Source of the DNA: Marivirga aurantiaca
GTDB lineage: Bacteria; Bacteroidota; Bacteroidia; Cytophagales; Cyclobacteriaceae
Assembly: GCF_016679925.1 (NCBI RefSeq)
Contig: NZ_JAEQBW010000001.1
Coordinates: forward strand, 682,001-746,000
Direction of reading: 5' to 3'
DNA: 64,000 nt
Position numbers and translations under genes: made by a program. Of the stretch, positions 1 through 64,000 are shown piece by piece. Position 1 is the first letter of the stretch. Every line of letters begins with the position of its first letter. The notes beneath the pieces are model-generated. The model saw only the letters and a program-made list of their open reading frames with translations, made no database searches and had not been told where the DNA came from.

Positions 1-524
1 ACCTTACTTACCAATTCCTCTCTTCTGCTTTTTAGCTCATAGATACTATCATTCAATATGTTTTTCTCTGTTTTAAGAGTGGTATTTTCACTAAGTAGCT
101 TTTTATTGACTTCTTCGAGTTTCTTTATTTTTTCATCCTGGATAGTCAGTAGTTCTTCGTAGCCACCTACCTTGTCCTGGTACTTTTTGATTTGATTGGC
201 AGCCCAATTATTAGATTTGCGTAATTCTTCTTTTTCATCTTCCAGTGTTTTCCTGATCAATTGCAGTTCTGTTACATCCCCTCCCAATTTCTCAATGTCC
301 GCTATTTTCTCATCCAGTTGTTTACTTATGCTATCTAATTCACCATAGGTAGTTTCCAGTTCAGTTTGTAATTCATCATTTCTATTGGCTTCATCCAAAT
401 AAAATTTAATTCCTACAACAGCAGCTATAATGATAATAAAGGCAATTATTATCGCTTTTTTATTAGTGTTTTTCGTGGTATTCCTAAATTCTTCAGACTT
501 GTTTCCTGATGATTCTGTAGTCAT
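1..524 (-). CDS. Membrane-anchored coiled-coil protein, cut by left window edge
   Basis: Translating the minus strand from the ATG at 524-522 gives an open frame of 174 codons that runs off the window. It starts MTTESSGNKSEEF. A short polar N-terminus is followed by a hydrophobic segment at about residues 24-41 (AIIIAFIIIIAAVVGI), then a long Lys/Glu/Leu-rich stretch with heptad character to the edge, so it is probably a single-pass membrane protein with a large coiled coil. I do not recognise a family. The gene is divergent from the methyltransferase gene to its right, with about 125 bp between. The missing C-terminus may hold a recognisable domain, so no function is proposed. Confidence 0.75.
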   Translation of the reverse strand, partial: MTTESSGNKSEEFRNTTKNTNKKAIIIAFIIIIAAVVGIKFYLDEANRNDELQTELETTYGELDSISKQLDEKIADIEKLGGDVTELQLIRKTLEDEKEELRKSNNWAANQIKKYQDKVGGYEELLTIQDEKIKKLEEVNKKLLSENTTLKTEKNILNDSIYELKSRREELVSK

Positions 525-650
525 AATTTCAAGATATTTTAAAATTTTCTATCCTTTTAAAGATATATCCCTAAACTTGTGCGATAAATAACGTAAAATT
601 ATCGTTTAAATTTAATGCGCGAATTTAAACATTTACTTTACACCAAGCTA

Positions 651-1244
651 ATGGAGTTAAATGAATCTTATTGGACGGAACGATATTTATCGGGAAATAC
701 CGGTTGGGATATTGGCTATGCTGCACCAGCCATTATTCAATATACAGATCAACTAAAAAATAAACATATCAAAATATTGATTCCCGGCTGTGGAAATGCA
801 TATGAAGCCAAAAGTTTGTGGGAATCCGGTTTCACTAATGTCCATCTTCTGGATATTTCAGAAGCTCCGTTGAAGCAATTTGCTGAAGAAGTTCCTGATT
901 TCCCTAAGGACCAACTTATTCAGCAGGATTTTTTTCAATTAAAGGGCCAATATGATTTGATTTTAGAACAAACATTCTTTTGTGCACTTCATCCCACACT
1001 TCGTCCGGCTTATGTAGATCAAATGCATCATTTATTATCAGAAAAAGGTTGTTTGGTAGGAGTGCTTTTCGATGACCCGCTCTTTGATGACCACCCACCT
1101 TTTGGGGGAAACAAAGAAATATATCAGCCTCTTTTTGAGAAAAGATTCTATATTGATAAAATGGAGAGATGCTATAATTCTATACCTCCCAGACAAGGCA
1201 GGGAACTGTTTGTTAAATTGAGACCTATCAATATTCCAGGATGA
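651..1244 (+). CDS. TPMT-family SAM-dependent methyltransferase
   Basis: The 197-residue product looks like the thiopurine methyltransferase (TPMT) family of class I methyltransferases. It has the typical opening MELNESYWTERY...TGWDIGYAAP and a SAM-binding motif I (ILIPGCGNAYEAKSL) near residue 40. A frame remains open to an ATG at 615, but the ATG at 651 gives the family's usual N-terminus and was chosen. Bacterial relatives methylate small thiols or selenium/tellurium compounds; the substrate here is unknown. Its 3' end overlaps the convergent methyltransferase gene by 17 bp. Confidence 0.8.
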   Translation: MELNESYWTERYLSGNTGWDIGYAAPAIIQYTDQLKNKHIKILIPGCGNAYEAKSLWESGFTNVHLLDISEAPLKQFAEEVPDFPKDQLIQQDFFQLKGQYDLILEQTFFCALHPTLRPAYVDQMHHLLSEKGCLVGVLFDDPLFDDHPPFGGNKEIYQPLFEKRFYIDKMERCYNSIPPRQGRELFVKLRPINIPG

Positions 1245-2007
1245 AATCCTGCTTTCGGAAATCCGGATTGAAAAACACCATACCTGCATCAAAAATATCT
1301 ACAGAAGTGGAAACGGCAGTGTGGGACTTGATTTCATTCCATGCTTTTTTCATTTCTTTTGACCAATGAATATCATCAAAAATGAAAATGGAATGGGGAT
1401 GATGATAAGCAAGGAGTTGATGAAAGTAATTAATAGTAGCCTTGTAAGTGTGATTGGCATCTATATAGACCAAATCTATTTTATTATTCCTTAAGCTTAG
1501 ATGATCGGCTAAAGTCTGATCTATGTTTCCGGCTATGAAATCCACATTAGCCTCATTTTTTAATATTCCTTTAGCGACTTTGATGAGGTTTTCATCACCT
1601 TCAAAAGTGTAGACCTGCGCCTGTGGATTGGCTTTGGCCATATAGGCAGTATTTATGCCCAAACAAGTGCCTAATTCTATTATTTCCTTGAACTTAAAAT
1701 GTCTGATAAGGGTATATAAAAGTTGTGAGAATCGGGGAGAAGAAAGACTGTTTTTGGCAATATCCTTTACTTTTCGTTGGTTAGAAACCATTACTTTTGA
1801 TCCCGCGCCATAATCTTTCAGCCTAAGCACTTCTTCAGATGCCAGCAAATTGCTCCTTTCATGTTCTATTTCTTCCCATAATGGGATTTTAGGTGAAGAG
1901 TGAAGGAAATCTTTGTAAAAACGATAAAAAAATGGAGAATGAAGTGAATGCTCATCTGTCTTCAGATGGAAATGTATGAGCCACTCCTTTAATAGAAAAA
2001 GATTCAA
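1228..2007 (-). CDS. Class I SAM-dependent O-methyltransferase-like protein
   Basis: The 259-residue product has a Rossmann methyltransferase core in its C-terminal half. Motif I is IIELGTCLGINTAYMAKA, an acidic strand end follows in YTFEGDE, and the strand-4 motif is DLVYIDANHTY, with IFIFDDIHW after it. This pattern fits the Methyltransf_24/O-methyltransferase group. The N-terminal 80 residues (NLFLLKEWLIHFHLKTDEHS) form an extension common in Bacteroidota members. It lies 3 bp downstream of apaG on the same strand, so the two are probably co-transcribed. The substrate is unknown. Confidence 0.8.
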   Translation of the reverse strand: MNLFLLKEWLIHFHLKTDEHSLHSPFFYRFYKDFLHSSPKIPLWEEIEHERSNLLASEEVLRLKDYGAGSKVMVSNQRKVKDIAKNSLSSPRFSQLLYTLIRHFKFKEIIELGTCLGINTAYMAKANPQAQVYTFEGDENLIKVAKGILKNEANVDFIAGNIDQTLADHLSLRNNKIDLVYIDANHTYKATINYFHQLLAYHHPHSIFIFDDIHWSKEMKKAWNEIKSHTAVSTSVDIFDAGMVFFNPDFRKQDFILEY

Positions 2008-2010
2008 TTT

Positions 2011-2397
2011 TTAATTCAATCTAAAAGGGGCAACCATAACAAATTCGGGAATAGAGACTTCTATATGTTCGCCATCTACCAGACGCTCCATCGTAAAATG
2101 TCCGTGCATCTTACCGTATGCAGATTTTAAGTTGCAACCGGAAACGTAAGTATGAATTTCTCCTGGCTCAAGAACAGGTTGCTGTCCAACTACACCTTCT
2201 CCTTCCACTTCTTTCATGGTGGTGCCTGCATCATGTATATACCAATGCCTTCTAAGAAGTTGCACAGTATGCTCACTTTTGTTCTCTATTACTACTTTAT
2301 AAGTAAAAACATAGTGAAACTGAACCGGACTGGAGTACTCCGGTTGGTAATTGGTTTCGATGCAGACGCTAATTCCTTTTGTATTCAGCTTAACCAT
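2011..2397 (-). CDS. apaG: ApaG domain protein
   Basis: The 128-residue product matches the ApaG family in length and sequence. It has a beta-rich fold with the conserved segments FHYVFTYKVVIENKSEHTVQLLRRHWYI, a GEGVVGQQPVLEPGE loop and a GKMHGHFTME strand near the C-terminus (the first segment is quoted only in part as a marker). ApaG was linked to Co2+/Mg2+ homeostasis in Salmonella, and related domains occur in F-box proteins; its biochemical role is still unclear. It is the first gene of a likely two-gene unit with the methyltransferase downstream and is divergent from ung. Confidence 0.9.
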   Translation of the reverse strand: MVKLNTKGISVCIETNYQPEYSSPVQFHYVFTYKVVIENKSEHTVQLLRRHWYIHDAGTTMKEVEGEGVVGQQPVLEPGEIHTYVSGCNLKSAYGKMHGHFTMERLVDGEHIEVSIPEFVMVAPFRLN

Positions 2398-2488
2398 ATG
2401 GTAAATATATATTCTTTTTTAACGATTTAATAAATTGAATAGTTTAAAAAAACGATAAACTGAAAAATATTTTTTTACTTTGGATATT

Positions 2489-3163
2489 ATGGCAGCATCT
2501 ACCAATGTTAAGATTCACCCCAGTTGGAAAATTCATTTGCAGGAAGAGTTTTCTAAACCTTACTTTTCTTCTTTGGTCAATTTTGTAAAAGAGGAAAAGA
2601 GGACAAAGACTATTTATCCGGAAGGGAGTTTTATTTTCAATGCATTTGAGAAATGCACTTTTGATCAGGTGAAAGTGGTGATTTTAGGACAGGATCCTTA
2701 TCATGGTCCCGGACAGGCCAACGGGTTGAGTTTTTCGGTTAATCCAGGTGTGCCAATGCCTCCGTCACTAGTGAATATATTTAAAGAACGTAAAGCTGAT
2801 TTAAACAAGCCCATGCCACCTAATGGTGATTTAAGTGGATGGGCCAAACAGGGAGTACTCTTATTGAATGCTACACTGACGGTTGCCGCCAAGTCTCCCG
2901 GCTCACATCAAAATAAAGGCTGGGAAGAGTTTACTGATGCAGTAATAAGAACCCTTTCTCAAGAAAAGGAGAAATTGGCTTTCATCCTGTGGGGGGCTTA
3001 TGCTCAGAAAAAAGGTGCAGTGATTGATAGAGATAAACATTTTGTGATTGAATCAGCACACCCTTCTCCCTTTGCCGCACACCGCGGTTTTTTTGGCTCC
3101 AGGCCCTTTAGCAGGTGTAATAAATATTTAATGGAAAATGAGAAGGAGCCTATTGAGTGGTAA
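2489..3163 (+). CDS. ung: Uracil-DNA glycosylase
   Basis: This is a family 1 uracil-DNA glycosylase that removes uracil from DNA in base-excision repair. The 224-residue product has the water-activating motif GQDPYHGPGQANGLSF near residue 60, the uracil-recognition strand LLLNATLTV, LWGAYAQKKG, and the DNA-intercalating loop HPSPFAAHRGFFGSRPFS near the C-terminus. The ATG at 2489 (MAASTNVKI) is preferred over an upstream TTG at 2480. A near-consensus -7 element (TTACTTTG) ends at 2482, which would leave almost no leader. It ends 2 bp from the convergent leucine-rich-repeat gene. Confidence 0.95.
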   Translation: MAASTNVKIHPSWKIHLQEEFSKPYFSSLVNFVKEEKRTKTIYPEGSFIFNAFEKCTFDQVKVVILGQDPYHGPGQANGLSFSVNPGVPMPPSLVNIFKERKADLNKPMPPNGDLSGWAKQGVLLLNATLTVAAKSPGSHQNKGWEEFTDAVIRTLSQEKEKLAFILWGAYAQKKGAVIDRDKHFVIESAHPSPFAAHRGFFGSRPFSRCNKYLMENEKEPIEW

Positions 3164-3165
3164 GT

Positions 3166-4620
3166 TTACTTAGCGGTTTCATCTATAGCTTCAATGCCTA
3201 CTTTTACACCTTTTTTTTGTAAGTAGGCGATAATATCCCGAATTTCTTCAGCTTGTTCCTTGCCGTTGGCTTCAAAAGTAATACCTCTTATCCACAGATA
3301 TTGAAGCGATTTCAGTTGCTTTAATTCCACAGGAATTGTACTTATTTTATTGTTGGAGATATCAAGGTCTTCCAGTTTTGTAAAAGACAATATGCAGTTC
3401 GGGAATTCATGAAAGTAGTTATTATTAATGTGAAAATCAGTGATGTTTGTTAGCCGACAAATGCTTTTTGGAAGATAGGAAATACGATTATGATGTAAGT
3501 ATAGCTCTTTTAACGCAACTAAATTTCCAATGCTTGCGGGCAAACTAAAAATGTTGTTATTGGCCAAAAATAATCTTTCCAGTTTAATTAAACTCCCAAT
3601 GGATTCAGGTACTTTTTCTATTCTGTTAAAGTATAGATCCAGTTCCTTTAGCTCGGAAGAATGGAACAGGAATTCAGGCAATTCAGTGAGATCATTTTTA
3701 TAAAAAGACAGCATTTGAAGTCTTTTCAAATGACCTAAGGCAGGGTCAATATTAGCACTTACAATATCGTTTTCAGCTAATTGTAAATCAGTGAGGTTTT
3801 TAAAATAGCCTATTTCTTTTGGAACAGCAGTAAGTCCATTGAATGAAAGAATTATATTCCTGACACTATGAGCTGTATCAACTGCAAGGTCTTGGATCTT
3901 TAAGGAATTGTGTGATAAATTGATTTTCTTCAGCTGCTTGAGTTTGTTTATTTCTAAATTGGGGGTGTTACGGAAATCATTTCTTACAAAATCAATTTCC
4001 TTTACATTTTTTAATAGTTGGAAATTCTCAGGAAGAGGGGAGAAAGGATTGTCACGGTATACAAGGTTTTCAATATGTGTATTTTTGGTAAATTTTAAAG
4101 GTTTCATCGTCTCATGGTTGTATATTTTCAGAGTTTGTAAACTGTCGAGACCAAATAAATTCCAATTGAGCAACCATGGTATTTTTTTTATTGAAGTGCC
4201 TGTTAATTCTATTTCCTTCAGGTTTTTGCATTTCAGAATCTGCCAAATAGGTAGTTTGTTAATTGCCTTTCCTGATATTGAAAGGTGAGTAATCGTATCT
4301 TTCTGCTTACTTGATTGTAATTCCTCAAGAGTGGAATATCCTTCAGAGGGTTCATGAGTATATAAGGTAAATTTAGGTATCTGACGGATCATTTTAAGGG
4401 CAGAGTCTCTAGAAATAGTGCTTTCCATGTAGCTACTGTCTATAATAACAAGTTTAGCCTTGCCGTTTTCCACTGTAATTCCATGGCCTCTTTTTAAAAT
4501 AAGATCATAATGCCTGTGCTTGATAGAATCTTCCTCGCTATAAAATTTGTAATTTCCCCTTTGGGCTGAGGAGAGTAAGGGTAGTATAGTTGATAGCAAA
4601 AAAATGACAATAAATTTCAT
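3166..4620 (-). CDS. Secreted leucine-rich-repeat protein
   Basis: The 484-residue product starts with a signal peptide (MKFIVIFLLSTILPLLSSAQ), so the ATG at 4620 is preferred over the longer open frame to 4668. An N-terminal region of about 100 residues without repeats is followed by roughly fifteen leucine-rich repeats of the bacterial type, for example LKELYLHHNRISYLPKSI and LERLFLANNNIFSLPASI, with the usual 23-residue period. Such proteins usually bind other proteins at the cell surface or in the periplasm. The partner is unknown. It is convergent with ung and divergent from gyrB. Confidence 0.85.
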   Translation of the reverse strand: MKFIVIFLLSTILPLLSSAQRGNYKFYSEEDSIKHRHYDLILKRGHGITVENGKAKLVIIDSSYMESTISRDSALKMIRQIPKFTLYTHEPSEGYSTLEELQSSKQKDTITHLSISGKAINKLPIWQILKCKNLKEIELTGTSIKKIPWLLNWNLFGLDSLQTLKIYNHETMKPLKFTKNTHIENLVYRDNPFSPLPENFQLLKNVKEIDFVRNDFRNTPNLEINKLKQLKKINLSHNSLKIQDLAVDTAHSVRNIILSFNGLTAVPKEIGYFKNLTDLQLAENDIVSANIDPALGHLKRLQMLSFYKNDLTELPEFLFHSSELKELDLYFNRIEKVPESIGSLIKLERLFLANNNIFSLPASIGNLVALKELYLHHNRISYLPKSICRLTNITDFHINNNYFHEFPNCILSFTKLEDLDISNNKISTIPVELKQLKSLQYLWIRGITFEANGKEQAEEIRDIIAYLQKKGVKVGIEAIDETAK

Positions 4621-4732
4621 AAATATGTTCTTTGAACTAAAATTATAGTTAATAAATAATTTATCCAAACTTTTCCAAATAATTCAAAAATTACATAAGT
4701 AGCACTTTTTTGCCCGAAACTTAGAGAATTAG

Positions 4733-6763
<2,031 letters not shown>

Positions 6764-7075
6764 TAACATTTATTAAGTTTATAGAAAGCCTGTACTAGCA
6801 ATAGTATGGGCTTTTTTTGTGAATAGGTCATGTAAATTTTCCTTCGTCATAAGGCTAAGGGATACGGGCTTGTTTTTAAAGTCTAATACTTTAACTAAGT
6901 TTAAAGCCTGTAGAGTGTTATTTGGCAGGGTTTTTCATGTTAAAAATAGTCATGTCAGTAATACTATTATTCTTTAATTTTCATGATAAGAATGTAAATA
7001 TCCTCATTTTTTATTTCCTAGCTTTTCAAAAACAATTACATTAGTCCGATACTTCAAAACCAAAAAAAATAAACT
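6764..7075. other. Intergenic region after gyrB
   Basis: These 312 bp hold the gyrB terminator at 6787-6818 and the upstream region of the SH3-like lipoprotein gene. No open frame, RNA gene or clear repeat was seen in the remainder. Confidence 0.6.
6787..6818 (+). terminator. Rho-independent terminator of gyrB
   Basis: An 11-bp stem (AGCCTGTACTA with TAGTATGGGCT, including two G-U pairs) closes a GCAA tetraloop and is followed by six T residues, about 23 bp after the gyrB stop. Confidence 0.85.
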
Positions 7076-7861
7076 ATGAAAAATTATTACTATGTTTTAT
7101 CCTGTACATTTCTAGCTTTAGGGCTGTTTTCTTGTTCAGGAAATGAAAAAACAGAATCTGCTGAACAAACTTCTGTTTCTGTTCAGGAAGAAGCACCACA
7201 AATGGTAGATGCCGTTTCTATTTGGGACGGAATTTCTGTTCGAGAAGAGCCGTCATCAGATGGAAAGTGGATATCATCTGTAAGTTTGGGTGAAAAAGTA
7301 TTGATGACAGGAAAAACCGCTGTAGATTCCTCTGAGAAGAACAGAGAATATGTTGAAATTAAATTAGGTGATGATAAGCAGGGTTGGGTTGTGAGTGATT
7401 TTGTAGTGGAAGGAACGGCAGTAGCTGCTGTAACGGACGCACAGATTTTTAAGAGACCTGATTTGTTAACCAAAACGGACAAGAGTTTTAAATCGATGGA
7501 TGTATTGGCTTTAATAGATACTCGGGATGACTGGGTTGAAGTAACAGGTAAAAAACAAGGAGACAAATGGTTCTCTTCCGGATGGATTAAACGTACTGAC
7601 TTATCTGATAATGAAGTAGACATAGCCGTTGCAGTGTATTCTCAAAAGGCTTTAGCAATTGAAGATGAAGAAGAACGTAGTAAAGCTATACAAGAAATTT
7701 TAGAAAACGGGTCATTTACATCTTCTCAGTTTATTGTGGATTTAAAGAATGAACTGAATGAGTTACAAAGTGAGGAAGAATTGATAGCAGAACCAGCAGA
7801 AGAAATGGATAGTGTAGAAATGGATAAAGAAGTTGTTGCTGAGACAGAGGAAGCTATATAG
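7076..7861 (+). CDS. Lipoprotein with two SH3-like domains
   Basis: The 261-residue product begins with a lipoprotein signal (LALGLFSC, Cys near residue 20). A first bacterial SH3-like module covers about residues 42-115 (ISVREEPSSDGKWISSVSLG ... GWVVSDFVVEG) and a second, more diverged one about 120-178 (QIFKRPDLLTKTDKSF ... WFSSGWIKRTDLS). The C-terminus is strongly acidic (EELIAEPAEEMDSVEMDKE). Bacterial SH3 domains often bind peptidoglycan or surface ligands, but nothing here shows the ligand. It stands alone between two terminators. Confidence 0.8.
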   Translation: MKNYYYVLSCTFLALGLFSCSGNEKTESAEQTSVSVQEEAPQMVDAVSIWDGISVREEPSSDGKWISSVSLGEKVLMTGKTAVDSSEKNREYVEIKLGDDKQGWVVSDFVVEGTAVAAVTDAQIFKRPDLLTKTDKSFKSMDVLALIDTRDDWVEVTGKKQGDKWFSSGWIKRTDLSDNEVDIAVAVYSQKALAIEDEEERSKAIQEILENGSFTSSQFIVDLKNELNELQSEEELIAEPAEEMDSVEMDKEVVAETEEAI

Positions 7862-7890
7862 TAAGTAATTAATAATATAAGTTGAATCAT

Positions 7891-7920
7891 AAAATAGCCA
7901 CCAATTGAGTGGCTATTTTT
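7891..7920 (+). terminator. Rho-independent terminator, possibly bidirectional
   Basis: A perfect 11-bp stem (AAAATAGCCAC / GTGGCTATTTT) with a 7-nt loop lies 30 bp after the SH3-like lipoprotein gene. Its right arm ends in a T run. Confidence 0.85.
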
Positions 7921-8024
7921 GTTGATGTGCTACGCAAAAGGAAGTGAGAGGACGGATAGGGAAACAATTCCTAAGTTTTGCTTAGAATAAAAGTATGTTT
8001 GCAAAAATATACCTTGATTAGCAG

Positions 8025-8048
8025 AAAGTTTGTGAGGGCACAAACTTT
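8025..8048. repeat. Palindromic intergenic repeat, copy A
   Basis: AAAGTTTGTG-AGGG-CACAAACTTT is a perfect 10-bp inverted repeat followed by GGCAAC. Two related copies lie at 28041-28063 and 28434-28455, so this is a dispersed palindromic repeat rather than a gene-specific terminator. It lies about 95 bp before the FNR-like regulator gene. Confidence 0.75.
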
Positions 8049-8142
8049 GGCAACTTGGGTGCTATTGGAAGACAAAAAGAAGGAGTCCACCTTTTTTTGG
8101 AAATATTGATTTTCCCCGAACTTCTTTTAAATTTGTTTGACC

Positions 8143-8856
8143 ATGCCAAATAGGGGAATAAAAATAAGTTGTGAAGAATGCACTACCTTTAACTGTTTTG
8201 TTAAACAGGCAAGTCCTGAATGGCTTGCTAAAATTAGTCAATTCAAAAACCAGGTAGTTTATCCCAAAGGTCAGTATATTTTCACTGAAGGCTCACCTGT
8301 GTTTGGTGCATATTTTATTCTGTCAGGTCAGGTGAAAGTAGTCAGTAGTGTGTTTAGTGGCAAACAAAATATTGTGCGCTTAGCCAGTGATGGCCATATG
8401 GTAGGACACAAAGGTATAGGTCACGAAACCTACAATATAGGAGCAGTAGCCTTACAGGATTCCAGAATCTGTTTTGTAAGCAATGAGTTACTTTATGATG
8501 CTTTTCTAAACAATCCTCATTTCACTATTGAGGTAATGATGTTCTATTCCAAAGAACTAAGAAAAAGCGAAACAAGGAGTAAGTATTTCGCGCAGATGAC
8601 AACAGAGGAGAAAGTAGCTTATGCAATTCTATATACCTATGAAACCCTCCAAGACCATGATGAAGACGGGTTGCCCTGTATCTTTTTGAGCAGGCAAGAA
8701 CTAGCCGAGCTTGCCGGAACCAATGCCGAGCAAGTGAGCCGCTCTATTACCACCTTTAAAAATGATGGTTTGATCAGCCCGGAGGGAAGATGTGTTAAAA
8801 TTCTTCAATTAAAGGGTTTTCACCAATTACTAAGTCCATACGATCAATTCATATAA
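8143..8856 (+). CDS. FNR-like Crp/Fnr-family regulator
   Basis: The 237-residue product has an N-terminal cyclic-nucleotide-type beta barrel (VVYPKGQYIFTEGSPVFGAY) and a C-terminal winged helix (LSRQELAELAGTNAEQVSRS). The N-terminus carries three clustered cysteines, C10-x2-C13-x4-C18 (CEECTTFNC), and a fourth at C110. This is close to the four cysteines that hold the oxygen-sensing [4Fe-4S] cluster in E. coli FNR. The recognition helix has E-x-x-S-R as in FNR. It sits directly before nirK, so it is inferred to be an anaerobic activator of the block. The ATG at 8143 is used rather than a TTG at 8137. Confidence 0.85.
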   Translation: MPNRGIKISCEECTTFNCFVKQASPEWLAKISQFKNQVVYPKGQYIFTEGSPVFGAYFILSGQVKVVSSVFSGKQNIVRLASDGHMVGHKGIGHETYNIGAVALQDSRICFVSNELLYDAFLNNPHFTIEVMMFYSKELRKSETRSKYFAQMTTEEKVAYAILYTYETLQDHDEDGLPCIFLSRQELAELAGTNAEQVSRSITTFKNDGLISPEGRCVKILQLKGFHQLLSPYDQFI

Positions 8857-8862
8857 ATTTAT

Positions 8863-8887
8863 AAACTGCATTTTCGCAGGTTTTTTT
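8863..8887 (+). terminator. Weak terminator after the FNR-like gene
   Basis: A short stem (CTGC / GCAG, extendable by AAA/TTT across a bulged G) is followed by seven T residues, just after the regulator's stop codon. The stem is short, so confidence is moderate. Confidence 0.5.
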
Positions 8888-8967
8888 CTGCATTCAAACT
8901 TATTTCCATCTGACCTGGAGCATTTTATGTAATTATTTCATTGTGCATCTTTGAGGTAAATAAAAAA

Positions 8968-8981
8968 GGATAAAAACATCC
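8968..8981. promoter_or_regulatory. Candidate operator before nirK (GGAT-N6-ATCC)
   Basis: AAAGGAT-AAAAAC-ATCCGAA lies 27 bp before the nirK ATG. A possible -7 element (CATCTTTG, 8946-8953) lies just upstream, which would put this site near the transcription start, as expected for a repressor. The same sequence pattern recurs before ric, queD and nrdD, and in weaker form before norC. Confidence 0.6.
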
Positions 8982-9008
8982 GAATATATTAACCTAAACA
9001 ATAAAACG

Positions 9009-10496
9009 ATGAAAACGCACAAGAAAAACTACAAACATCTCAAGCAGCTCTTACTGTTGATGACGGCTGTGTTTTTTATTTCTGCCTGCCAGAAAGAGAT
9101 AGAGGTGAAAAAATCCCACTACAATAAAAATGCTGACATAAAAACTTTAGGAGTAATGAAAGCTGAATTAACTGCTCCGCCATTTGTACCGGCTCCTGTA
9201 GGGAAAAGGGTGGCTAAAAAACTGATTGTTGATATGGAAATAATCGAGGAAGTAGCTGAAATGGACAATGGAGTAGAGTATGTTTACTGGACTTTTGGTG
9301 GTAGTGTACCAGGTTCTTTTATCAGAACAAGAGTAGGGGATGAAGTGGAATTTACTTTGAAAAACCACCCTGACAATAAGCTCCCTCATAATATAGATTT
9401 ACATGCTGTTACAGGACAGGGTGGAGGAGCTGAAGCTTCTTTCGTGGCCCCTGGTCAGCAAAGAACCTTTACTTTTAAAGCCATCAACCCGGGCTTGTAT
9501 GTTTACCACTGTGCTACTGCTCCGGTAGGAATGCACATTGCCAATGGTATGTACGGATTGATATTAGTTGAACCCATTGGAGGACTGGATCCTGTTGACA
9601 GGGAGTTTTACGTAATGCAAGGTGATTTTTATACCAAAGGCAAACATGGAGAAAAAGGATTGCAGGATTTTGATTTACAAAAAGCGATAGACGAAAATCC
9701 GGATTATGTGGTATTCAACGGTAAGGTAGGTTCGCTTACAGGAGATAACGCCATCAAAGCCAAAGTAGGGGAAAGCGTAAGAATTTTCTTCGGAAATGGT
9801 GGCCCCAACCTGGCTTCTTCTTTCCATGTAATCGGTGAAATTTTTGATAAAGTGTATTTGGAAGGTGGAAGTAAAGTGAACGAGAATGTGCAAACCACTT
9901 TAGTACCTGCGGGTGGCTCGGCTATGCTTGAATTCACTGTGGAATCTCCCGATAACTTGGTACTGGTTGATCACTCTATATTCAGAGCATTTAATAAAGG
10001 AGCTTTAGGAATATTGAGCGTGGAAGGTGAAGAAAACGAAAAAGTATTTGGTGGGGTAATAGCCGAAGGGCCTTATAACCCTGAAACTAAAATTGATGAT
10101 GGAACACCTCCAATTGAAACTGAAGTGGTAGTGGATGAAAATCCTGGAGAGCCTGTAACCACAACTCAAAATATAGATGAAGTAATGGCCAAAGGTAAAA
10201 AGCTATACGCTCAAAATTGTTTAGCATGTCACCAGCCTGAGGGGCAGGGTATAGCGGGAGCATTTCCTCCATTGGCTAAGTCTGACTATCTAAACAAGGA
10301 TACTGATCGAGCAATCAATGTTTTGCTCAATGGCTTGAATGGTGAGATAACAGTAAACGGTGACACCTACAACAGCGTGATGCCAGCACAAAGATTAAGC
10401 GATGAGGATAACGCTGCTGTATTGACCTACATCTATAACAACTGGGGCAATAATGGCACGGTAGTTACTCCTGAACAAGTGAAAAAACAAAGATAA
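9009..10496 (+). CDS. nirK: Copper nitrite reductase with C-terminal cytochrome c domain
   Basis: NirK reduces nitrite to NO. The 495-residue product is a lipoprotein (FISAC, Cys27) with two cupredoxin domains. Visible ligands are type 1 copper His127, Cys168, His176, Met181 and type 2 copper His132, His167, His322; catalytic Asp130 and His273 are also present. After a linker, a cytochrome c domain occupies about residues 390-480, with CLACH at 404-408 and the likely axial Met459. The fused haem should feed electrons straight to the type 1 copper. It is the first gene of a unit with nirV and a SCO gene, and a candidate operator precedes it. Confidence 0.95.
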   Translation: MKTHKKNYKHLKQLLLLMTAVFFISACQKEIEVKKSHYNKNADIKTLGVMKAELTAPPFVPAPVGKRVAKKLIVDMEIIEEVAEMDNGVEYVYWTFGGSVPGSFIRTRVGDEVEFTLKNHPDNKLPHNIDLHAVTGQGGGAEASFVAPGQQRTFTFKAINPGLYVYHCATAPVGMHIANGMYGLILVEPIGGLDPVDREFYVMQGDFYTKGKHGEKGLQDFDLQKAIDENPDYVVFNGKVGSLTGDNAIKAKVGESVRIFFGNGGPNLASSFHVIGEIFDKVYLEGGSKVNENVQTTLVPAGGSAMLEFTVESPDNLVLVDHSIFRAFNKGALGILSVEGEENEKVFGGVIAEGPYNPETKIDDGTPPIETEVVVDENPGEPVTTTQNIDEVMAKGKKLYAQNCLACHQPEGQGIAGAFPPLAKSDYLNKDTDRAINVLLNGLNGEITVNGDTYNSVMPAQRLSDEDNAAVLTYIYNNWGNNGTVVTPEQVKKQR

Positions 10497-10501
10497 AAGT
10501 C

Positions 10502-11296
10502 ATGCTACGTTATTTCAAAATCTTCTTATTCTTCGTGATCGTCCCCTTTAATATCTGGGCTCAGGAAGTTGAAATGCAATTGGTAAGCGGGGGTATTTAT
10601 ACCCCGCTTTATGGCAGCACTGAAGAAAGTCAGGTAGAAATACCAGGCTTTTTCATGGATGCTAAGCCGGTGACTCATGAGCAATTCCAGCTTTTTGTTC
10701 TGCAGTATCCTGAATGGAGAAAGTCCAATGTGAGGAGGCTCTATGCAGATGAAAGCTACCTGAATTCATGGAAAGGAGATTTTGGAGTGCCTCGACAATT
10801 AAAAAATAGTCCGGTAAATAATGTTTCCTGGTATGCAGCCAAGGCTTATTGTGAATGTCAGGACAAACGCTTACCAACAACGGATGAGTGGGAATTTGTC
10901 GCTATGGCCAGTGAAAAATCTGTAGATGCAAGGGAAGATAGCTTATTCAATCAACGCATTGTTTCCAGCTATGAAAAACCCAAAACCTTTTTGAAAGAGG
11001 TGGGTAAAACTACTCCTAACTATTATGGAATATATGATCTGCACGGATTGGTTTGGGAATGGGTGTATGACTTTAACAGTATCATCATCACAGAGGAATC
11101 ACGAAGCAATAACAGTACAGATAATAATTTATTTTGTGCCGGAGGGGCAGTAAGTGCCAATGATTTGATGAATTATGCAGCTTTTATGCGCTATGCTATT
11201 CGCTCCAGTGTAAAAGCTAGAAATACAATGAGCAATATGGGTTTTCGATGTGTAAAAGATGATACAAAAGTCCTCTCATCTAAATTGATATATTAA
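10502..11296 (+). CDS. nirV: NirV-like protein of the formylglycine-generating-enzyme fold
   Basis: The 264-residue product has a signal peptide ending near FNIWAQ and an FGE/SUMF1 fold (PGFFMDAKPVTHEQFQLF, NNVSWYAAKAYC, RLPTTDEWEFVA, YDLHGLVWEWVYDF, MGFRCVKD). True formylglycine-generating enzymes carry two copper-binding cysteines in the segment before NxGFRC; here it reads RYAIRSSVKAR (residues 230-240), without cysteine, so that chemistry is not expected. NirV proteins of this fold accompany nirK in several denitrifiers, with unproven roles. The gene starts 5 bp after nirK, so a role in NirK maturation or function is inferred from context. Confidence 0.82.
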   Translation: MLRYFKIFLFFVIVPFNIWAQEVEMQLVSGGIYTPLYGSTEESQVEIPGFFMDAKPVTHEQFQLFVLQYPEWRKSNVRRLYADESYLNSWKGDFGVPRQLKNSPVNNVSWYAAKAYCECQDKRLPTTDEWEFVAMASEKSVDAREDSLFNQRIVSSYEKPKTFLKEVGKTTPNYYGIYDLHGLVWEWVYDFNSIIITEESRSNNSTDNNLFCAGGAVSANDLMNYAAFMRYAIRSSVKARNTMSNMGFRCVKDDTKVLSSKLIY

Positions 11297-11307
11297 ACAA
11301 TGTAATT

Positions 11308-11925
11308 ATGAAAAAGCTGATTATATTATTCGCAATATTAAGTTTTTGGGCATGTAATAGTGCGCAAAATGAGGCTGAAAGCAATACTAACAAAGAGAAT
11401 GCAACTTCCGGCATTACATCAAGGGAGGAATTCAATGATTTGTCTATTTATAATATTTCGACAGTTTGGAATACACAGCATGGGGAAGAAATAACTTTCA
11501 AAGATTTAGAAGGACACGTATTGGCGGTAGTTATGGTTTATACTTCCTGTAAAACAGCTTGTCCCCGTTTGGCGGCAGATATGAGAAATATTGAAAAGCA
11601 GGTAAGTGCTAAAAATAAAATGAATGTAAAATATGTGCTTATCAGTATTGATCCGGAAATGGATACTCCGGAAAGACTAACACAATTCGGCAAGGATTAT
11701 AAGTTGGAAGGAGACCAATGGTTGTTCCTTCAAGGCACAGAAGAAACGGTGAGAGAATTTGCCAATGTGGTGGCTGTAAAGTACAAAGAGATATCTCCTA
11801 TGGATTTTTCCCACTCTAATATCATCAGTGTATTTGATGCAGAAGGAGTGATGCAACATCAGCAGGAAGGACTGAATGTAGATAATAAAGAAACGGTTGC
11901 CAAAATAATTGAACTAAGTAAGTGA
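11308..11925 (+). CDS. SCO1/SenC-type copper chaperone lipoprotein
   Basis: The 205-residue product is a lipoprotein (SFWAC, Cys16) with a thioredoxin-like SCO domain. It has the copper-binding CxxxC motif (CKTAC, Cys81 and Cys85), the conserved distal His169 (DFSHSNI), and the family strand YVLISIDPEMDTPERL. SCO proteins deliver copper to, or reduce thiols of, copper enzymes such as cytochrome oxidase. As the third gene after nirK and nirV, with only 11 bp between, it probably supplies copper to NirK. Confidence 0.88.
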   Translation: MKKLIILFAILSFWACNSAQNEAESNTNKENATSGITSREEFNDLSIYNISTVWNTQHGEEITFKDLEGHVLAVVMVYTSCKTACPRLAADMRNIEKQVSAKNKMNVKYVLISIDPEMDTPERLTQFGKDYKLEGDQWLFLQGTEETVREFANVVAVKYKEISPMDFSHSNIISVFDAEGVMQHQQEGLNVDNKETVAKIIELSK

Positions 11926-12036
11926 TGATAAGCCTGAGAAACTGTAATAACATTAGGAGATAAGTGGAAAGCATTTATTTCAAACCCGTTTCTAATGAAG
12001 AGAATGAATTAAATAGCCAATTTTAAATGCTCAGTT

Positions 12037-12492
12037 ATGGAAAATAAACACATATATCAATTAGACATCAAATGGAAAAAAGACAGGATAGGGGAAATGA
12101 ACTCACCTGATTTAGATGACAAAATCACAGTAGCTACTCCCCCGGAATTCCCTGGTGGCGTACCAGGAATCTGGTCACCTGAACATCTTTATACAGCCTC
12201 TGTTTTAAGCTGTTTTATGACCACCTTTCTGGCCATTGCAGAATATTCAAAAATAGATTTTTTAGAATTTGATTGTAAGGCAGAAGGTATATTGGAAAAA
12301 ATAGAAGGGAAATTTATTATGAGTGAAATACACTTAAAACCCTTTGTGAAATTTGCTGAAGGAGTTTCTATTGAAAAAGGGAGTAAAATATTGGAAAAAG
12401 CCGAAAAAGCCTGCCTCATCAGTAATTCTATAAAGACGAAGGTTAGTCTGAATCTTTCAGAGGTTACTATAGCTACCGTTTTTGGTGGTTAG
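12037..12492 (+). CDS. OsmC/Ohr-family protein
   Basis: The 151-residue product has the OsmC fold signature: PEFPGGVPGIWSPEHLYTAS leading into VLSCFMTTFLAIAE, and a C-terminal helix with AEKACLISNSIKT. The two conserved cysteines (in VLSCF and EKACL) match the peroxidatic and resolving cysteines of thiol peroxidases that reduce organic hydroperoxides. It lies about 110 bp after the SCO gene and has its own terminator, so it may be a separate unit. A link to reactive nitrogen or oxygen stress is plausible but rests on position only. Confidence 0.88.
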   Translation: MENKHIYQLDIKWKKDRIGEMNSPDLDDKITVATPPEFPGGVPGIWSPEHLYTASVLSCFMTTFLAIAEYSKIDFLEFDCKAEGILEKIEGKFIMSEIHLKPFVKFAEGVSIEKGSKILEKAEKACLISNSIKTKVSLNLSEVTIATVFGG

Positions 12493-12513
12493 TAATCGAA
12501 GATTAACCTTTTT
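12487..12513 (+). terminator. Terminator of the OsmC-family gene
   Basis: GGTTA(GTA)ATC-GAA-GATTAACC forms an 8-bp stem with a 3-nt bulge, followed by five T residues. It overlaps the OsmC stop codon. Confidence 0.5.
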
Positions 12514-12575
12514 AAATTCGAATTCAGGCTATAACTAGATGTATGTAAAAAAATGTAAAATTTAATTCAAATAAA

Positions 12576-12589
12576 GGATAAAATTGTCC
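12576..12589. promoter_or_regulatory. Candidate operator and promoter before ric (GGAT-N6-GTCC)
   Basis: AAAGGAT-AAAATT-GTCCGAA lies within a wider dyad (TTTAATTC at 12561-12568 and GAATTAAA at 12590-12597). A -7-like TATCTTTA follows at 12602-12609, placing the operator over the -33 region. A repressor bound here would block transcription. Confidence 0.65.
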
Positions 12590-12676
12590 GAATTAAATTA
12601 TTATCTTTACAATACATTAAGGAAGAGGTTGATAATACAGATACTCTTTAGCTAACAACATATAAATTAATCTGTT

Positions 12677-13414
12677 ATGAACGTATACGATCAAAAAACC
12701 ATAGGTCAGTGGGTGGCGGAAGATTACCGCGCAGCTGCTGTTTTTAAATCCTTTGGCATAGATTTTTGCTGCAAAGGAAACAGGACTATCAAAGAAGCCT
12801 GCGAACCGAAAAATATTTCTCCCAGAGAGGTGGAAATCGCCTTGGCAGAAGCCATTATCAATAAGTTTGATGGAGAAGGGGTCAATTTTAAGAATTGGCC
12901 AATGGATTTGTTGACGGATTACATAGAAAAAACTCATCATCGCTATGTAGATAAAGCAATCCCTGTATTGCAACAATATTTGAATAAGATATGCAAAGTA
13001 CATGGAGATGCCAATCCTGAGTTGTTTGAAATAGCAGAACTTTTTAATCAATCAGCAGGTGAATTAACGGCACATATGAAGAAGGAAGAATTTATTCTCT
13101 TTCCGTATATTCGAAAGATGCAATTTTATATTGAAGGCAATGAAGCAGTAGAATCTCCACATTTCGGAACTGTTAAAAATCCTATCAAAATGATGATGGC
13201 GGAACATGAAACAGAAGGTGGAAGGTTTGAAGAAATAGCTAATCTTGCCAATCAATATCATCCTCCGGTACATGCCTGCAATACCTATATGGTCACCTTT
13301 TCTTTACTGGAAGAATTCGAAAATGATTTGCATAGACATATTCACCTGGAAAACAATATTCTATTCCCTAAGGCAATTGAAATGGAAGAACAATTAGGAG
13401 TGCTCACAGAATGA
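12677..13414 (+). CDS. ric: Iron-sulfur cluster repair di-iron protein (RIC/YtfE/ScdA)
   Basis: RIC proteins restore iron-sulfur clusters damaged by NO or oxidants and are often controlled by NsrR. The 245-residue product has the ScdA N-terminal domain (QWVAEDYRAAAVFKSFGIDF followed by CCKG) and a hemerythrin-like domain with the expected His/Glu ligands in TDYIEKTHHRYVDKA, LTAHMKKEEFILFPYI, MAEHETEGGRFEEI and DLHRHIHLENNILFPKA. It stands alone behind a candidate operator shared with nirK, which fits NO-induced expression. Confidence 0.93.
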   Translation: MNVYDQKTIGQWVAEDYRAAAVFKSFGIDFCCKGNRTIKEACEPKNISPREVEIALAEAIINKFDGEGVNFKNWPMDLLTDYIEKTHHRYVDKAIPVLQQYLNKICKVHGDANPELFEIAELFNQSAGELTAHMKKEEFILFPYIRKMQFYIEGNEAVESPHFGTVKNPIKMMMAEHETEGGRFEEIANLANQYHPPVHACNTYMVTFSLLEEFENDLHRHIHLENNILFPKAIEMEEQLGVLTE

Positions 13415-13750
13415 TTAATGAGTAGAATTGAAAGACTTATAGTTTAGTTTTATTGGTTAATAATGAAAAACAGCTTTCCTTAAGAGCTCAATGTTGTTAA
13501 GTTAAGACAAACCTTCTTCTCCCTTTGGAGAAGGATAAAAGGTTGAGGTTTTAGTTTAAAGCTTAACTTAACGACATTGTTGAAGAGCTAGCTCCAAAGG
13601 AAGGCGTTTTTCTTTAAGAGCCATGCTTTTCATATTTTATGATATTTATCACCTTATTGTTTGATAATTCTTGTCATTTTAGATTCTAATAGGCTGTAAT
13701 TTTATACTGTTTTACATCAGTTGGAATGGTGAAATTTTAAAGAGAATAGT
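13415..13750. other. Intergenic region between ric and nadA
   Basis: These 336 bp contain a 91-bp MITE-like repeat (13489-13579). No protein gene was seen. The 110 bp before nadA are AT-rich and should hold its promoter, but no clear element stands out. Confidence 0.6.
13489..13579. repeat. MITE-like 91-bp repeat, copy 1
   Basis: The element has inverted ends, CAATGTTGTTAAGTTAAG and CTTAACTTAACGACATTG, around an inner GGAGAAGG/CCTTCTTCTCC pairing. A second copy, about 75% identical by eye, lies inverted at 32697-32786 between norQ and norD. AAGAGCT is found on both sides (13482-13488 and 13583-13589). It has no coding capacity, so movement would need an enzyme supplied from elsewhere. Confidence 0.75.
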
Positions 13751-14710
13751 ATGGGAGATGTTGTTGAAACGGTTCAACTTTCGTTGTCAGAAAAGATAAT
13801 AGAATTAAAGAAGCGAAAGAATGCAGTACTTTTGGCTCATTATTACCAGTATCCGGAAATTCAGGAAATAGCGGATTTTGTGGGGGATAGTTTGGCCCTG
13901 TCAAAAAAAGCTTCGGAAACAGACGCTGATATCATTGTTTTTGCCGGAGTACATTTTATGGGAGAAACAGCTAAATTGTTAAACCCGTCAAAAAAAGTTT
14001 TGATACCTGATCTGGAAGCAGGTTGTAGCTTGTCTGATTCCTGCCAGGCGGTAGATTTTGCTCAATTAAAAGCTCAGTATCCTGACCATGCCACAGTAAC
14101 CTACATTAATTGTAGTGCAGAAGTGAAGGCATTAAGTGATTATATATGTACTTCCTCCAATGCCGTAGCGGTCATTAATTCCATTCCAAAATCAAAACCT
14201 ATTTTATTTGCCCCGGATCAAAATTTAGGCAGATATTTAATACAGGAAACCGGCCGGGAAATGTTGTTGTGGGACGGGGCTTGTGTAGTGCATGAAGCTT
14301 TTTCTTTTGAGAAACTTCTAGATGTTATAAAGGAAAACCCGATTGCTGAAATTATTGCGCACCCTGAATCCGAAGAGCATATTTTAAAAGTGGCGGCATT
14401 TGTAGGTTCTACAGCGGCTTTATTAAAGTATGTTCAGGAATCCAAAAAGAAATCTTTTATTATTGCTACGGAGGTAGGTATTTTGCACGAAATGCAAAAA
14501 GCCGCTCCTGAGAAAAGACTTATTCCGGCACCCGCAAAGGAAGACAATACCTGTGCCTGTAGCGAATGTGCATTCATGAAGGTTAATACACTACAAAAGG
14601 TATTCGATTGCCTTCAAAATGAAGTACCGGAAATTCTCATTCCTGAGGAAGTAGCGGAACGTGCAAGAAAGCCTTTGGTTGATATGCTTACATTATCTTT
14701 TGGCAAATGA
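13751..14710 (+). CDS. nadA: Quinolinate synthase A
   Basis: NadA condenses iminoaspartate with dihydroxyacetone phosphate to quinolinate, the first pyridine ring of de novo NAD synthesis. The 319-residue product has the family start (LLAHYYQYPEIQEIADFVGD), GVHFMGETAKLLNP, and cysteines in LEAGCSLSDSC, YINCSAEVKA and NTCACSEC, of which three bind the [4Fe-4S] cluster. Its stop overlaps the nadB start by 4 bp, so the two genes are translationally coupled. Confidence 0.95.
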   Translation: MGDVVETVQLSLSEKIIELKKRKNAVLLAHYYQYPEIQEIADFVGDSLALSKKASETDADIIVFAGVHFMGETAKLLNPSKKVLIPDLEAGCSLSDSCQAVDFAQLKAQYPDHATVTYINCSAEVKALSDYICTSSNAVAVINSIPKSKPILFAPDQNLGRYLIQETGREMLLWDGACVVHEAFSFEKLLDVIKENPIAEIIAHPESEEHILKVAAFVGSTAALLKYVQESKKKSFIIATEVGILHEMQKAAPEKRLIPAPAKEDNTCACSECAFMKVNTLQKVFDCLQNEVPEILIPEEVAERARKPLVDMLTLSFGK

Positions 14711-16236
14711 AAACGACAGATTGTCTTATTATTGGATCGGGTATTGCCGGCTTATCTTTTGCACTAAAAATTGCTGCCCGTCATCCTCATTGGACTATTC
14801 TGATAGTGACTAAAACCAAAGGAATGGAGTCCAATACCAGGTATGCACAAGGCGGTATTGCAGCGGTGTGGGACAGTATAACTGATGATTTTGAAAAACA
14901 TATTGAAGATACCCTTAAAGCCGGTAAGTATTTATCTGATCCGGAAATAGTGAGAATGGTTGTAGAAGATGCTCCTGAACGTGTAAGAGAGCTAATTACA
15001 ATGGGCGTACAATTTGATACCAACCCTGAAGGGCAGTTACAATTGAGCTTAGAGGGAGGTCATTCAGCTCATCGTATCCTCCATCATAAGGATTTTACCG
15101 GATTGGAAATTGAACAAAAATTATGGAAGACTGTACGAAAGCAACCCAATATCTCTGTGTGGGAATATTATATGGCTATTGATCTTTTAATGAACAACGA
15201 TAATGGTGTGAGAAAAGTGGTGGGCGCAAGGGTTTGTCGTACAAAGGAAAAGAAAACATTGCATGTTCATGCTAAGCTGACAGTGTTGGCAAGTGGGGGC
15301 ATTGGTCAATTGTTCAAGCATACTACCAATCCAATTGTTGCCACGGCAGATGGTTTGGCAATGGCTATTCGAGCAGGTGCAAGTACCAGGAATTTACAAT
15401 ATGTACAGTTCCATCCTACCATGTTATACAAAACTGACCGATCAATTTCTTTACTTATAAGTGAGGCATTACGCGGTTTTGGAGCACATTTGCTGAATCA
15501 TGCAGCTCAGCGATTCATGTTTCAATACGATGAAAAGGGCGAATTGGCTACCAGGGATATTGTTTCAGATGCCATATTTATGGAAATGAAGAAAGAAAAT
15601 AAATCTCATCAATTCCTGGATTGTCGGCATTTGGCATCGCAAGAATTGGAGGCCCATTTTCCTTTTATCCTCAAATCGTGCAGGCAGGTGGGAATTGATC
15701 CTGTTGTCGATTTGATTCCCATCGTACCGGCAGCGCATTATCATTGTGGAGGTATCTCTGTAGATAAATTTGCCTGTACCAGCTTACCTCAGCTAATGGC
15801 TTTGGGGGAATGTGCTGAAACCGGTCTTCATGGTGCTAATCGATTAGCTTCCAATTCATTGTTGGAGGCCCTGGTATTTGCTCATATGGCTTCCTTAAAA
15901 GCTGCTCAAGTGGTAGAGTTGGCGACTTTTGACGTACAAAAGGAGGAATTTGCAACACCAAAAATTAATCCTCCTAAGCTGAAGGAGTTTAAAGAAAAGC
16001 TTCAGGAAACTATGGCCGGTTATGCGGTTTTCAAGAACTCCACAGGGGCGTTGGCAGAGGCATTAGAAGAAGTAATAAAATTAGAAGAGGAAATGTATGG
16101 TATCAACTCAAATAATATTGCTTTTCAGGAATTGCAAAATATGCTGGTTGTAGCTAAAAGTATTCTTTTAAGCGCTATGGAACAATTGAAGAATGATTCG
16201 GTTAATTCCATTGATAAGGTATTATTGCCTTTATAA
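14707..16236 (+). CDS. nadB: L-aspartate oxidase
   Basis: NadB oxidises L-aspartate to iminoaspartate for NadA, and can use fumarate as electron acceptor without oxygen. The 509-residue product has the FAD-binding start LIIGSGIAGLSFALKIA, the family segments NTRYAQGGIAAV, LEGGHSAHRILHHKDFTG and LQYVQFHPTMLY, and AAHYHCGGISVD with ALGECAETGLHGANRLASNS. The C-terminal helical domain is somewhat short but intact. Oxygen-independent NAD synthesis suits its place in an anaerobic block. Confidence 0.95.
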   Translation: MKTTDCLIIGSGIAGLSFALKIAARHPHWTILIVTKTKGMESNTRYAQGGIAAVWDSITDDFEKHIEDTLKAGKYLSDPEIVRMVVEDAPERVRELITMGVQFDTNPEGQLQLSLEGGHSAHRILHHKDFTGLEIEQKLWKTVRKQPNISVWEYYMAIDLLMNNDNGVRKVVGARVCRTKEKKTLHVHAKLTVLASGGIGQLFKHTTNPIVATADGLAMAIRAGASTRNLQYVQFHPTMLYKTDRSISLLISEALRGFGAHLLNHAAQRFMFQYDEKGELATRDIVSDAIFMEMKKENKSHQFLDCRHLASQELEAHFPFILKSCRQVGIDPVVDLIPIVPAAHYHCGGISVDKFACTSLPQLMALGECAETGLHGANRLASNSLLEALVFAHMASLKAAQVVELATFDVQKEEFATPKINPPKLKEFKEKLQETMAGYAVFKNSTGALAEALEEVIKLEEEMYGINSNNIAFQELQNMLVVAKSILLSAMEQLKNDSVNSIDKVLLPL

Positions 16237-16337
16237 ATTGATATTGTAATGGTAGGAAAGCCTCGTCTATAAGATGGAATTGTGTAACTATCTTACTTTT
16301 CTAATTAACAGAAATTAGTTAATGAAAGATCGGAATT

Positions 16338-16808
16338 ATGGAAAATGAAAAGAAAAAACCACTGAAAAGAAGTCCTTCATTAGTTGCTTTTAGCAGGGAA
16401 CATCATCATTCTTTATTGTTGTGTTGGAAAATCAGGATGGCTTTCAGAAATGGAATAGATGTAAATAGAATAAAAAAATATAGTGATTGGTTCTATAAAA
16501 CGCATATGATATCTCATTTTGAAGTAGAGGAAGAGTATATATTTTCTGTTTTAGGGAGGGATGACGAACTCGTAAAGCAGGCCATGACAGAGCACAGGCG
16601 TCTGAAAAGACTGTTTGAGGACACTACAGATCCTGAAAAATCCTTAAGTCTTATCGAAGAGGAACTGGAAAAGCATATTAGATTTGAGGAAAGGGCATTA
16701 TTTCAGAAAGTGCAGCAAATTGCTAGTCCGGAACAACTTGAAACAATAAAAGAGCATCATAGGGGATTAGATTTTGTTGAAAATGAAACGGATGTTTTTT
16801 GGAAGTAA
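16338..16808 (+). CDS. Hemerythrin-domain protein
   Basis: The 156-residue product is a single hemerythrin-like four-helix bundle. Candidate iron ligands lie in SREHHHSLLLCWK, THMISHFEVEEEYIFSVL, TEHRRLKRLFED, EKHIRFEERALF and IKEHHRGLDF. Proteins of this type bind O2 or NO through a di-iron centre or act in iron storage and repair. Its neighbours (ric to the left, an NsrR-like regulator to the right) point to NO or oxygen handling, which is inference. It is convergent with the Rrf2 gene 43 bp away. Confidence 0.85.
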   Translation: MENEKKKPLKRSPSLVAFSREHHHSLLLCWKIRMAFRNGIDVNRIKKYSDWFYKTHMISHFEVEEEYIFSVLGRDDELVKQAMTEHRRLKRLFEDTTDPEKSLSLIEEELEKHIRFEERALFQKVQQIASPEQLETIKEHHRGLDFVENETDVFWK

Positions 16809-16851
16809 GATGAATCATCTGATCCAGGTGAAGAGAAATAATAGGTACAGC

Positions 16852-17286
16852 TTATAATCTCAAAAATGTTTCGCCCTTTTCCAGTTTCTCTATTAAATCA
16901 GTGATGTTGGTATTCTCCAGCATCGATTTCAACCTGGTTCTTACTTCTTTGAATTCAAAGTGAATAGGGCAAGGGGTGGCTTCAGAGCATTCACTCAATC
17001 CTAAACCACAGCCATTAAAGGTTTGTTCTCCATCAATGCAGCGCACTACATCCACCAGATATACCTTTTTCTGCTGTTCAGGACTTACGCTAAATCCGCC
17101 ATGAGGACCTTTGATCGAGGAGATGATATTATCTTTTACCAGTTTCTGTAAAATTTTGGCTGTAAATGCTACAGGGGAAGCAATGCTTTCGGCAATATCA
17201 TTAAGCCCCACATTTTTACCCTCCTTCGATTGGTTGCTTATATAAATGGTTGAGCGAATGGCGTATTCACAAGTTTTAGAGAACAT
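16852..17286 (-). CDS. NsrR-like Rrf2-family regulator
   Basis: The 144-residue product is an Rrf2 winged-helix protein (SKTCEYAIRSTIYIS, FTAKILQKLVKDNIISSIKG, PHGGFSV). Three cysteines, C93-x6-C100-x5-C106 (CGLGLSEC ... C), match the cluster-binding triad of this family; NsrR and IscR have similar but slightly different spacing. NsrR is a [4Fe-4S] repressor inactivated by NO. The gene follows queD by 30 bp on the same strand, so it should be driven from the queD promoter, which carries a candidate operator. This would allow autoregulation. IscR-like function is the main alternative. Confidence 0.82.
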   Translation of the reverse strand: MFSKTCEYAIRSTIYISNQSKEGKNVGLNDIAESIASPVAFTAKILQKLVKDNIISSIKGPHGGFSVSPEQQKKVYLVDVVRCIDGEQTFNGCGLGLSECSEATPCPIHFEFKEVRTRLKSMLENTNITDLIEKLEKGETFLRL

Positions 17287-17316
17287 CTTTAAATGCTTTT
17301 TTATAAAAAAGTGAAA

Positions 17317-17733
17317 TTACGGCTTGTTTTCCCATTCTCCAAAAGAGGAAGCGGTTTCATATAGTTTCAACTTATACAATTGAACAGTTGTAGGTAAGGC
17401 GTGTATCAAAGCATCCCTGATAAATAACAACATACGCTCTACAGTCGGTTCATGTTCAAACCAGCATATTTTCTGATCTGTTAGAGCTTGCAAAGCTTCA
17501 TTTGGTTTATTTCGTTTTAAGATTAGCACATGGTCAAAATGATTGAGTACCTGCTCTTTTACTATCGACTTTAATAATTTGAAATCAATCAGCATGTCTT
17601 GCTCATCCGGTTCTTCCGCACTGACAGTTACGTATAAAATATAAGAATGCCCGTGCAGGTTTTTACAATCTCCCCCATGGTTGGAAATACGGTGTGCAGC
17701 CTCAAATCGAAATTCTTTGGTAATTGATAGCAT
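17317..17733 (-). CDS. queD: 6-carboxytetrahydropterin synthase-like protein (QueD)
   Basis: QueD makes 6-carboxytetrahydropterin from dihydroneopterin triphosphate in queuosine synthesis. The 138-residue product has the zinc histidines in FEAAHRI and LHGHSY, the catalytic-type Cys in GDCKNLHGH, the HFDH motif and LYETASSFGEW. The frame is open to 17889, but the ATG at 17733 (MLSITKEFRFEAAH) gives the normal start, and the extra 52 residues would cover the promoter. It is co-directional with the Rrf2 gene. Tgt, which acts later in the same tRNA pathway, is encoded far away at 57.7 kb. Confidence 0.88.
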   Translation of the reverse strand: MLSITKEFRFEAAHRISNHGGDCKNLHGHSYILYVTVSAEEPDEQDMLIDFKLLKSIVKEQVLNHFDHVLILKRNKPNEALQALTDQKICWFEHEPTVERMLLFIRDALIHALPTTVQLYKLKLYETASSFGEWENKP

Positions 17734-17782
17734 AATAGGATGGTGGTTTCGTATTGTAAAGATACAATATTTTGTAATAAAA

Positions 17783-17796
17783 GGATATATTAGTCC
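17783..17796. promoter_or_regulatory. Candidate operator before queD-rrf2 (GGAT-N6-GTCC)
   Basis: AAAGGAT-ATATTA-GTCCGAA lies 49 bp before the queD ATG and about 20 bp upstream of a minus-strand TATCTTTA. It matches the sites at nirK, ric and nrdD and would give autoregulation if the Rrf2 protein binds it. Confidence 0.65.
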
Positions 17797-18034
17797 GAAA
17801 ATATTTATGTCTGACAGATAACTATCCTGTGGATAACTTTCCCACCTCATCTCCGCTTGCCTTGATTTACTTTTAAGGAAGCGCATCAAGCAAGCATATG
17901 TAATCTATTCAAAATCAGTATTATATAAAATATACTCTTCTTTTATTGCTTGGTTTTCAGTTAATTATGTGGAAAAATAATTCGGATGTTTACCTCTTTA
18001 TATTTTGATTACCCATTAAACTCTCTCTATATTC

Positions 18035-18048
18035 GGATATCGATATCC
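18035..18048. promoter_or_regulatory. Candidate operator before nrdD (GGAT-N6-ATCC)
   Basis: TTCGGAT-ATCGAT-ATCCTTT lies 43 bp before the nrdD ATG. On the other strand it reads AAAGGAT-N6-ATCCGAA, the same consensus as at nirK. The core GGATATCGATATCC is a perfect palindrome. Confidence 0.65.
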
Positions 18049-18091
18049 TTTAATAAGGTAGCCAATTATATTAAAAATAAAACTGAAGCCC

Positions 18092-20203
18092 ATGGAAAAT
18101 TATGTAATCAAAAGAAATGGGGAATACCAACCCTTTGAAATATATAAAATAGAAGATGCCATCAAGAAAGGTTTCAAAAGCCTTTCGCTTACCTATGATG
18201 CAGCGGTATTTGAAAAAGTACTGAATTTGCTGGAAACAAGGACTACCTGGACCGTGGAAGAAATTCAGGATGTGATAGAAAAACAACTTTATCACGATGG
18301 CCATTTTGAGGTAATGCGTTCTTTTATGCTCTACCGACATACCCGAAAATTGCAGAGAGAACAAAGCGGAATAAGCAATGAAACCACTTTTGTCGACAGT
18401 ACCCAAACGATTGAGGAGTATGTGAAAAAAGCTGACTGGCGCATCAAAGCCAATGCTAATACAGCCTATTCCAATGCCGGATTGGTCAATAATGTGGCCG
18501 GAAAGGTAATTGCCAATTATTGGCTGGACAAAGTGTACAATAAAGAAGAAGGTTATGCTCACAGAAATGGTGATATCCATATTCATGATCTCGATTGTCT
18601 TACAGGCTATTGTGCCGGCTGGAGTTTAAGGGTGTTGTTAAACGAAGGCTTCAATGGTGTAAGAGGTCGCGTGGAAAGCAAGCCTCCCTCACATTTCAGA
18701 GAGGCTTTGGGGCAAATGGCCAATTTCCTTGGGATTTTACAATCTGAATGGGCAGGTGCACAGGCCTTCAGCTCTTTCGATACTTATTTGGCACCTTATG
18801 TTTTCAAAGATCAACTGGAATATAAGGAGGTGCTAAAAGCAGTAAGAAGCTTTGTGTATAATCTAAATGTTCCTGCACGCTGGGGCCAGTCGCCTTTTAC
18901 TAATATCACCCTGGACTGGGTAGTGCCTGATGACCTGAAAGATCAAATTCCAACCAAAAGGGATGTACACCTTTTTAAAGGATTACAAGAGCAGCTATTG
19001 TTGAGATTAGCTGCTGAAAGAGGAGTTAATAAACCTGAAAATCTGACTTACAAACATTTCCAGCCTGAAATGGATATGATCAATAAAGCCTATTATACTG
19101 TAATGACTGAAGGAGATGCCAATTCTCAACCATTTACTTTCCCTATTCCTACGGTGAATATTACAGAGGATTTCGACTGGCATGGTGAGAATACCGACAT
19201 ACTTTTTGAAAATACGGCTAAAATAGGATCTTCTTATTTCCAGAATTTTATCGGCAGCCAGTATATGTATGATGAAGACGGCAATAAAGTAGATAATCCC
19301 TTAGCCTACAAACCTAATGCGGTAAGGAGCATGTGTTGCAGGTTGCAGCTGGATTTAAGAGAGCTATTAAAAAGAGGCAATGGTCTGTTCGGAAGTGCGG
19401 AAATGACTGGTAGTTTAGGTGTGGTCACAATCAATATGGCCAGGCTCGGCTATTTGTACAAAGGCAATAAAGAAGGCTTATATGAAAGGTTGGATTTCCT
19501 GCTGGATTTAGCTAAATCTACCTTAGAGAAAAAGAGGGTGTTTATACAGGAAATGTACGACAGGGGATTGTACCCCTACACCAAAAGATATTTAACTCAT
19601 TTCAGAAACCATTTTTCCACTATAGGCGTGAACGGAATGAACGAAATGTTGCGCAATTTTACTGATGATTCCGAAGATATAACCGGCACAAAAGGAATGG
19701 CTTTATCAGCGGAAATACTGGAATTTATCCGGAACAGAATGAAGCAATATCAGGAGGAAACGGGTAACTTGTATAATCTGGAAGCAACTCCTGCTGAAGG
19801 CACTACTTATCGCTTTGCCAAGGAAGACTTAAAACGCTTTCCTGATATATTGCAGGCCGGTAATGACGGTAATATTTACTATACCAACAGCTCGCAAATC
19901 CCTGTTAATCATACAGATGATCCTTATGAAGCATTGATGTTGCAAGATGATTTACAATGTATGTACACAGGCGGAACAGTACTTCACCTATATATGAGGG
20001 AGAAAATAAGCTCGGCTGAAGCATGCCGTAATCTGGTCAAAAAAGTCCTGACTAATTTTAAATTGCCTTATATCACTGTTACACCGGTATTCAGCATTTG
20101 TCCTACCCATGGCTATCTGAATGGCGAGCATGAATACTGCCCAAAATGCGATGATATCCTGAAAGAGAAATTGGAAACCACCGGAATGGAAGAGCAGGAT
20201 TAA
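18092..20203 (+). CDS. nrdD: Anaerobic ribonucleoside-triphosphate reductase lacking its glycyl-radical domain
   Basis: Class III ribonucleotide reductase makes deoxynucleotides without oxygen. The 703-residue product has an N-terminal ATP-cone (YVIKRNGEYQPFEIYKIEDA), the catalytic barrel with DLDCLTGYCAGWSLR and RSMCCRLQLDLREL, GSLGVVTINMARLGY, and a C-terminal zinc site (SICPTHGYLNG ... YCPKC). It stops 17 residues after CPKC. Fused enzymes continue here into the RVxGY glycyl-radical segment, which is absent. That segment is encoded by a separate small gene 145 bp downstream in another frame. The site at 18035 suggests regulation with the NO-response genes. Confidence 0.93.
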   Translation: MENYVIKRNGEYQPFEIYKIEDAIKKGFKSLSLTYDAAVFEKVLNLLETRTTWTVEEIQDVIEKQLYHDGHFEVMRSFMLYRHTRKLQREQSGISNETTFVDSTQTIEEYVKKADWRIKANANTAYSNAGLVNNVAGKVIANYWLDKVYNKEEGYAHRNGDIHIHDLDCLTGYCAGWSLRVLLNEGFNGVRGRVESKPPSHFREALGQMANFLGILQSEWAGAQAFSSFDTYLAPYVFKDQLEYKEVLKAVRSFVYNLNVPARWGQSPFTNITLDWVVPDDLKDQIPTKRDVHLFKGLQEQLLLRLAAERGVNKPENLTYKHFQPEMDMINKAYYTVMTEGDANSQPFTFPIPTVNITEDFDWHGENTDILFENTAKIGSSYFQNFIGSQYMYDEDGNKVDNPLAYKPNAVRSMCCRLQLDLRELLKRGNGLFGSAEMTGSLGVVTINMARLGYLYKGNKEGLYERLDFLLDLAKSTLEKKRVFIQEMYDRGLYPYTKRYLTHFRNHFSTIGVNGMNEMLRNFTDDSEDITGTKGMALSAEILEFIRNRMKQYQEETGNLYNLEATPAEGTTYRFAKEDLKRFPDILQAGNDGNIYYTNSSQIPVNHTDDPYEALMLQDDLQCMYTGGTVLHLYMREKISSAEACRNLVKKVLTNFKLPYITVTPVFSICPTHGYLNGEHEYCPKCDDILKEKLETTGMEEQD

Positions 20204-20348
20204 ATCTGTGGGGCAATAGAGGTTATAAAATTTAAGGTGCTACCTAAATTTAGATGTTTATTTAAAGGATGGGCCTTCTGAAATCGTGGTAGAACCAAAT
20301 TTAATATTACTCAAATCAAAATCAATCGAAAACTAAAATTAAGAAAAC

Positions 20349-20522
20349 ATGGAAACACAAATCAAAACACAATCAACCGTAGAAGCACATAGTGAAATGA
20401 GAACAAAATGTTTGGTCTATACCCGCGTAATGGGCTATCACAGGCCGGTAGAAAGCTTTAATATCGGTAAAAAAGGGGAACACCAGCAACGTACGCACTT
20501 TGATGAAAAAAGAGAGAAATAA
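20349..20522 (+). CDS. Free-standing glycyl-radical subunit of NrdD
   Basis: This 57-residue product matches the C-terminal end of ordinary NrdD enzymes. It contains KCLVYTRVMGYHRPVESFNI followed by GKKGEHQQRTHF, which fits the pattern R-V-x-G-Y-x-R-P ... N-x-G-K-x-x-E. Gly29 is the predicted radical glycine. NrdD upstream lacks this segment and the frames differ, with stops between, so no simple frameshift explains the split. The last 20 bp overlap the nrdG start, implying translational coupling. I infer that NrdG puts the radical on this peptide, which then completes NrdD. An A-rich AAGAAAAC precedes the ATG. Confidence 0.85.
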   Translation: METQIKTQSTVEAHSEMRTKCLVYTRVMGYHRPVESFNIGKKGEHQQRTHFDEKREK

Positions 20523-21198
20523 TCCTATTTATGATATAACACCTTTTACCTTATTGGATTATCCTGATAAAGCAGCCTGCATTCTTTGGTTTGCAGGCTG
20601 TAATATGCGATGCGGCTACTGCTATAATCCGGATATAGTCTTTGGTAAGGGAAAGAAAGGAACAGCTGAAGCCTTGTCATTTTTGCAGAGTCGTAAGGGT
20701 TTGCTGGATGGAGTAGTAATGAGCGGGGGAGAGTGCACGCTTCATAAAGAATTAATTCCGCTGTCGCAACAAGCAAAAGCCCTTGATATGTCCATTAAAA
20801 TAGATACTAACGGCAGCAGGCCCAAAGTATTAAAAGCCTTGGCCGATCAACATACATTAGATTATGTAGCCCTCGATTTTAAGGCCCCGTCCCATAAATT
20901 TGATTTACTAACACGATCAAATCTTTACAAACCTTTTACAGAAAGCCTGGAATTTTTAATTGCCTCCGGTATTCCTTTTGAAGTACGGACCACCGTGCAT
21001 TCCGCGCAATTGCAGACAGCTGACATTCTGAACATGAGTGATTTTTTAACCTGCAAAGGTTATACGGGCAATTATTATCTACAGCATTTTACCAACAACA
21101 GCAAAACCATAGAAACACTACCTGATTCAGTTAAGAAAGAATTTGAAACTGACTTTTCAACTGATAGTATTCAGGTAATGATAAGGGAAAGTATATAG
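20503..21198 (+). CDS. nrdG: Anaerobic ribonucleotide reductase activating radical-SAM enzyme
   Basis: NrdG cleaves S-adenosylmethionine to create the glycyl radical needed by NrdD. The 231-residue product has the radical-SAM motif GCNMRCGYC (CxxxCxxC) near residue 30, then GVVMSGGECTLHKEL and IKIDTNGSRPKVL, which bind SAM. The ATG at 20503 is preferred over a TTG at 20500. It overlaps the small glycyl-radical gene by 20 bp, so the two proteins should be made together. Confidence 0.92.
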   Translation: MKKERNNPIYDITPFTLLDYPDKAACILWFAGCNMRCGYCYNPDIVFGKGKKGTAEALSFLQSRKGLLDGVVMSGGECTLHKELIPLSQQAKALDMSIKIDTNGSRPKVLKALADQHTLDYVALDFKAPSHKFDLLTRSNLYKPFTESLEFLIASGIPFEVRTTVHSAQLQTADILNMSDFLTCKGYTGNYYLQHFTNNSKTIETLPDSVKKEFETDFSTDSIQVMIRESI

Positions 21199-21239
21199 CT
21201 GGTAGTTATTTGCGCCTTTGTAAATAAACAGCTAATTTA

Positions 21240-21253
21240 ATGACTTATGTCAT
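21240..21253. promoter_or_regulatory. Palindrome before nrfH (ATGAC-TTAT-GTCAT)
   Basis: ATGAC-TTAT-GTCAT is a perfect 5-bp inverted repeat with a 4-bp spacer, the geometry used by Crp/Fnr-family dimers. It lies 50 bp before nrfH. It differs from the classic TTGAT-N4-ATCAA box, so binding by the local FNR-like protein is only a suggestion. Confidence 0.45.
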
Positions 21254-21303
21254 GAACAGTCGTAGACGTATACATTACATTTGTTTCGGAAATATAAAAG
21301 AAA

Positions 21304-21960
21304 ATGCATATTCTTGATCCTATAAAGAGATTTCTTACCCGCATAGGCCTGGAGCCGGGACCAAGATGGAAAAAAGTAGCCATTGTTTCTTTTGCAGCGC
21401 TAGTAGGATTAGGATTTTATATTTTAAGGGTTAGTCACGCAGTATCCTATCTTTCTGATGATCCGCAGGCTTGCGTCAACTGCCATATCATGATGCCTCA
21501 ATACGTTACATGGAACCACAGTTCGCATAGGGAAGTAGCCACATGCAATGGTTGCCATGTACCGCACGATAATATTTTCAATCAGTATTTCTTTAAAGCC
21601 AAAGATGGGTTATACCATGCGTCAGTTTTTACCATGCGTGCAGAACCACAGGTCATTCATGCATTGGAAGCTTCACAGGCAGTGATCCAAAGTAATTGTA
21701 TCAGATGCCATGTAGATCAGGTAACGGATGCTAAAATGGATGCCTTTGTGACGGACCATCATTCCAAAAGAACTGACAGAACCTGTTGGGAGTGCCACAG
21801 GGATGTACCGCATGGCAGGGTAAAAAGTTTATCTTCAGTAGGAAGCCAGATCGAACCTATTAAAATGCATGTGCCCGAGGACAGGGAGATTATTCCAAAA
21901 TGGCTTAAGCAATCTATGAAAAACCAAAATTCGCAAAAACCTAAAACTATATCACCATGA
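21304..21960 (+). CDS. nrfH: NrfH-type tetrahaem quinol dehydrogenase subunit
   Basis: NrfH takes electrons from quinol in the membrane and passes them to NrfA. The 218-residue product has one N-terminal membrane helix (about 24-46) and four CxxCH haem sites at 57-61 (CVNCH), 81-85 (CNGCH), 132-136 (CIRCH) and 161-165 (CWECH). CVNCHIM at the first site resembles the CxxCHxM haem with methionine ligand described for NrfH. The stop overlaps the nrfA start by 4 bp, so they are translationally coupled. Confidence 0.95.
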   Translation: MHILDPIKRFLTRIGLEPGPRWKKVAIVSFAALVGLGFYILRVSHAVSYLSDDPQACVNCHIMMPQYVTWNHSSHREVATCNGCHVPHDNIFNQYFFKAKDGLYHASVFTMRAEPQVIHALEASQAVIQSNCIRCHVDQVTDAKMDAFVTDHHSKRTDRTCWECHRDVPHGRVKSLSSVGSQIEPIKMHVPEDREIIPKWLKQSMKNQNSQKPKTISP

Positions 21961-23450
21961 AGAACTGGATACTATTTGGCGTAACGGCTATAGCAGTATT
22001 TTTACTGGCAATGCTGGCCTATACTATTATTGACAGAAAAGCTGAGGCAAGATTTGCCTACCAGCCTACAGTTGAAATAGAAGGTATTGAACCCAGGGAT
22101 TCTGTTTGGGGATTGAACTATCCGAGGCAATATCAGTCATACATGCAAACGGCAGACACCACTTTTAAAAGCATGTACAATACCAGCGGTTTTGCAGATA
22201 TACTGGACGAACAATCGGAATTAGTAGTGTTATGGGCAGGATATGGCTTTGGTAAAGATTATAATCAGCCTCGAGGCCATGCATATGCAGTAGCTGATAT
22301 TTTAAAAACTTTAAGAACCGGTGCTCCTTTAAAAGAAGGAGAGGGGCCAATGCCGAGCACTTGCTGGACTTGTAAAAGCCCGGATGTGCCCCGTTTAATG
22401 AGTGAAATTGGGGTAACAGAGTATTATAGTAAGCAATTTTCGGATTTTGGTAGCCAGGTGATAAATCCAATTGGCTGTGCGGATTGTCATGATCCCAATA
22501 CAATGAATTTAACCATCACCCGACCTGCTTTAATAGAAGCTTATGAAGCCATGGGAAAAAATATCAATGAGGCTTCACACCAGGAAATGCGATCATTAGT
22601 ATGTGCCCAATGCCATGTGGAATATTATTTCGATAAGAACAAACCTGGTGCTGAAGGCGCCAATTACCTTACTTTTCCATGGAAAGATGGAATGGGCGTG
22701 GAGGCAGTGGAAGCTTATTATGATAAAACAGATTTTGCCGATTGGGTGCATCCAATTAGTAAAACCCGCATGCTGAAAGCACAACATCCTGATTACGAAT
22801 TGTATACGGAAGGAGTTCATGCTAAACGTGGAGTGAGCTGTGCCGATTGCCATATGCCTTATAAATCTGAGGGCGGACAAAAATTCACGGATCACCATAT
22901 AGGATCTCCTTTGGAGAATGTGGAGAATTCATGCTTTGTATGCCATAGAGAAAAAGTTTCTGACCTTGTAAATGATGTGTACGAGCGCCAGAGAAAAGTG
23001 AAAGAAGGAACTTCTCAATTACAGACTTTAATAGCCAAGGCGCATATTGAAGCAGGGAAAGCCTGGGAATTAGGTGCCACTGAAGAGCAGATGAAGGAAA
23101 TTTTAATGGGTATCAGGCATGCGCAATGGCGATGGGATTACTCAGTAGCCTCCCATGGTGCAGCTTTTCATGCGCCCCTTGAAACCAGCAGGATAGTCAC
23201 TTCCGCCACAAGGATTATCATGGAAGCCAGAATAGAATTAATGCAACTATTAAATACACTTGGTCATTCCGGAGATGTAGAAATGCCTGATCTGAAGAGC
23301 AAAGAATCCTTACAGGAGTATACCGGAATAGATATAGAAAAAGAGAGGTATAATAAAGAAAAGTTTCTGGAGGAGATAGTGCCAAAATGGATGAAAGAGG
23401 GGAAAGAAAGGGAAGCAAAAATGAATGTTAAAAAAGTGGGCTCAAAATAA
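21957..23450 (+). CDS. nrfA: Ammonia-forming cytochrome c nitrite reductase
   Basis: NrfA reduces nitrite to ammonium with six electrons. The 497-residue product has an uncleaved anchor or signal segment (residues 4-24) and five haem sites: the special catalytic CWTCK at 136-140 and CADCH 174-178, CAQCH 216-220, CADCH 295-299 and CFVCH 326-330. The lysine-ligated CxxCK haem is the hallmark of this enzyme. It also reduces NO and hydroxylamine in known homologues. Downstream lie a porin and a CcsBA-type synthase gene, giving an nrfHA-porin-nrfI unit. Confidence 0.97.
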   Translation: MKNWILFGVTAIAVFLLAMLAYTIIDRKAEARFAYQPTVEIEGIEPRDSVWGLNYPRQYQSYMQTADTTFKSMYNTSGFADILDEQSELVVLWAGYGFGKDYNQPRGHAYAVADILKTLRTGAPLKEGEGPMPSTCWTCKSPDVPRLMSEIGVTEYYSKQFSDFGSQVINPIGCADCHDPNTMNLTITRPALIEAYEAMGKNINEASHQEMRSLVCAQCHVEYYFDKNKPGAEGANYLTFPWKDGMGVEAVEAYYDKTDFADWVHPISKTRMLKAQHPDYELYTEGVHAKRGVSCADCHMPYKSEGGQKFTDHHIGSPLENVENSCFVCHREKVSDLVNDVYERQRKVKEGTSQLQTLIAKAHIEAGKAWELGATEEQMKEILMGIRHAQWRWDYSVASHGAAFHAPLETSRIVTSATRIIMEARIELMQLLNTLGHSGDVEMPDLKSKESLQEYTGIDIEKERYNKEKFLEEIVPKWMKEGKEREAKMNVKKVGSK

Positions 23451-23473
23451 GTAGTCCTAAAAAAGCAAATTAA

Positions 23474-24817
23474 ATGAAAAATTTAGTAAAATTCGGATTG
23501 AGCCTCATGCTGGCTTTGTCCGCTCAGCTTTCATATGCCCAATTTTCAGTAGACGGACAACTTGTTCAGCGGGCTGAAGTCAGGAATGGAGCAGGTCGTT
23601 TAATTGGTGTGGACCAGGCTCCGGCTGCTTTTATAGCCCACAGAGTGAGATTGCAAACCAAATATGAAATGGAAGGGTTTACCTTTTATGCCAGCATACA
23701 AGATGTACGAACCTGGGGCAATACACCTCAAACCAAAGCTACAGACCCTTTTTTATCTTTGCATGAAGCCTGGGCAGAAACTTCATTAGGGGAATTCTGG
23801 AAAGTGAAACTGGGCAGGCAGGAACTTAACTATGATAATGTACGCTTCCTGGGAAATCTCGACTGGGCTTTACAAGCTCGTGCACATGATTTTGCCTTAA
23901 TAAAATACGAGAAGGAAAGCATGAAATTACATTTTGGCGGTGGCTTTAATCAAGATGCACAATCACTTTCAGGAAATATCTTTTTCAATCCCAACCAATA
24001 TAAAGTAGCTCAGATGATTCGATATGAAAATCAGTGGGGAGATTTTAAACTTTCAGCTCTTTTCTGGAATGATGGACGACAGTTTATGGAATCAGATACA
24101 GCAGGGAATGTTTTGAATGATAAAGTCAATTACCGTCAGACAATCGGTTTGCCTACTATAAAATATCAAATGGGAAATACTTTGCTGTCAGGTTTCTATT
24201 ATCATCAGACAGGAAAAGATGTTGCAGACAGAAATGTCAATGCTTATGATGTAAGCGCACAAATCACTCAAACTTTTGCTTCCAATACCGAAAAAGGCAG
24301 CAGCTTTAAAATGACTGCAGGATTTGAAATTTTGAGTGGTACTACAGATAATTCAACCGGAGAAAACAATTCTTTTAGTCCTTTGTATGGTACCAACCAT
24401 GCACATAATGGGTATATGGATTTCTTCTACGTAGGTGGGAGATTTGAAAATAGTGTTGGATTGCAGGATTATTATCTTAAAAGCAGGTACCAATTTAATC
24501 CAGATTTTTTTACTCAGTTAGATGTACATACGTTTGCTGCCCAAACAGAGGTGAGGCAATTCGGACCAGGAGGACCTGCTATCACACCGGTACCTGAAAT
24601 ACTGGATCCTTATTTGGGAACTGAAATTGATTTATCTTTAGGATATATATATAATCGTGCCGTTTCTGTTCAAGGCGGTTACAGCCAGATTTTTGCTTCC
24701 GATACTTTTGAAGCATTGCAGGGGCAGGCTGAATATAAAGACACACAAAACTGGGCATACTTAATGGTAATTTACAGGCCCACCATGAAAAACAGATTTA
24801 TAGGAATTTTATTCTGA
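23474..24817 (+). CDS. Outer-membrane beta-barrel of the alginate-export/porin type
   Basis: The 447-residue product has a signal peptide (LMLALSAQLSYAQ) and alternating-residue strands typical of outer-membrane barrels, with KVKLGRQELNYDNVRFLGNL near residue 115, a segment typical of Alginate_exp-type porins, and a C-terminus ending in phenylalanine (RFIGILF). Its position between nrfA (23 bp before) and the nrfI-like gene (1-bp overlap) suggests a channel for nitrite, ammonium or another small solute. This is inferred from context alone. Confidence 0.78.
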   Translation: MKNLVKFGLSLMLALSAQLSYAQFSVDGQLVQRAEVRNGAGRLIGVDQAPAAFIAHRVRLQTKYEMEGFTFYASIQDVRTWGNTPQTKATDPFLSLHEAWAETSLGEFWKVKLGRQELNYDNVRFLGNLDWALQARAHDFALIKYEKESMKLHFGGGFNQDAQSLSGNIFFNPNQYKVAQMIRYENQWGDFKLSALFWNDGRQFMESDTAGNVLNDKVNYRQTIGLPTIKYQMGNTLLSGFYYHQTGKDVADRNVNAYDVSAQITQTFASNTEKGSSFKMTAGFEILSGTTDNSTGENNSFSPLYGTNHAHNGYMDFFYVGGRFENSVGLQDYYLKSRYQFNPDFFTQLDVHTFAAQTEVRQFGPGGPAITPVPEILDPYLGTEIDLSLGYIYNRAVSVQGGYSQIFASDTFEALQGQAEYKDTQNWAYLMVIYRPTMKNRFIGILF

Positions 24818-27800
24818 TGACGAAGATTTTTAAAATATTACTCTCGACCAAAGTCACGCTGGTGTTGTTATTGGCATTTGCCATTTCAATGGGTGTGGCT
24901 ACTTTTATTGAAAATGATCATGGTACGGAGACGGCTCGTGCTATGGTATATGAAGCCTGGTGGTTTGAGCTGATCATCGTCTGGATGGCCGTCAATTTTC
25001 TGTCTCACATACGTAAATACCGCTTGTTCAGCAAAGGGAAATGGCCTGTTGGTTTGTTTCATCTGGCTTTTGTAATTATAGTATTGGGAGCTGCTATTAC
25101 ACGTTATTTCGGTAAAGAAGGAATGATTCATATCCGTGAAAAGCAGGAAGAAAAGACTTTTTATACCAATGAACGCTATCTGCAGCTGGAAGCTTTAGGC
25201 CATGAAAAATCACATCAGTTTAATGAAAAATTAGCTTTTACACCGAAAACCTTCAGCCCATTTGAAACCAATGTTGAATTGGCAGGAAAAGAATTAAAGG
25301 TGAAAATAGCAGATTACATTGCTGCCGGAAAAGAAAGTTTTGTTGATGGTGATAAGACCTATATTTCCCTTGCTGTAACCATGGGAGAGGGCAGAGAAGA
25401 TTTTCTCTTAAAAGAAGGGCAGCAGGTTAAGTTGGAGAAATTATCTATTGCTACCAAAAGAGATACGCAGGCCGAGATCAAAATTTTCAAAGAAGAAGGT
25501 GAGTGGATGATTGAGTCAGCCAGACACCTGACAATTATGGAAATGGCTACCCAACAAATGGGCACTTTGCATAAAGATGAAAAGCAACCTCTGAAATACA
25601 TGACATTATACCAATGGGAAGGTGGTGCATTTTTGGTAAAATCAATCAATGAAAATTCAGCCTTAAGTTATAAATCCGAGCAGGATGAAAAGCTGGCTGA
25701 GAATATGACAGATGTGGCTCATTTAACAGTGGAGGATAAGGAAGGCAATAAGCTGGCCGATGCCTTTGTTCATATAGTCAGCATAGAACCTGCATGGACT
25801 AAGTTTGAATATGAAGGCCAGGAATATGGCATTACATATGGACCTAAAGCCATGCAGCTTCCCTTCAGCTTGTACCTTTCCGATTTTCAGTTGGAGCGAT
25901 ATCCCGGAAGTCGAAGTCCTGCCAGCTATGCCAGTGAAGTGGAAGTGAGGGACGGTGAAAACAGCTTCCCTTTCCGCATTTTTATGAATAATGTCCTGGA
26001 TCATGCCGGCTATCGCTTTTACCAGGCTTCTTATGATACAGATGAGCAAGGAACTGTACTTTCCATTAATCAGGACAGGCCAGGTACATATATCACTTAT
26101 CTGGGCTATACTTTATTGACGTTAGGCATGTTATTGACGCTTTTTGCGAAAGGAAGCCGTTTTTCTTTGCTTAATAAAAAACTGAGCAGAATGCACAATA
26201 ATAAAAAGCATCAATTAAAGCAGAAAGCAACTCTGGTTTTAGCTTTATTTTGCTTTAGTGTGTTAGGATTGCAGGCACAGGATCAATCCTCCATTGAGCA
26301 TTCATTGGTACCCAAAGAAAAGGCAGCCGAATATGGTAAACTGATTGTTCAGGATATGGATGGGAGAATGAAACCGCTCAATACACTGGCGCATGAAATT
26401 GTGCGTAAGTTGAGCGGGAAATCCTATATGCCTGTATCTTTAGAAGATGGTACAATTAAATTGACTCCAGAGCAATTTTTGCTGGCTGTTCAGTTGGATC
26501 CCATTACTTATGGTAATCTGCCTTTGATTAAGATCGATAAGGAAAAATCGCTTGATGCTTTTAAAGCTTTGGGTATAGAGCCTACAGATCGTTTAAGCTT
26601 CAGACAATTTTTGGCTGATGATGGAGAATATAAACTCAATCATTTGGTGGAAACGGCCAATAAACTCAAACCTTCGGAGCGAAATGAAGGTCATAAGGAA
26701 TTGCTGAAAACGGATGAGCGCTTTAATATATTCTATGCCTTGCTTTCAGGAGATTTCCTGCGCTTATTTCCTCTTGAAAATGAAGAAAATAACACATGGT
26801 TCACCAAAAATCAATTTAATCAGGGCTTTGGTGAAGAAGATGGACGTTTTGTGAAAAATATTATTCCGCTTTACCTACAAAACCTGGATAAAGGTATTAG
26901 AGAAGGTGATTGGAAAGATGCGGAGGAAGCATTAGATTATATCACCCTTTATCAGCAAAAAGTAGGAGCAGAGGTTTATCCTTCGGAAATGGAAATAAAA
27001 GGAGAGTTGCTTTATACTGAATTGAATTTGGGTAGCCGTTTATTCGGGCCGTTTTGGTTGATAGGAATAGTTATGTTGGTTTTGGCCATACTTTTTCTTT
27101 TTTATGATAATAAATACCTCAGGATCGGCTGGAAAACAGGTACAGTTTTAAGCTGGATAGGCCTATTGGTTTTCACCTTTCATTTAGGGTTACGCTGGTA
27201 TATAGCCAAACACCCGCCATGGAGCGATGGCTTTGAGATGCTGGTTTTTGTGGCATGGGGAGTTTTGTTCTTTGGTCTGATGTTTTCAAGGAAATCCCGT
27301 TTTACATTGCCTTTGGGGCTGTTGTTTTCAGGCACCTTGTTATTTGTAGGTTTCCTGGACTGGCTCAATCCTGAAATCACCAACCTGATGCCTGTACTGA
27401 ACTCCTATTGGCTAAAAATTCATGTGGCTATAATTGTGAGTGGTTATGCACCTTTGGCATTGGCGGCTGTTATCGGGCTGTTAAGTTTGCTGTTATTGAT
27501 TTTTAAACCTAAAAACCCTCAGGATCAGTGGTGGAAGAGCATGGAAGAACTGACTATAGTAAATGAAATGTCGATAACCATTGGTTTGTTCCTACTGGCG
27601 GTGGGTACGTTTTTAGGCGGTGTTTGGGCCAATGAAAGCTGGGGCAGATATTGGGCATGGGATCCTAAGGAAACCTGGGCACTGATTTCAGTGATCGTAT
27701 ATGCTATAGTATTGCATATCAGGTTAATTCCCAATTTGAGAGATCATTTGATCTTTAATTTAGCCAGTTTATGGGCTTTTTCTTCTATAGTCATGACTTC

Positions 27801-27972
27801 TTTTGGAGTAAATTATTACCTCTCAGGTTTGCATTCCTATGCAAAAGGAGACCCGGTGCCTATACCTAACTGGGTCTATTGGTGCGTTGGAATATTGCTG
27901 GTAATTTCCATAGCAGCTATTATCAGGCACAAACAAATGAAGTCTCAGGAGAAATTGAATGTGACTGTTTGA
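24817..27972 (+). CDS. nrfI: Fused ResB-ResC/CcsBA cytochrome c synthase, NrfI-like
   Basis: System II synthases attach haem to c-type cytochromes. The 1051-residue fusion has a ResB (CcsB) half with membrane helices near the N-terminus (KVTLVLLLAFAISMG, FELIIVWMAVNFLSHI, VGLFHLAFVIIVLGAA), a periplasmic loop, a mid-protein segment LALFCFSVLGLQAQD, and a C-terminal CcsA half with the haem-handling motif WGRYWAWDPKETW. In Wolinella, the dedicated CcsBA protein NrfI is needed for the CxxCK haem of NrfA. Its place in the nrf unit and the CWTCK site in NrfA here support the same role. A general synthase elsewhere in the genome cannot be excluded. Confidence 0.85.
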   Translation: MTKIFKILLSTKVTLVLLLAFAISMGVATFIENDHGTETARAMVYEAWWFELIIVWMAVNFLSHIRKYRLFSKGKWPVGLFHLAFVIIVLGAAITRYFGKEGMIHIREKQEEKTFYTNERYLQLEALGHEKSHQFNEKLAFTPKTFSPFETNVELAGKELKVKIADYIAAGKESFVDGDKTYISLAVTMGEGREDFLLKEGQQVKLEKLSIATKRDTQAEIKIFKEEGEWMIESARHLTIMEMATQQMGTLHKDEKQPLKYMTLYQWEGGAFLVKSINENSALSYKSEQDEKLAENMTDVAHLTVEDKEGNKLADAFVHIVSIEPAWTKFEYEGQEYGITYGPKAMQLPFSLYLSDFQLERYPGSRSPASYASEVEVRDGENSFPFRIFMNNVLDHAGYRFYQASYDTDEQGTVLSINQDRPGTYITYLGYTLLTLGMLLTLFAKGSRFSLLNKKLSRMHNNKKHQLKQKATLVLALFCFSVLGLQAQDQSSIEHSLVPKEKAAEYGKLIVQDMDGRMKPLNTLAHEIVRKLSGKSYMPVSLEDGTIKLTPEQFLLAVQLDPITYGNLPLIKIDKEKSLDAFKALGIEPTDRLSFRQFLADDGEYKLNHLVETANKLKPSERNEGHKELLKTDERFNIFYALLSGDFLRLFPLENEENNTWFTKNQFNQGFGEEDGRFVKNIIPLYLQNLDKGIREGDWKDAEEALDYITLYQQKVGAEVYPSEMEIKGELLYTELNLGSRLFGPFWLIGIVMLVLAILFLFYDNKYLRIGWKTGTVLSWIGLLVFTFHLGLRWYIAKHPPWSDGFEMLVFVAWGVLFFGLMFSRKSRFTLPLGLLFSGTLLFVGFLDWLNPEITNLMPVLNSYWLKIHVAIIVSGYAPLALAAVIGLLSLLLLIFKPKNPQDQWWKSMEELTIVNEMSITIGLFLLAVGTFLGGVWANESWGRYWAWDPKETWALISVIVYAIVLHIRLIPNLRDHLIFNLASLWAFSSIVMTSFGVNYYLSGLHSYAKGDPVPIPNWVYWCVGILLVISIAAIIRHKQMKSQEKLNVTV

Positions 27973-27975
27973 TTT

Positions 27976-28036
27976 TCCAAGGTCTGTGGCTCACAGAACT
28001 TTAACCGAAACTGGCCTGTGAGTCACAGGCCTTGGA
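27976..28036. repeat. Imperfect inverted repeat after nrfI
   Basis: TCCAAGGTCTGTGGCTCACAG at 27976-27996 pairs with CTGTGAGTCACAGGCCTTGGA at 28016-28036 with a few mismatches. It begins 4 bp after the nrfI stop and could act as its terminator, but no T run follows. Confidence 0.55.
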
Positions 28037-28040
28037 GTAA

Positions 28041-28063
28041 AAAGTTTGTGGGACACAAACTTT
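28041..28063. repeat. Palindromic intergenic repeat, copy B
   Basis: AAAGTTTGTG-GGA-CACAAACTTT followed by GGCGAC. It is nearly identical to copy A at 8025-8048. Confidence 0.75.
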
Positions 28064-28122
28064 GGCGACTGTAGTGATAATTGCCAACTTATTAGACGCG
28101 CTTTGGAATAGCTCTAACCAGA

Positions 28123-28196
28123 CTTCTGACGGTTCAAAACCGTCTGATGCCTCCCGATAATATCTGGTGTCAGAAGGCTACAAGCCGTCTGACGCC
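28123..28196. repeat. CTTCTGACGG repeat pair
   Basis: Two related hairpin units, one around ACGGTT-CAA-AACCGT and one with CAGAAGGCTACAAGCCGTCTG, each end in GTCTGA(T/C)GCC. A third partial copy (CTTCTGACGGTTTTTTAG) lies near 28364. They look like decayed copies of one short repeat. Confidence 0.55.
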
Positions 28197-28433
28197 TTTT
28201 GGTTGATCCAAGCGGGGATCAGAAGCTAACTACCATGCCCGCCCTCGTCCTGTGTCTCGCACTACAGCTTTTCTGCTCCTTGATGGAGTCACTTCTCTAA
28301 ATTCAAGTTTTTTGGCCAATAGACCTTCAAATGCAATCAACAAAAATCAGTTTGAGATTAGGCTTCTGACGGTTTTTTAGCGATCCATAGAACTGCCTGA
28401 CGCATGTAGACGCCAATTCAATACAGATTTGGA

Positions 28434-28455
28434 AAATTTGTGAGGACACAACTTT
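28434..28455. repeat. Palindromic intergenic repeat, copy C (degenerate)
   Basis: AAATTTGTG-AGGA-CACAACTTT followed by GGTGAA, a slightly decayed relative of copies A and B. Confidence 0.65.
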
Positions 28456-28525
28456 GGTGAATGGCGATTAATATACTTTAAATAACTTTTCCTAAGTTCA
28501 AAACTTTGGAAAAGTTGAATCACTC

Positions 28526-28975
28526 TTATTGGAAATACTGATGATAAATATTATAAGATTCCTCCAACTGATTAATAATAGCTTCAGCCTCTTTTTCTGT
28601 CCCTGCATTTTGTAGCGCCTTTACTAATTGAAGGTGCGGATGAAGCCATTTATGTAGCTCATCATGACTTTTACCCTTCATTGTGCAACTTGAGATAAGC
28701 TGATCGTTTTGCTCTTTTAACTGCCCGGCAAGTTCCAAATGGTTCGTATCATTTGAAGAGGTATATGATTGAAGTATCGCTTCTGATTTGTTTAAAAATG
28801 GCTTCATTTCGTCATTGACTATCCATCTTTCTCCATTCTCCAATTCAATTTTATTCTTTTCATTTTGTTGGTCCAGCTTATTATGAGTTTCTTTGTTTTC
28901 CTCTTTTTTTTCACTGCAACTAAATAATAGGGCGCTTAAAAGAGTAACCGTCAATATTGATTTGATGTAATTCAT
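28526..28975 (-). CDS. Small lipoprotein with a His-rich motif, end of nor cluster
   Basis: The 149-residue product has a lipoprotein signal (LLSALLFSC) and a charged, Gln/Glu/Lys-rich spacer. Its C-terminal part is helical, with a conserved-looking segment SSCTMKGKSHDELHKWLHPH that packs one Cys and four His and could bind a metal or haem. I do not recognise the family by name. It lies 66 bp after the norF-like gene on the same strand and may be the last gene of the nor operon, which would place it in the periplasm near the NO reductase. Confidence 0.7.
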   Translation of the reverse strand: MNYIKSILTVTLLSALLFSCSEKKEENKETHNKLDQQNEKNKIELENGERWIVNDEMKPFLNKSEAILQSYTSSNDTNHLELAGQLKEQNDQLISSCTMKGKSHDELHKWLHPHLQLVKALQNAGTEKEAEAIINQLEESYNIYHQYFQ

Positions 28976-29041
28976 TATGTTTTATTTTTAAAGTAAAATA
29001 GAGGTCAAAGTGTTTAGCTTCTACATAAATGGATAATACTA

Positions 29042-29296
29042 TTAAATTTGCACTCCCCCGAAAATACCCACTATTAAAGCGGCTATTACAGCCATAAATA
29101 CAATACTAAATTTCCAAATGCCATGGGCTTTCCGCATTTCCATATACTCCATTACCACCAAGATAAACTTAAATGCAGCAAGAGCCATCACTATGCCTGC
29201 AGGAATCCATACCTGATCCATTTCCATTCCTGAAGCATAAGCACTTACTATTGTTAAAATTATCAATCCGAGGTAAACTAAAATCAATCTTTTCAT
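29042..29296 (-). CDS. norF: NorF-like small membrane protein (cytochrome oxidase subunit IV type)
   Basis: The 84-residue product has three membrane helices (LILVYLGLIILTIVSAYASG, VWIPAGIVMALAAFKFILVV, FSIVFMAVIAALIVGIFGG) and the family segment YMEMRKAHGIWK. This matches prokaryotic COX4-type proteins, called NorF when found in nor clusters. It follows norE by 25 bp. NorE and NorF raise NO reductase activity in some denitrifiers but are not catalytic. The name rests on family plus position. Confidence 0.8.
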   Translation of the reverse strand: MKRLILVYLGLIILTIVSAYASGMEMDQVWIPAGIVMALAAFKFILVVMEYMEMRKAHGIWKFSIVFMAVIAALIVGIFGGVQI

Positions 29297-29321
29297 TTTA
29301 TTAGTTTTTAGAATTTAAATT

Positions 29322-29921
29322 TTAAAAAACAAGGTAAAGAGCAGGAAAAAGCAATAGCCAGAGGAGATCGCACATATGCCAAAAAGCCGCTCCTGCTTCA
29401 ATATCTTCTGTTTTAGTTGTGGTATTGCTGTTTTTTACTTTCAATAAAATGATCAGCAAAATTGCCAGGCCTACCACTACATGTATAAAATGGAAGCCGG
29501 TAAGCAACCAGTAAAAAGTGAAAAACATATTTTCTTCCAGCCCTAAACCTACTTCCAGTTTTTCCCCGTACTCATGCCATTTTATCACTATAAAGGCACA
29601 GCCGGTTATTATGGTCGCCAACATAAAATTAATGCCTGCACTTCTATTTCCCTTTTTAAAATAATGTACTGCAGAAGCCATAAAAAAGCCACTGGTTAAC
29701 AATACCACGGTGTTAAGGCCTCCTAAGTAGGTGTTGAGCATGGCTGTGGATTGTGCAAAAAGCTCAGGCTCCTGAATTCTGTAGTAAACCAATCCTGCCA
29801 ATGAAAGACCGAAAGTAAATACTTCCAATAAAATTAATATCCAGAGCAATATGCCTCCCGGAGGGGAAGAAATGCTTTTATAATCAATCTTTTGCTCCTC
29901 AATTTTTGCTGTTAGTTCCAT
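29322..29921 (-). CDS. norE: NorE-like protein (cytochrome oxidase subunit III family)
   Basis: The 199-residue product has five predicted membrane helices and resembles a short subunit III (GGILLWILILLEVFTFGLSL, TYLGGLNTVVLLTSGFFMAS, YWLLTGFHFIHVVVGLAILL, AAFWHMCDLLWLLLFPALYL). Subunit III-like proteins in nor clusters are called NorE and are thought to help assembly or activity of NorCB. It overlaps the hemerythrin/PAS gene by 10 bp and precedes norF, which supports co-expression. Confidence 0.85.
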   Translation of the reverse strand: MELTAKIEEQKIDYKSISSPPGGILLWILILLEVFTFGLSLAGLVYYRIQEPELFAQSTAMLNTYLGGLNTVVLLTSGFFMASAVHYFKKGNRSAGINFMLATIITGCAFIVIKWHEYGEKLEVGLGLEENMFFTFYWLLTGFHFIHVVVGLAILLIILLKVKNSNTTTKTEDIEAGAAFWHMCDLLWLLLFPALYLVF

Positions 29922-30877
29922 TCCAGTAGTCTTTTTTCGCCTTTAATATCTTTTATATCTGTAATGTCCTGCGACATCTCTACAACACCTCGGTAATTCT
30001 TTTCCTGATCGCGTACAGCAAAGTACCTGATGTAAATGGTGTGTCCCTTAAAATTGATCCAGAAGGAAGCTTCATTTTTAGTGCCTTCCCTAAATGCTTC
30101 CAGTATTTTTAAAACAGTGCCCACGCTTTTTGGCGGATGACAAAATTTAACTTCTCTACCTATTATACCTGCACTTCTGGGAAATACTCTGTCTTCACCA
30201 CGGTTGTAGAAAATCACTTTGTCATTTTCATCCACATAAGTGAGGTCCAGCGGAATGGTACGGAATAGTAGGTTGACCTGCTCGACCGTCATATATCCTT
30301 CATCAAAATGATGACTTTCTTTGTGTGCAAAGGACAAGTCTCTTGATGTGGTGTCATTGGAGGGGTGGATGTAAGCCTCTGCTTCAGTTTTTTCAGGCGC
30401 GCAACCAGGCATCCAGCCTATTTCTTCTTCTCCGGATTGCATTTCTTTCCAGTCATTCTCTTCCAACAGCTTTAGGGCATTAGGAAATAACACGGTTTGT
30501 TCTACAGCCATTAAATTGTTGATGCCGTCCAGCAGATAGTGAATGTTTATATCTGCTTTTTCAAATTCTTTTTCTTCAACAACCTTTCTCAAAAGCCTGA
30601 TTTGTTCCCTCAGATTATCGTGAAACGACCACATATTTTGTGAGGGGCCGTTCCATCCGCGTTTCTCCAGATAGGGGAAAAGCTGATTCTCCTTTCGCTC
30701 AAATCTCTTGTCGATAGTGCTCAGTTTATTGAATAAGTTGTAGAACAACTGATGGTCTTCTGAAGCCTTTAATGTGCGCAATTCCCAAATGATTTTCTGT
30801 AGCAAATCAATCTCCTTCATATAGTGGTTGATGGGATGCCAGGCAGGCAAGTTGGTTATATCGTCTCTTGTTTGCAT
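29912..30877 (-). CDS. Hemerythrin-like plus PAS domain protein (DUF438-related)
   Basis: The 321-residue product starts with a hemerythrin-like helical region (about 1-160; HPINHYMKEIDLLQKII, RKENQLFPYLEKRG, SFHDNLREQIRLLRK, VEQTVLFPNALKLL). It ends in a PAS domain (about 205-310; PLDLTYVDENDKVIFYNR, VKFCHPPKSVGTVLKIL, GVVEMSQDITDIK), the order seen in DUF438 proteins. Such proteins may sense O2, NO or redox state. There is no output domain. It lies 2 bp after norD and overlaps norE, so it is an internal part of the nor operon, possibly for NO sensing or iron supply. Confidence 0.8.
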   Translation of the reverse strand: MQTRDDITNLPAWHPINHYMKEIDLLQKIIWELRTLKASEDHQLFYNLFNKLSTIDKRFERKENQLFPYLEKRGWNGPSQNMWSFHDNLREQIRLLRKVVEEKEFEKADINIHYLLDGINNLMAVEQTVLFPNALKLLEENDWKEMQSGEEEIGWMPGCAPEKTEAEAYIHPSNDTTSRDLSFAHKESHHFDEGYMTVEQVNLLFRTIPLDLTYVDENDKVIFYNRGEDRVFPRSAGIIGREVKFCHPPKSVGTVLKILEAFREGTKNEASFWINFKGHTIYIRYFAVRDQEKNYRGVVEMSQDITDIKDIKGEKRLLEWN

Positions 30878-30879
30878 GA

Positions 30880-32643
30880 TTACTGATTTTTAATTTTTGT
30901 GTACAATTTCACTAGTGAATGGATTAAATCCTCCGGTTGAGATAATATTTGGTAATGGTTTTGCCCGAACATTTGGGGCAGATAGTATTTTGCCTGCGAC
31001 TCAATGGCCACCGCATAGGAATTGATATTTTTCAGATCGAATTCCTTCAATGCCTGCTTCACATCTTGCACTCCATATCTCCCTTCATAGCGATCATAAT
31101 CGTTGGGTTTTCCATCGCTCAGCAAAATCACCCATTTATTTTGGCTTTCCCTGCTTTGCAAGCGGGTGCCGGCATGACGAAGCGCAGTGCCAATTCTTGT
31201 ATAACCACTTGGAGCAATGGCACCTACTTTGTGTCGGGCCTGTGCCCATTTCTCATCGAAATCTTTGATAGTAATATAGCTGGAGTGATTTCTGGTTTTG
31301 GAATAAAATCCATCTATACAGAAATCGATTCCGAACTCATTCAATATTTCACCAAAAAGTATAGATACTTCCTTTTCCACATCCAATACCTTTCGGTTGT
31401 TCACAAAACTGTCAGAGGAAAGGCTTAAATCCAGTAATATCATTAAGGAAAGGTCTTTCTCTTTTTTCCTGTTATCGATATAGATATTTTCATTGGGAGT
31501 TCTTTTGGCGTGAATATCTGTATAGAAATCCACCACAGCATCCAAATCGAAATTAGCACCACTGGAAAGCCTTTTCTGCTGTTGGGCTTTGTTATTGATG
31601 GAAGCCACCATTTTCCGCAGTGAATTCAGTACGCTTTTATTTTTTTGGATAGTATTTTGATAATAATTGACATCAAGCTCATGCTGAAAATCAGGAAAGA
31701 GTTTGCAGAAATCTTGTTTATAGCTTTTTGATTTATAGTCCCATTCATCATAAGCAATAAAGAATTTTTTACTATCCTTTTCGGCACTTTCCGAGACCGT
31801 GGCTTGTTCCACAAAATCTGCTTGATATACAGAATGAACAGTTTCATCTACCCGTACTGTTTGCCGCATACGCAATTCTTCCAGGGCATCCTGGTGTTTT
31901 TCCAGTTCATCAGATCCGTCAAAATCACGCCATACCCCATCATGCTCTTCCGCAGTTTCTACTTTTTCAAAATTATGCAGCAGTACATAATCCTCCTGTT
32001 GTTTTTTATCAATGCTGAGACTTTTAATTTCCTCGACAGCCCGGGCTTTCAGTATGGTGTTGGCTTTATCAGTCGGTTTTTGGACCTTTTCATCAAAGTT
32101 TTTTAAAAGCTCATTTTCCTGTGCAGTATTTTGGTGCAGCATCCATTTGCCATAAAGCATGCTGAAATCCGCAGCCTTGTCATCCTCTGCCTTACTTTCG
32201 AAATGTTTATAGAGTTTATCATGTAACTGTTCTGCCAGGGGAAATTGCTCATAAAGGACGGGCAAAATTTCTTCGGCACTTTCTAAAGCCATTTTGCGTG
32301 ATAAAATGACATCATCTTCAGGATAGTTCCAGTTGATATTTTTTTCCTGCTGTATACTTAGATAAAGTAGCCTGAAAAAATAGAAAGAGAGGTTTTCTTC
32401 TTTAGTGGGCATTTCCGAAAATACAATTGGCATAAAAAAATTATTGCCTTTATAGCCACCCTCTGCCTCTGCCGGAAATATTTCTATTGCTTTGCCGGTG
32501 ATAGCGCGAGTCAACAAAGTGAGTCTGGGTTTAATATCTTCCAGTGCTACTTTCTGAGGCAGGCAATTGTTTGTTTTATCTTTCTTGTTTTTCAGGTATT
32601 TGGCTACTTTGCCAAAAATCCATTCATCCAGATCAAGTCCCAT
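30880..32643 (-). CDS. norD: NorD-like VWA-domain protein
   Basis: NorD works with the AAA+ protein NorQ to mature NO reductase, probably by inserting the non-haem iron. The 587-residue product has a long N-terminal region without clear motifs and a C-terminal von Willebrand A domain (about 395-585). Its MIDAS motif is LLDLSLSSDS, with GYTRIGTALRHAGTRL and WVILLSDGKPNDYD following. It is separated from norQ by 175 bp that contain a MITE-like repeat. Confidence 0.9.
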   Translation of the reverse strand: MGLDLDEWIFGKVAKYLKNKKDKTNNCLPQKVALEDIKPRLTLLTRAITGKAIEIFPAEAEGGYKGNNFFMPIVFSEMPTKEENLSFYFFRLLYLSIQQEKNINWNYPEDDVILSRKMALESAEEILPVLYEQFPLAEQLHDKLYKHFESKAEDDKAADFSMLYGKWMLHQNTAQENELLKNFDEKVQKPTDKANTILKARAVEEIKSLSIDKKQQEDYVLLHNFEKVETAEEHDGVWRDFDGSDELEKHQDALEELRMRQTVRVDETVHSVYQADFVEQATVSESAEKDSKKFFIAYDEWDYKSKSYKQDFCKLFPDFQHELDVNYYQNTIQKNKSVLNSLRKMVASINNKAQQQKRLSSGANFDLDAVVDFYTDIHAKRTPNENIYIDNRKKEKDLSLMILLDLSLSSDSFVNNRKVLDVEKEVSILFGEILNEFGIDFCIDGFYSKTRNHSSYITIKDFDEKWAQARHKVGAIAPSGYTRIGTALRHAGTRLQSRESQNKWVILLSDGKPNDYDRYEGRYGVQDVKQALKEFDLKNINSYAVAIESQAKYYLPQMFGQNHYQILSQPEDLIHSLVKLYTKIKNQ

Positions 32644-32696
32644 GATTCATTCATTTAGGTGTTGACTTATATTTGAGTGTTTTTTCATTAATCCCC

Positions 32697-32786
32697 CAAT
32701 GCTATTAAGTTAAGCTTTAATTGAAACCCCATCCTTGCATCCTTCCCCAAAGAGAGAAGGAGAATTGTCTTAACTTTATAGCATTG
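32697..32786. repeat. MITE-like 90-bp repeat, copy 2
   Basis: Inverted ends (CAATGCTATTAAGTTAAG and CTTAACTTTATAGCATTG) flank an AT-rich core with a CTTCTC/GAGAAGG-like hairpin. It is the reverse-complement relative of the element at 13489-13579 and sits between norQ and norD, inside the nor operon. Confidence 0.75.
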
Positions 32787-32818
32787 AAACCCAACTCAGC
32801 AGGAGAGGGATTAAGACT

Positions 32819-33595
32819 TTAAATCATCAAATCACATAAATCTTTCAATGAAGTAGTGGTATGTTCATCATCGGTAAGAGGTTCCACCACTGCTACATGC
32901 ATACTCTGTCTTTTGCCCAGTCCGCTATGGATTAAAATTGAAGCATCCACTAATAACCTTGTAGAAACAGTTTCAGCAAGACCTAATTCTGTCAGGTTTC
33001 TTATCTTATTGCCTATAGCCACAATTTTTTTAGCATTGCTATGGTCGATTCCACTTTCTTTTTCTAAAATATGGGTTTCTGTTTTGGCTTCCGGATAGTG
33101 GAATGAAAGTGCAATAAACCTTTGCCTTGTAGAAGGCTTCAATTCTTTAAAGCCTTTTTGATAGCCAGGGTTAAAAGAGGCTACCAACATAAAATTAGGA
33201 TCTGCTTTTATAGTTTCGCCCAGCTTATCAATAAAGAGTTCTCTTCTATGATCAGTCAGGGAGTGAATAGCCACTACCACATCCGGACGGGCTTCCGCCA
33301 ATTCATCCAGATAAAGAATAGCCCCTTCTTTAATGGCAGTGGTCATTGGCCCGTCTACCCAAACTGTTTCAGCTCCTTTGATAATATACCGGCCGATTAA
33401 ATCCGTGGCTGAGGTTTCTTCATGGCAACTAATAGTAATTAATCTTTGACCTAGTTTTTCTGCCATGAACTCCACAAAACGGGATTTCCCGCAACCTGTA
33501 GGCCCCTTTAATAATAAAGGTAATTTATTGCGCCAGGCATGTTCAAAAATCTCTGCCTCATTATTTATTTCCTGATAAAATGGTAAGTTTTCCAT
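32819..33595 (-). CDS. norQ: NorQ-type MoxR AAA+ ATPase
   Basis: NorQ is the ATPase partner of NorD in activating NO reductase. The 258-residue product has Walker A (LLKGPTGCGKSRFVEF), Walker B (AILYLDELAEARPDVV), sensor 1 (FMLVASFNPGY) and the Arg-finger region PSTRQRFIALSF of the MoxR family. It lies 122 bp after norB, with a large hairpin in between, which may set a different expression level from norCB. Confidence 0.92.
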   Translation of the reverse strand: MENLPFYQEINNEAEIFEHAWRNKLPLLLKGPTGCGKSRFVEFMAEKLGQRLITISCHEETSATDLIGRYIIKGAETVWVDGPMTTAIKEGAILYLDELAEARPDVVVAIHSLTDHRRELFIDKLGETIKADPNFMLVASFNPGYQKGFKELKPSTRQRFIALSFHYPEAKTETHILEKESGIDHSNAKKIVAIGNKIRNLTELGLAETVSTRLLVDASILIHSGLGKRQSMHVAVVEPLTDDEHTTTSLKDLCDLMI

Positions 33596-33635
33596 CTTTG
33601 ATATTTTTAGATTTGTTTCTGATTGTCATTAAAAA

Positions 33636-33710
33636 GTGATGTGGCCGGAAATCATCTTAACTATGAAAATTAATAAGCTAACCAAAGCTATTTCCGGCCT
33701 TTTACATCAC
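33636..33710 (-). terminator. Long-stem hairpin between norB and norQ
   Basis: GTGATGT+GGCCGGAAAT (33636-33652) pairs with ATTTCCGGCC+ACATCAC (33690-33710), a 17-bp stem with a 4-nt bulge and a 37-nt loop. On the minus strand it starts 7 bp after the norB stop and is followed by five T residues. It may be a partial terminator or an RNA-stability element that favours norCB over norQD. Confidence 0.65.
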
Positions 33711-33717
33711 GATTCAA

Positions 33718-35100
33718 CTAACTGACCAATTGTGGTTTAACCGGTTCATCGTTATTTACACCAAGTTCATTTTTCTCCATGGCTTCATCTGTTGGACGGC
33801 CAAATTTTATGAATTCATAGATGTAAATACCTATGCCTGTGGCAAACATAGTGGCGCAGACCAACATCACTGCGAAGTGAACCACTACCTCATCCTGAAC
33901 GACCATAAAGTCCATCTTTAATTTTCTTTCCAGGTAAACCTGCACTACACCTGCTACTCCCATTGCTGTAACCATTCCCAGCATCCCGATATTGGAAAGC
34001 CAGAAAGCAAGATGGCCGGCAGTATTGTTAAAGCGTTTCCTGCCCGTCATATTAGGCATACTGTAACTAATAATTGCCAGAACAATCATTGCATAAGCTC
34101 CCCAGAAAGCATAGTGGCCGTGCATGGCAGTAACCAAAGTACCATGGGTGTAGATATTAGTTTGCGGAAGCGTATGGGCAAATCCTAATAAACCTGCTCC
34201 TATAAAGGATACGATGGAAGCTCCGATAGTCCAGAACAAAGCGATTTTGTTGGGGTGGTTCTTTTCGCCTTTTCTGTACATATACACAGCAAATAAGGCC
34301 ATTGCCAAAAATGCCAGAGGCTCCAGAGCAGAGAAAATACCGCCAACTATTATCCAGATTTTATTTACTCCTATATAGTAGTAGTGGTGACCTGTACCTA
34401 AAATACCTGAAAGGAAAGTTAAACCTACAATTACATACAGCCATTTTTCAATCACTTCTCTGTCCACACCGGTCAGTTTGATCAAAAGAAAAGCAAGTAT
34501 ACCACCCATAATCAGTTCCCAAACACCTTCTACCCATAAATGGACTACCCACCAGCGGAAAAATGAATCTGTTACCTGGCTGTCGAACCAGATCATACCA
34601 GGTAGGTACAATAAAGCAGCGAAGAGTAAACCCATCACCAATACCATGGCCGTGGTGGTTCTTCTTTTACCTTTATATAAGGTGGTAATGATTATACCGA
34701 GGAAAAGTAATACATTAATTACTACCAGGTAATCCAGTTCCCTTGGGATTTCCAAAAATTTTCTCCCTTCCCAGATATTGAAATGATAACCTGTGATGGC
34801 GGCAACTCCCACCAATGCCAGGGAGATTAATTGTACATAAGCCAGTTTTACGCTCACCAGTTCTCGTTGGGCTTCCTCCGGAATTATATAATAGGCTGCC
34901 CCCATAAAACCACTGAGCAACCAAAGTACCAATAAATTGGTATGGACCGCACGTGCAGTATTAAACGGAGCAAATTCATGTAATACATCAAAACCGATAC
35001 GTGCAAAGCCCATAATAAAGCCGTACACTATTTGTAGGGAAAACAGCAGCATACACAAGGCAAAAAACCAGTAAGCTACTTTTTGGGATTTATATTTCAT
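33718..35100 (-). CDS. norB: Nitric oxide reductase subunit B (cytochrome c-dependent type)
   Basis: NorB is the catalytic membrane subunit that reduces two NO to N2O. The 460-residue product has about twelve membrane helices and the key motifs of cNOR: a haem-b His in RAVHTNLLVLWLL, WVVHLWVEGVWEL with the active-site His and Glu, GTGHHYYYIG, the Glu in FSALEPLAFL, and HGHYAFWGAYAMI. It lacks the long N-terminal extension of quinol-dependent NorZ, in keeping with the separate NorC upstream. Confidence 0.96.
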   Translation of the reverse strand: MKYKSQKVAYWFFALCMLLFSLQIVYGFIMGFARIGFDVLHEFAPFNTARAVHTNLLVLWLLSGFMGAAYYIIPEEAQRELVSVKLAYVQLISLALVGVAAITGYHFNIWEGRKFLEIPRELDYLVVINVLLFLGIIITTLYKGKRRTTTAMVLVMGLLFAALLYLPGMIWFDSQVTDSFFRWWVVHLWVEGVWELIMGGILAFLLIKLTGVDREVIEKWLYVIVGLTFLSGILGTGHHYYYIGVNKIWIIVGGIFSALEPLAFLAMALFAVYMYRKGEKNHPNKIALFWTIGASIVSFIGAGLLGFAHTLPQTNIYTHGTLVTAMHGHYAFWGAYAMIVLAIISYSMPNMTGRKRFNNTAGHLAFWLSNIGMLGMVTAMGVAGVVQVYLERKLKMDFMVVQDEVVVHFAVMLVCATMFATGIGIYIYEFIKFGRPTDEAMEKNELGVNNDEPVKPQLVS

Positions 35101-35136
35101 CTTTTTATTGTTAAGGTTAGAGAAATCACTGTCAAT

Positions 35137-35589
35137 TTATTTGTTCTTCATTTTTTCCATTCTGTCTTTTGCCAGGGGAGAGACCATATGGTCAAACCCA
35201 TTGAGATCCAGTTCTCCTATCCATTTAAAATATTCAATCATGGCCTCAGCATCTTCCTCGCTCATTTCGTAGGCCACCATTTTTCTTCCGTTCGGGGCCC
35301 ATGGTACCGGGGACATCAGAATTGCCTTTATGACAGGCTCACCTTTTCTTTCCACTACTTTAGTGAGCTCAGGCGCGTAATAGCCGCCTTCGCCCATAAT
35401 GGAATGGCAACCCATGCAGTTATTCGTTTCCCACAGGTGCTTGCCTTGTATTACTTCCGCAGTAATATTTTCATGGTTTGTCTGGTCGTTGGACGGCATC
35501 ATGGAATAGATTGTTAAGCCAATAAAAATCAGGAAGGTGACCAGTGTACCTCCGAGAAAAAAAGCTTGAGCTTGTGATTTTGATAACAT
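35137..35589 (-). CDS. norC: Nitric oxide reductase subunit C (membrane cytochrome c)
   Basis: NorC carries electrons from periplasmic donors to NorB. The 150-residue product has one N-terminal membrane helix (AFFLGGTLVTFLIFIGLTIY) and a single haem site CMGCH at 58-62 within ETNNCMGCHSIMGEGGYYAP, typical of NorC. A Met in KMVAYEMSEEDAE may be the distal ligand. It is the first gene of the nor operon, 36 bp before norB, with a degenerate copy of the operator-like motif 34 bp before its ATG. Confidence 0.93.
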   Translation of the reverse strand: MLSKSQAQAFFLGGTLVTFLIFIGLTIYSMMPSNDQTNHENITAEVIQGKHLWETNNCMGCHSIMGEGGYYAPELTKVVERKGEPVIKAILMSPVPWAPNGRKMVAYEMSEEDAEAMIEYFKWIGELDLNGFDHMVSPLAKDRMEKMKNK

Positions 35590-35623
35590 GACAATTTGCT
35601 TTAGGTGTATGTTTGTAAATAAA

Positions 35624-35637
35624 GGATAAAAATGTCT
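35624..35637. promoter_or_regulatory. Degenerate operator-like site before norC
   Basis: AAATAAAGGAT-AAAAAT-GTCT shares the left half and spacing of the ric site (AAATAAAGGAT-AAAATT-GTCC) but loses the last C and the GAA. It is 34 bp before the norC ATG. Confidence 0.45.
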
Positions 35638-35939
35638 TTTATTATCTCAAATGTAAATCCTGTCCCTTATATTTTAAAATAAATTACAAAATATTTTCAT
35701 GAGGGATAAGAAGTAGTTTAGTTAGAAAGTGCTTATAAGTGTATTTATGTGGGTTTTTTAGATTTAATACTGCAATAATACATTCTATAAAGTGATAAAA
35801 GTCAGCCTTTTTCGGAGGGGTATTGTCAAGCTATTCTAATTGTTGGAAAGCATACTATAGCGATTTATAAAACCACAATAAATATCATATTAAAAGATGA
35901 CCCTTCACATATTTTACGCTACTTCATCCTCCTACATTT

Positions 35940-35954
35940 GACTTTAAGAAAGTC
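35940..35954. promoter_or_regulatory. Palindrome before the flavin-barrel gene
   Basis: GACTTT-AAG-AAAGTC is a perfect 6-bp inverted repeat preceded by TT, 52 bp before the start of the divergent gene. It may be an operator; nothing identifies its binder. Confidence 0.35.
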
Positions 35955-36006
35955 TTTATTCCTGAGACCCACTAAATAACACTTATCGATAAATTATTCG
36001 CATTTC

Positions 36007-37818
36007 ATGACTTACCACAATAACCTTCATTCATTCCATATTCCAGTAATGGGACTTGCTTATACCATTGATACACCTATCAGACTCGCACATTTGGGGA
36101 TTTCCTCCGTGTTGTCTTTGGGAGATGACATCCTTATTGAACGTGTCAGGAAATTTTATAGCAGCAAATTCAATCTTTCATTTACGCCCATTGAAGCAGA
36201 TGAAGATGATGCCCGTGCCAGAAGAATTACGGCCTATCTTGATATGGTGCAGGATATAGTACAGAAGAAGTTTGAATTGCACAAAAACCGGCTGATAGAG
36301 AGTGCTTCTTATATGAATAGTTTTCGTGAAATGTTACCTGATTGTTCCAAAGTGAAAAAGGAACTTGAAAAGGTTTGGCTAAAATATGAGATGAGTGATT
36401 TAAAAGCATGGCTAAATGAACATCTGAGGCCGGGAAAAATTGATGTGAATATTATGACCAAGCTGGACAATGTAAATTATAAAGGAGCTGAACCTTTAGC
36501 GGCTAAATTCAATGATGGACACGCTTCACTGAGAGGTTTTGCGGAAAGTAAAATCTCCTCTTCAGTGGTGTTGTCTGCTGGTATGAATCCACGCTTGTAT
36601 AGCTATTTTGAAAATTTAAAAGATTTCTATCCTGATAAAGAAGGGCAATTGAATAAGAAGATAATACTTAAAGTAAGTGACTACAGATCGGCTCTTGTTC
36701 AGGGGAAATTTTTGGCCAAAAAAGGAATATGGGTATCAGAATATCGTATGGAATCAGGTTTAAATTGTGGAGGTCATGCATTTGCCACACAAGGAAAACT
36801 GATGGGTCCTATTTTGGAGGAGTTTAAAAGGAATAAAGATGAATTGATAGCCTCTGTATTTTCTCTCTACAAAACAGCACTTGAAGAAAAAGGTTTTACG
36901 GTAGGTGAACAAGCCCCGGAATTACATATTACAGCACAAGGTGGAGTGGGAACTTCCGAAGAACATAACTTTTTATTACAGAATTATGAATTGTCTTCTG
37001 TTGGATGGGGAAGTCCGTTTTTGTTGGTCCCTGAAGCAGTTAGTATAGATGAAACCACCAGGAATTTATTATCTGAAGCCAAGGAAGAAGATTTTTACCT
37101 GAGCCAGGCCTCTCCTTTGGGAGTGCCTTTTAATAATATTAAAGGCTCCTCACGGCAAGTTGAAATGATGAAAAGCAATGTAAAAGGAAAAACAGGGAGC
37201 CCTTGCACCAAAAAATTCCTAAAGCTGAATACTGAGTTTACTGATAAACCAATTTGTACGGCATCTACTAAATACCACAATTTAAAACTGGCTCAAATGG
37301 AAAAAGCAGGGTTAAGCAAACAGCAATACCAAAAGGAACATAACGAGCTGATGGAGAAGGAATGCCTTTGCGGAGGTTTATCTACTCCTTTTTTTCTTGA
37401 GAATGATATGGATACTAAAATAGAAGGGGCTGGAGTAACAGTTTGTCCCGGGCCTAACCTAGCCTATTTTAGCGGGAAAATCTCCCTTAAAGAGATGATA
37501 AGCCATATTTATGGTAGATTGAATTTAATTGATACTGGCTTGCGGCCACATATGTTTATTAAGGAGTTGGAGCTTTACGTTAATTATTTATTCAAAGAAC
37601 TTGATATGTATAAGTCAGAGCCTAACAATAAAAAGGTAAAATATTTAAAGAATTTTCAGGTTAATCTCTTGGAGGGTATTGACTATTATAAATCTTTGTT
37701 TCTTAAAAAGGAAAGCTTTCTTTCCCAGGGAATCAATAGCCTTATAGAACAACTGAATAATTTTGAAAATAAGCTCAAAACAAATCATGTTTTACAAAAA
37801 ATGTCCGTTTTGGCCTAA
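36007..37818 (+). CDS. Nitronate-monooxygenase-like flavin-barrel protein with cysteine-rich C-terminal part
   Basis: I do not know a name for this 603-residue protein. The first half resembles the FMN TIM barrel of nitronate monooxygenase/FabK: the start IPVMGLAYTIDTPIRLAHLG, SGLNCGGHAFATQG (like the GGH motif), and ITAQGGVGTSEEHN with VGWGSPFLLVPEA. An insert of about 100 residues is helical. The C-terminal part has cysteines at 400, 417, 453, 455 and 480 (SPCTKKF, PICTAST, ECLCGGL, TVCPGPN), which might bind a cluster or metal. It is divergent from norC, so a role with NO or its products is possible. No signal peptide, so probably cytoplasmic. Confidence 0.75.
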   Translation: MTYHNNLHSFHIPVMGLAYTIDTPIRLAHLGISSVLSLGDDILIERVRKFYSSKFNLSFTPIEADEDDARARRITAYLDMVQDIVQKKFELHKNRLIESASYMNSFREMLPDCSKVKKELEKVWLKYEMSDLKAWLNEHLRPGKIDVNIMTKLDNVNYKGAEPLAAKFNDGHASLRGFAESKISSSVVLSAGMNPRLYSYFENLKDFYPDKEGQLNKKIILKVSDYRSALVQGKFLAKKGIWVSEYRMESGLNCGGHAFATQGKLMGPILEEFKRNKDELIASVFSLYKTALEEKGFTVGEQAPELHITAQGGVGTSEEHNFLLQNYELSSVGWGSPFLLVPEAVSIDETTRNLLSEAKEEDFYLSQASPLGVPFNNIKGSSRQVEMMKSNVKGKTGSPCTKKFLKLNTEFTDKPICTASTKYHNLKLAQMEKAGLSKQQYQKEHNELMEKECLCGGLSTPFFLENDMDTKIEGAGVTVCPGPNLAYFSGKISLKEMISHIYGRLNLIDTGLRPHMFIKELELYVNYLFKELDMYKSEPNNKKVKYLKNFQVNLLEGIDYYKSLFLKKESFLSQGINSLIEQLNNFENKLKTNHVLQKMSVLA

Positions 37819-37876
37819 ATTAGTAATGATTTCAAACGTGTAATAATATTACCATTAAATTAGAGAACAAACTAAA

Positions 37877-37908
37877 AAAAAGAGAGCACAATATCTGCGC
37901 TCTCTTTT
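37877..37908. terminator. Bidirectional terminator
   Basis: AAAAGAGAGC / GCTCTCTTTT form a 10-bp stem around an 11-nt loop, with an A run before and a T run at the end. It lies between the flavin-barrel gene and the convergent TonB-receptor gene. Confidence 0.8.
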
Positions 37909-37931
37909 ACAATTAAATTTTAATAAAATGA

Positions 37932-40900
37932 TTAAAATCTGAAATTTATATCAGCAAAATATCGTCTTCCATCTATACCAAACTGAGTTGTTTGCCATGG
38001 ATATTTAAACCTTCCTACAAAGTCTAAATTTCTATCTATGGGATGTCCTTCCCTGTCTGAGTAGGCTTCACTGAAAGTATCTGGATATACATTGGCTATA
38101 TTATTTACACCCAAAGTAAATTGAACATTATCATTCATTTCATAAGAAACGCTTAGGTTGACTATCGTTTTACCTGAGTAGGTTGCATCATCTACCTCAT
38201 TATTGGACAAGTAAGTAACAGCACCATAATATAAACTTGAAAGAGAAGTAGAAAACTTATCCAAATTATATGTTACGGTTCCTACTACCTTTTCCTGAGG
38301 TCTCCAGGTTTCCATTCTTGAAACATCTTCTCTTGAAAAAATATTGTTTTCCAAGTCATTTTCAACAATAAAGTTGGGTAAATTAATAGACTCTACGGTT
38401 GTTTCATTAAAGTTTGCAGAAATACTTCCTTCAAAATATCCTTTACCAGCTGTAATGTCATCAAAAGTAAGTACAATGTCCAAACCTTGGGTTTTAGTAT
38501 CAATGGCATTAAGAAAAAAACCTGCAGACCCTACGCCCACATCTGATAATACCTGGTCGATAGGTGATGCTGGGTCACCTGTTGCTGTCACCTGTCCTGA
38601 TAAAACTATTCTATCTTCAACAGTTATTTGATAAACATCTGCTGTTAATCCTATATTATCTGTAATCCTGTAGGTTAAGCCCGCACCAACATTAAAAGAT
38701 GTTTCAGCCTGTAATCTTGGGATTCCTAAAGCACGAAGGGCTGGATTTTCATTTTCTAATATACCATTTTGAACTACACCATTTTCTGTTAAGGTTGTGG
38801 TCACAGCTGTATAGTAAATTTGATGCAGCGAAGGTGCTCTAAAACCATTGCTAACAGAAGCTCTGACATTAATTTTATCCTCATATAACTTTACCCTACT
38901 GTTTAATTTCCAGGAAATATTTTGGCCAAAATCACTGTAGTTTTCGAAGCGTGTAGCTCCTCCAATCAAAAAGGCATCTGTTATGTCGGTTGTTAATTCA
39001 GTATAAAATCCTAGATTACTTCTGTAATTATTAGAAGCATTTTCTGGTTTAAACCCAGGAAAAGATTCCGAACCTGTCCTGTCGCCCTGTGCATCTGGTG
39101 AGCCTCCATCTCCATAAGAGGCAAATTCACCAGCTTCAATTTTAAAATTTTCTGTTCGATGTTCAGCACCAAATGCAAGTGTCAGCGCCTTTATTCCAGC
39201 TGGTTTGAAAGCACGTGATACATCCAAATTATTAACTATATGACTGAATTCATGAGCACCATTATAAAAATTGGAAGGACTTGTTCCTGCAAAAGATTGG
39301 TTAAATGAATTAATGATATAATAGTCAATTCTGTTTTTACCTAAAGTAGAGCTTAAATCAAAATTCCAATCATTGAAATCGCTTCTGAAACCCAATGAAA
39401 AAGTATTGTCCAGAATTTGTGGGGCCATTTCAGCTAAGAAGAACTCCTGATTGGGATAAATAGCCTGAAAACCCGGCACCCAATAAGGCACTCTTGCAAA
39501 TTGTGGTGCTGATCCTGTACGATTTGTTAAAGTTCCAAATGAATATATTTCCGTATTTGATTCTTCACGAAGTGTGTAGCCTGTATTATAGGCAAAGCTT
39601 GTGATGGTCATATCTGGCAATCCAACTTGAAAACCAGCTGATGGGTTTCTTGTGAGAAAACCATCTAAGTCAGATAGTGAGTAGTCAGAGGTTTCTGTCA
39701 CCCCCCAATAGTTGGCTTCATCTTCTAAACTGGTAATTTCTCCTGCTCGTTGCGTTCTTTGCTGGTCAATGTAACTAAAAGTAAAATTGGCATATCCTTT
39801 GTCCAAAATATCAACCCCAAACCCTGTATCAAAATTATATTGTTGACCATCACCTTCGGAAGTAACATTATACCCCATATTTATAAAAGGGTCAGATTTC
39901 TTTTTGAGTACAAGGTTTATTACACCAGCCACGGCATCAGAGCCATATTGAGCAGCTGCACCATCTCTTAATATTTCTACTCTATCAATCGCAGCTGTTG
40001 GGATTGCTTTCATATCCACACCAACTTCACCCCGTCCCGGAGTAACATAACTGTAAACCAATGCGGAACTATTTTTTCTTTTTCCATTTACTAATACTAA
40101 AGTTCTACTTGGCAATAAACCTCTTAATCCAGCTGGACTAAAATGAGCTGCCGCATCTGAAATGGGCTGTTGTGTGGCATTATAGGATGGTACTTTGAAC
40201 ATAAGTTGTTGATCCAATACATTTTGACCACTTGTGCTCAATTCAGTGGCAGAGATATTGTCAATGGGTACTGGCGATTCCATTGTAGTGCGTGGAGTTG
40301 TACGGCTACCAACAACAGTCACCAAATCCATTGAGCTCACTTCCTTATCAAGGGTAATATCAATTTCTTTGTTTTGTCCTGGAAGTACTTCTATTGATAT
40401 TTTTTTGGTTTTATAACCAATATAACTAATAACCAAAGTATATTTTCCAGGTTCTAATTCCAGATCAAAATTACCATTTACATCTACCACAGCTCCTTTG
40501 GAAGTGCCTTTTACAGCTACAGAAGCTCCAATGAGTGCTTCTCCGGTTTTGCTATCTCTAATTGTGCCACTTAAGGTTTGGCGAATTGTAACGGTATTTT
40601 GAATTGTTTTTTTGGCTTCTTTAAGAATAACAATTTGGTCTTTTATACCATATTCCAAATGAGTTCTTAAAGAAAGTTCTTTGAGAAAAGCCGTGATAGT
40701 GGCATCCTTTATGTCAATATCAATAGAGCCAACCTGGTTAGACAAGCTGGAATTATAAAAAAACTGATAATCAGTTTGTTTCTCTATTGCATCCACAAGC
40801 TCATCTATTGTGGTATTTGTTTTTTGTATGGAGATGCGTTCTTGCGAAAAGGCTCCTGCAGATACAGAGAATAAAGAAAGAAAGAGCAGAATACCTGTTA

Positions 40901-40964
40901 AATTCATGATTAATAGTACATTTCTTAACTGTCTCCAGCCGATTAGTTTGTCAAATAATTTCAT
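37932..40964 (-). CDS. TonB-dependent receptor with STN domain
   Basis: The 1010-residue outer-membrane protein imports a ligand with energy from TonB. In order it has a signal segment (about 13-40), an STN domain for signalling (NTTIDELVDAIEKQTDYQFF), a carboxypeptidase-regulatory-like domain (LSGTIRDSKTGEALIGASVA), a plug (RTLVLVNGKRKNSSALVYSY, IDRVEILRDGAAAQYGSDAV) and a long barrel ending in ADINFRF. The STN domain fits control by the FecR-like protein upstream. No SusD gene is adjacent, so it is not a standard polysaccharide pair. The ligand is unknown. Confidence 0.92.
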   Translation of the reverse strand: MKLFDKLIGWRQLRNVLLIMNLTGILLFLSLFSVSAGAFSQERISIQKTNTTIDELVDAIEKQTDYQFFYNSSLSNQVGSIDIDIKDATITAFLKELSLRTHLEYGIKDQIVILKEAKKTIQNTVTIRQTLSGTIRDSKTGEALIGASVAVKGTSKGAVVDVNGNFDLELEPGKYTLVISYIGYKTKKISIEVLPGQNKEIDITLDKEVSSMDLVTVVGSRTTPRTTMESPVPIDNISATELSTSGQNVLDQQLMFKVPSYNATQQPISDAAAHFSPAGLRGLLPSRTLVLVNGKRKNSSALVYSYVTPGRGEVGVDMKAIPTAAIDRVEILRDGAAAQYGSDAVAGVINLVLKKKSDPFINMGYNVTSEGDGQQYNFDTGFGVDILDKGYANFTFSYIDQQRTQRAGEITSLEDEANYWGVTETSDYSLSDLDGFLTRNPSAGFQVGLPDMTITSFAYNTGYTLREESNTEIYSFGTLTNRTGSAPQFARVPYWVPGFQAIYPNQEFFLAEMAPQILDNTFSLGFRSDFNDWNFDLSSTLGKNRIDYYIINSFNQSFAGTSPSNFYNGAHEFSHIVNNLDVSRAFKPAGIKALTLAFGAEHRTENFKIEAGEFASYGDGGSPDAQGDRTGSESFPGFKPENASNNYRSNLGFYTELTTDITDAFLIGGATRFENYSDFGQNISWKLNSRVKLYEDKINVRASVSNGFRAPSLHQIYYTAVTTTLTENGVVQNGILENENPALRALGIPRLQAETSFNVGAGLTYRITDNIGLTADVYQITVEDRIVLSGQVTATGDPASPIDQVLSDVGVGSAGFFLNAIDTKTQGLDIVLTFDDITAGKGYFEGSISANFNETTVESINLPNFIVENDLENNIFSREDVSRMETWRPQEKVVGTVTYNLDKFSTSLSSLYYGAVTYLSNNEVDDATYSGKTIVNLSVSYEMNDNVQFTLGVNNIANVYPDTFSEAYSDREGHPIDRNLDFVGRFKYPWQTTQFGIDGRRYFADINFRF

Positions 40965-41014
40965 AGTTTTGTATAGTTAGAGTTAAACATTTGGTTTTAT
41001 TACTAAATAGTTTG

Positions 41015-41038
41015 AAGGGAATGTTGCCGCATTCCCTT
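41015..41038. terminator. Hairpin between the fecR-like and receptor genes
   Basis: AAGGGAATG-TTGCCG-CATTCCCTT is a perfect 9-bp stem. The T run lies on the plus-strand side, while the genes read minus, so it may be an RNA-processing hairpin rather than a terminator. Confidence 0.5.
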
Positions 41039-41040
41039 TT

Positions 41041-42228
41041 TTATTCAATAATTACTTTATTATTACTACTTAAATAAAATTTCACGTCACCTGTCATTTC
41101 AATTAATTTTATTACTTCTTTGAAACTACTATAGCGTTTTAGCGTCCCGGTAAATCTTATATTTTTTTTCTCTGGATTTTTATAAACCACTTCAATTGAA
41201 TACCACCGTGAAAGCACTTCCATAATATGGTCAAGTGGCTGATCCTTAAAATAAAACAAACCGTTTTTCCAGGCGATGAAATGCTCTACATTCACCTGCT
41301 TTTGAAAAAGCTCTTGTTTTTTGGGGTGATAGATAGCTTGATTGCCAGGGAAAAGTATAGCGGTATCGTTTTTATCCGTTTCAATTTGAATTTTACCTTT
41401 CAAAAGGGTAGAGGTTGTTTCTTCGTTAGGGTAGCTTGTTACATTAAATGAAGTGCCTAAAACCCTAATGGTTTGATTTCCTGTAATGACCTGGAATGGT
41501 CTGTTGTTTTCGTGAGCTACTTCGAAATATGCTTCTCCCGATAATTCTACCACGCGACTCTCGGTTCCAAAATTAGCTGGATATTTAAGAGTTGACTCTG
41601 AATTTATCCATACTTTGGTTCCATCTGAGAGTATAAGCATAAATTCACCTCCGGTTTGGACTTCCAATAGATGCTGATTTGATGGTTGATTATCAGAGTT
41701 GAAATCACCTTTTTTGTATTCTATCGATTCTTTATTGAGATTTAGAAACTTTTTAAATTTCCCATCTATTTTTTGTTTGGAGGTCGATTGCTCTCCCAAA
41801 AGTATTTTTTCTCCCCCTCCAAGATGAAGGACAGCCTGCCGTTTGCCAGGCTCTGGATAAATGGGAGTTTGTTTTGCTTCTTCTAAGTGAAATAATTTAT
41901 CATCTGTTTCATTAAAAAAAGAAATAAAGCTAAAGACGAGTATCAAAGAAGCAGCTACTGATATAAATAACGCTAACCCCAACTTTTTTCTTAAAGAAGG
42001 CTCTTTTCTGATTGCTAAGGCTTTTCTTAAGGCTGGTACATCCGCTTTTACCAACTTAATTTTGTTATGTTCCAGATGTTCTTTTGCCTTTGCGTAGTAA
42101 ACACGATTTTCATGGTCTTCTTCAAGCCATTTATCTAAAAGATATTGCTCATTATCAGTTAAATTCCCGTGAATACTTTTCCAGATAATTTCAAAATCTA
42201 ATGATATTTTTATTTTTTTATTTCCCAT
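41041..42228 (-). CDS. FecR-family anti-sigma factor
   Basis: FecR proteins relay the receptor signal to an ECF sigma factor. The 395-residue product has a cytoplasmic N-terminal region, one membrane helix (LGLALFISVAASLILVFSFI, about 85-105), a periplasmic FecR domain (GTKVWINSESTLKYPANFG, VVELSGEAYFEVAHENNRPF, VLGTSFNVTSYPNEE) and a C-terminal domain of the DUF4974 type (FYFKDQPLDHIMEVLSRWYS). It lies between the sigma gene and the TonB receptor on one strand. Confidence 0.92.
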   Translation of the reverse strand: MGNKKIKISLDFEIIWKSIHGNLTDNEQYLLDKWLEEDHENRVYYAKAKEHLEHNKIKLVKADVPALRKALAIRKEPSLRKKLGLALFISVAASLILVFSFISFFNETDDKLFHLEEAKQTPIYPEPGKRQAVLHLGGGEKILLGEQSTSKQKIDGKFKKFLNLNKESIEYKKGDFNSDNQPSNQHLLEVQTGGEFMLILSDGTKVWINSESTLKYPANFGTESRVVELSGEAYFEVAHENNRPFQVITGNQTIRVLGTSFNVTSYPNEETTSTLLKGKIQIETDKNDTAILFPGNQAIYHPKKQELFQKQVNVEHFIAWKNGLFYFKDQPLDHIMEVLSRWYSIEVVYKNPEKKNIRFTGTLKRYSSFKEVIKLIEMTGDVKFYLSSNNKVIIE

Positions 42229-42358
42229 TTCCTTTTCTTGTCAATAGTGTGACAATGTGTTAAGGAAAATGGGTGACAAAATATTTGGATTTTTTGTATT
42301 TTGATAAAATTAAATAATGTGATTCTGGCTTAAAGCAGTATTGGCTACTTGTTTTTCA

Positions 42359-42928
42359 TTATATTAATGCTAGAAACAGATTGAGGATTTTTTTATCTAG
42401 TACATTTTTCAGTTTCTTTTTTCCTCGTTGTAGTTGAGTTTTAACAGTGTTTTCGGAAATCCCTAGCAATTGGGCAATTTCGTGCCTTTTATTCCCTTTA
42501 AAGTATTTTAAAACTAATACATTTTTTATTTGAGTGGGCAACTTTTCTATTTCCACCATTAGCTGTAACTCTAATTCTTGTAATTGCCTATTTTGAGTGA
42601 CTACTAATTGGCTTTGTAGATTAGCTTCAATATATTGTAGTTTTTTTCTATCTGTAATGTTTAGATTTTTAATATGATTTAAACATCTGTTTTTTATAGC
42701 AGTAAAGAGATAGGAGTGTATAGAGCTTTCTATCTTGAATTCTGAAATTTTGAGCCACAGATTTATAAAGAAATTCTGAACCAGTTCTTTACTTTCATCT
42801 AAGTCATACAAATAACCATTAGCAAAGCTTACTAGCCTAGGATAATATTCAGAGTAAAGTTGCTCGAAAACGACTTGATTTCCTTGGTTTAGTTGTTGGA
42901 TAATTAATGATTCTGTTTGCGCAGACAA
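42359..42928 (-). CDS. ECF sigma factor of the FecI/RpoE type
   Basis: The 189-residue product has sigma region 2 (FEQLYSEYYPRLVSFANGYL, DESKELVQNFFINLWLKI) and region 4 (IEKLPTQIKNVLVLKYFKGN, HEIAQLLGISENTVKTQLQR). Together with the FecR-like gene and the STN receptor it forms a cell-surface signalling trio. The start codon appears to be TTG at 42928, because a stop lies four codons upstream and no ATG fits. Confidence 0.9.
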   Translation of the reverse strand: MSAQTESLIIQQLNQGNQVVFEQLYSEYYPRLVSFANGYLYDLDESKELVQNFFINLWLKISEFKIESSIHSYLFTAIKNRCLNHIKNLNITDRKKLQYIEANLQSQLVVTQNRQLQELELQLMVEIEKLPTQIKNVLVLKYFKGNKRHEIAQLLGISENTVKTQLQRGKKKLKNVLDKKILNLFLALI

Positions 42929-43228
42929 ATTGATTTTTTAAGATAGACTAATTCAATTTAGTAAAAAGGTGCTTAAAATAATAGAAATTATTTAGTAAAA
43001 CCTCTGCACATTGTTTTAATACAAAGTATTTTAAGATTTATCGCATAATTTATCACAATATTTACTAGTTGGTTTGAAAAACTGGGCTATTGATGGAAGA
43101 CTAATGTTGAAATCATACTCAAGACCGTTAATAATCCAAAGTTGTTAGTATAAGGGGTTACTTATACAGAATTGGTTGTGACTGTGGAATGCATAATACC
43201 ACTCCACATTCACATCTCCATAAATGCA
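42929..43228. other. Intergenic region upstream of the sigma factor gene
   Basis: These 300 bp contain two small hairpins: GTATAAG-GGGTTA-CTTATAC (43148-43167), and GTGA-C-TGTGGA with TCCACA-T-TCAC (43178-43213). Either might end transcription of the hydrolase gene to the right, but neither has a good T run. No gene was seen. Confidence 0.5.
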
Positions 43229-44203
43229 CTATAAACTATTGTTTTTCGTTTCTGTCGCCTCACTAAATGCATTCAAAATGGTTGTTGTTACGTATTCCCT
43301 ATTGGCGGTTAACCCATGGGTATCATCCTCAAAAAGATGAAAATCAACTGAGTAATGGTGCTTTTTTAAACTATCAGCAAGAATTTCAGCCTGAGAAAAG
43401 TGAACATGTTTATCTGTTTTACTATGAAAGATTAGATAAGGGATCTTGGGCAATAGCTGGGGCCAGTAATTGGCTGATCGTTGAATGATGGATTCTTCCC
43501 TTTGTTGATTAAAATCTGGGATTAATTCTTTACAAACTTCTTCAATTTCAGGATGATATTGCATAGTAACTCCCAAATCAGAAACCCCTCCAATACTTGC
43601 TACAGCTTTAATATTACTGCCCTGATATTTTTTAAGTGTTAAATAGTTCATCATTCCACCTCGGCTTATTCCCAAAAGTGCGATATTGGCAGTGTCTGCT
43701 TTTGGGATTTCGCCCAAATGCTTGATGAGGTTTAAAATATCATTGACATCAGCTCCTCCAAATTCTTCTTTTCCCTCACTGCCACTATTACCACGGTAAT
43801 TAGAAGCCACCACAACAAAGCCTTCAGCCGCAAATGGCGCCATTATTTCAACTGCGGAGGCTATCAATAGTCTACCTAATTCCTGGTTACCACCTCTGTT
43901 GAAAATGATGACAGGGTATTTTCCGGGTTTTTTAGGCTGTACCATAAAACCGGAAATCATCAGGCTGTCACTATTATAAGCCATGGAATGAATTTCTACC
44001 TGATCCAAGTAAGTGTAATTTTCCGGATGATGCTTGATTCTTTTTGCAATAGGTGCATTTTGATAGTCTACAGAATGCAGTAAAATGTTGCTTCCGTTGA
44101 ATTCTCCAAATGTATTCCTTATACTTTCAGGTGCTTTTGGGCTATTGCAACTAATTGTGCAGAAAAAAATTAGAAGTAACGAACTGAACTTGAAATGTGT
44201 CAT
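43229..44203 (-). CDS. Alpha/beta-hydrolase lipoprotein (prolyl-oligopeptidase/dienelactone-hydrolase type)
   Basis: The 324-residue product is a lipoprotein (FFCTISC). It has an alpha/beta-hydrolase core with the oxyanion segment PVIIFNRGGNQELGRLL, the nucleophile elbow GISRGGMMN (GxSxG), and likely Asp and His of the triad in HSKTDKHVHFSQ and EDDTHGLTAN. VVVASNYRGNSGSEGKEEFG is typical of S9 peptidase/esterase relatives. It probably acts on a peptide or ester in the periplasm. It is the last gene of a five-gene run on this strand. Confidence 0.85.
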   Translation of the reverse strand: MTHFKFSSLLLIFFCTISCNSPKAPESIRNTFGEFNGSNILLHSVDYQNAPIAKRIKHHPENYTYLDQVEIHSMAYNSDSLMISGFMVQPKKPGKYPVIIFNRGGNQELGRLLIASAVEIMAPFAAEGFVVVASNYRGNSGSEGKEEFGGADVNDILNLIKHLGEIPKADTANIALLGISRGGMMNYLTLKKYQGSNIKAVASIGGVSDLGVTMQYHPEIEEVCKELIPDFNQQREESIIQRSANYWPQLLPKIPYLIFHSKTDKHVHFSQAEILADSLKKHHYSVDFHLFEDDTHGLTANREYVTTTILNAFSEATETKNNSL

Positions 44204-44222
44204 GATTAAATATTTAGTGGGT

Positions 44223-44699
44223 TTATAAGAATTTCTTAAGGATGATCAGACTCCTGTATTGGATTCCATTTTCCATGATGGGCTCCTTATAGTGACGGAC
44301 AAAATAATCTGTCTCGGTAGCAACAATTTTAAACCCTAATTTTCGGTAGAGTGTCAATTGCCTCAAACTTGAATTACCGGTACAGATTGTTAGTTCTTTG
44401 ATGTGATTGGATTTTGCTTTTTTGAAGGCGTCATGAAGCAATAAAGTGCCTATTCCTTTTCCCTGGTAATTTTCAGCTACAGCAATATTTTTGATTTCCC
44501 ATTCATTTTGTGCTAAATCGAGAAGTGCATAGCATCCTACTGTTTCTCCTTTATAGATGGCAATGTAAATAGTGGCCTTGTCAATGTATTCCTGAACTTT
44601 ATCTATGTCAGGATCAGCCAGCAACATAAAGTCTATAATGGCTTGTGTAATTGTGTGTGCTTTCTTTATTGCTAGTGTATAACTATTGATGGTGTTCAT
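44223..44699 (-). CDS. GNAT-family N-acetyltransferase
   Basis: The 158-residue product has the GNAT acetyl-CoA motif NYQGKGIGTLLLHDAFKKAK preceded by strand EIKNIAVAE, with VGCYALLDLAQNE and LYRKLGFKIVATETDYF. It likely transfers an acetyl group to an amine on a small molecule or protein, substrate unknown. It overlaps the upstream small membrane-protein gene by 4 bp. Confidence 0.88.
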   Translation of the reverse strand: MNTINSYTLAIKKAHTITQAIIDFMLLADPDIDKVQEYIDKATIYIAIYKGETVGCYALLDLAQNEWEIKNIAVAENYQGKGIGTLLLHDAFKKAKSNHIKELTICTGNSSLRQLTLYRKLGFKIVATETDYFVRHYKEPIMENGIQYRSLIILKKFL

Positions 44700-45067
44700 A
44701 TTTCCAACAATGATTGCTTGTACATATTATGGAAAAGTAGTGGAAGAAATATGAATCCGAAAATGAAAAATGAACCGCTAAATAATATGTTTGCCAAAAA
44801 ATCATTGATGAACCTGGCCCAGGTAGAAAGTACAAAGATGATCAAAAATGATTGGCCACTAATCCATTGATACAAAAGTTGTTTGTGTTCCAATTTCTTT
44901 TCTTTCCACTTATAGTATAGAATGATGGGGAAACACAAAAGGCCTGCACCGGTTTCTCCTATATAAAGCAGTTTGATAGCGTATGGTAGTCGTAGTATCA
45001 GGAATAAAAGCCCGGTTACGAATATAAAACTGAAAATCCATGCCAATAAGTATATTGTTTTTTTCAT
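44696..45067 (-). CDS. Small integral membrane protein, unknown
   Basis: The 123-residue product has about four membrane helices (YLLAWIFSFIFVTGLLFLIL, GETGAGLLCFPIILYY, SFLIIFVLSTWARFI, LFSGSFFIFGFIFLPLLF). I do not recognise a family. It resembles the membrane half of the neighbouring upstream protein in ending with a FLPLLF(F)HNMY/FRMY-like segment, so the two may be related by duplication. It lies 12 bp after that gene. Confidence 0.65.
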   Translation of the reverse strand: MKKTIYLLAWIFSFIFVTGLLFLILRLPYAIKLLYIGETGAGLLCFPIILYYKWKEKKLEHKQLLYQWISGQSFLIIFVLSTWARFINDFLANILFSGSFFIFGFIFLPLLFHNMYKQSLLEI

Positions 45068-45079
45068 TTTAGAGATTGT

Positions 45080-45697
45080 TTAATTGGATACCTCTGACTG
45101 ACTTGATTGGTACATTCTGAAAAATAAGAATGGTAAAAAACCAATACCAAAAACTAGGAACCCAACTCCCAATAAAATACCTGCTCCCTGAAGGTGAAGT
45201 AATTTAAACAGACTGGCAGTTATAATGATCATCAGGCTTAATGTTCCTAAAACCCATTTCAATTTCTCGGAGAGTACAGAGAAAACTTTGTTTTTAAATT
45301 TATTGATTAACAAGAGTGGTAGAAAGATAAATGAAATCCCAAGCATACCGCCTAACAATAAAACTGTTGCTCCGGGTAAGTGCATTACCTTGAAAAACGC
45401 TCCTGCTGTTGTAGATAAAGCAAAAAGATAGCCTGTAATGTAAGTGAATTGTTTCATGATAATTATTTTTTTATGATTTAGTAAAAAAACTGTTTCTCTT
45501 TGAATTTCCTCAAACCCATTGGGGGTAGTTTGTTGGTATGCCTTTTGGAAAGCTTCTTCGAAAGAAGTGCCATCCTGCATTTTCATTTCCACCAGGCAGC
45601 AAAAATGGTCGATCAAATCCTCTCTAAGTGCTTTGTTTTTGATGGCACTTCTATTAATCATATCGCTGATATAATCAAAATGCTCGTCTGATATCAT
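45080..45697 (-). CDS. Membrane protein with HAAS-like N-terminal region
   Basis: The 205-residue product has a soluble helical N-terminus (about 1-75; LREDLIDHFCCLVEMKMQDG, SFEEAFQKAYQQ) like the HAAS/DUF1700 signalling-associated regions, followed by four membrane helices containing two similar units (FKVMHLPGATVLLLGGMLGI and FKLLHLQGAGILLGVGFLVF). In other bacteria such proteins are paired with PadR regulators. Here a PadR gene overlaps by 4 bp, which supports that pairing. The function is unknown. Confidence 0.7.
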   Translation of the reverse strand: MISDEHFDYISDMINRSAIKNKALREDLIDHFCCLVEMKMQDGTSFEEAFQKAYQQTTPNGFEEIQRETVFLLNHKKIIIMKQFTYITGYLFALSTTAGAFFKVMHLPGATVLLLGGMLGISFIFLPLLLINKFKNKVFSVLSEKLKWVLGTLSLMIIITASLFKLLHLQGAGILLGVGFLVFGIGFLPFLFFRMYQSSQSEVSN

Positions 45698-46041
45698 ATC
45701 GCTGGAAATGGTTTATTGCTGTCAAATACAATTTTCTGAAGAGTGGAGATGAAATCTGCCAGCTCATCCATGACTTCGTTTTTAGCTGTTTTCCCTTTGG
45801 GAGTCAACCTGTAATACTTCCTGATTCGTTTACCCATACTCACTTCTTCAATGGTTACAATGCCATCACTAAGGAGTTTGTGAAGAGTGGGATAGAGACT
45901 GCCATCTTTGATCAAGATTTTTCCCTCAGAAATTTCCTTTACTTTCTGGCAAATTTCATAACCGTACATTCTATCATTCTCTTCAAGCAATTTCAGAATG
46001 ATTACTCCCAATGTGCCTTTTAATAATTCTTTTGAATACAT
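45694..46041 (-). CDS. PadR-family transcriptional regulator
   Basis: The 115-residue product is a PadR winged-helix regulator (MYSKELLKGTLGVIILKLLE, MYGYEICQKVKEIS, IKDGSLYPTLHKLLSDGIVT, RIRKYYRLTPKGK). The ATG at 46041 is preferred over upstream starts up to 46074. It is the first gene of the run that continues with the two membrane proteins, the GNAT enzyme and perhaps the hydrolase, and probably represses that run. The inducer is unknown. Confidence 0.88.
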   Translation of the reverse strand: MYSKELLKGTLGVIILKLLEENDRMYGYEICQKVKEISEGKILIKDGSLYPTLHKLLSDGIVTIEEVSMGKRIRKYYRLTPKGKTAKNEVMDELADFISTLQKIVFDSNKPFPAI

Positions 46042-46164
46042 ATTACAAAGATACATCATAATCCGATATATCAAATTAAAATGGTAAAATATTTTTTTAA
46101 ATAACCTATTCCGTTTATTTATAATTTAAAGCTTTTATATATTGAAACTTATTTCGAATGAGTT

Positions 46165-48279
46165 ATGGCAATAGATAGAATTAATGATTTAATAAACAGA
46201 AGTAACTTAGTTAGTAGGGATTTGAGTTGGCTCCAATTTAACTACAGGGTATTGGACCAGGCTCGGCAAACAGAAAGGAATGTATTTGAAAGATTAAAAT
46301 TCCTGGCCATTACTGCCTCTAACCTGGATGAATTTTTCATGATCAGGGTAGGCTCCTTATATAATTATATAGACTACGGCAGAGAGCGTGTAGACTATTC
46401 CGGATTACGTGAATTACCTTTCAGAAAAAAACTACTTACTGAGTGCCAGGATTTTGTAAAATCACAGAATAAGCTTTTTTCTGAGATTTTGGAACCGCTT
46501 TTTGAAGAGAATGATTTTAAAATCGTTAAAATGAGCGATTTAAAAGAGTCGGAAATGAAGCGGGCCAGATCTTTCTTTGACAAGATTATTTTTCCAATGC
46601 TTACCCCAATGGTGTATGATAACTATCATACGTTCCCCATACTCATGAATAAATTACTGATTTTTTCAGTAGTTACCCGCAACCACGGAGATAAAAAAGA
46701 TAATAAAAAACTATCTTTTATTCAGATGCCTCAAAATATTCAGAGGTTTTTTGAAATAGAGAGGGATGGAAAAATATTATTTCTTCCAATAGAAGAATTG
46801 GTGAGGGCCAATATTGATCAACTTTTCAGAAACATCGAAATTCTTTCGGTCAATATGTTTAGAATTACCAGAAACGGGGATTTCACACTTGAAGAAAGCG
46901 ATGATATAGAGGCTAATTTCCTGGAAGAAATGCGCAAAAAGCTTAAAACACGTAAAACAGGCCGTGTTGTGCGTATAGAGATAGACAAAGACTATGACAA
47001 ATGGATGATGAAAGTCCTTTCCGACAGATGGGAAATGGACAAAGACAATATTTTCAAATTTGGCGATAACTCCTTATTGGATTATGCAGCTCTCTGGCAG
47101 GTAATTAAACACAATGAGTTTAAGGATAAAATACCTGAAACCCAGGCTCCGGTTCCTCCTTTAACCTTTCCGGAGCACAAATCAGATTCTGACAATATTT
47201 TCGAGATATTAAAAGACAGGGATATCCTCTTACATCATCCTTATAATAATATTGAACCTGTTTTGGATATGATAGAAAAAGCCTCGGATGATCCCAAGGT
47301 GCTTTCTATTAAATTGACTATTTACAGATTGGCCAGAAATTCCAGGATTGTGGATGCTTTATTGAAGGCAACAGAAAATGGTATCCACGTATCAGTGCTT
47401 TTTGAGGTGAAGGCACGTTTCGATGAAGAAAACAATATCAGGGAAGCCAAACGATTGCAAAAAGCCGGCTGTTTTGTGATTTATGGTATTAGCAGGTTTA
47501 AAACCCATACCAAGCTGTTAATGATTGTCCGCAAAGAAGGGGAGAAGGTTACACGCTATTTACACATGGCAAGTGGTAACTACAATGAAGAAACTGCCCG
47601 GCTCTATACCGATATAGGCTTAATGACCACGGATGAAGTGTATGCTCAGGATATCTCTGAGTTTTTCAATGTAATTACCGGACATAGTCACCCTCAGGAA
47701 TACGAGCGATTGATTACTGCGCCCAAGGATATGCGTAATAAGCTGATTGCCCTGATTAGAAATGAAGCAAATAACGCCAGGGAAGGTTTGCCATCAGGGA
47801 TATGCATTAAAATCAATTCATTGGAGGATAAAGAGGCCATTGATGAATTGTATGCGGCTTCACAGGCGGGTGTGTCCATCAAGCTAATTGTGAGGGGGAT
47901 TTGTTGCCTGAGACCCGGCAGAATAGGCTTAAGCGAAAATATATCTGTTTGTTCTATTGTAGGCAATTACCTTGAGCATTCAAGGATTTATTATTTTCAC
48001 AATAATGGGGAACCCAAAGTGTATGGTGGTAGTGCTGATATGATGGTGCGGTCGTTTGAAAGACGTTTGGAATCTCTTTTTCTGATTGTAGATGAAACAT
48101 TGAAGAAACAAGTAATGAATATCCTCCGGTATAACCTGAGAGATAATGTAAACTCCTACATAATGAATGAGGATGGCAGTTATTCTCTTAAGAAAAACAA
48201 AGATGTGGAGCCGTTCAACATACATAAGGAATTTTATAAGCTCACTCCTGAAATCATTGAGGACGTAAAACTATTTTGA
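46165..48279 (+). CDS. ppk1: Polyphosphate kinase 1
   Basis: PPK1 makes inorganic polyphosphate from ATP. The 704-residue product shows the family's N-terminal segment (RDLSWLQFNYRVLDQA), ITASNLDEFFMIRVG, LHHPYNNIEPVLDMI, KLTIYRLARNSRIVDALLKA, the phosphohistidine region RYLHMASGNYNEETARLYTD, and HSRIYYFHNNGEPKVYGGSA near the C-terminus. Length is normal for the family. It is a single gene, divergent from the PadR gene. Confidence 0.96.
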   Translation: MAIDRINDLINRSNLVSRDLSWLQFNYRVLDQARQTERNVFERLKFLAITASNLDEFFMIRVGSLYNYIDYGRERVDYSGLRELPFRKKLLTECQDFVKSQNKLFSEILEPLFEENDFKIVKMSDLKESEMKRARSFFDKIIFPMLTPMVYDNYHTFPILMNKLLIFSVVTRNHGDKKDNKKLSFIQMPQNIQRFFEIERDGKILFLPIEELVRANIDQLFRNIEILSVNMFRITRNGDFTLEESDDIEANFLEEMRKKLKTRKTGRVVRIEIDKDYDKWMMKVLSDRWEMDKDNIFKFGDNSLLDYAALWQVIKHNEFKDKIPETQAPVPPLTFPEHKSDSDNIFEILKDRDILLHHPYNNIEPVLDMIEKASDDPKVLSIKLTIYRLARNSRIVDALLKATENGIHVSVLFEVKARFDEENNIREAKRLQKAGCFVIYGISRFKTHTKLLMIVRKEGEKVTRYLHMASGNYNEETARLYTDIGLMTTDEVYAQDISEFFNVITGHSHPQEYERLITAPKDMRNKLIALIRNEANNAREGLPSGICIKINSLEDKEAIDELYAASQAGVSIKLIVRGICCLRPGRIGLSENISVCSIVGNYLEHSRIYYFHNNGEPKVYGGSADMMVRSFERRLESLFLIVDETLKKQVMNILRYNLRDNVNSYIMNEDGSYSLKKNKDVEPFNIHKEFYKLTPEIIEDVKLF

Positions 48280-48328
48280 ATAATAATGGGAGAAATGGCC
48301 CGTAAATAAATTCAGTTAAACACAACTT

Positions 48329-50215
48329 ATGAATATCAAAACAACGCTCATTAGCTCTTTTTTCGTGCTGTTCCTTCAACCCTTACTTTTTGGGCAGGTA
48401 CCTTTAAATGTAACCATGAAGACGGAGATCAAAGAAGCAACTGTTTTCCTTCAAGGAGCTCAGGTTTTCAGATCTGGAGCAACTACTATTGAAGCAGGAA
48501 AATCAAGTATCGTCATGAAGTCGCTGTCCCCACATTTGGATGATAAAAGTATTCAAGTGAAAGGAGAGGGGGATTTTACGATATTATCTGTCAACAGGAA
48601 ATTCAATTATTTGAATGAACTGAGCAAGGATAAACAAATAGATAGCCTTACTGGCAGAATTGATATACTTGAAAAAAAGCTATCCAATCAAGCAGCAAGG
48701 TTAGAGGTGTTAAAAGAAAAGCAAAGTGTGCTTGATCAAAATAAGGAATTGAAAGGGAACACCAATTCCCTGCAACAACTGAAGCAAGCAATTGAATTTT
48801 ATGATAAGGAATTAACAGCCATTAAATCAGAAGAACTTAAGATTTATCTGGAAAGGGAACTCCTGGAGCAAGAAAAACAAAAGCTGCAGAGTCAGGTTAA
48901 TTCCGTAAAGAAGCAAAAAGATTTCCCTTCAAGTGAAATAGTAATTCAGGTAGAGTCCGTTAAAAAGGTTCAGGCAAATTTTACCATTTCCTATTTTGTG
49001 CAAAATGCAGGTTGGTATCCTAAATATGATGTGAAAGTAACTGATGTAGAGAGTCCAGTTAATATTAGCTATAAAGCCAGTGTGTATCAAAATACTGGTG
49101 TTGATTGGGATAATGTGAGGTTGAAATTTTCAAATACCGAGCCTAACAAAGGAAATTTGGTGCCAAAACTTGAGCCGTGGCTTTTGAATTTCAACAGGAA
49201 TACCCATTTCCGGCAAAAGATCATGGATGAAAATTTTTCCAATAATATTGGTGATGTTTATGGGATAGTAACTGATGAAGAAACAGGAGAACCCCTTCCA
49301 GGAGCCAATGTGATGGTTAAAAGCTCTAATATTGGTACAACTACCGATTTGAGTGGCAGGTATAGCTTAACCTTACCTCAAAATGCCCAACAATTAGTGA
49401 TTTCTTTTATTGGAATGGAAACTAAGGAATTACCTATTAACTCTCCCCAAATCAATGTCTGGCTAAGGCCGGATGTTCAGCAATTATCGGAAGTAGTGGT
49501 TACAGGATATGGATATAGTGCGAGTCAGTCTTCTCGTGAAGTTAAATTAAGAGGTGTATCATCACTAAAGAAAGCTGAAACCATTACAACTCGAACTATT
49601 GAAAATCAGAAAAGTGTGGAGTTTGAGGTGGAAGAACCTTATACCATCAAGACTAATTGGGAAGCCCTTACCGTTGATTTGAAGGATATAAACGTGGAAG
49701 CTATCTACGAGTATTATGCAGTGCCAAAGCTGGATAAGAATGCATTCCTGATGGCTAGAATCATTAACTGGGAACAGTTTAACCTTTTGGAAGGAGAGGC
49801 CAACCTTTTCTTTGAAGGAGGCTATGTAGGAAGAACTATCCTTGATGCCAATATACTTTCAGATACATTGGATATTTCGTTAGGTAGAGACAAAAGCATA
49901 ATGATTAATAGAGAGAAAGTTGATGAATTTACCAAAAGAAGGTTTATTGGCTCTAATCAAACAGAGAATGTAGGATTTAACATTACTGTACGTAATAAGA
50001 AAAGCCAGGCAGTGAAATTGATATTATTTGATCAGGTGCCTGTTTCAGCGAATAGCAATATAGAAGTTATTGCTACCGATATTTCCGGAGGAAAACTAGA
50101 AGATAAAACCGGGGAGATTAGCTGGGAATTGAAGTTAGCACCTCAAAAGCAACAGGAACTTAAACTACAATATGAAGTGAAGTACCCTAAAAACGAACAA
50201 CTGATTTTGGAATAA
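48329..50215 (+). CDS. DUF4139 (MuiA-like) protein with inserted carboxypeptidase-regulatory-like domain
   Basis: The 628-residue product has a signal peptide (FLQPLLFGQ), a DUF4140-like N-terminal domain (about 30-95), a coiled coil (about 100-195) and a C-terminal DUF4139 domain (FTISYFVQNAGWYPKYDVKV onwards). Within DUF4139, residues about 308-390 form a carboxypeptidase-regulatory-like module (GIVTDEETGEPLPGANVMVK) that ends in LSEVVVTGYGY, a linker common in TonB receptors. The family was linked to mucoid (exopolysaccharide) phenotypes, but its function is unproven. It follows ppk1 by 50 bp. Confidence 0.85.
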   Translation: MNIKTTLISSFFVLFLQPLLFGQVPLNVTMKTEIKEATVFLQGAQVFRSGATTIEAGKSSIVMKSLSPHLDDKSIQVKGEGDFTILSVNRKFNYLNELSKDKQIDSLTGRIDILEKKLSNQAARLEVLKEKQSVLDQNKELKGNTNSLQQLKQAIEFYDKELTAIKSEELKIYLERELLEQEKQKLQSQVNSVKKQKDFPSSEIVIQVESVKKVQANFTISYFVQNAGWYPKYDVKVTDVESPVNISYKASVYQNTGVDWDNVRLKFSNTEPNKGNLVPKLEPWLLNFNRNTHFRQKIMDENFSNNIGDVYGIVTDEETGEPLPGANVMVKSSNIGTTTDLSGRYSLTLPQNAQQLVISFIGMETKELPINSPQINVWLRPDVQQLSEVVVTGYGYSASQSSREVKLRGVSSLKKAETITTRTIENQKSVEFEVEEPYTIKTNWEALTVDLKDINVEAIYEYYAVPKLDKNAFLMARIINWEQFNLLEGEANLFFEGGYVGRTILDANILSDTLDISLGRDKSIMINREKVDEFTKRRFIGSNQTENVGFNITVRNKKSQAVKLILFDQVPVSANSNIEVIATDISGGKLEDKTGEISWELKLAPQKQQELKLQYEVKYPKNEQLILE

Positions 50216-50329
50216 TTTTTTAGATTTAGTGGTCAAAAATAGTTGGTAAAAACACGCCAATTTTCACTTGTCACAATGGATTGTGGATTAAAGTAACCTC
50301 TCGATTACTGGATTAATGATTATCCATCA

Positions 50330-50755
50330 TTAACAATTCAGGAACCATTTCATGGCAAGACTATCTTCTTTGAATATTTTGGTGACGAAAGGTAAATTAT
50401 CGTCATCGGTATGATAATCATCCACTTTATTGGAAGCAAACTGGGAAATGGGTGCAATTACTGCCTGGTGCGTAAACCCCAATTGCTCATATTTAGGATT
50501 GATTTCCTCATTGAGCCAGGTAATATCTTCATTTCTTATAAGCTCCAACTCTTTGGTGTCTGCAAACAATAAAAATTTGGTTTGATCCTCCATTTTAATT
50601 TTGGGAAGCTCTGTCTTATAAATTTCCAGAGAGTTGCCAATCAAATCCCTAAAAACAATCGGGTTGAAGATTCCCCTCCATACTTCTTTAATATAAGGCA
50701 TCCCCCTAATTTCCTCTATGGTGATTCTCAATTTTGGGTGAGTATAAAGTCTCAT
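50330..50755 (-). CDS. Hypothetical protein, SpoIIAA/STAS-like
   Basis: The 141-residue product has alternating strands and helices (IKEVWRGIFNPIVFRDLIGN, TKFLLFADTKELELIRNEDI, EINPKYEQLGFTHQAVIAPI) that recall the SpoIIAA/STAS-like fold found in many short Bacteroidota proteins. This is a weak match by eye. It has no signal peptide. It lies downstream of yidC but a good terminator stands between them. Confidence 0.6.
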   Translation of the reverse strand: MRLYTHPKLRITIEEIRGMPYIKEVWRGIFNPIVFRDLIGNSLEIYKTELPKIKMEDQTKFLLFADTKELELIRNEDITWLNEEINPKYEQLGFTHQAVIAPISQFASNKVDDYHTDDDNLPFVTKIFKEDSLAMKWFLNC

Positions 50756-50781
50756 AAATGATATTTTGTCTTAATTTAGTA

Positions 50782-50827
50782 TAAAAAGAAAAGAATCAAA
50801 ACTCCAAAGTGAATTTTGATTCTTTTC
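50782..50827 (-). terminator. Terminator of yidC
   Basis: GAAAAGAATCAAAA (50788-50801) pairs perfectly with TTTTGATTCTTTTC (50814-50827) around a 12-nt loop. On the minus strand a TTTTTAT run follows, 20 bp after the yidC stop. Confidence 0.85.
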
Positions 50828-50847
50828 GTATAAGCAAAATATGGTAT

Positions 50848-52701
50848 TTATTTACTTTTTTTGGACTTGTTTTTTTTAGCTTCCTCACTAGCTTTCATTG
50901 CTTCCTGTAATCTCTGCTGAAATTTGGAGGTCTTTTTATTCACATTCTTCTTCTTGTTTTCTTCCAGTATTTGCTTGATTTTATCTTCATCAATCATTTT
51001 CCTGATTAAAGCCTGTTGTCCATAAGTAATAATGTTGGCTACAAAATAATAGAAACTCAATGCAGCGGCAAAACTGTTCAACACAAACATAAATACCACA
51101 GGCATAATATACTGAATATTCTTCATTGGTCCCTGTACCGAACTAACCTGCCCCTGAGACCATGTGATCAATAAAGTGGAGAGCGTCATTAATATGGTAA
51201 AAAGACTGACATGGTTACCATAAAAAGGAATAGTGAAAGGTAAAGTAGCAATGCTATCATAAGTAGATAAATCATTGGCCCATAAAAATGCCTCCTGCCT
51301 TAACTCTATAGAACTAGGGAAGAAATAGAACATAGCAAATAGAATGGGCATTTGAAGTAATAATGGAATACAGCCTGAAAGCGGATTCACCCCCACTTTT
51401 TGGTAAAGCTGCATCTGTTCCGCCTGAGCTTTTTGCATATCTCCACCATGTTTTTCTTTTATTTCATCCAGTTGTGGTTTTAGTACCTTGGTTTTTGCCA
51501 TCGATACGTATGACTTATAGGAAAGTGGAGATAATGCCAACTTAATAAGAAATACAAGAATGATAATGATGATCCCATAGTTACTAATGTATTTCTCCAG
51601 TACATGAAATACATTGATAATTACGTATTTATTGACTAAACTAATTGGAAACCACCCTAAGTAAATGTTTTCTTCAAAATCTGCAGCAACAGTTTGAAGT
51701 ATTTTGTAATTGTTAGGTCCGTAATAAAATTTAAATTCTCCTTTTTTGTCTTTTACTTCCGAAAGAGCAATTTCAACTTTCATTTCCCCGTCTTTCACAA
51801 ACTCATCTGATAAACCTTCCTGGGAAACCTTCGCATGCGCTCGCTGCATAGGAATATCAGTAATTAGAGCTGAGTTAAAGAAATTTTGCTTAAAAGAGAA
51901 CCATTGAATGGGCTCAGTTAAAATTTCCTCATCTGTATCAGCACTTTCACTCAAATAGTCCATACCGTCTTCTACCGAATAGTAGTTGATGGTAGCCTTT
52001 CTTCTGCTTTCTGTAAGATCTTTTTCGAACTTACGCATCTTTTTATTCCAGATAAGAGTGAAATTTTCACCGATTATTTCATTTTGAAATCCATTTAACG
52101 CAAGTTCATAACCTACTTCATAGTGCGATCCGGAAAGTGTATAAATTTGTTCAATGCTTCTTCCATTACCAAAATCAGCCTTAAATACAACTCTGGAGGT
52201 ATCACCTGCTTTTAGGATGGAGTTTGGTTTTTCTACTAATTCATAATTCAATTCGTAAAGATCCACTGCGCCAACAGCGGCATTCACTATTAATTGTTGT
52301 TGATCCAAACTTTCCTCTGCCAAAACCAATGGTTGACCATCGTAGGTTTCAAAATTCTTTAATTCCAATTGGCTGATGATCCCTCCCTTTTTGTCAAAGG
52401 TTATTTCAATAACATCTGTATTAAAAGTGATTAATTCAGATGTACCATTGGCCGCAGAGGCAAAAACACCATATTTTGATTTCAGAGACTCATTGATCAG
52501 TGAATCACTTTCCAAATTTTCCGCCCTACTTCCGTCATTGTTGCCCAATGTTGATGTATCCCGAGATTCAGGAGATTCTACTTGTTCCGTTTGATCATTG
52601 GTTTCATCGACTACAGGGCCTGGTGCATCTGCAAAAAACCAGAAATAGGCAATTAATAATATTGAAATAAGGATAAGTCCCGTTGCTTGATTTTTTTCCA
52701 T
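50848..52701 (-). CDS. yidC: Membrane protein insertase YidC
   Basis: YidC inserts and folds inner-membrane proteins, alone or with SecYEG. The 617-residue product has an N-terminal helix (LILISILLIAYFWFFA), a large periplasmic domain (about 80-340), and the conserved C-terminal membrane core (YGIIIIILVFLIKLALSPLS, KVGVNPLSGCIPLLLQMPIL, FALNSF-like VFMFVLNSFAAALSFYYFVA). A basic tail (FQQRLQEAMKASEEAKKNK) follows. It lies 10 bp after pyrG on the same strand. Confidence 0.95.
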   Translation of the reverse strand: MEKNQATGLILISILLIAYFWFFADAPGPVVDETNDQTEQVESPESRDTSTLGNNDGSRAENLESDSLINESLKSKYGVFASAANGTSELITFNTDVIEITFDKKGGIISQLELKNFETYDGQPLVLAEESLDQQQLIVNAAVGAVDLYELNYELVEKPNSILKAGDTSRVVFKADFGNGRSIEQIYTLSGSHYEVGYELALNGFQNEIIGENFTLIWNKKMRKFEKDLTESRRKATINYYSVEDGMDYLSESADTDEEILTEPIQWFSFKQNFFNSALITDIPMQRAHAKVSQEGLSDEFVKDGEMKVEIALSEVKDKKGEFKFYYGPNNYKILQTVAADFEENIYLGWFPISLVNKYVIINVFHVLEKYISNYGIIIIILVFLIKLALSPLSYKSYVSMAKTKVLKPQLDEIKEKHGGDMQKAQAEQMQLYQKVGVNPLSGCIPLLLQMPILFAMFYFFPSSIELRQEAFLWANDLSTYDSIATLPFTIPFYGNHVSLFTILMTLSTLLITWSQGQVSSVQGPMKNIQYIMPVVFMFVLNSFAAALSFYYFVANIITYGQQALIRKMIDEDKIKQILEENKKKNVNKKTSKFQQRLQEAMKASEEAKKNKSKKSK

Positions 52702-52711
52702 TTATATTATA

Positions 52712-54346
52712 TTAATTCGATTCAGATAAAATTTTATGCTCTAAACTAGCTTTCACAAACCTCACAAACAAAGGATGTGGATTGAGTACTGTACTTTTTA
52801 ATTCAGGGTGAAATTGGGAACCCACAAACCATGGATGATCTGGAATCTCAATGATTTCCACCAATTGAGAATCAGGATTGATACCACTTGCAACCATGCC
52901 CCCTTTTTCAAATTGTTGCAAATATCTGTTATTAAATTCGTATCTGTGCCTATGTCGCTCATTAATTTTGGTTTTTCCATAAGCCTGGTAGGCTTTTGTA
53001 TTTTTTTTGAGCTCGCAAGGGTAGGAGCCTAACCGCATAGTGCCCCCTTTCAAAGTAATGTTTTTCTGATCTTCCATTAAGGCAATCACCGGATGCTTTG
53101 TCTTTTCATTAGTCTCTATAGAGGCGGCATCCTTTAGTCCAAGTACGTTTCTGGCAAATTCTGTTACAGCACATTGCATACCTAAACAAATCCCGAAAAA
53201 GGGAATTTTATTTTCCCTCACATATTTAATAGCAGCAATTTTCCCTTCAATACCACGTTCACCAAAACCTGGGGCTACCAATACTCCATGCATATTTGAA
53301 AATAATTCTGCTACATTTTCATCATTTACATCTTCCGAATGGATCCACTTTAAGTTAACTTTTGTTTCGTTTTGTGCCCCGGCATGGATAAATGATTCTG
53401 TAATGGATTTATAGGCATCAGGTAATTCAATATATTTCCCTACCAAAGCAATATTCACTTCAGACAGAGGGTTTTTTAACCTCCCCAGAAATTCTTTCCA
53501 TTGGGTAAGTTCAGGTTCAACTTTATGGGAGAGTTTCAATTTGGCTAAAACTCTTTCATCAAGTTTCTCTTTTCGCATCAACAAAGGCACATCATAAATA
53601 GATTCAGCATCCATTGCTTCAATGACAGAACTTACATGAACGTTACAGAATAGGGCTATTTTCTTTCTGATTTCGTGAGGTAATTTATGCTCTGTTCGGC
53701 AAACCAAAATATCGGGTTGCACTCCTGACTCAAGCAGTTGCTTTACAGCATGCTGGGTAGGTTTGGTTTTAAGCTCTCCGGCAGCTTTCAAATAAGGCAC
53801 CAAGGTTAAATTGATGACCAAAAAATTATTATGGCCAACATCCCATTTTACTTGTCTTATGGCCTCAATAAAAGGCAAGGATTCAATATCTCCAATACAC
53901 CCGCCTATTTCAGTAATCACAATATCATACTCTTCCTTTTCAGCTACAGCATAGATATTCCTTTTGATTTCATCTGTGATGTGAGGAATTACCTGAACCG
54001 TTTTACCCAAATAGGCACCTTCACGTTCTTTAGTAATTACGTTATGATAAATTCTGCCGGTAGTTACATTATTGGCTTGTGAAGTACTGATATTAAGAAA
54101 TCTTTCATAATGGCCTAAATCCAAATCTGTTTCAGCTCCATCGTCAGTAACGAAGCATTCCCCATGCTCGTATGGATTTAAAGTACCCGGATCAATATTG
54201 ATATAGGGGTCTAATTTTTGGATGGTTACAGAGAAACCGCGTGCCTGCAAAAGTTTTGCCAATGAAGCTGCAATTATCCCTTTACCTAATGATGAAGTAA
54301 CACCTCCGGTAATGAAGATGTATTTTGTTGTTTTTTGAGATGCCAT
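52712..54346 (-). CDS. pyrG: CTP synthase
   Basis: PyrG converts UTP to CTP with ATP and glutamine. The 544-residue product has the synthase domain ([58 protein letters not shown]) and a C-terminal class I glutamine amidotransferase domain with the nucleophile in [15 protein letters not shown] and the His/Glu pair in [13 protein letters not shown]. Length is normal. It is probably co-transcribed with yidC. Confidence 0.97.
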
Positions 54347-54489
54347 AAGATTTGTTCAAGTCGCCTTAGTACTTATGGGATACAAAGGTAAAAGAAGCAA
54401 TTGAAAAATGAGTCATTAATATGAATAAATATGAATGTATTATTTCCATAAATGATCAAACCACTATTAATTAACGATTTGTAATGTTT

Positions 54490-55233
54490 TTATTCTAAAA
54501 TTTTGAAAATATCCCCTTTTTCAAACTCATTGATGGTTTTATAAGTATGGATATTATTAATATTAACCTTGATTAATCCCTGATGCTCGCTGGCTACCAA
54601 TGCACCAGTCTCTGTTTTTATCCAGTTTTCCCAACTGAATTCCACGCCCCCCACAGGAATAATCTGCACCCACATTTTAACGGATCGGGGTAGCCAGGTG
54701 GTTTTATCTACCACCCAAAGATAGGAATCTCCCGGTGTAACTCCGCCAGAAGTATATTTTACAAGTAGGGCCTCTGTTTCTTCATTTTCTGTTTCAACAT
54801 AATACCTTTCCGTACCAGAATCCCTGATTTTAGTGATTGGGTTAAGCCAAAAAGAATCATTGGCCCAGTATTCATAGGCATCCTTGACAAATTCTACAGT
54901 TGCTGCGGAATCCCGAAGTAGCTTGCCTTTTACAATGGCTTTTCCAGTAATATTATTTAAATTGATAAAAACCTCATAATCATCCCAAACCACCTGGGCA
55001 TAGTGCCTGTTTTTATCCCAAACGTGTTGATGTTCTCCTTTGAAATCCCAGCTAACAACATCAGTAGCTTGCCAGGCAGAATCATTTACTGCATCTAAAA
55101 TTTTATCTGCCAATGCCTCAGCTTTTTCACCTTTTTGCCCTTCTGGCAATGGCTTGTCAATAACTAAATAAGCAATATACCCCACTATTGTCAGGGAAAC
55201 CAATATTATAAATAGCCACTTTAAAAATTTCAT
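54490..55233 (-). CDS. Membrane-anchored hypothetical protein
   Basis: The 247-residue product has one N-terminal membrane helix (LKWLFIILVSLTIVGYIAYL) and a beta-rich periplasmic domain with several Trp residues (VVSWDFKGEHQHVWDKNRHY, YLWVVDKTTWLPRSVKMWVQ). The pattern resembles lipoprotein-carrier-like DUF families of Bacteroidota, but I cannot name it. It follows rsmG by 9 bp on the same strand, so it is likely the last gene of that unit. Confidence 0.65.
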   Translation of the reverse strand: MKFLKWLFIILVSLTIVGYIAYLVIDKPLPEGQKGEKAEALADKILDAVNDSAWQATDVVSWDFKGEHQHVWDKNRHYAQVVWDDYEVFINLNNITGKAIVKGKLLRDSAATVEFVKDAYEYWANDSFWLNPITKIRDSGTERYYVETENEETEALLVKYTSGGVTPGDSYLWVVDKTTWLPRSVKMWVQIIPVGGVEFSWENWIKTETGALVASEHQGLIKVNINNIHTYKTINEFEKGDIFKILE

Positions 55234-55242
55234 AACGATTTG

Positions 55243-55866
55243 TCAAAAAGGAATATAAATCAATTTTTTAGTTTCAAAAAAATCTTCTTTAAAATAATCG
55301 GAAAGAGAAATTTCCTGGTAAGGTCTTTTAATTTCTTTCATTTCCTCATCTAAATCGCCACCTTTAAGTGCCAATATGGCTGCTTCTCCTGTAGGTGTTT
55401 TTGCAACTATTTTTTGCTGTACCCAGGGGATGAAGTTATTCATTCGGGTTACAGCACGACTTACTACTATATCAAAGGTTCCTTTTACTTTTTCAGCCCG
55501 TTGGTGTAATGAAGTAATATTCTCCAGCCCAAGGCTTTTGCTTACTTCTTTTACAACTGTTATTTTTTTACCAATGGAATCCACCAGGGTGAATTTAGCT
55601 GTAGGGAATAGAATAGCAAGGGGTACGCCCGGAAAACCACCTCCTGTACCCACATCAAGAATTTTTTTGTCACTCAAGTCCATAAACCTGGCTATTGCCA
55701 GCGCATGTAAGACATGGCGTTCATAAAAATGCTCAATATCTTTTCTGGAAATAACATTGATCTTTTCATTCCACTCTTCGTACAACGGCCCCAATGCTTG
55801 CAATTGATTTTTTTGTACTTCCGATAAATCCTGGAAATACTTCTCAATAATATCGCTGTTGTCCAT
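55243..55866 (-). CDS. rsmG: 16S rRNA (guanine-N7)-methyltransferase
   Basis: RsmG (GidB) methylates G527 of 16S rRNA. The 207-residue product has the family N-terminus (LGPLYEEWNEKINVISRKDI, FYERHVLHALAIARF), SAM motif I KILDVGTGGGFPGVPLAILF, and later FDIVVSRAVTRMNNFIPWV. It sits 2 bp after the ECF sigma gene and before a membrane-anchored hypothetical protein. Confidence 0.95.
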   Translation of the reverse strand: MDNSDIIEKYFQDLSEVQKNQLQALGPLYEEWNEKINVISRKDIEHFYERHVLHALAIARFMDLSDKKILDVGTGGGFPGVPLAILFPTAKFTLVDSIGKKITVVKEVSKSLGLENITSLHQRAEKVKGTFDIVVSRAVTRMNNFIPWVQQKIVAKTPTGEAAILALKGGDLDEEMKEIKRPYQEISLSDYFKEDFFETKKLIYIPF

Positions 55867-55868
55867 AC

Positions 55869-56483
55869 TTAAAAATTCTTTTCTTTTCCCTCTATCAACT
55901 CTCTCATAAGCTCTCGTGAACGGTGCAATTGCGCCTTGATTGTACCGAGGGGAGAATCAAGTTCCTGCGCTATTTCCTCATAAGAAAGTTCCTGGAAATA
56001 GCGAAGTTTCACCAACCTTTGATATTTAGAGGGTAATTTGTCCACAAACATGCGCATGAGCTCAATCCGTTGTTGCCTTATGGCACTGTCCTGGGGAGTC
56101 AAATTTCTGTCTTCAATGTCTATGCCCACGGCATCTCCATTGTCATCAGTATAGGAAGAATGGATACTGATGGTCCTTAGCTTTTTCTTTCGGATAAAGT
56201 CAATTGCATTATTAGTTGCAATCCGGAAAAGCCAGGTGCTAAAAGTATAGTCTTTCTTAAATCTATGTAAACTTTTAAAGGCCTTTGAAAATGCTTCAAT
56301 GGTTAAATCCTCAGCGTCATCTACGTTTCTAACCATTTTGAGGACCATATGATAAACAGGTTTTTTATATCTTTTCATCAATTCAGCATAAGCCATTTGA
56401 TTTTTGGCTAATACGGCCTGATCTATCAATCTAAAATCCTTTAATGCCTTTTCTGAAAAACTTCTGTTTTTATTTATTTCCAT
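55869..56483 (-). CDS. ECF-type RNA polymerase sigma factor
   Basis: The 204-residue product has sigma region 2 (AYAELMKRYKKPVYHMVLKM, DAEDLTIEAFSKAFKSLHRF, FSTWLFRIATNNAIDFIRKK) and region 4 (LPSKYQRLVKLRYFQELSYE, EIAQELDSPLGTIKAQLHRS). No anti-sigma gene is next to it. The N-terminus overlaps the upstream glycosyltransferase gene by 10 bp. This RpoE-like type is widely conserved in Bacteroidota as a general or growth-related ECF factor; its regulon here is unknown. Confidence 0.92.
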   Translation of the reverse strand: MEINKNRSFSEKALKDFRLIDQAVLAKNQMAYAELMKRYKKPVYHMVLKMVRNVDDAEDLTIEAFSKAFKSLHRFKKDYTFSTWLFRIATNNAIDFIRKKKLRTISIHSSYTDDNGDAVGIDIEDRNLTPQDSAIRQQRIELMRMFVDKLPSKYQRLVKLRYFQELSYEEIAQELDSPLGTIKAQLHRSRELMRELIEGKEKNF

Positions 56484-57592
56484 TTAACTTTTTTTGACAG
56501 TAGTGCATTGGTTCCTATTACCCAATAGTAAATATTAAAAAGTATTTCCAATAGGGGGAACAACCATAATTTATTTATATCTCCAAACTTGGTGCTAGTT
56601 TTCCGGAACACGACACATTGTCCTATCATTCTTAATGCCATTAAAAGCGAAACCAATAGAATTTCCTGCATTTGACCAACACCAATTACGAAGATAAAGA
56701 ATATCCATAACATTGTTTGTGAAACATGATAGAGTCCGAGAAGGAATTTATCTTTCTTCCGATAAAATTTACCCACTGAAAGATGTCTTTTTTTCTGAGT
56801 GATAAAATCTTTCCAACTTGTTTTTGGTTTAGAATAGAGGGTAGCCTGCATATCTGTGCAAATTGCCGTATTCGTGCCATTAGCATGTTTGTTTACAAAT
56901 AAATCATCATCGCCACCTGTTATATTCAAATATTCCTTGAATCCTTTATTTTCCAAAAACAACGACCTTTTATATGATAGATTACGACCTATACCCATGT
57001 AAGGTTTTCCTGATAAGGCTAAAGAAAGATATAAAATGGCAGTTTGCAATGTTTCATAGCGTATAAACTTGTTCAATAAACCTGTTGATTTTTCATATTG
57101 GGAAACTCCTAAGACAATTTTTGTATCCTTGCCATAGCAATATGCCATTTTGGCAATCCAGTTTTTGCTGATGGCCTTGCAATCAGCATCGGTAAGTAGG
57201 ATGGTTTCATATTGAGAAGCTTTGATGCCGATAGTGAGGGCGTATTTTTTGTGGTTAATATGCAGAGGAACCTCATCAATTCTAACCACTTTCAAAAAAG
57301 GGTAATCATTCCTGATGCTTAGGAGCCAATCATAAGAACCATCGTGGGAGCGGTCGTCCACTACAATTACTTCAAAAACAGGATATTCCTGTGTCAGGAT
57401 ACTTTGAAGTCTTTCCCGAAGATTGTCAATTTCATTATGTGCACAAATTACTACAGATACTTCCGGTTGGGAGTGAGAGGGAGTAGGTTCAGGGGCAAAA
57501 AAAGAAAGTTTTAGAAAATATCTGATTAAAAAATAAAGTTGGATGCATAAGAAAAAGCAGAAAATATAAAAAAGAGGGTGGAAGTTTGTCAT
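56474..57592 (-). CDS. Family 2 glycosyltransferase, membrane-bound
   Basis: The 372-residue product has an N-terminal helix (FYIFCFFLCIQLYFLIRYFL) and a GT2 catalytic domain with VSVVICAHNEIDNLRERLQS, FEVIVVDDRSHDGSYDWL and ETILLTDADCKAISKNW (DAD motif). GGDDDLFVNKHANG and KKRHLSVGKFYRKKDK follow in place of the usual QxxRW-like site, and C-terminal membrane helices complete it. It likely builds a surface glycan or glycolipid. It is divergent from tgt. Confidence 0.88.
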   Translation of the reverse strand: MTNFHPLFYIFCFFLCIQLYFLIRYFLKLSFFAPEPTPSHSQPEVSVVICAHNEIDNLRERLQSILTQEYPVFEVIVVDDRSHDGSYDWLLSIRNDYPFLKVVRIDEVPLHINHKKYALTIGIKASQYETILLTDADCKAISKNWIAKMAYCYGKDTKIVLGVSQYEKSTGLLNKFIRYETLQTAILYLSLALSGKPYMGIGRNLSYKRSLFLENKGFKEYLNITGGDDDLFVNKHANGTNTAICTDMQATLYSKPKTSWKDFITQKKRHLSVGKFYRKKDKFLLGLYHVSQTMLWIFFIFVIGVGQMQEILLVSLLMALRMIGQCVVFRKTSTKFGDINKLWLFPLLEILFNIYYWVIGTNALLSKKVKWK

Positions 57593-57623
57593 GAATGAGA
57601 AAAGTCTTTTCTTGGTGTTTTGA

Positions 57624-57631
57624 CAAAGATA
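57624..57631 (-). promoter_or_regulatory. Promoter -7 element of the glycosyltransferase gene (TATCTTTG)
   Basis: On the minus strand TATCTTTG matches TAnnTTTG exactly and lies about 31 bp before the glycosyltransferase ATG. Confidence 0.5.
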
Positions 57632-57666
57632 TTGGAAAATAAAAATTATAAATTCTTAAGAAGCTA

Positions 57667-57674
57667 TATTTTTG
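57667..57674 (+). promoter_or_regulatory. Promoter -7 element of tgt (TATTTTTG)
   Basis: TATTTTTG matches TAnnTTTG exactly and ends 7 bp before the tgt ATG, so the mRNA would be leaderless or nearly so. Confidence 0.55.
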
Positions 57675-57681
57675 CACTTCT

Positions 57682-58812
57682 ATGACATTTACCATTTCAG
57701 ATAAAGATAAAAACTCCAAAGCCAGGGCAGGTTTGATGCAAACAGCCCATGGAGCTATAAGGACTCCCATATTTATGCCGGTGGGCACTGCAGGTTCAGT
57801 AAAAGCAGTACATCAACGAGAACTGCATGATGATATCAAAGCCCAGATTATATTGGGCAATACTTATCATTTGTACCTTAGGCCGGGATTGGAAATCCTG
57901 GAAAAGGTGGGAGGACTGCATAAATTCAATGGATGGGACAAACCTATTTTAACAGATAGTGGGGGGTACCAGGTGTACAGCCTTTCCGGAACGCGCAAGA
58001 TTAAAGAGGAGGGCGTTACTTTTAAATCGCATATTGATGGTTCGAAACATGTTTTCAGTCCTGAGTATGTGATGGATATTCAGAGAAAAATTGGTGCAGA
58101 TATAATGATGGCCTTTGATGAGTGTACACCTTATCCTTGTGACTATGAGTATGCCAGAAAATCTATGGACATGACGCACCGCTGGCTGGACAGGTGTATC
58201 AACAGGTTTGATGCCACTGAAGGAAATTATGGGTATGATCAAACGCTTTTCCCCATTGTGCAAGGCAGCACTTATAAAGACTTGCGTAAACAATCAGCTG
58301 AAGTAATTGCTTCAAAAGAACAGCAAGGAAACGCAATTGGTGGATTATCTGTTGGGGAACCCGCTGAGATGATGTATGAAATGACTGAACTGGTTTGTGA
58401 TATTTTACCTGCTGACAAGCCGCGTTACCTGATGGGAGTGGGGACACCTGCCAATATCCTGGAATGTATCGCCTTGGGAGTTGATATGTTTGATTGTGTG
58501 ATGCCTACACGAAATGCAAGGAACGGAATGCTTTTTACCACTGAGGGTATTATCAACATCAGGAATAAAAAATGGGAGGATGATTTTTCAAGTATTGATC
58601 CGGGACTTACGGGTTATGTTGATACATTTTACTCGAAAGCCTATTTGCGCCATTTAATGATTTCAAAAGAAATATTAGGCGCACAAATCGCCAGTATTCA
58701 TAATCTGGCTTTTTACCTTTGGCTGGTAGAAAGTGCCAGAAAAGAAATTATTTCAGGCACATTTTACGAGTGGAAAGAAAAAATGGTCGGAAAATTGATG
58801 CAAAGGATTTAA
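57682..58812 (+). CDS. tgt: tRNA-guanine transglycosylase (Tgt) without the zinc cysteines
   Basis: Tgt swaps guanine-34 of certain tRNAs for preQ1 in queuosine synthesis. The 376-residue product has ILTDSGGYQVYSLSG, QGSTYKDLRKQSAEVI, GGLSVGEP, MGVGTPANILECIALGVDMF and the nucleophile region FDCVMPTRNARNGMLF. The zinc site is unusual: the segment before YSKAYLRHL reads IDPGLTGYVDTF, where most bacterial Tgt have CxCxxC. I believe other Bacteroidota Tgt proteins also lack it, so this may be a lineage trait. It starts a run with the permease, transporter and secreted-protein genes. Confidence 0.93.
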   Translation: MTFTISDKDKNSKARAGLMQTAHGAIRTPIFMPVGTAGSVKAVHQRELHDDIKAQIILGNTYHLYLRPGLEILEKVGGLHKFNGWDKPILTDSGGYQVYSLSGTRKIKEEGVTFKSHIDGSKHVFSPEYVMDIQRKIGADIMMAFDECTPYPCDYEYARKSMDMTHRWLDRCINRFDATEGNYGYDQTLFPIVQGSTYKDLRKQSAEVIASKEQQGNAIGGLSVGEPAEMMYEMTELVCDILPADKPRYLMGVGTPANILECIALGVDMFDCVMPTRNARNGMLFTTEGIINIRNKKWEDDFSSIDPGLTGYVDTFYSKAYLRHLMISKEILGAQIASIHNLAFYLWLVESARKEIISGTFYEWKEKMVGKLMQRI

Positions 58813-58825
58813 GTAAGAAAAGCCT

Positions 58826-59899
58826 ATGAAAATTTTAGATAAATACATCATCAAGAAATTCCTTTCCACTTTTATTTTCGTGGTAGTAATCATATTAGCC
58901 ATTGTGGTAGTAATTGATTACACAGAGAAAAATGATGATTTTATGAAGCACAATCTCACTTTTATGGAGATTTTGCCTTATTATGGTGGGTTTATTCCAT
59001 GGATAGCCAACCTTATTACCCCTATTACTATTTTTATAGCAGCGGTTTTTGTTACGTCCAAAATGGCAGGCCATACTGAAGTTATAGCTATGCTTGCCGG
59101 AGGAATGAGTTTTAGGAGGTTTATGAGACCTTATTTTATTGGTGCAAGCATCATTGCATTGTTTAGTTTTTTTCTAAATTCTTATGTCATTCCAAAAGCC
59201 AATAAAACCCGGATAGCATTTGAAATAGCTTATACAAAGAAGCCTTTTTACTTTAATGACAGAAATATTCACCTCAAAATTGCGCCTGAGATTTATGCTT
59301 ATATGGAAAGCTATAACAATCAGCGGGATGTTGGCTACCGTTTTACTTTGGAAAGAATTGCAGATAAGGAGCTTAAGGAAAAATTAAGCGCCAGGAGAAT
59401 AGAGTGGGATTCGGCCAAATCGAGCTGGACGATAAAGGATTGGGAACTTCGGAAGTTTGATGGTTTTAAGGAAAAAGTTACTAACGGAGCAGAAATAGAT
59501 ACAGTACTTAATTTTACACCCAATGATTTCGCCAATAGTCATGGTTTGCAGGAAACCTTGACGATGGCGGAGCTGAACGATTATATTTCCCTGTTAAGGG
59601 AACGAGGTGCAGATAATGTGAAGGTATATCTCATTGAGCGATATATACGCTATATGTCACCTTTTGCAGCTCTCATTCTTACTTTCATTGGTGTTATATT
59701 ATCTTCCAAGAAAACAAGAGGAGGAACAGGTTTTCAAATTGCTTTAGGTTTTGTGATTGCCTTTGTCTTTATCATCTTCTTCATACTGAGCAAGGCTATA
59801 GCTGAGAATTCCACGATGAACCCGATACTGGCCGTTTGGTTGCCCAATATTACATTTACCGTTTTAGGGTTGATTTTATATAAATTTGTTCCACGATGA
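58826..59899 (+). CDS. LptF/LptG-family permease (YjgP/YjgQ)
   Basis: The 357-residue product matches permeases that lift lipopolysaccharide from the inner membrane with the ATPase LptB. It begins ILDKYIIKKFLSTFIFVVVI, has the family segment GGMSFRRFMRPYFIGA, a periplasmic domain (about 125-255) and three C-terminal helices (FAALILTFIGVILSSKKTRG, GFQIALGFVIAFVFIIFFIL). Whether it is the LptF or LptG partner cannot be told. It follows tgt by 13 bp and overlaps the EamA gene by 4 bp. Confidence 0.9.
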   Translation: MKILDKYIIKKFLSTFIFVVVIILAIVVVIDYTEKNDDFMKHNLTFMEILPYYGGFIPWIANLITPITIFIAAVFVTSKMAGHTEVIAMLAGGMSFRRFMRPYFIGASIIALFSFFLNSYVIPKANKTRIAFEIAYTKKPFYFNDRNIHLKIAPEIYAYMESYNNQRDVGYRFTLERIADKELKEKLSARRIEWDSAKSSWTIKDWELRKFDGFKEKVTNGAEIDTVLNFTPNDFANSHGLQETLTMAELNDYISLLRERGADNVKVYLIERYIRYMSPFAALILTFIGVILSSKKTRGGTGFQIALGFVIAFVFIIFFILSKAIAENSTMNPILAVWLPNITFTVLGLILYKFVPR

Positions 59900-60807
59900 A
59901 CAATGAATTAAAAAGCTATTTCAAGTTGCACTTTATTGTCCTCATTTGGGGATTCACTGCAATTTTAGGCTTACTAATAGCCATTCCCGCAGTTGAAGTA
60001 GTATTTTACAGAACATTATTGGCGACTGCGGTATTAGGTATTTTGCTGGCAGCTAGGAGAAAGCAATTCGCCATTGGCAAATATGAAATCATCAAAATTG
60101 TTGCTACAGGGTTTATTATAGCTGCTCATTGGATATTATTCTTTGGAGCTGCACGTGTGTCTACAGCCTCTGTATGTTTGGCAGGAATTGCCACTTGCTC
60201 TTTTTGGACTAGTTTGATTGAGCCTTTGATGACTAACAGAAAGGTGAAGATCTACGAAGTAATATTGGGAATTGTGGTGATGTTTGGCTTATACGTTATT
60301 TTCCGGTTTGAATTTCAGTATGCTCTGGGAATAACAATGGCCATTATTTCAGCCATGCTGGCCAGCGTATTTACAGTGCTAAATGGTAAATTTACCCACA
60401 GGCATAATCCCTATACCATTACTTTCTATGAGATGTTGGGGGCATTTATCGGTACAGCTATTTTTATACCTGTTTATGCTACTTATTTCAGCAATACAGC
60501 TTTTGATTTGATGCCAAGTGGGTCAGATTGGTTTTATTTAGTTATCCTGGCAGGTATTTGTACAGTGTATGCTTTTTCTGCTTCTGTTAAAATTCAGCAG
60601 GTTTTGAGTGCTTTTGTTGTAAATCTTACAGTGAATTTAGAACCAGTGTATGGAATTATAATAGCCTTTCTTATTTTTGGGGAGAAAGAAGAAATGTCCA
60701 CCGGATTTTATATGGGAACATTTATTATTTTACTTTCTGTTTTATCGTATCCACTGGTAAATAAATTGGCCAATAGAAAGGCACTACAAAGCGATACTCT
60801 ACGTTAA
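59896..60807 (+). CDS. EamA-family (DMT) transporter
   Basis: The 303-residue product has ten membrane helices in two repeated EamA halves (FIVLIWGFTAILGLLIAIPA, VVFYRTLLATAVLGILLAAR; then LGITMAIISAMLASVFTVLN, NLEPVYGIIIAFLIFGEKEE). Members export amino acids or other metabolites; the substrate is unknown. It is translationally coupled to the permease gene upstream. Confidence 0.9.
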   Translation: MNNELKSYFKLHFIVLIWGFTAILGLLIAIPAVEVVFYRTLLATAVLGILLAARRKQFAIGKYEIIKIVATGFIIAAHWILFFGAARVSTASVCLAGIATCSFWTSLIEPLMTNRKVKIYEVILGIVVMFGLYVIFRFEFQYALGITMAIISAMLASVFTVLNGKFTHRHNPYTITFYEMLGAFIGTAIFIPVYATYFSNTAFDLMPSGSDWFYLVILAGICTVYAFSASVKIQQVLSAFVVNLTVNLEPVYGIIIAFLIFGEKEEMSTGFYMGTFIILLSVLSYPLVNKLANRKALQSDTLR

Positions 60808-60820
60808 ATATTGTGTGATT

Positions 60821-62665
60821 GTGAAATACTATTTTTTATTTATACTATCTCTATTTTTTGGTTTTCAGGTATTTGCACAGAATGATGTAAACATTTATGC
60901 CCCTGAATTAATTGAAGAAGAAGTTGGCAAACAGGTGGTTTTTAAAGTGGATTGGACCGCTATCAATAAAGACCAATATAAGCTCACATGGAAAAGTGAT
61001 GCCCCGGATGCAAAATTTGATCTCCAGGAAATGGAGTTTTACTGGCAGCCAAAAAGCAACGAATCAGGTTTGTACAGAGCTACTTTCTTTATAAAAGACT
61101 CAGCCGACCAAATTGTGAAGAAAGCACAAACACTGATTAAAATACAAACACCAAAGCAGCTTCCGCGCTTCTACATGATTCCGGATTCATTGAATCAAAG
61201 GCCTTATATTAAACTTTTGCAGGGAGAACGTTACCGGATGGAATTTGTGGCCACCAGTCCCACAGCAACTGACGAAGATTTGATTCTTAGTTACATACTG
61301 GATAGCAATACAGATCTTAAGAGTTTCGATAATAGTGATTTGCATATTATTGGTAACAGGCTCATGTTGGATTGGAAGCCTAGCCAGGAGCAAGCAGAAA
61401 GAAAGTACTTTGAAATGGAGCTTATAGCCGTTGATGCCAACAATACTGCTGGCAGGAAGAAGTATCGTTTTCAGATTATTGATCAAAATTTACCACCACA
61501 ATTGAGGAACAATATAAATGCTACTTACATTATTACTGCCGACCAACAACTTGAAATCGATTTTTCTGTAACTGACCCTGATAATGATCCCATTGCATAT
61601 AATGTTGAAATACCGGTAACCGTTGGCAATCCAAATATCAGTAATTCTGGTCGTTTTACATGGAGCCTCTCCACCAGTGAAATGGCAAAAATAAATTCAG
61701 TTTTCCCACTGGATGTAAAGTTGACGGCCAGAGACTTACGACATCCTGAAGATTTTGTAGAAAAAAACATTACTATTCTGAAAAGTGATAAAAATGACCC
61801 TCCTGTTATTACCAAGCTTACCAATCTTTCTGTAAGGGAAGGATATGCTATTAAAAGAAGGGTTTTTATCAGAGACAACAATCATAATACTTCTGATTTG
61901 CGGTTTGAGCTGGACAATGAACCGGATTGGCTTTACCTGCAACAAGAGGGAGAGAGGTTGTATTTAATGAGTGATACCATTGATTATGATGTAGTGAAAG
62001 CTGATGGTATTCCCGTTCAGTATGATGTGTTATTTACTGTAACTGATCCGGATGGGGCTTCAGATAGCCAATTTTTTAATGTCACTGTTAATCAGGGAGT
62101 TAATACAGTGGAAGTGTACCGTGATCTTGAGCACTACCATAAAGAAACTGATGCTTTATTGGTGGGATTGAGAAAACAGATAAAAGAACTGGACAGAAAA
62201 TCACAAAAAAAACGGAATTTGAAGAATGCCTTATTGTTTTCTACTTTCTTTTTAGGAACCTTCAGTGCCACCGGTTCATTTTTTGATGATCACACTATTG
62301 CGCGCCAGTTAGTGCCTTATGCAGGGGCTTTATTGGCTATTTCCAGTAGTGTAAATGCTTTGGCTTTTAATCAGGAAGGAAAAATCAATTCCATTAAATT
62401 TCAATTAGAAGATATAGAAAAAAGTATAGTAAGAAATAAAAGTTACCTGCAGACTTATTCTGTACAAAATGAAACTGATGATGAATTACGAAACACTGAA
62501 CTGGTGAATCGTGTGCAGAATTATCGCCAGTCACTTATAGAACAGCGGATAGAACTTCAAAAACTGGAAGCAGAATACCGTGAGTTAAATTATGTGCAAC
62601 GCAGAATCAAACGCTTCAGAAGAAAAGGTAAGCTTGATGAAGTAAAATGGAATTTCCTTCATTAG
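60821..62665 (+). CDS. Secreted protein with cadherin/Ig-like repeats and a C-terminal membrane-coiled-coil region
   Basis: I do not recognise this 614-residue protein as a named family. A signal peptide (YYFLFILSLFFGFQVFAQ) precedes several beta-sandwich repeats (about 30-430) with the cadherin-like pattern SVTDPDNDPIAYNVEIP and FTVTDPDGASDSQFFNVTVN. Then come a helical segment (YHKETDALLVGLRKQIKEL), two hydrophobic stretches (ALLFSTFFLGTFSATGSF, LVPYAGALLAISSSVNALAF) and a coiled coil to the end. The start is GTG, at 60821 or 60815. It ends the tgt run and is convergent with ispE. Confidence 0.7.
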   Translation: MKYYFLFILSLFFGFQVFAQNDVNIYAPELIEEEVGKQVVFKVDWTAINKDQYKLTWKSDAPDAKFDLQEMEFYWQPKSNESGLYRATFFIKDSADQIVKKAQTLIKIQTPKQLPRFYMIPDSLNQRPYIKLLQGERYRMEFVATSPTATDEDLILSYILDSNTDLKSFDNSDLHIIGNRLMLDWKPSQEQAERKYFEMELIAVDANNTAGRKKYRFQIIDQNLPPQLRNNINATYIITADQQLEIDFSVTDPDNDPIAYNVEIPVTVGNPNISNSGRFTWSLSTSEMAKINSVFPLDVKLTARDLRHPEDFVEKNITILKSDKNDPPVITKLTNLSVREGYAIKRRVFIRDNNHNTSDLRFELDNEPDWLYLQQEGERLYLMSDTIDYDVVKADGIPVQYDVLFTVTDPDGASDSQFFNVTVNQGVNTVEVYRDLEHYHKETDALLVGLRKQIKELDRKSQKKRNLKNALLFSTFFLGTFSATGSFFDDHTIARQLVPYAGALLAISSSVNALAFNQEGKINSIKFQLEDIEKSIVRNKSYLQTYSVQNETDDELRNTELVNRVQNYRQSLIEQRIELQKLEAEYRELNYVQRRIKRFRRKGKLDEVKWNFLH

Positions 62666-62694
62666 AAAATGAAGGATTATTAAATATTTTGCTT

Positions 62695-63489
62695 TTACAA
62701 GTTATATAATTGATCAACTATTGAACCTTCAGGCTTCTCTTTAAATATTCCGTACATAGTGGAGCCACTTCCTGTCATGGAAGCATAAATGGCACCGGAA
62801 TCATATAATTTATTTTTGATTAAGGCTAAAGTAGGGTGTTGCTTAAATACACTTTCTTCAAAATCGTTCTTTAAATTATTTTTCCAATCTTTCAGAGGGT
62901 GGTTTTCTATGATCTCCTTAATAGGAGTTTCAGGGTTTTTCGGATGAATTCCATTATAAGCTTCTTTAGTTCCTATATGGATACCCGGGAAAACCAATCC
63001 TACGAAATAGCCCTGTAAATCAACAGCGATATCTTCAAAAATTTCTCCCCGTCCGCTTACTAATTTTGGTTTGTTTTGGATAAAGAAAGGGCAGTCACTT
63101 CCCAGTTTTAAAGCGTAATTTTCCAGCTTTTCCGTGGATAGGTTTAGTTTGAAATAATCGTTAAGCAATTTAAGCATAAAAGCCCCATCTGCGGAACCAC
63201 CACCAATACCAGCACCCATAGGAATGGCTTTATGAAGTACAATTTCAACCTCCGGCAAATTAAATTCCTTGTTCAGTAAATGATAGGCTTTCCAGACCAG
63301 GTTTTCCTCGGGCTTCCCAGGTATTTTCAAGCCCGTACTTTCAAAAGTTGTTCGTTGAGCAGGTATAATTTCCAATGCATCTTTTACAGGAATAGGGTAA
63401 AAGCAGGAAGATATATTATGATATCCATCCGCTCTTTTGGAGAGGATGTTTAACCCTAAATTAATTTTGGCATTGGGAAATGAAATCAT
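62695..63489 (-). CDS. ispE: 4-diphosphocytidyl-2-C-methyl-D-erythritol kinase
   Basis: IspE phosphorylates CDP-methylerythritol in the MEP pathway to isoprenoids. The 264-residue product is a GHMP kinase with the start FPNAKINLGLNILSKRADGY, the ATP-loop motif IPMGAGIGGGSADGAFMLK, GSDCPFFIQNKPKLVSGRGE, and the C-terminal GAIYASMTGSGSTMYGIF. Length is near the lower end for the family but complete. The gene is followed on its 3' side by the convergent secreted-protein gene. Confidence 0.95.
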   Translation of the reverse strand: MISFPNAKINLGLNILSKRADGYHNISSCFYPIPVKDALEIIPAQRTTFESTGLKIPGKPEENLVWKAYHLLNKEFNLPEVEIVLHKAIPMGAGIGGGSADGAFMLKLLNDYFKLNLSTEKLENYALKLGSDCPFFIQNKPKLVSGRGEIFEDIAVDLQGYFVGLVFPGIHIGTKEAYNGIHPKNPETPIKEIIENHPLKDWKNNLKNDFEESVFKQHPTLALIKNKLYDSGAIYASMTGSGSTMYGIFKEKPEGSIVDQLYNL

Positions 63490-63569
63490 CTAAGATGGGA
63501 GGAATAGACCTGGCAGGTTTTTAAAATCTGCCAGATCTTATTGTTTAATTTTAATTTCTCAATTTTGTC

Positions 63570-64000
63570 TTATTTCATTTGGTCTATCATTTCCTCAGAA
63601 ATACCTGTGAAGGAATAACCACCATCATGGAAAAGATTTTGCATGGTAACCATACGTGTGAAATCAGAAAACATCATGATAATATAATTGGCACAATCTT
63701 CGGCAGTGGCATTGCCTAATGGTGACATTTTTTCTGCGAAATTGAAAAATGAGTCAAATCCACTGATTCCTGATCCTGCTGTAGTAGGTGTGGGAGACTG
63801 GGAAATAGTATTTACCCTTACATTTTTAGTAGTTCCGAAGCGGTAACCGTAACTTCTTGCAATGGATTCTAATAATGCTTTTGCATCAGCCATGTCGTTG
63901 TAAAACGGATACGTTCTTTGAGCAGCTATGTAAGACAAGCCAACAATAGACCCCCATTCGTTAACTACTTCCATTTTATCAGCTACCTGCATCATTTTAT
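63570..64000 (-). CDS. fabI: Enoyl-ACP reductase FabI, C-terminal part, cut by right window edge
   Basis: FabI reduces enoyl-ACP in fatty-acid elongation. The visible 143 codons cover the second half of the enzyme. The active-site pattern SYIAAQRTYPFYNDMADAKA holds the Tyr-x6-Lys catalytic pair, and VRVNTISQSPTPTTAGSGIS and LFHDGGYSFTGIS follow as in FabI. The frame is open through the right edge, so the N-terminal Rossmann part lies outside the window. An ATG at 63995 is internal and should not be taken as the start. Confidence 0.92.
   Translation of the reverse strand, partial: KMMQVADKMEVVNEWGSIVGLSYIAAQRTYPFYNDMADAKALLESIARSYGYRFGTTKNVRVNTISQSPTPTTAGSGISGFDSFFNFAEKMSPLGNATAEDCANYIIMMFSDFTRMVTMQNLFHDGGYSFTGISEEMIDQMK

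Follow-up and report, generated by a model that had tools for sequence, protein, structure and literature searches.

Can the glycyl radical of an anaerobic (class III) ribonucleotide reductase (RNR) be carried by a small protein of its own, and can such a protein be exchanged? The question is raised by a locus of Marivirga aurantiaca in which the gene order is nrdD, a 57-codon open reading frame (ORF) and nrdG. It lies in the window, the whole 64,000-nt stretch analysed here (contig NZ_JAEQBW010000001.1, positions 682,001 to 746,000). Class III NrdD structures have been solved for T4, Thermotoga maritima, Prevotella copri and Streptococcus thermophilus, and these enzymes and the window locus have in common the ATP-cone, the NRDD barrel, the zinc motif, the RVxGY segment and NrdG. 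Unlike in the enzymes of solved structure, the radical segment in the window is a separate protein of ~57 amino acids, and the NrdD chain stops past the zinc motif. Oxygen cuts glycyl-radical enzymes at the radical glycine, and if the radical chain is detachable, facultative bacteria could replace ~6 kDa rather than ~80 kDa.

The two-chain operon

The features of the locus and its surroundings are as follows.

18092..20203, plus strand: nrdD, catalytic subunit of 703 amino acids without RVxGY; ATP-cone, barrel and zinc motif; single copy in the genome
18101..18349, plus strand: ATP-cone, NrdD residues 4-86 (PF03477)
20099..20149, plus strand: presumed zinc motif C-x2-H ... C-x2-C, NrdD residues 670-686 (sequence)
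20204..20348, no strand: gap of 145 nt between nrdD and the peptide gene (sequence)
20349..20522, plus strand: free-standing glycyl-radical subunit of 57 amino acids, PHROG 4132 family (sequence and profile matches)
20424..20447, plus strand: RVMGYHRP motif, with the codon of the radical Gly29 at 20433-20435 (sequence; Gly29 invariant in the 41-row alignment A2)
20500..21198, plus strand: nrdG, radical-SAM activase of the NrdG2 type (TIGR02495, 180.5 bits, above cut-off)
16338..16808, plus strand: hemerythrin-domain protein, context (PF01814)
16852..17286, minus strand: Rrf2-family regulator, context (PF02082)
21304..23450, plus strand: NapC/NirT-type cytochrome (nrfH-like) and cytochrome c552 (nrfA-like), context (PF03264, PF02335)
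30880..35589, minus strand: nor-like cluster of VWA protein, CbbQ/NirQ/NorQ ATPase, COX1-family subunit and cytochrome c, context

The C-x2-H ... C-x2-C stretch of the window NrdD is taken by us to be the zinc motif; in the 35-row alignment A5 its equivalents show no variation at C671, H674 and C684 and almost none at C687. The chain ends with CPKC and 17 further residues. A first-pass annotation of this DNA had proposed that NrdD ends after the zinc motif and that the missing RVxGY segment is encoded by a separate small ORF, and the profile ranges bear this out. NrdD covers positions 2-528 of 562 in Pfam NRDD (PF13597; 543 bits, above cut-off) and 3-649 of 684 in NF006126 (1082 bits). The peptide covers NRDD 531-562 (28.0 bits against a cut-off of 26.2, E 1.1e-6; 24.7 bits, just below the cut-off, in a whole-genome search) and NF006126 648-683. 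The two proteins complement each other as halves of a single profile, divided just past the zinc motif. The NRDD barrel, the NrdG activase and RVxGY, by which a class III RNR is recognized, are all found within the locus, RVxGY being absent from NrdD's own chain. The spacing of 145 bp, the different frame of the peptide ORF and its overlap of 20 bp with nrdG, all given in that annotation, agree with the coordinates when nrdG is read from the ATG at 20503; with the TTG at 20500 the overlap is 23 nt.

A second, intact fused NrdD, named beforehand as a finding that would count against a two-chain enzyme, was looked for by profile search in the whole assembly (5.01 Mb, 99.98% complete), and none was found. 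The genome has one NrdD and one radical peptide, and also holds one class I/II large subunit (PF02867).

Distribution of the split

The two-piece NrdD arrangement is widespread, and the list of genomes sharing it, proposed earlier as a check, is long. Among the best 80 of at least 583 relatives in the genome collection, NrdD and peptide are split in all 78 loci that contain NrdD; the other two (L028, L076) begin at a contig end. The distance from the nrdD stop to the likely peptide start ranges from -41 to +287 nt and is below zero in 53 of the 78 loci. The two ORFs stand in different frames in 67 loci and in the same frame in 11, with five loci (L036, L039, L044, L045, L048) having them in frame across a single stop. 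Chance is excluded by the same order and separate ORFs in 78/78 loci, together with the strong constraint on the peptide core described below (dN/dS 0.024).

In a survey of the family, NRDD was found in 12 of 60 genomes; nine of these have the split form, while in three (G010, G029, G049) the protein is fused and of another type. In the genus of the window, the other genome (G055) is without NRDD. The peptide alignment A2 matched 21 of 392 genomes in a Bacteroidota sample, comprising ten stand-alone peptides as judged by open-frame length, nine fused proteins and two marginal matches (G229, G370) that were rejected as peptides, being without the motif. In Campylobacterota, 130 of 298 genomes matched, 127 of them with short open frames of 48-104 amino acids and three (G560, G636, G741) with a fused form.

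Plasmid records matched the window peptide in 28 cases and the Cupriavidus peptide in 29. Profile searches of 15 plasmid regions gave 11 split, two fused (Actinomyces L106, Acidiphilium L115) and two with the peptide alone. The split form is found on plasmids of Cupriavidus necator H16, C. metallidurans, Sulfuricurvum, Bradyrhizobium, Thiothrix, Cereibacter, Shinella, Paracoccus, Azospira, Sulfuricystis and Aquabacterium, and the small plasmid gene is also labelled 'nrdD' by NCBI. NrdDs in databases may seem 'truncated' for no other reason than that a small gene of its own encodes the radical chain.

On two of these plasmids (Bradyrhizobium p2S06B, L103; Thiothrix pTfr153, L107) the NrdD homology lies in two frames, with peptide and nrdG intact. 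On pAZI09 of Azospira sp. I09 (L112) the split class III genes stand between the class I large and small subunit genes, and adjoin an integrase and a Tn3 transposase.

The C. necator H16 nrdDG locus on pHG1 has the architecture of the window, with a 676-aa NrdD without RVxGY, a separate 66-aa radical peptide and nrdG. Its operon, a betaproteobacterial plasmid copy, adjoins nitric-oxide reductase, Rrf2 and hemerythrin genes; in the window the hemerythrin, Rrf2 and nrfHA-like genes are neighbours of the operon, and the nor-like cluster stands further off. This nrdDG was reportedly studied by Siedow et al. in 1999. The first-pass statement that no NrdD of this kind has been characterised is thus doubtful, since the split architecture is present in H16. 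In the accessible part of the literature, nrdDG on pHG1 is described as essential for complete denitrification in H16 (PMC2864759), and the CH34 NrdDG is given as Rmet_5137 and Rmet_5139, with one locus number lying between. Among the matches listed in a literature search, which covered few subscription journals, titles and opening abstract lines did not announce a free-standing NrdD radical subunit.

Unlinked genes

In two Campylobacterota genomes the parts are separated. In G574 the only NrdD lies at C1:104221 and the peptide-nrdG pair at C1:9453, ~95 kb apart; in G709 the only NrdD lies at C7:184710 and the pair at C7:63368, ~121 kb apart. No peptide was found in the 6.5 kb around either nrdD (L290, L291). 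With the sole nrdD this far from the peptide gene, the parts act in trans. The separate radical subunit proposed in the first-pass annotation is upheld by these genomes, by the profile halves and by the 78 split loci. The unlinked genes also support the exchangeability suggested there, as do the orphan peptides on phages, on plasmids and in genomes with a split NrdD. In a 196-kb viral record (G793) an intein interrupts an NrdD that has no radical end (L311); the peptide gene of this record stands ~110 kb away.

Predicted structure

For AlphaFold2, the in-frame NrdD-stop-peptide of L036 was entered as one chain, with TAA read as Gln, and with the 35-row alignment A5. The model has a mean pLDDT of 80.8 and a pTM of 0.79. 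In VIA-align it superposes on T4 NrdD (1h7b) over 477 residues at 2.3 A, with end 744 on 587, and on P. copri NrdD (8p2s_B) over 556 residues at 2.7 A, with end 760 on 735. By the T4 offset of 157, the radical glycine of the peptide, residue 737 of the model, would fall on T4 residue 580, which is T4's radical glycine according to a reference title. The corresponding sum for P. copri puts it at 712, against a radical glycine stated as Gly711 in the accessible part of PMC11226230; both placements are sums from superposition end points and not residue-level read-outs. In this single-chain prediction the peptide would dock at the place of the C-terminal glycyl-radical loop of ordinary NrdDs. The active-site loop 417-437, adjoining the conserved Cys pair 416-417, has pLDDT <50.

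A first fold with the 23-row alignment A4 was dropped at pLDDT 57.5, as was alignment A3 of full-length NrdDs and short peptides, which was misaligned. The peptide searched alone against the PDB gave no match at E up to 1.

Conservation and evolutionary history

The peptide is under purifying selection. Over a 34-codon core, a short stretch for which pairs were limited to dS 0.1-1.5, the median dN/dS is 0.024 for 69 unique operonic sequences (L021-L100; 607 pairs), 0.079 for 25 Campylobacterota (L241-L269; 84 pairs) and 0.204 for 62 viral orphans (120 pairs). R18, C21, R26, M28, G29, Y30, H31, R32, P33, N38, G40, K41, E44 and R48 are invariant in the 41 rows of A2; the cysteine is absent from two peptides outside A2 (L139, L156). 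The search patterns were centred around the glycine, so that its conservation in orphans comes partly from hit selection. R18 and R48, which lie outside both alignment-scan patterns and outside the motif filter, are invariant in 68/68 unique orphan cores, and C21 in 67/68.

On a 48-row NrdD tree, for which the program issued a long-branch warning, the fused state requires six changes, and well-supported branches make four of these obligatory, so fission or fusion occurred repeatedly. Fused relatives are nested within split clades, which indicates that the separation is not indispensable. On a peptide-only tree of 38 columns the orphans cluster (18 changes, compared with 45.0 when shuffled); only a single change is obligatory on the well-supported branches, and no claim is made on the number of acquisitions.

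COX1 is a sign of oxygen or NO respiration. It occurs in 18/18 Bacteroidota genomes with a stand-alone peptide and in 3/9 with the A2-matching fused type, as well as in 3/3 genomes with the other fused type and 3/3 fused Campylobacterota. The association with the stand-alone peptide is weak, the lineages being non-independent. The gene setting would fit organisms in which O2 or NO reaches the glycyl radical.

Orphan copies on phages and plasmids

IMG/VR was scanned twice by peptide, giving 43 and 80 loci on 87 contigs distinct by name. NrdD was found by whole-record search on 2/43 and 3/44 records. Thus 82 of the 87 peptide-bearing records are without NrdD, a share of records found by peptide and not a rate among phages, in a set that includes near-duplicates, possible fragments (none is rated >=90% complete) and, within the 82, the broken copy L158. 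A weak NRDD match in G075 (503-529, E 6.5e-4) was left out of the NrdD count; G080 and G102 (= L158) gave no PF13597 match, and their peptides were found with a profile made for this analysis, that of G102 in two pieces. nrdG was found in the flanks of only two of the contigs, L139 (= L188) and L205. A scan led by NrdD gave 29 viral loci, five with a separate peptide nearby (L310, L312, L313, L314, L338), the contigs of L310 and L312 being already among the 87. The others mostly have a fused radical domain, and in four (L311, L333, L335, L337) no radical segment was found within the locus.

Phage genes lie around the orphans. The 107 flanking ORFs scanned, of 136 picked from 34 loci, include terminase, tail tape measure, head-tail adaptor, integrase and endolysin, each family being present in few members. 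An endolysin/amidase match was obtained for five of ten downstream neighbours scanned singly (L120, L121, L128, L130, L134). Among 73 orphans that differ in peptide DNA, 53 gave a downstream ORF; of these ORFs seven match PG_binding_3 and three Phage_lysozyme. The window peptide matches phrog_4132 (E 1.6e-9, profile positions 118-155 of 179), as do the nine other peptides scanned. This PHROGs family is annotated 'unknown function', and its profile of 179 positions compares with a peptide of ~57 amino acids.

On the Allochromatium plasmids pALVIN01 and pAt1 (L105, L110) the peptide is present and NrdD is absent from the record. Phage isolates in INPHARED gave no match to the window peptide at E 0.01, and three weak matches to the Cupriavidus peptide at E up to 1, of which two carry an NrdD annotation and the third lies on an unannotated record. 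The orphan form is thus seen in IMG/VR, plasmids and genomes, and was not seen in the INPHARED isolate collection.

A 145-kb viral record (L154 / G098) holds an NrdD with its own radical domain and a free-standing peptide ~40 kb off; this NrdD carries an interruption of ~2 kb that separates profile positions 428 and 431.

Extra copies in genomes with split NrdD

All 14 Campylobacterota genomes with more than one match row were opened. Nine of them have intact orphan copies, defined as copies without nrdD or nrdG within the flanks, beside a single split NrdD: two each in G574 and G709, and one each in G670, G700, G730, G757, G610, G708 and G706, 11 copies altogether. Neighbours of phage function were found at 8/11, including endolysin (L275, L280, L285, L287), tail fibre (L270, L272, L287) and Mu-like transposition genes (L279, L293). 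Of the remaining three, L283 has only phage families of unknown function as neighbours, L273 has a single tested neighbour without a match and a peptide the same as that of IMG/VR record L129, and L289 stood outside the neighbour-function tests. When orphan and operonic cores of the same genome are compared, 2-10 of 36 positions are different; a rare Leu31 is common to both cores in G706. An extra copy is broken at the radical glycine in G621, G599, G649 and G586, and with L158 five orphan or extra copies are so broken.

A proposed exchangeable radical subunit and its alternatives

These observations are probably explained by a class III RNR of two chains, with a radical subunit that can be exchanged and that phages carry, in the manner of T4 Y06I for pyruvate formate-lyase. 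NrdD would supply the ATP-cone, the catalytic barrel and the zinc motif, the docked subunit of ~57 residues would receive the radical on Gly29 from NrdG, and a radical chain acting in trans would be replaceable. By analogy with Y06I, phages and a few plasmids may carry the peptide alone as an exchangeable subunit for the host NrdD. We lean, with less assurance, towards the view that the radical subunit of RNR is a mobile and exchangeable part, which numerous phages and a few plasmids carry alone and plug into two-chain NrdDs of the host, renewing or hijacking its anaerobic supply of DNA precursors. The benefit may be an enzyme renewed after damage by O2 or NO, or a dNTP supply boosted during infection.

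It is conceivable, if on balance unlikely, that phage copies raise or deregulate dNTP synthesis of the host and do not repair damage, for example by staying docked when dATP would dislodge the host's own subunit. When dATP acts on the fused P. copri NrdD, the glycyl-radical domain becomes mobile and activity ceases, according to the accessible part of PMC11226230. The differences between orphan and operonic copies would suit such a role, but they may be drift. This reading is compatible with the two-chain, exchangeable subunit and does not exclude it.

Neutral gene fission, with the peptide a permanent subunit made together with NrdD, never exchanged and its separation functionless, is rather doubtful. 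The three genes are adjacent in the window and in nearly all operons, often overlapping (53/78), and a permanent subunit would look the same; the interchange of fused and split forms on the NrdD tree also suits it. It is opposed by the unlinked genes of G574 and G709, and by orphans on phages, on plasmids and as extras in nine genomes with a split NrdD.

Phage copies could also act as decoys or inhibitors by occupying the NrdD or NrdG of hosts or rival phages, since free peptides this small could contend for one and the same docking site and some extra copies are broken; this is improbable given the purifying selection on viral orphans and the invariance of R18 and R48, and near-invariance of C21, in the orphan cores. 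A sequencing error, pseudogene, frameshift or stop read-through that really gives one chain is hardly credible despite the few loci in frame over a single stop, being refuted by the unlinked genes and countered by the 78/78 split loci in many independent assemblies, the different frames in 67 of them with variable distances, and the strong selection on the peptide; with it falls the joined-frame error that the first-pass annotation had listed as a possible objection.

If the exchangeable-subunit reading is true, the peptide would constitute a spare-part system for ribonucleotide reductase and give a function to the unannotated phage family phrog_4132. The two chains would offer a natural system of two components in which radical loading and the control of class III RNR by dATP can be studied, and the question of spare parts beyond pyruvate formate-lyase would become directly testable.

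Relation to known spare parts and split enzymes

GrcA/YfiD and T4 Y06I, the spare parts of pyruvate formate-lyase, are likewise small, free-standing glycyl-radical domains, also phage-borne; spare parts for other glycyl-radical enzymes are considered possible, with only YfiD and Y06I validated, in the accessible part of PMC8683613. The GrcA/YfiD family differs from the window peptide, which at E up to 1 matches PF13597 only and not PF01228 (Gly_radical), so that a relationship to GrcA by sequence was rejected. GrcA/YfiD also duplicates the radical domain of its parent enzyme, whereas the window NrdD has no radical domain for the peptide to duplicate, and its genome no second copy of the peptide; nine other genomes hold extras. 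The class II RNR NrdJa/NrdJb is also an RNR in two chains, of another class (accessible part of PMC9669993). Fragmented nrdD genes of phages, and others that mobile elements have split, are described in the accessible part of PMC3653736, and are a different matter from the split of the radical subunit.

Interrupted and rearranged genes

Several copies of the genes are interrupted or rearranged. In Campylobacterota, G720 (L277) has a second nrdD-peptide-nrdG operon with nrdD in two frames. In the extra copies of three genomes (L306, L307, L308), ~100 bp of other sequence stands in place of the segment that follows RVMG. The viral contig L158 (2599-2776) and the Campylobacterota locus L302 (4800-4950) have an identical insertion of 7 nt at the codon of the radical glycine, with both sides conserved, representing either a broken lineage or translational bypass.

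In G793 the NrdD intein (L311:2998-5871) carries an HNH endonuclease domain, and L333 (a 160-kb record) has the same profile layout. The peptide gene of G793 (L339:957-1932) is itself interrupted, directly after the radical glycine codon, by ~0.8 kb. A search of this copy against Rfam yielded nothing at the gathering threshold, and up to E 5 no intron family appeared. The insert holds an ORF with stretches that by eye are LAGLIDADG-like, and beyond it the peptide continues as YHRPVETFN.
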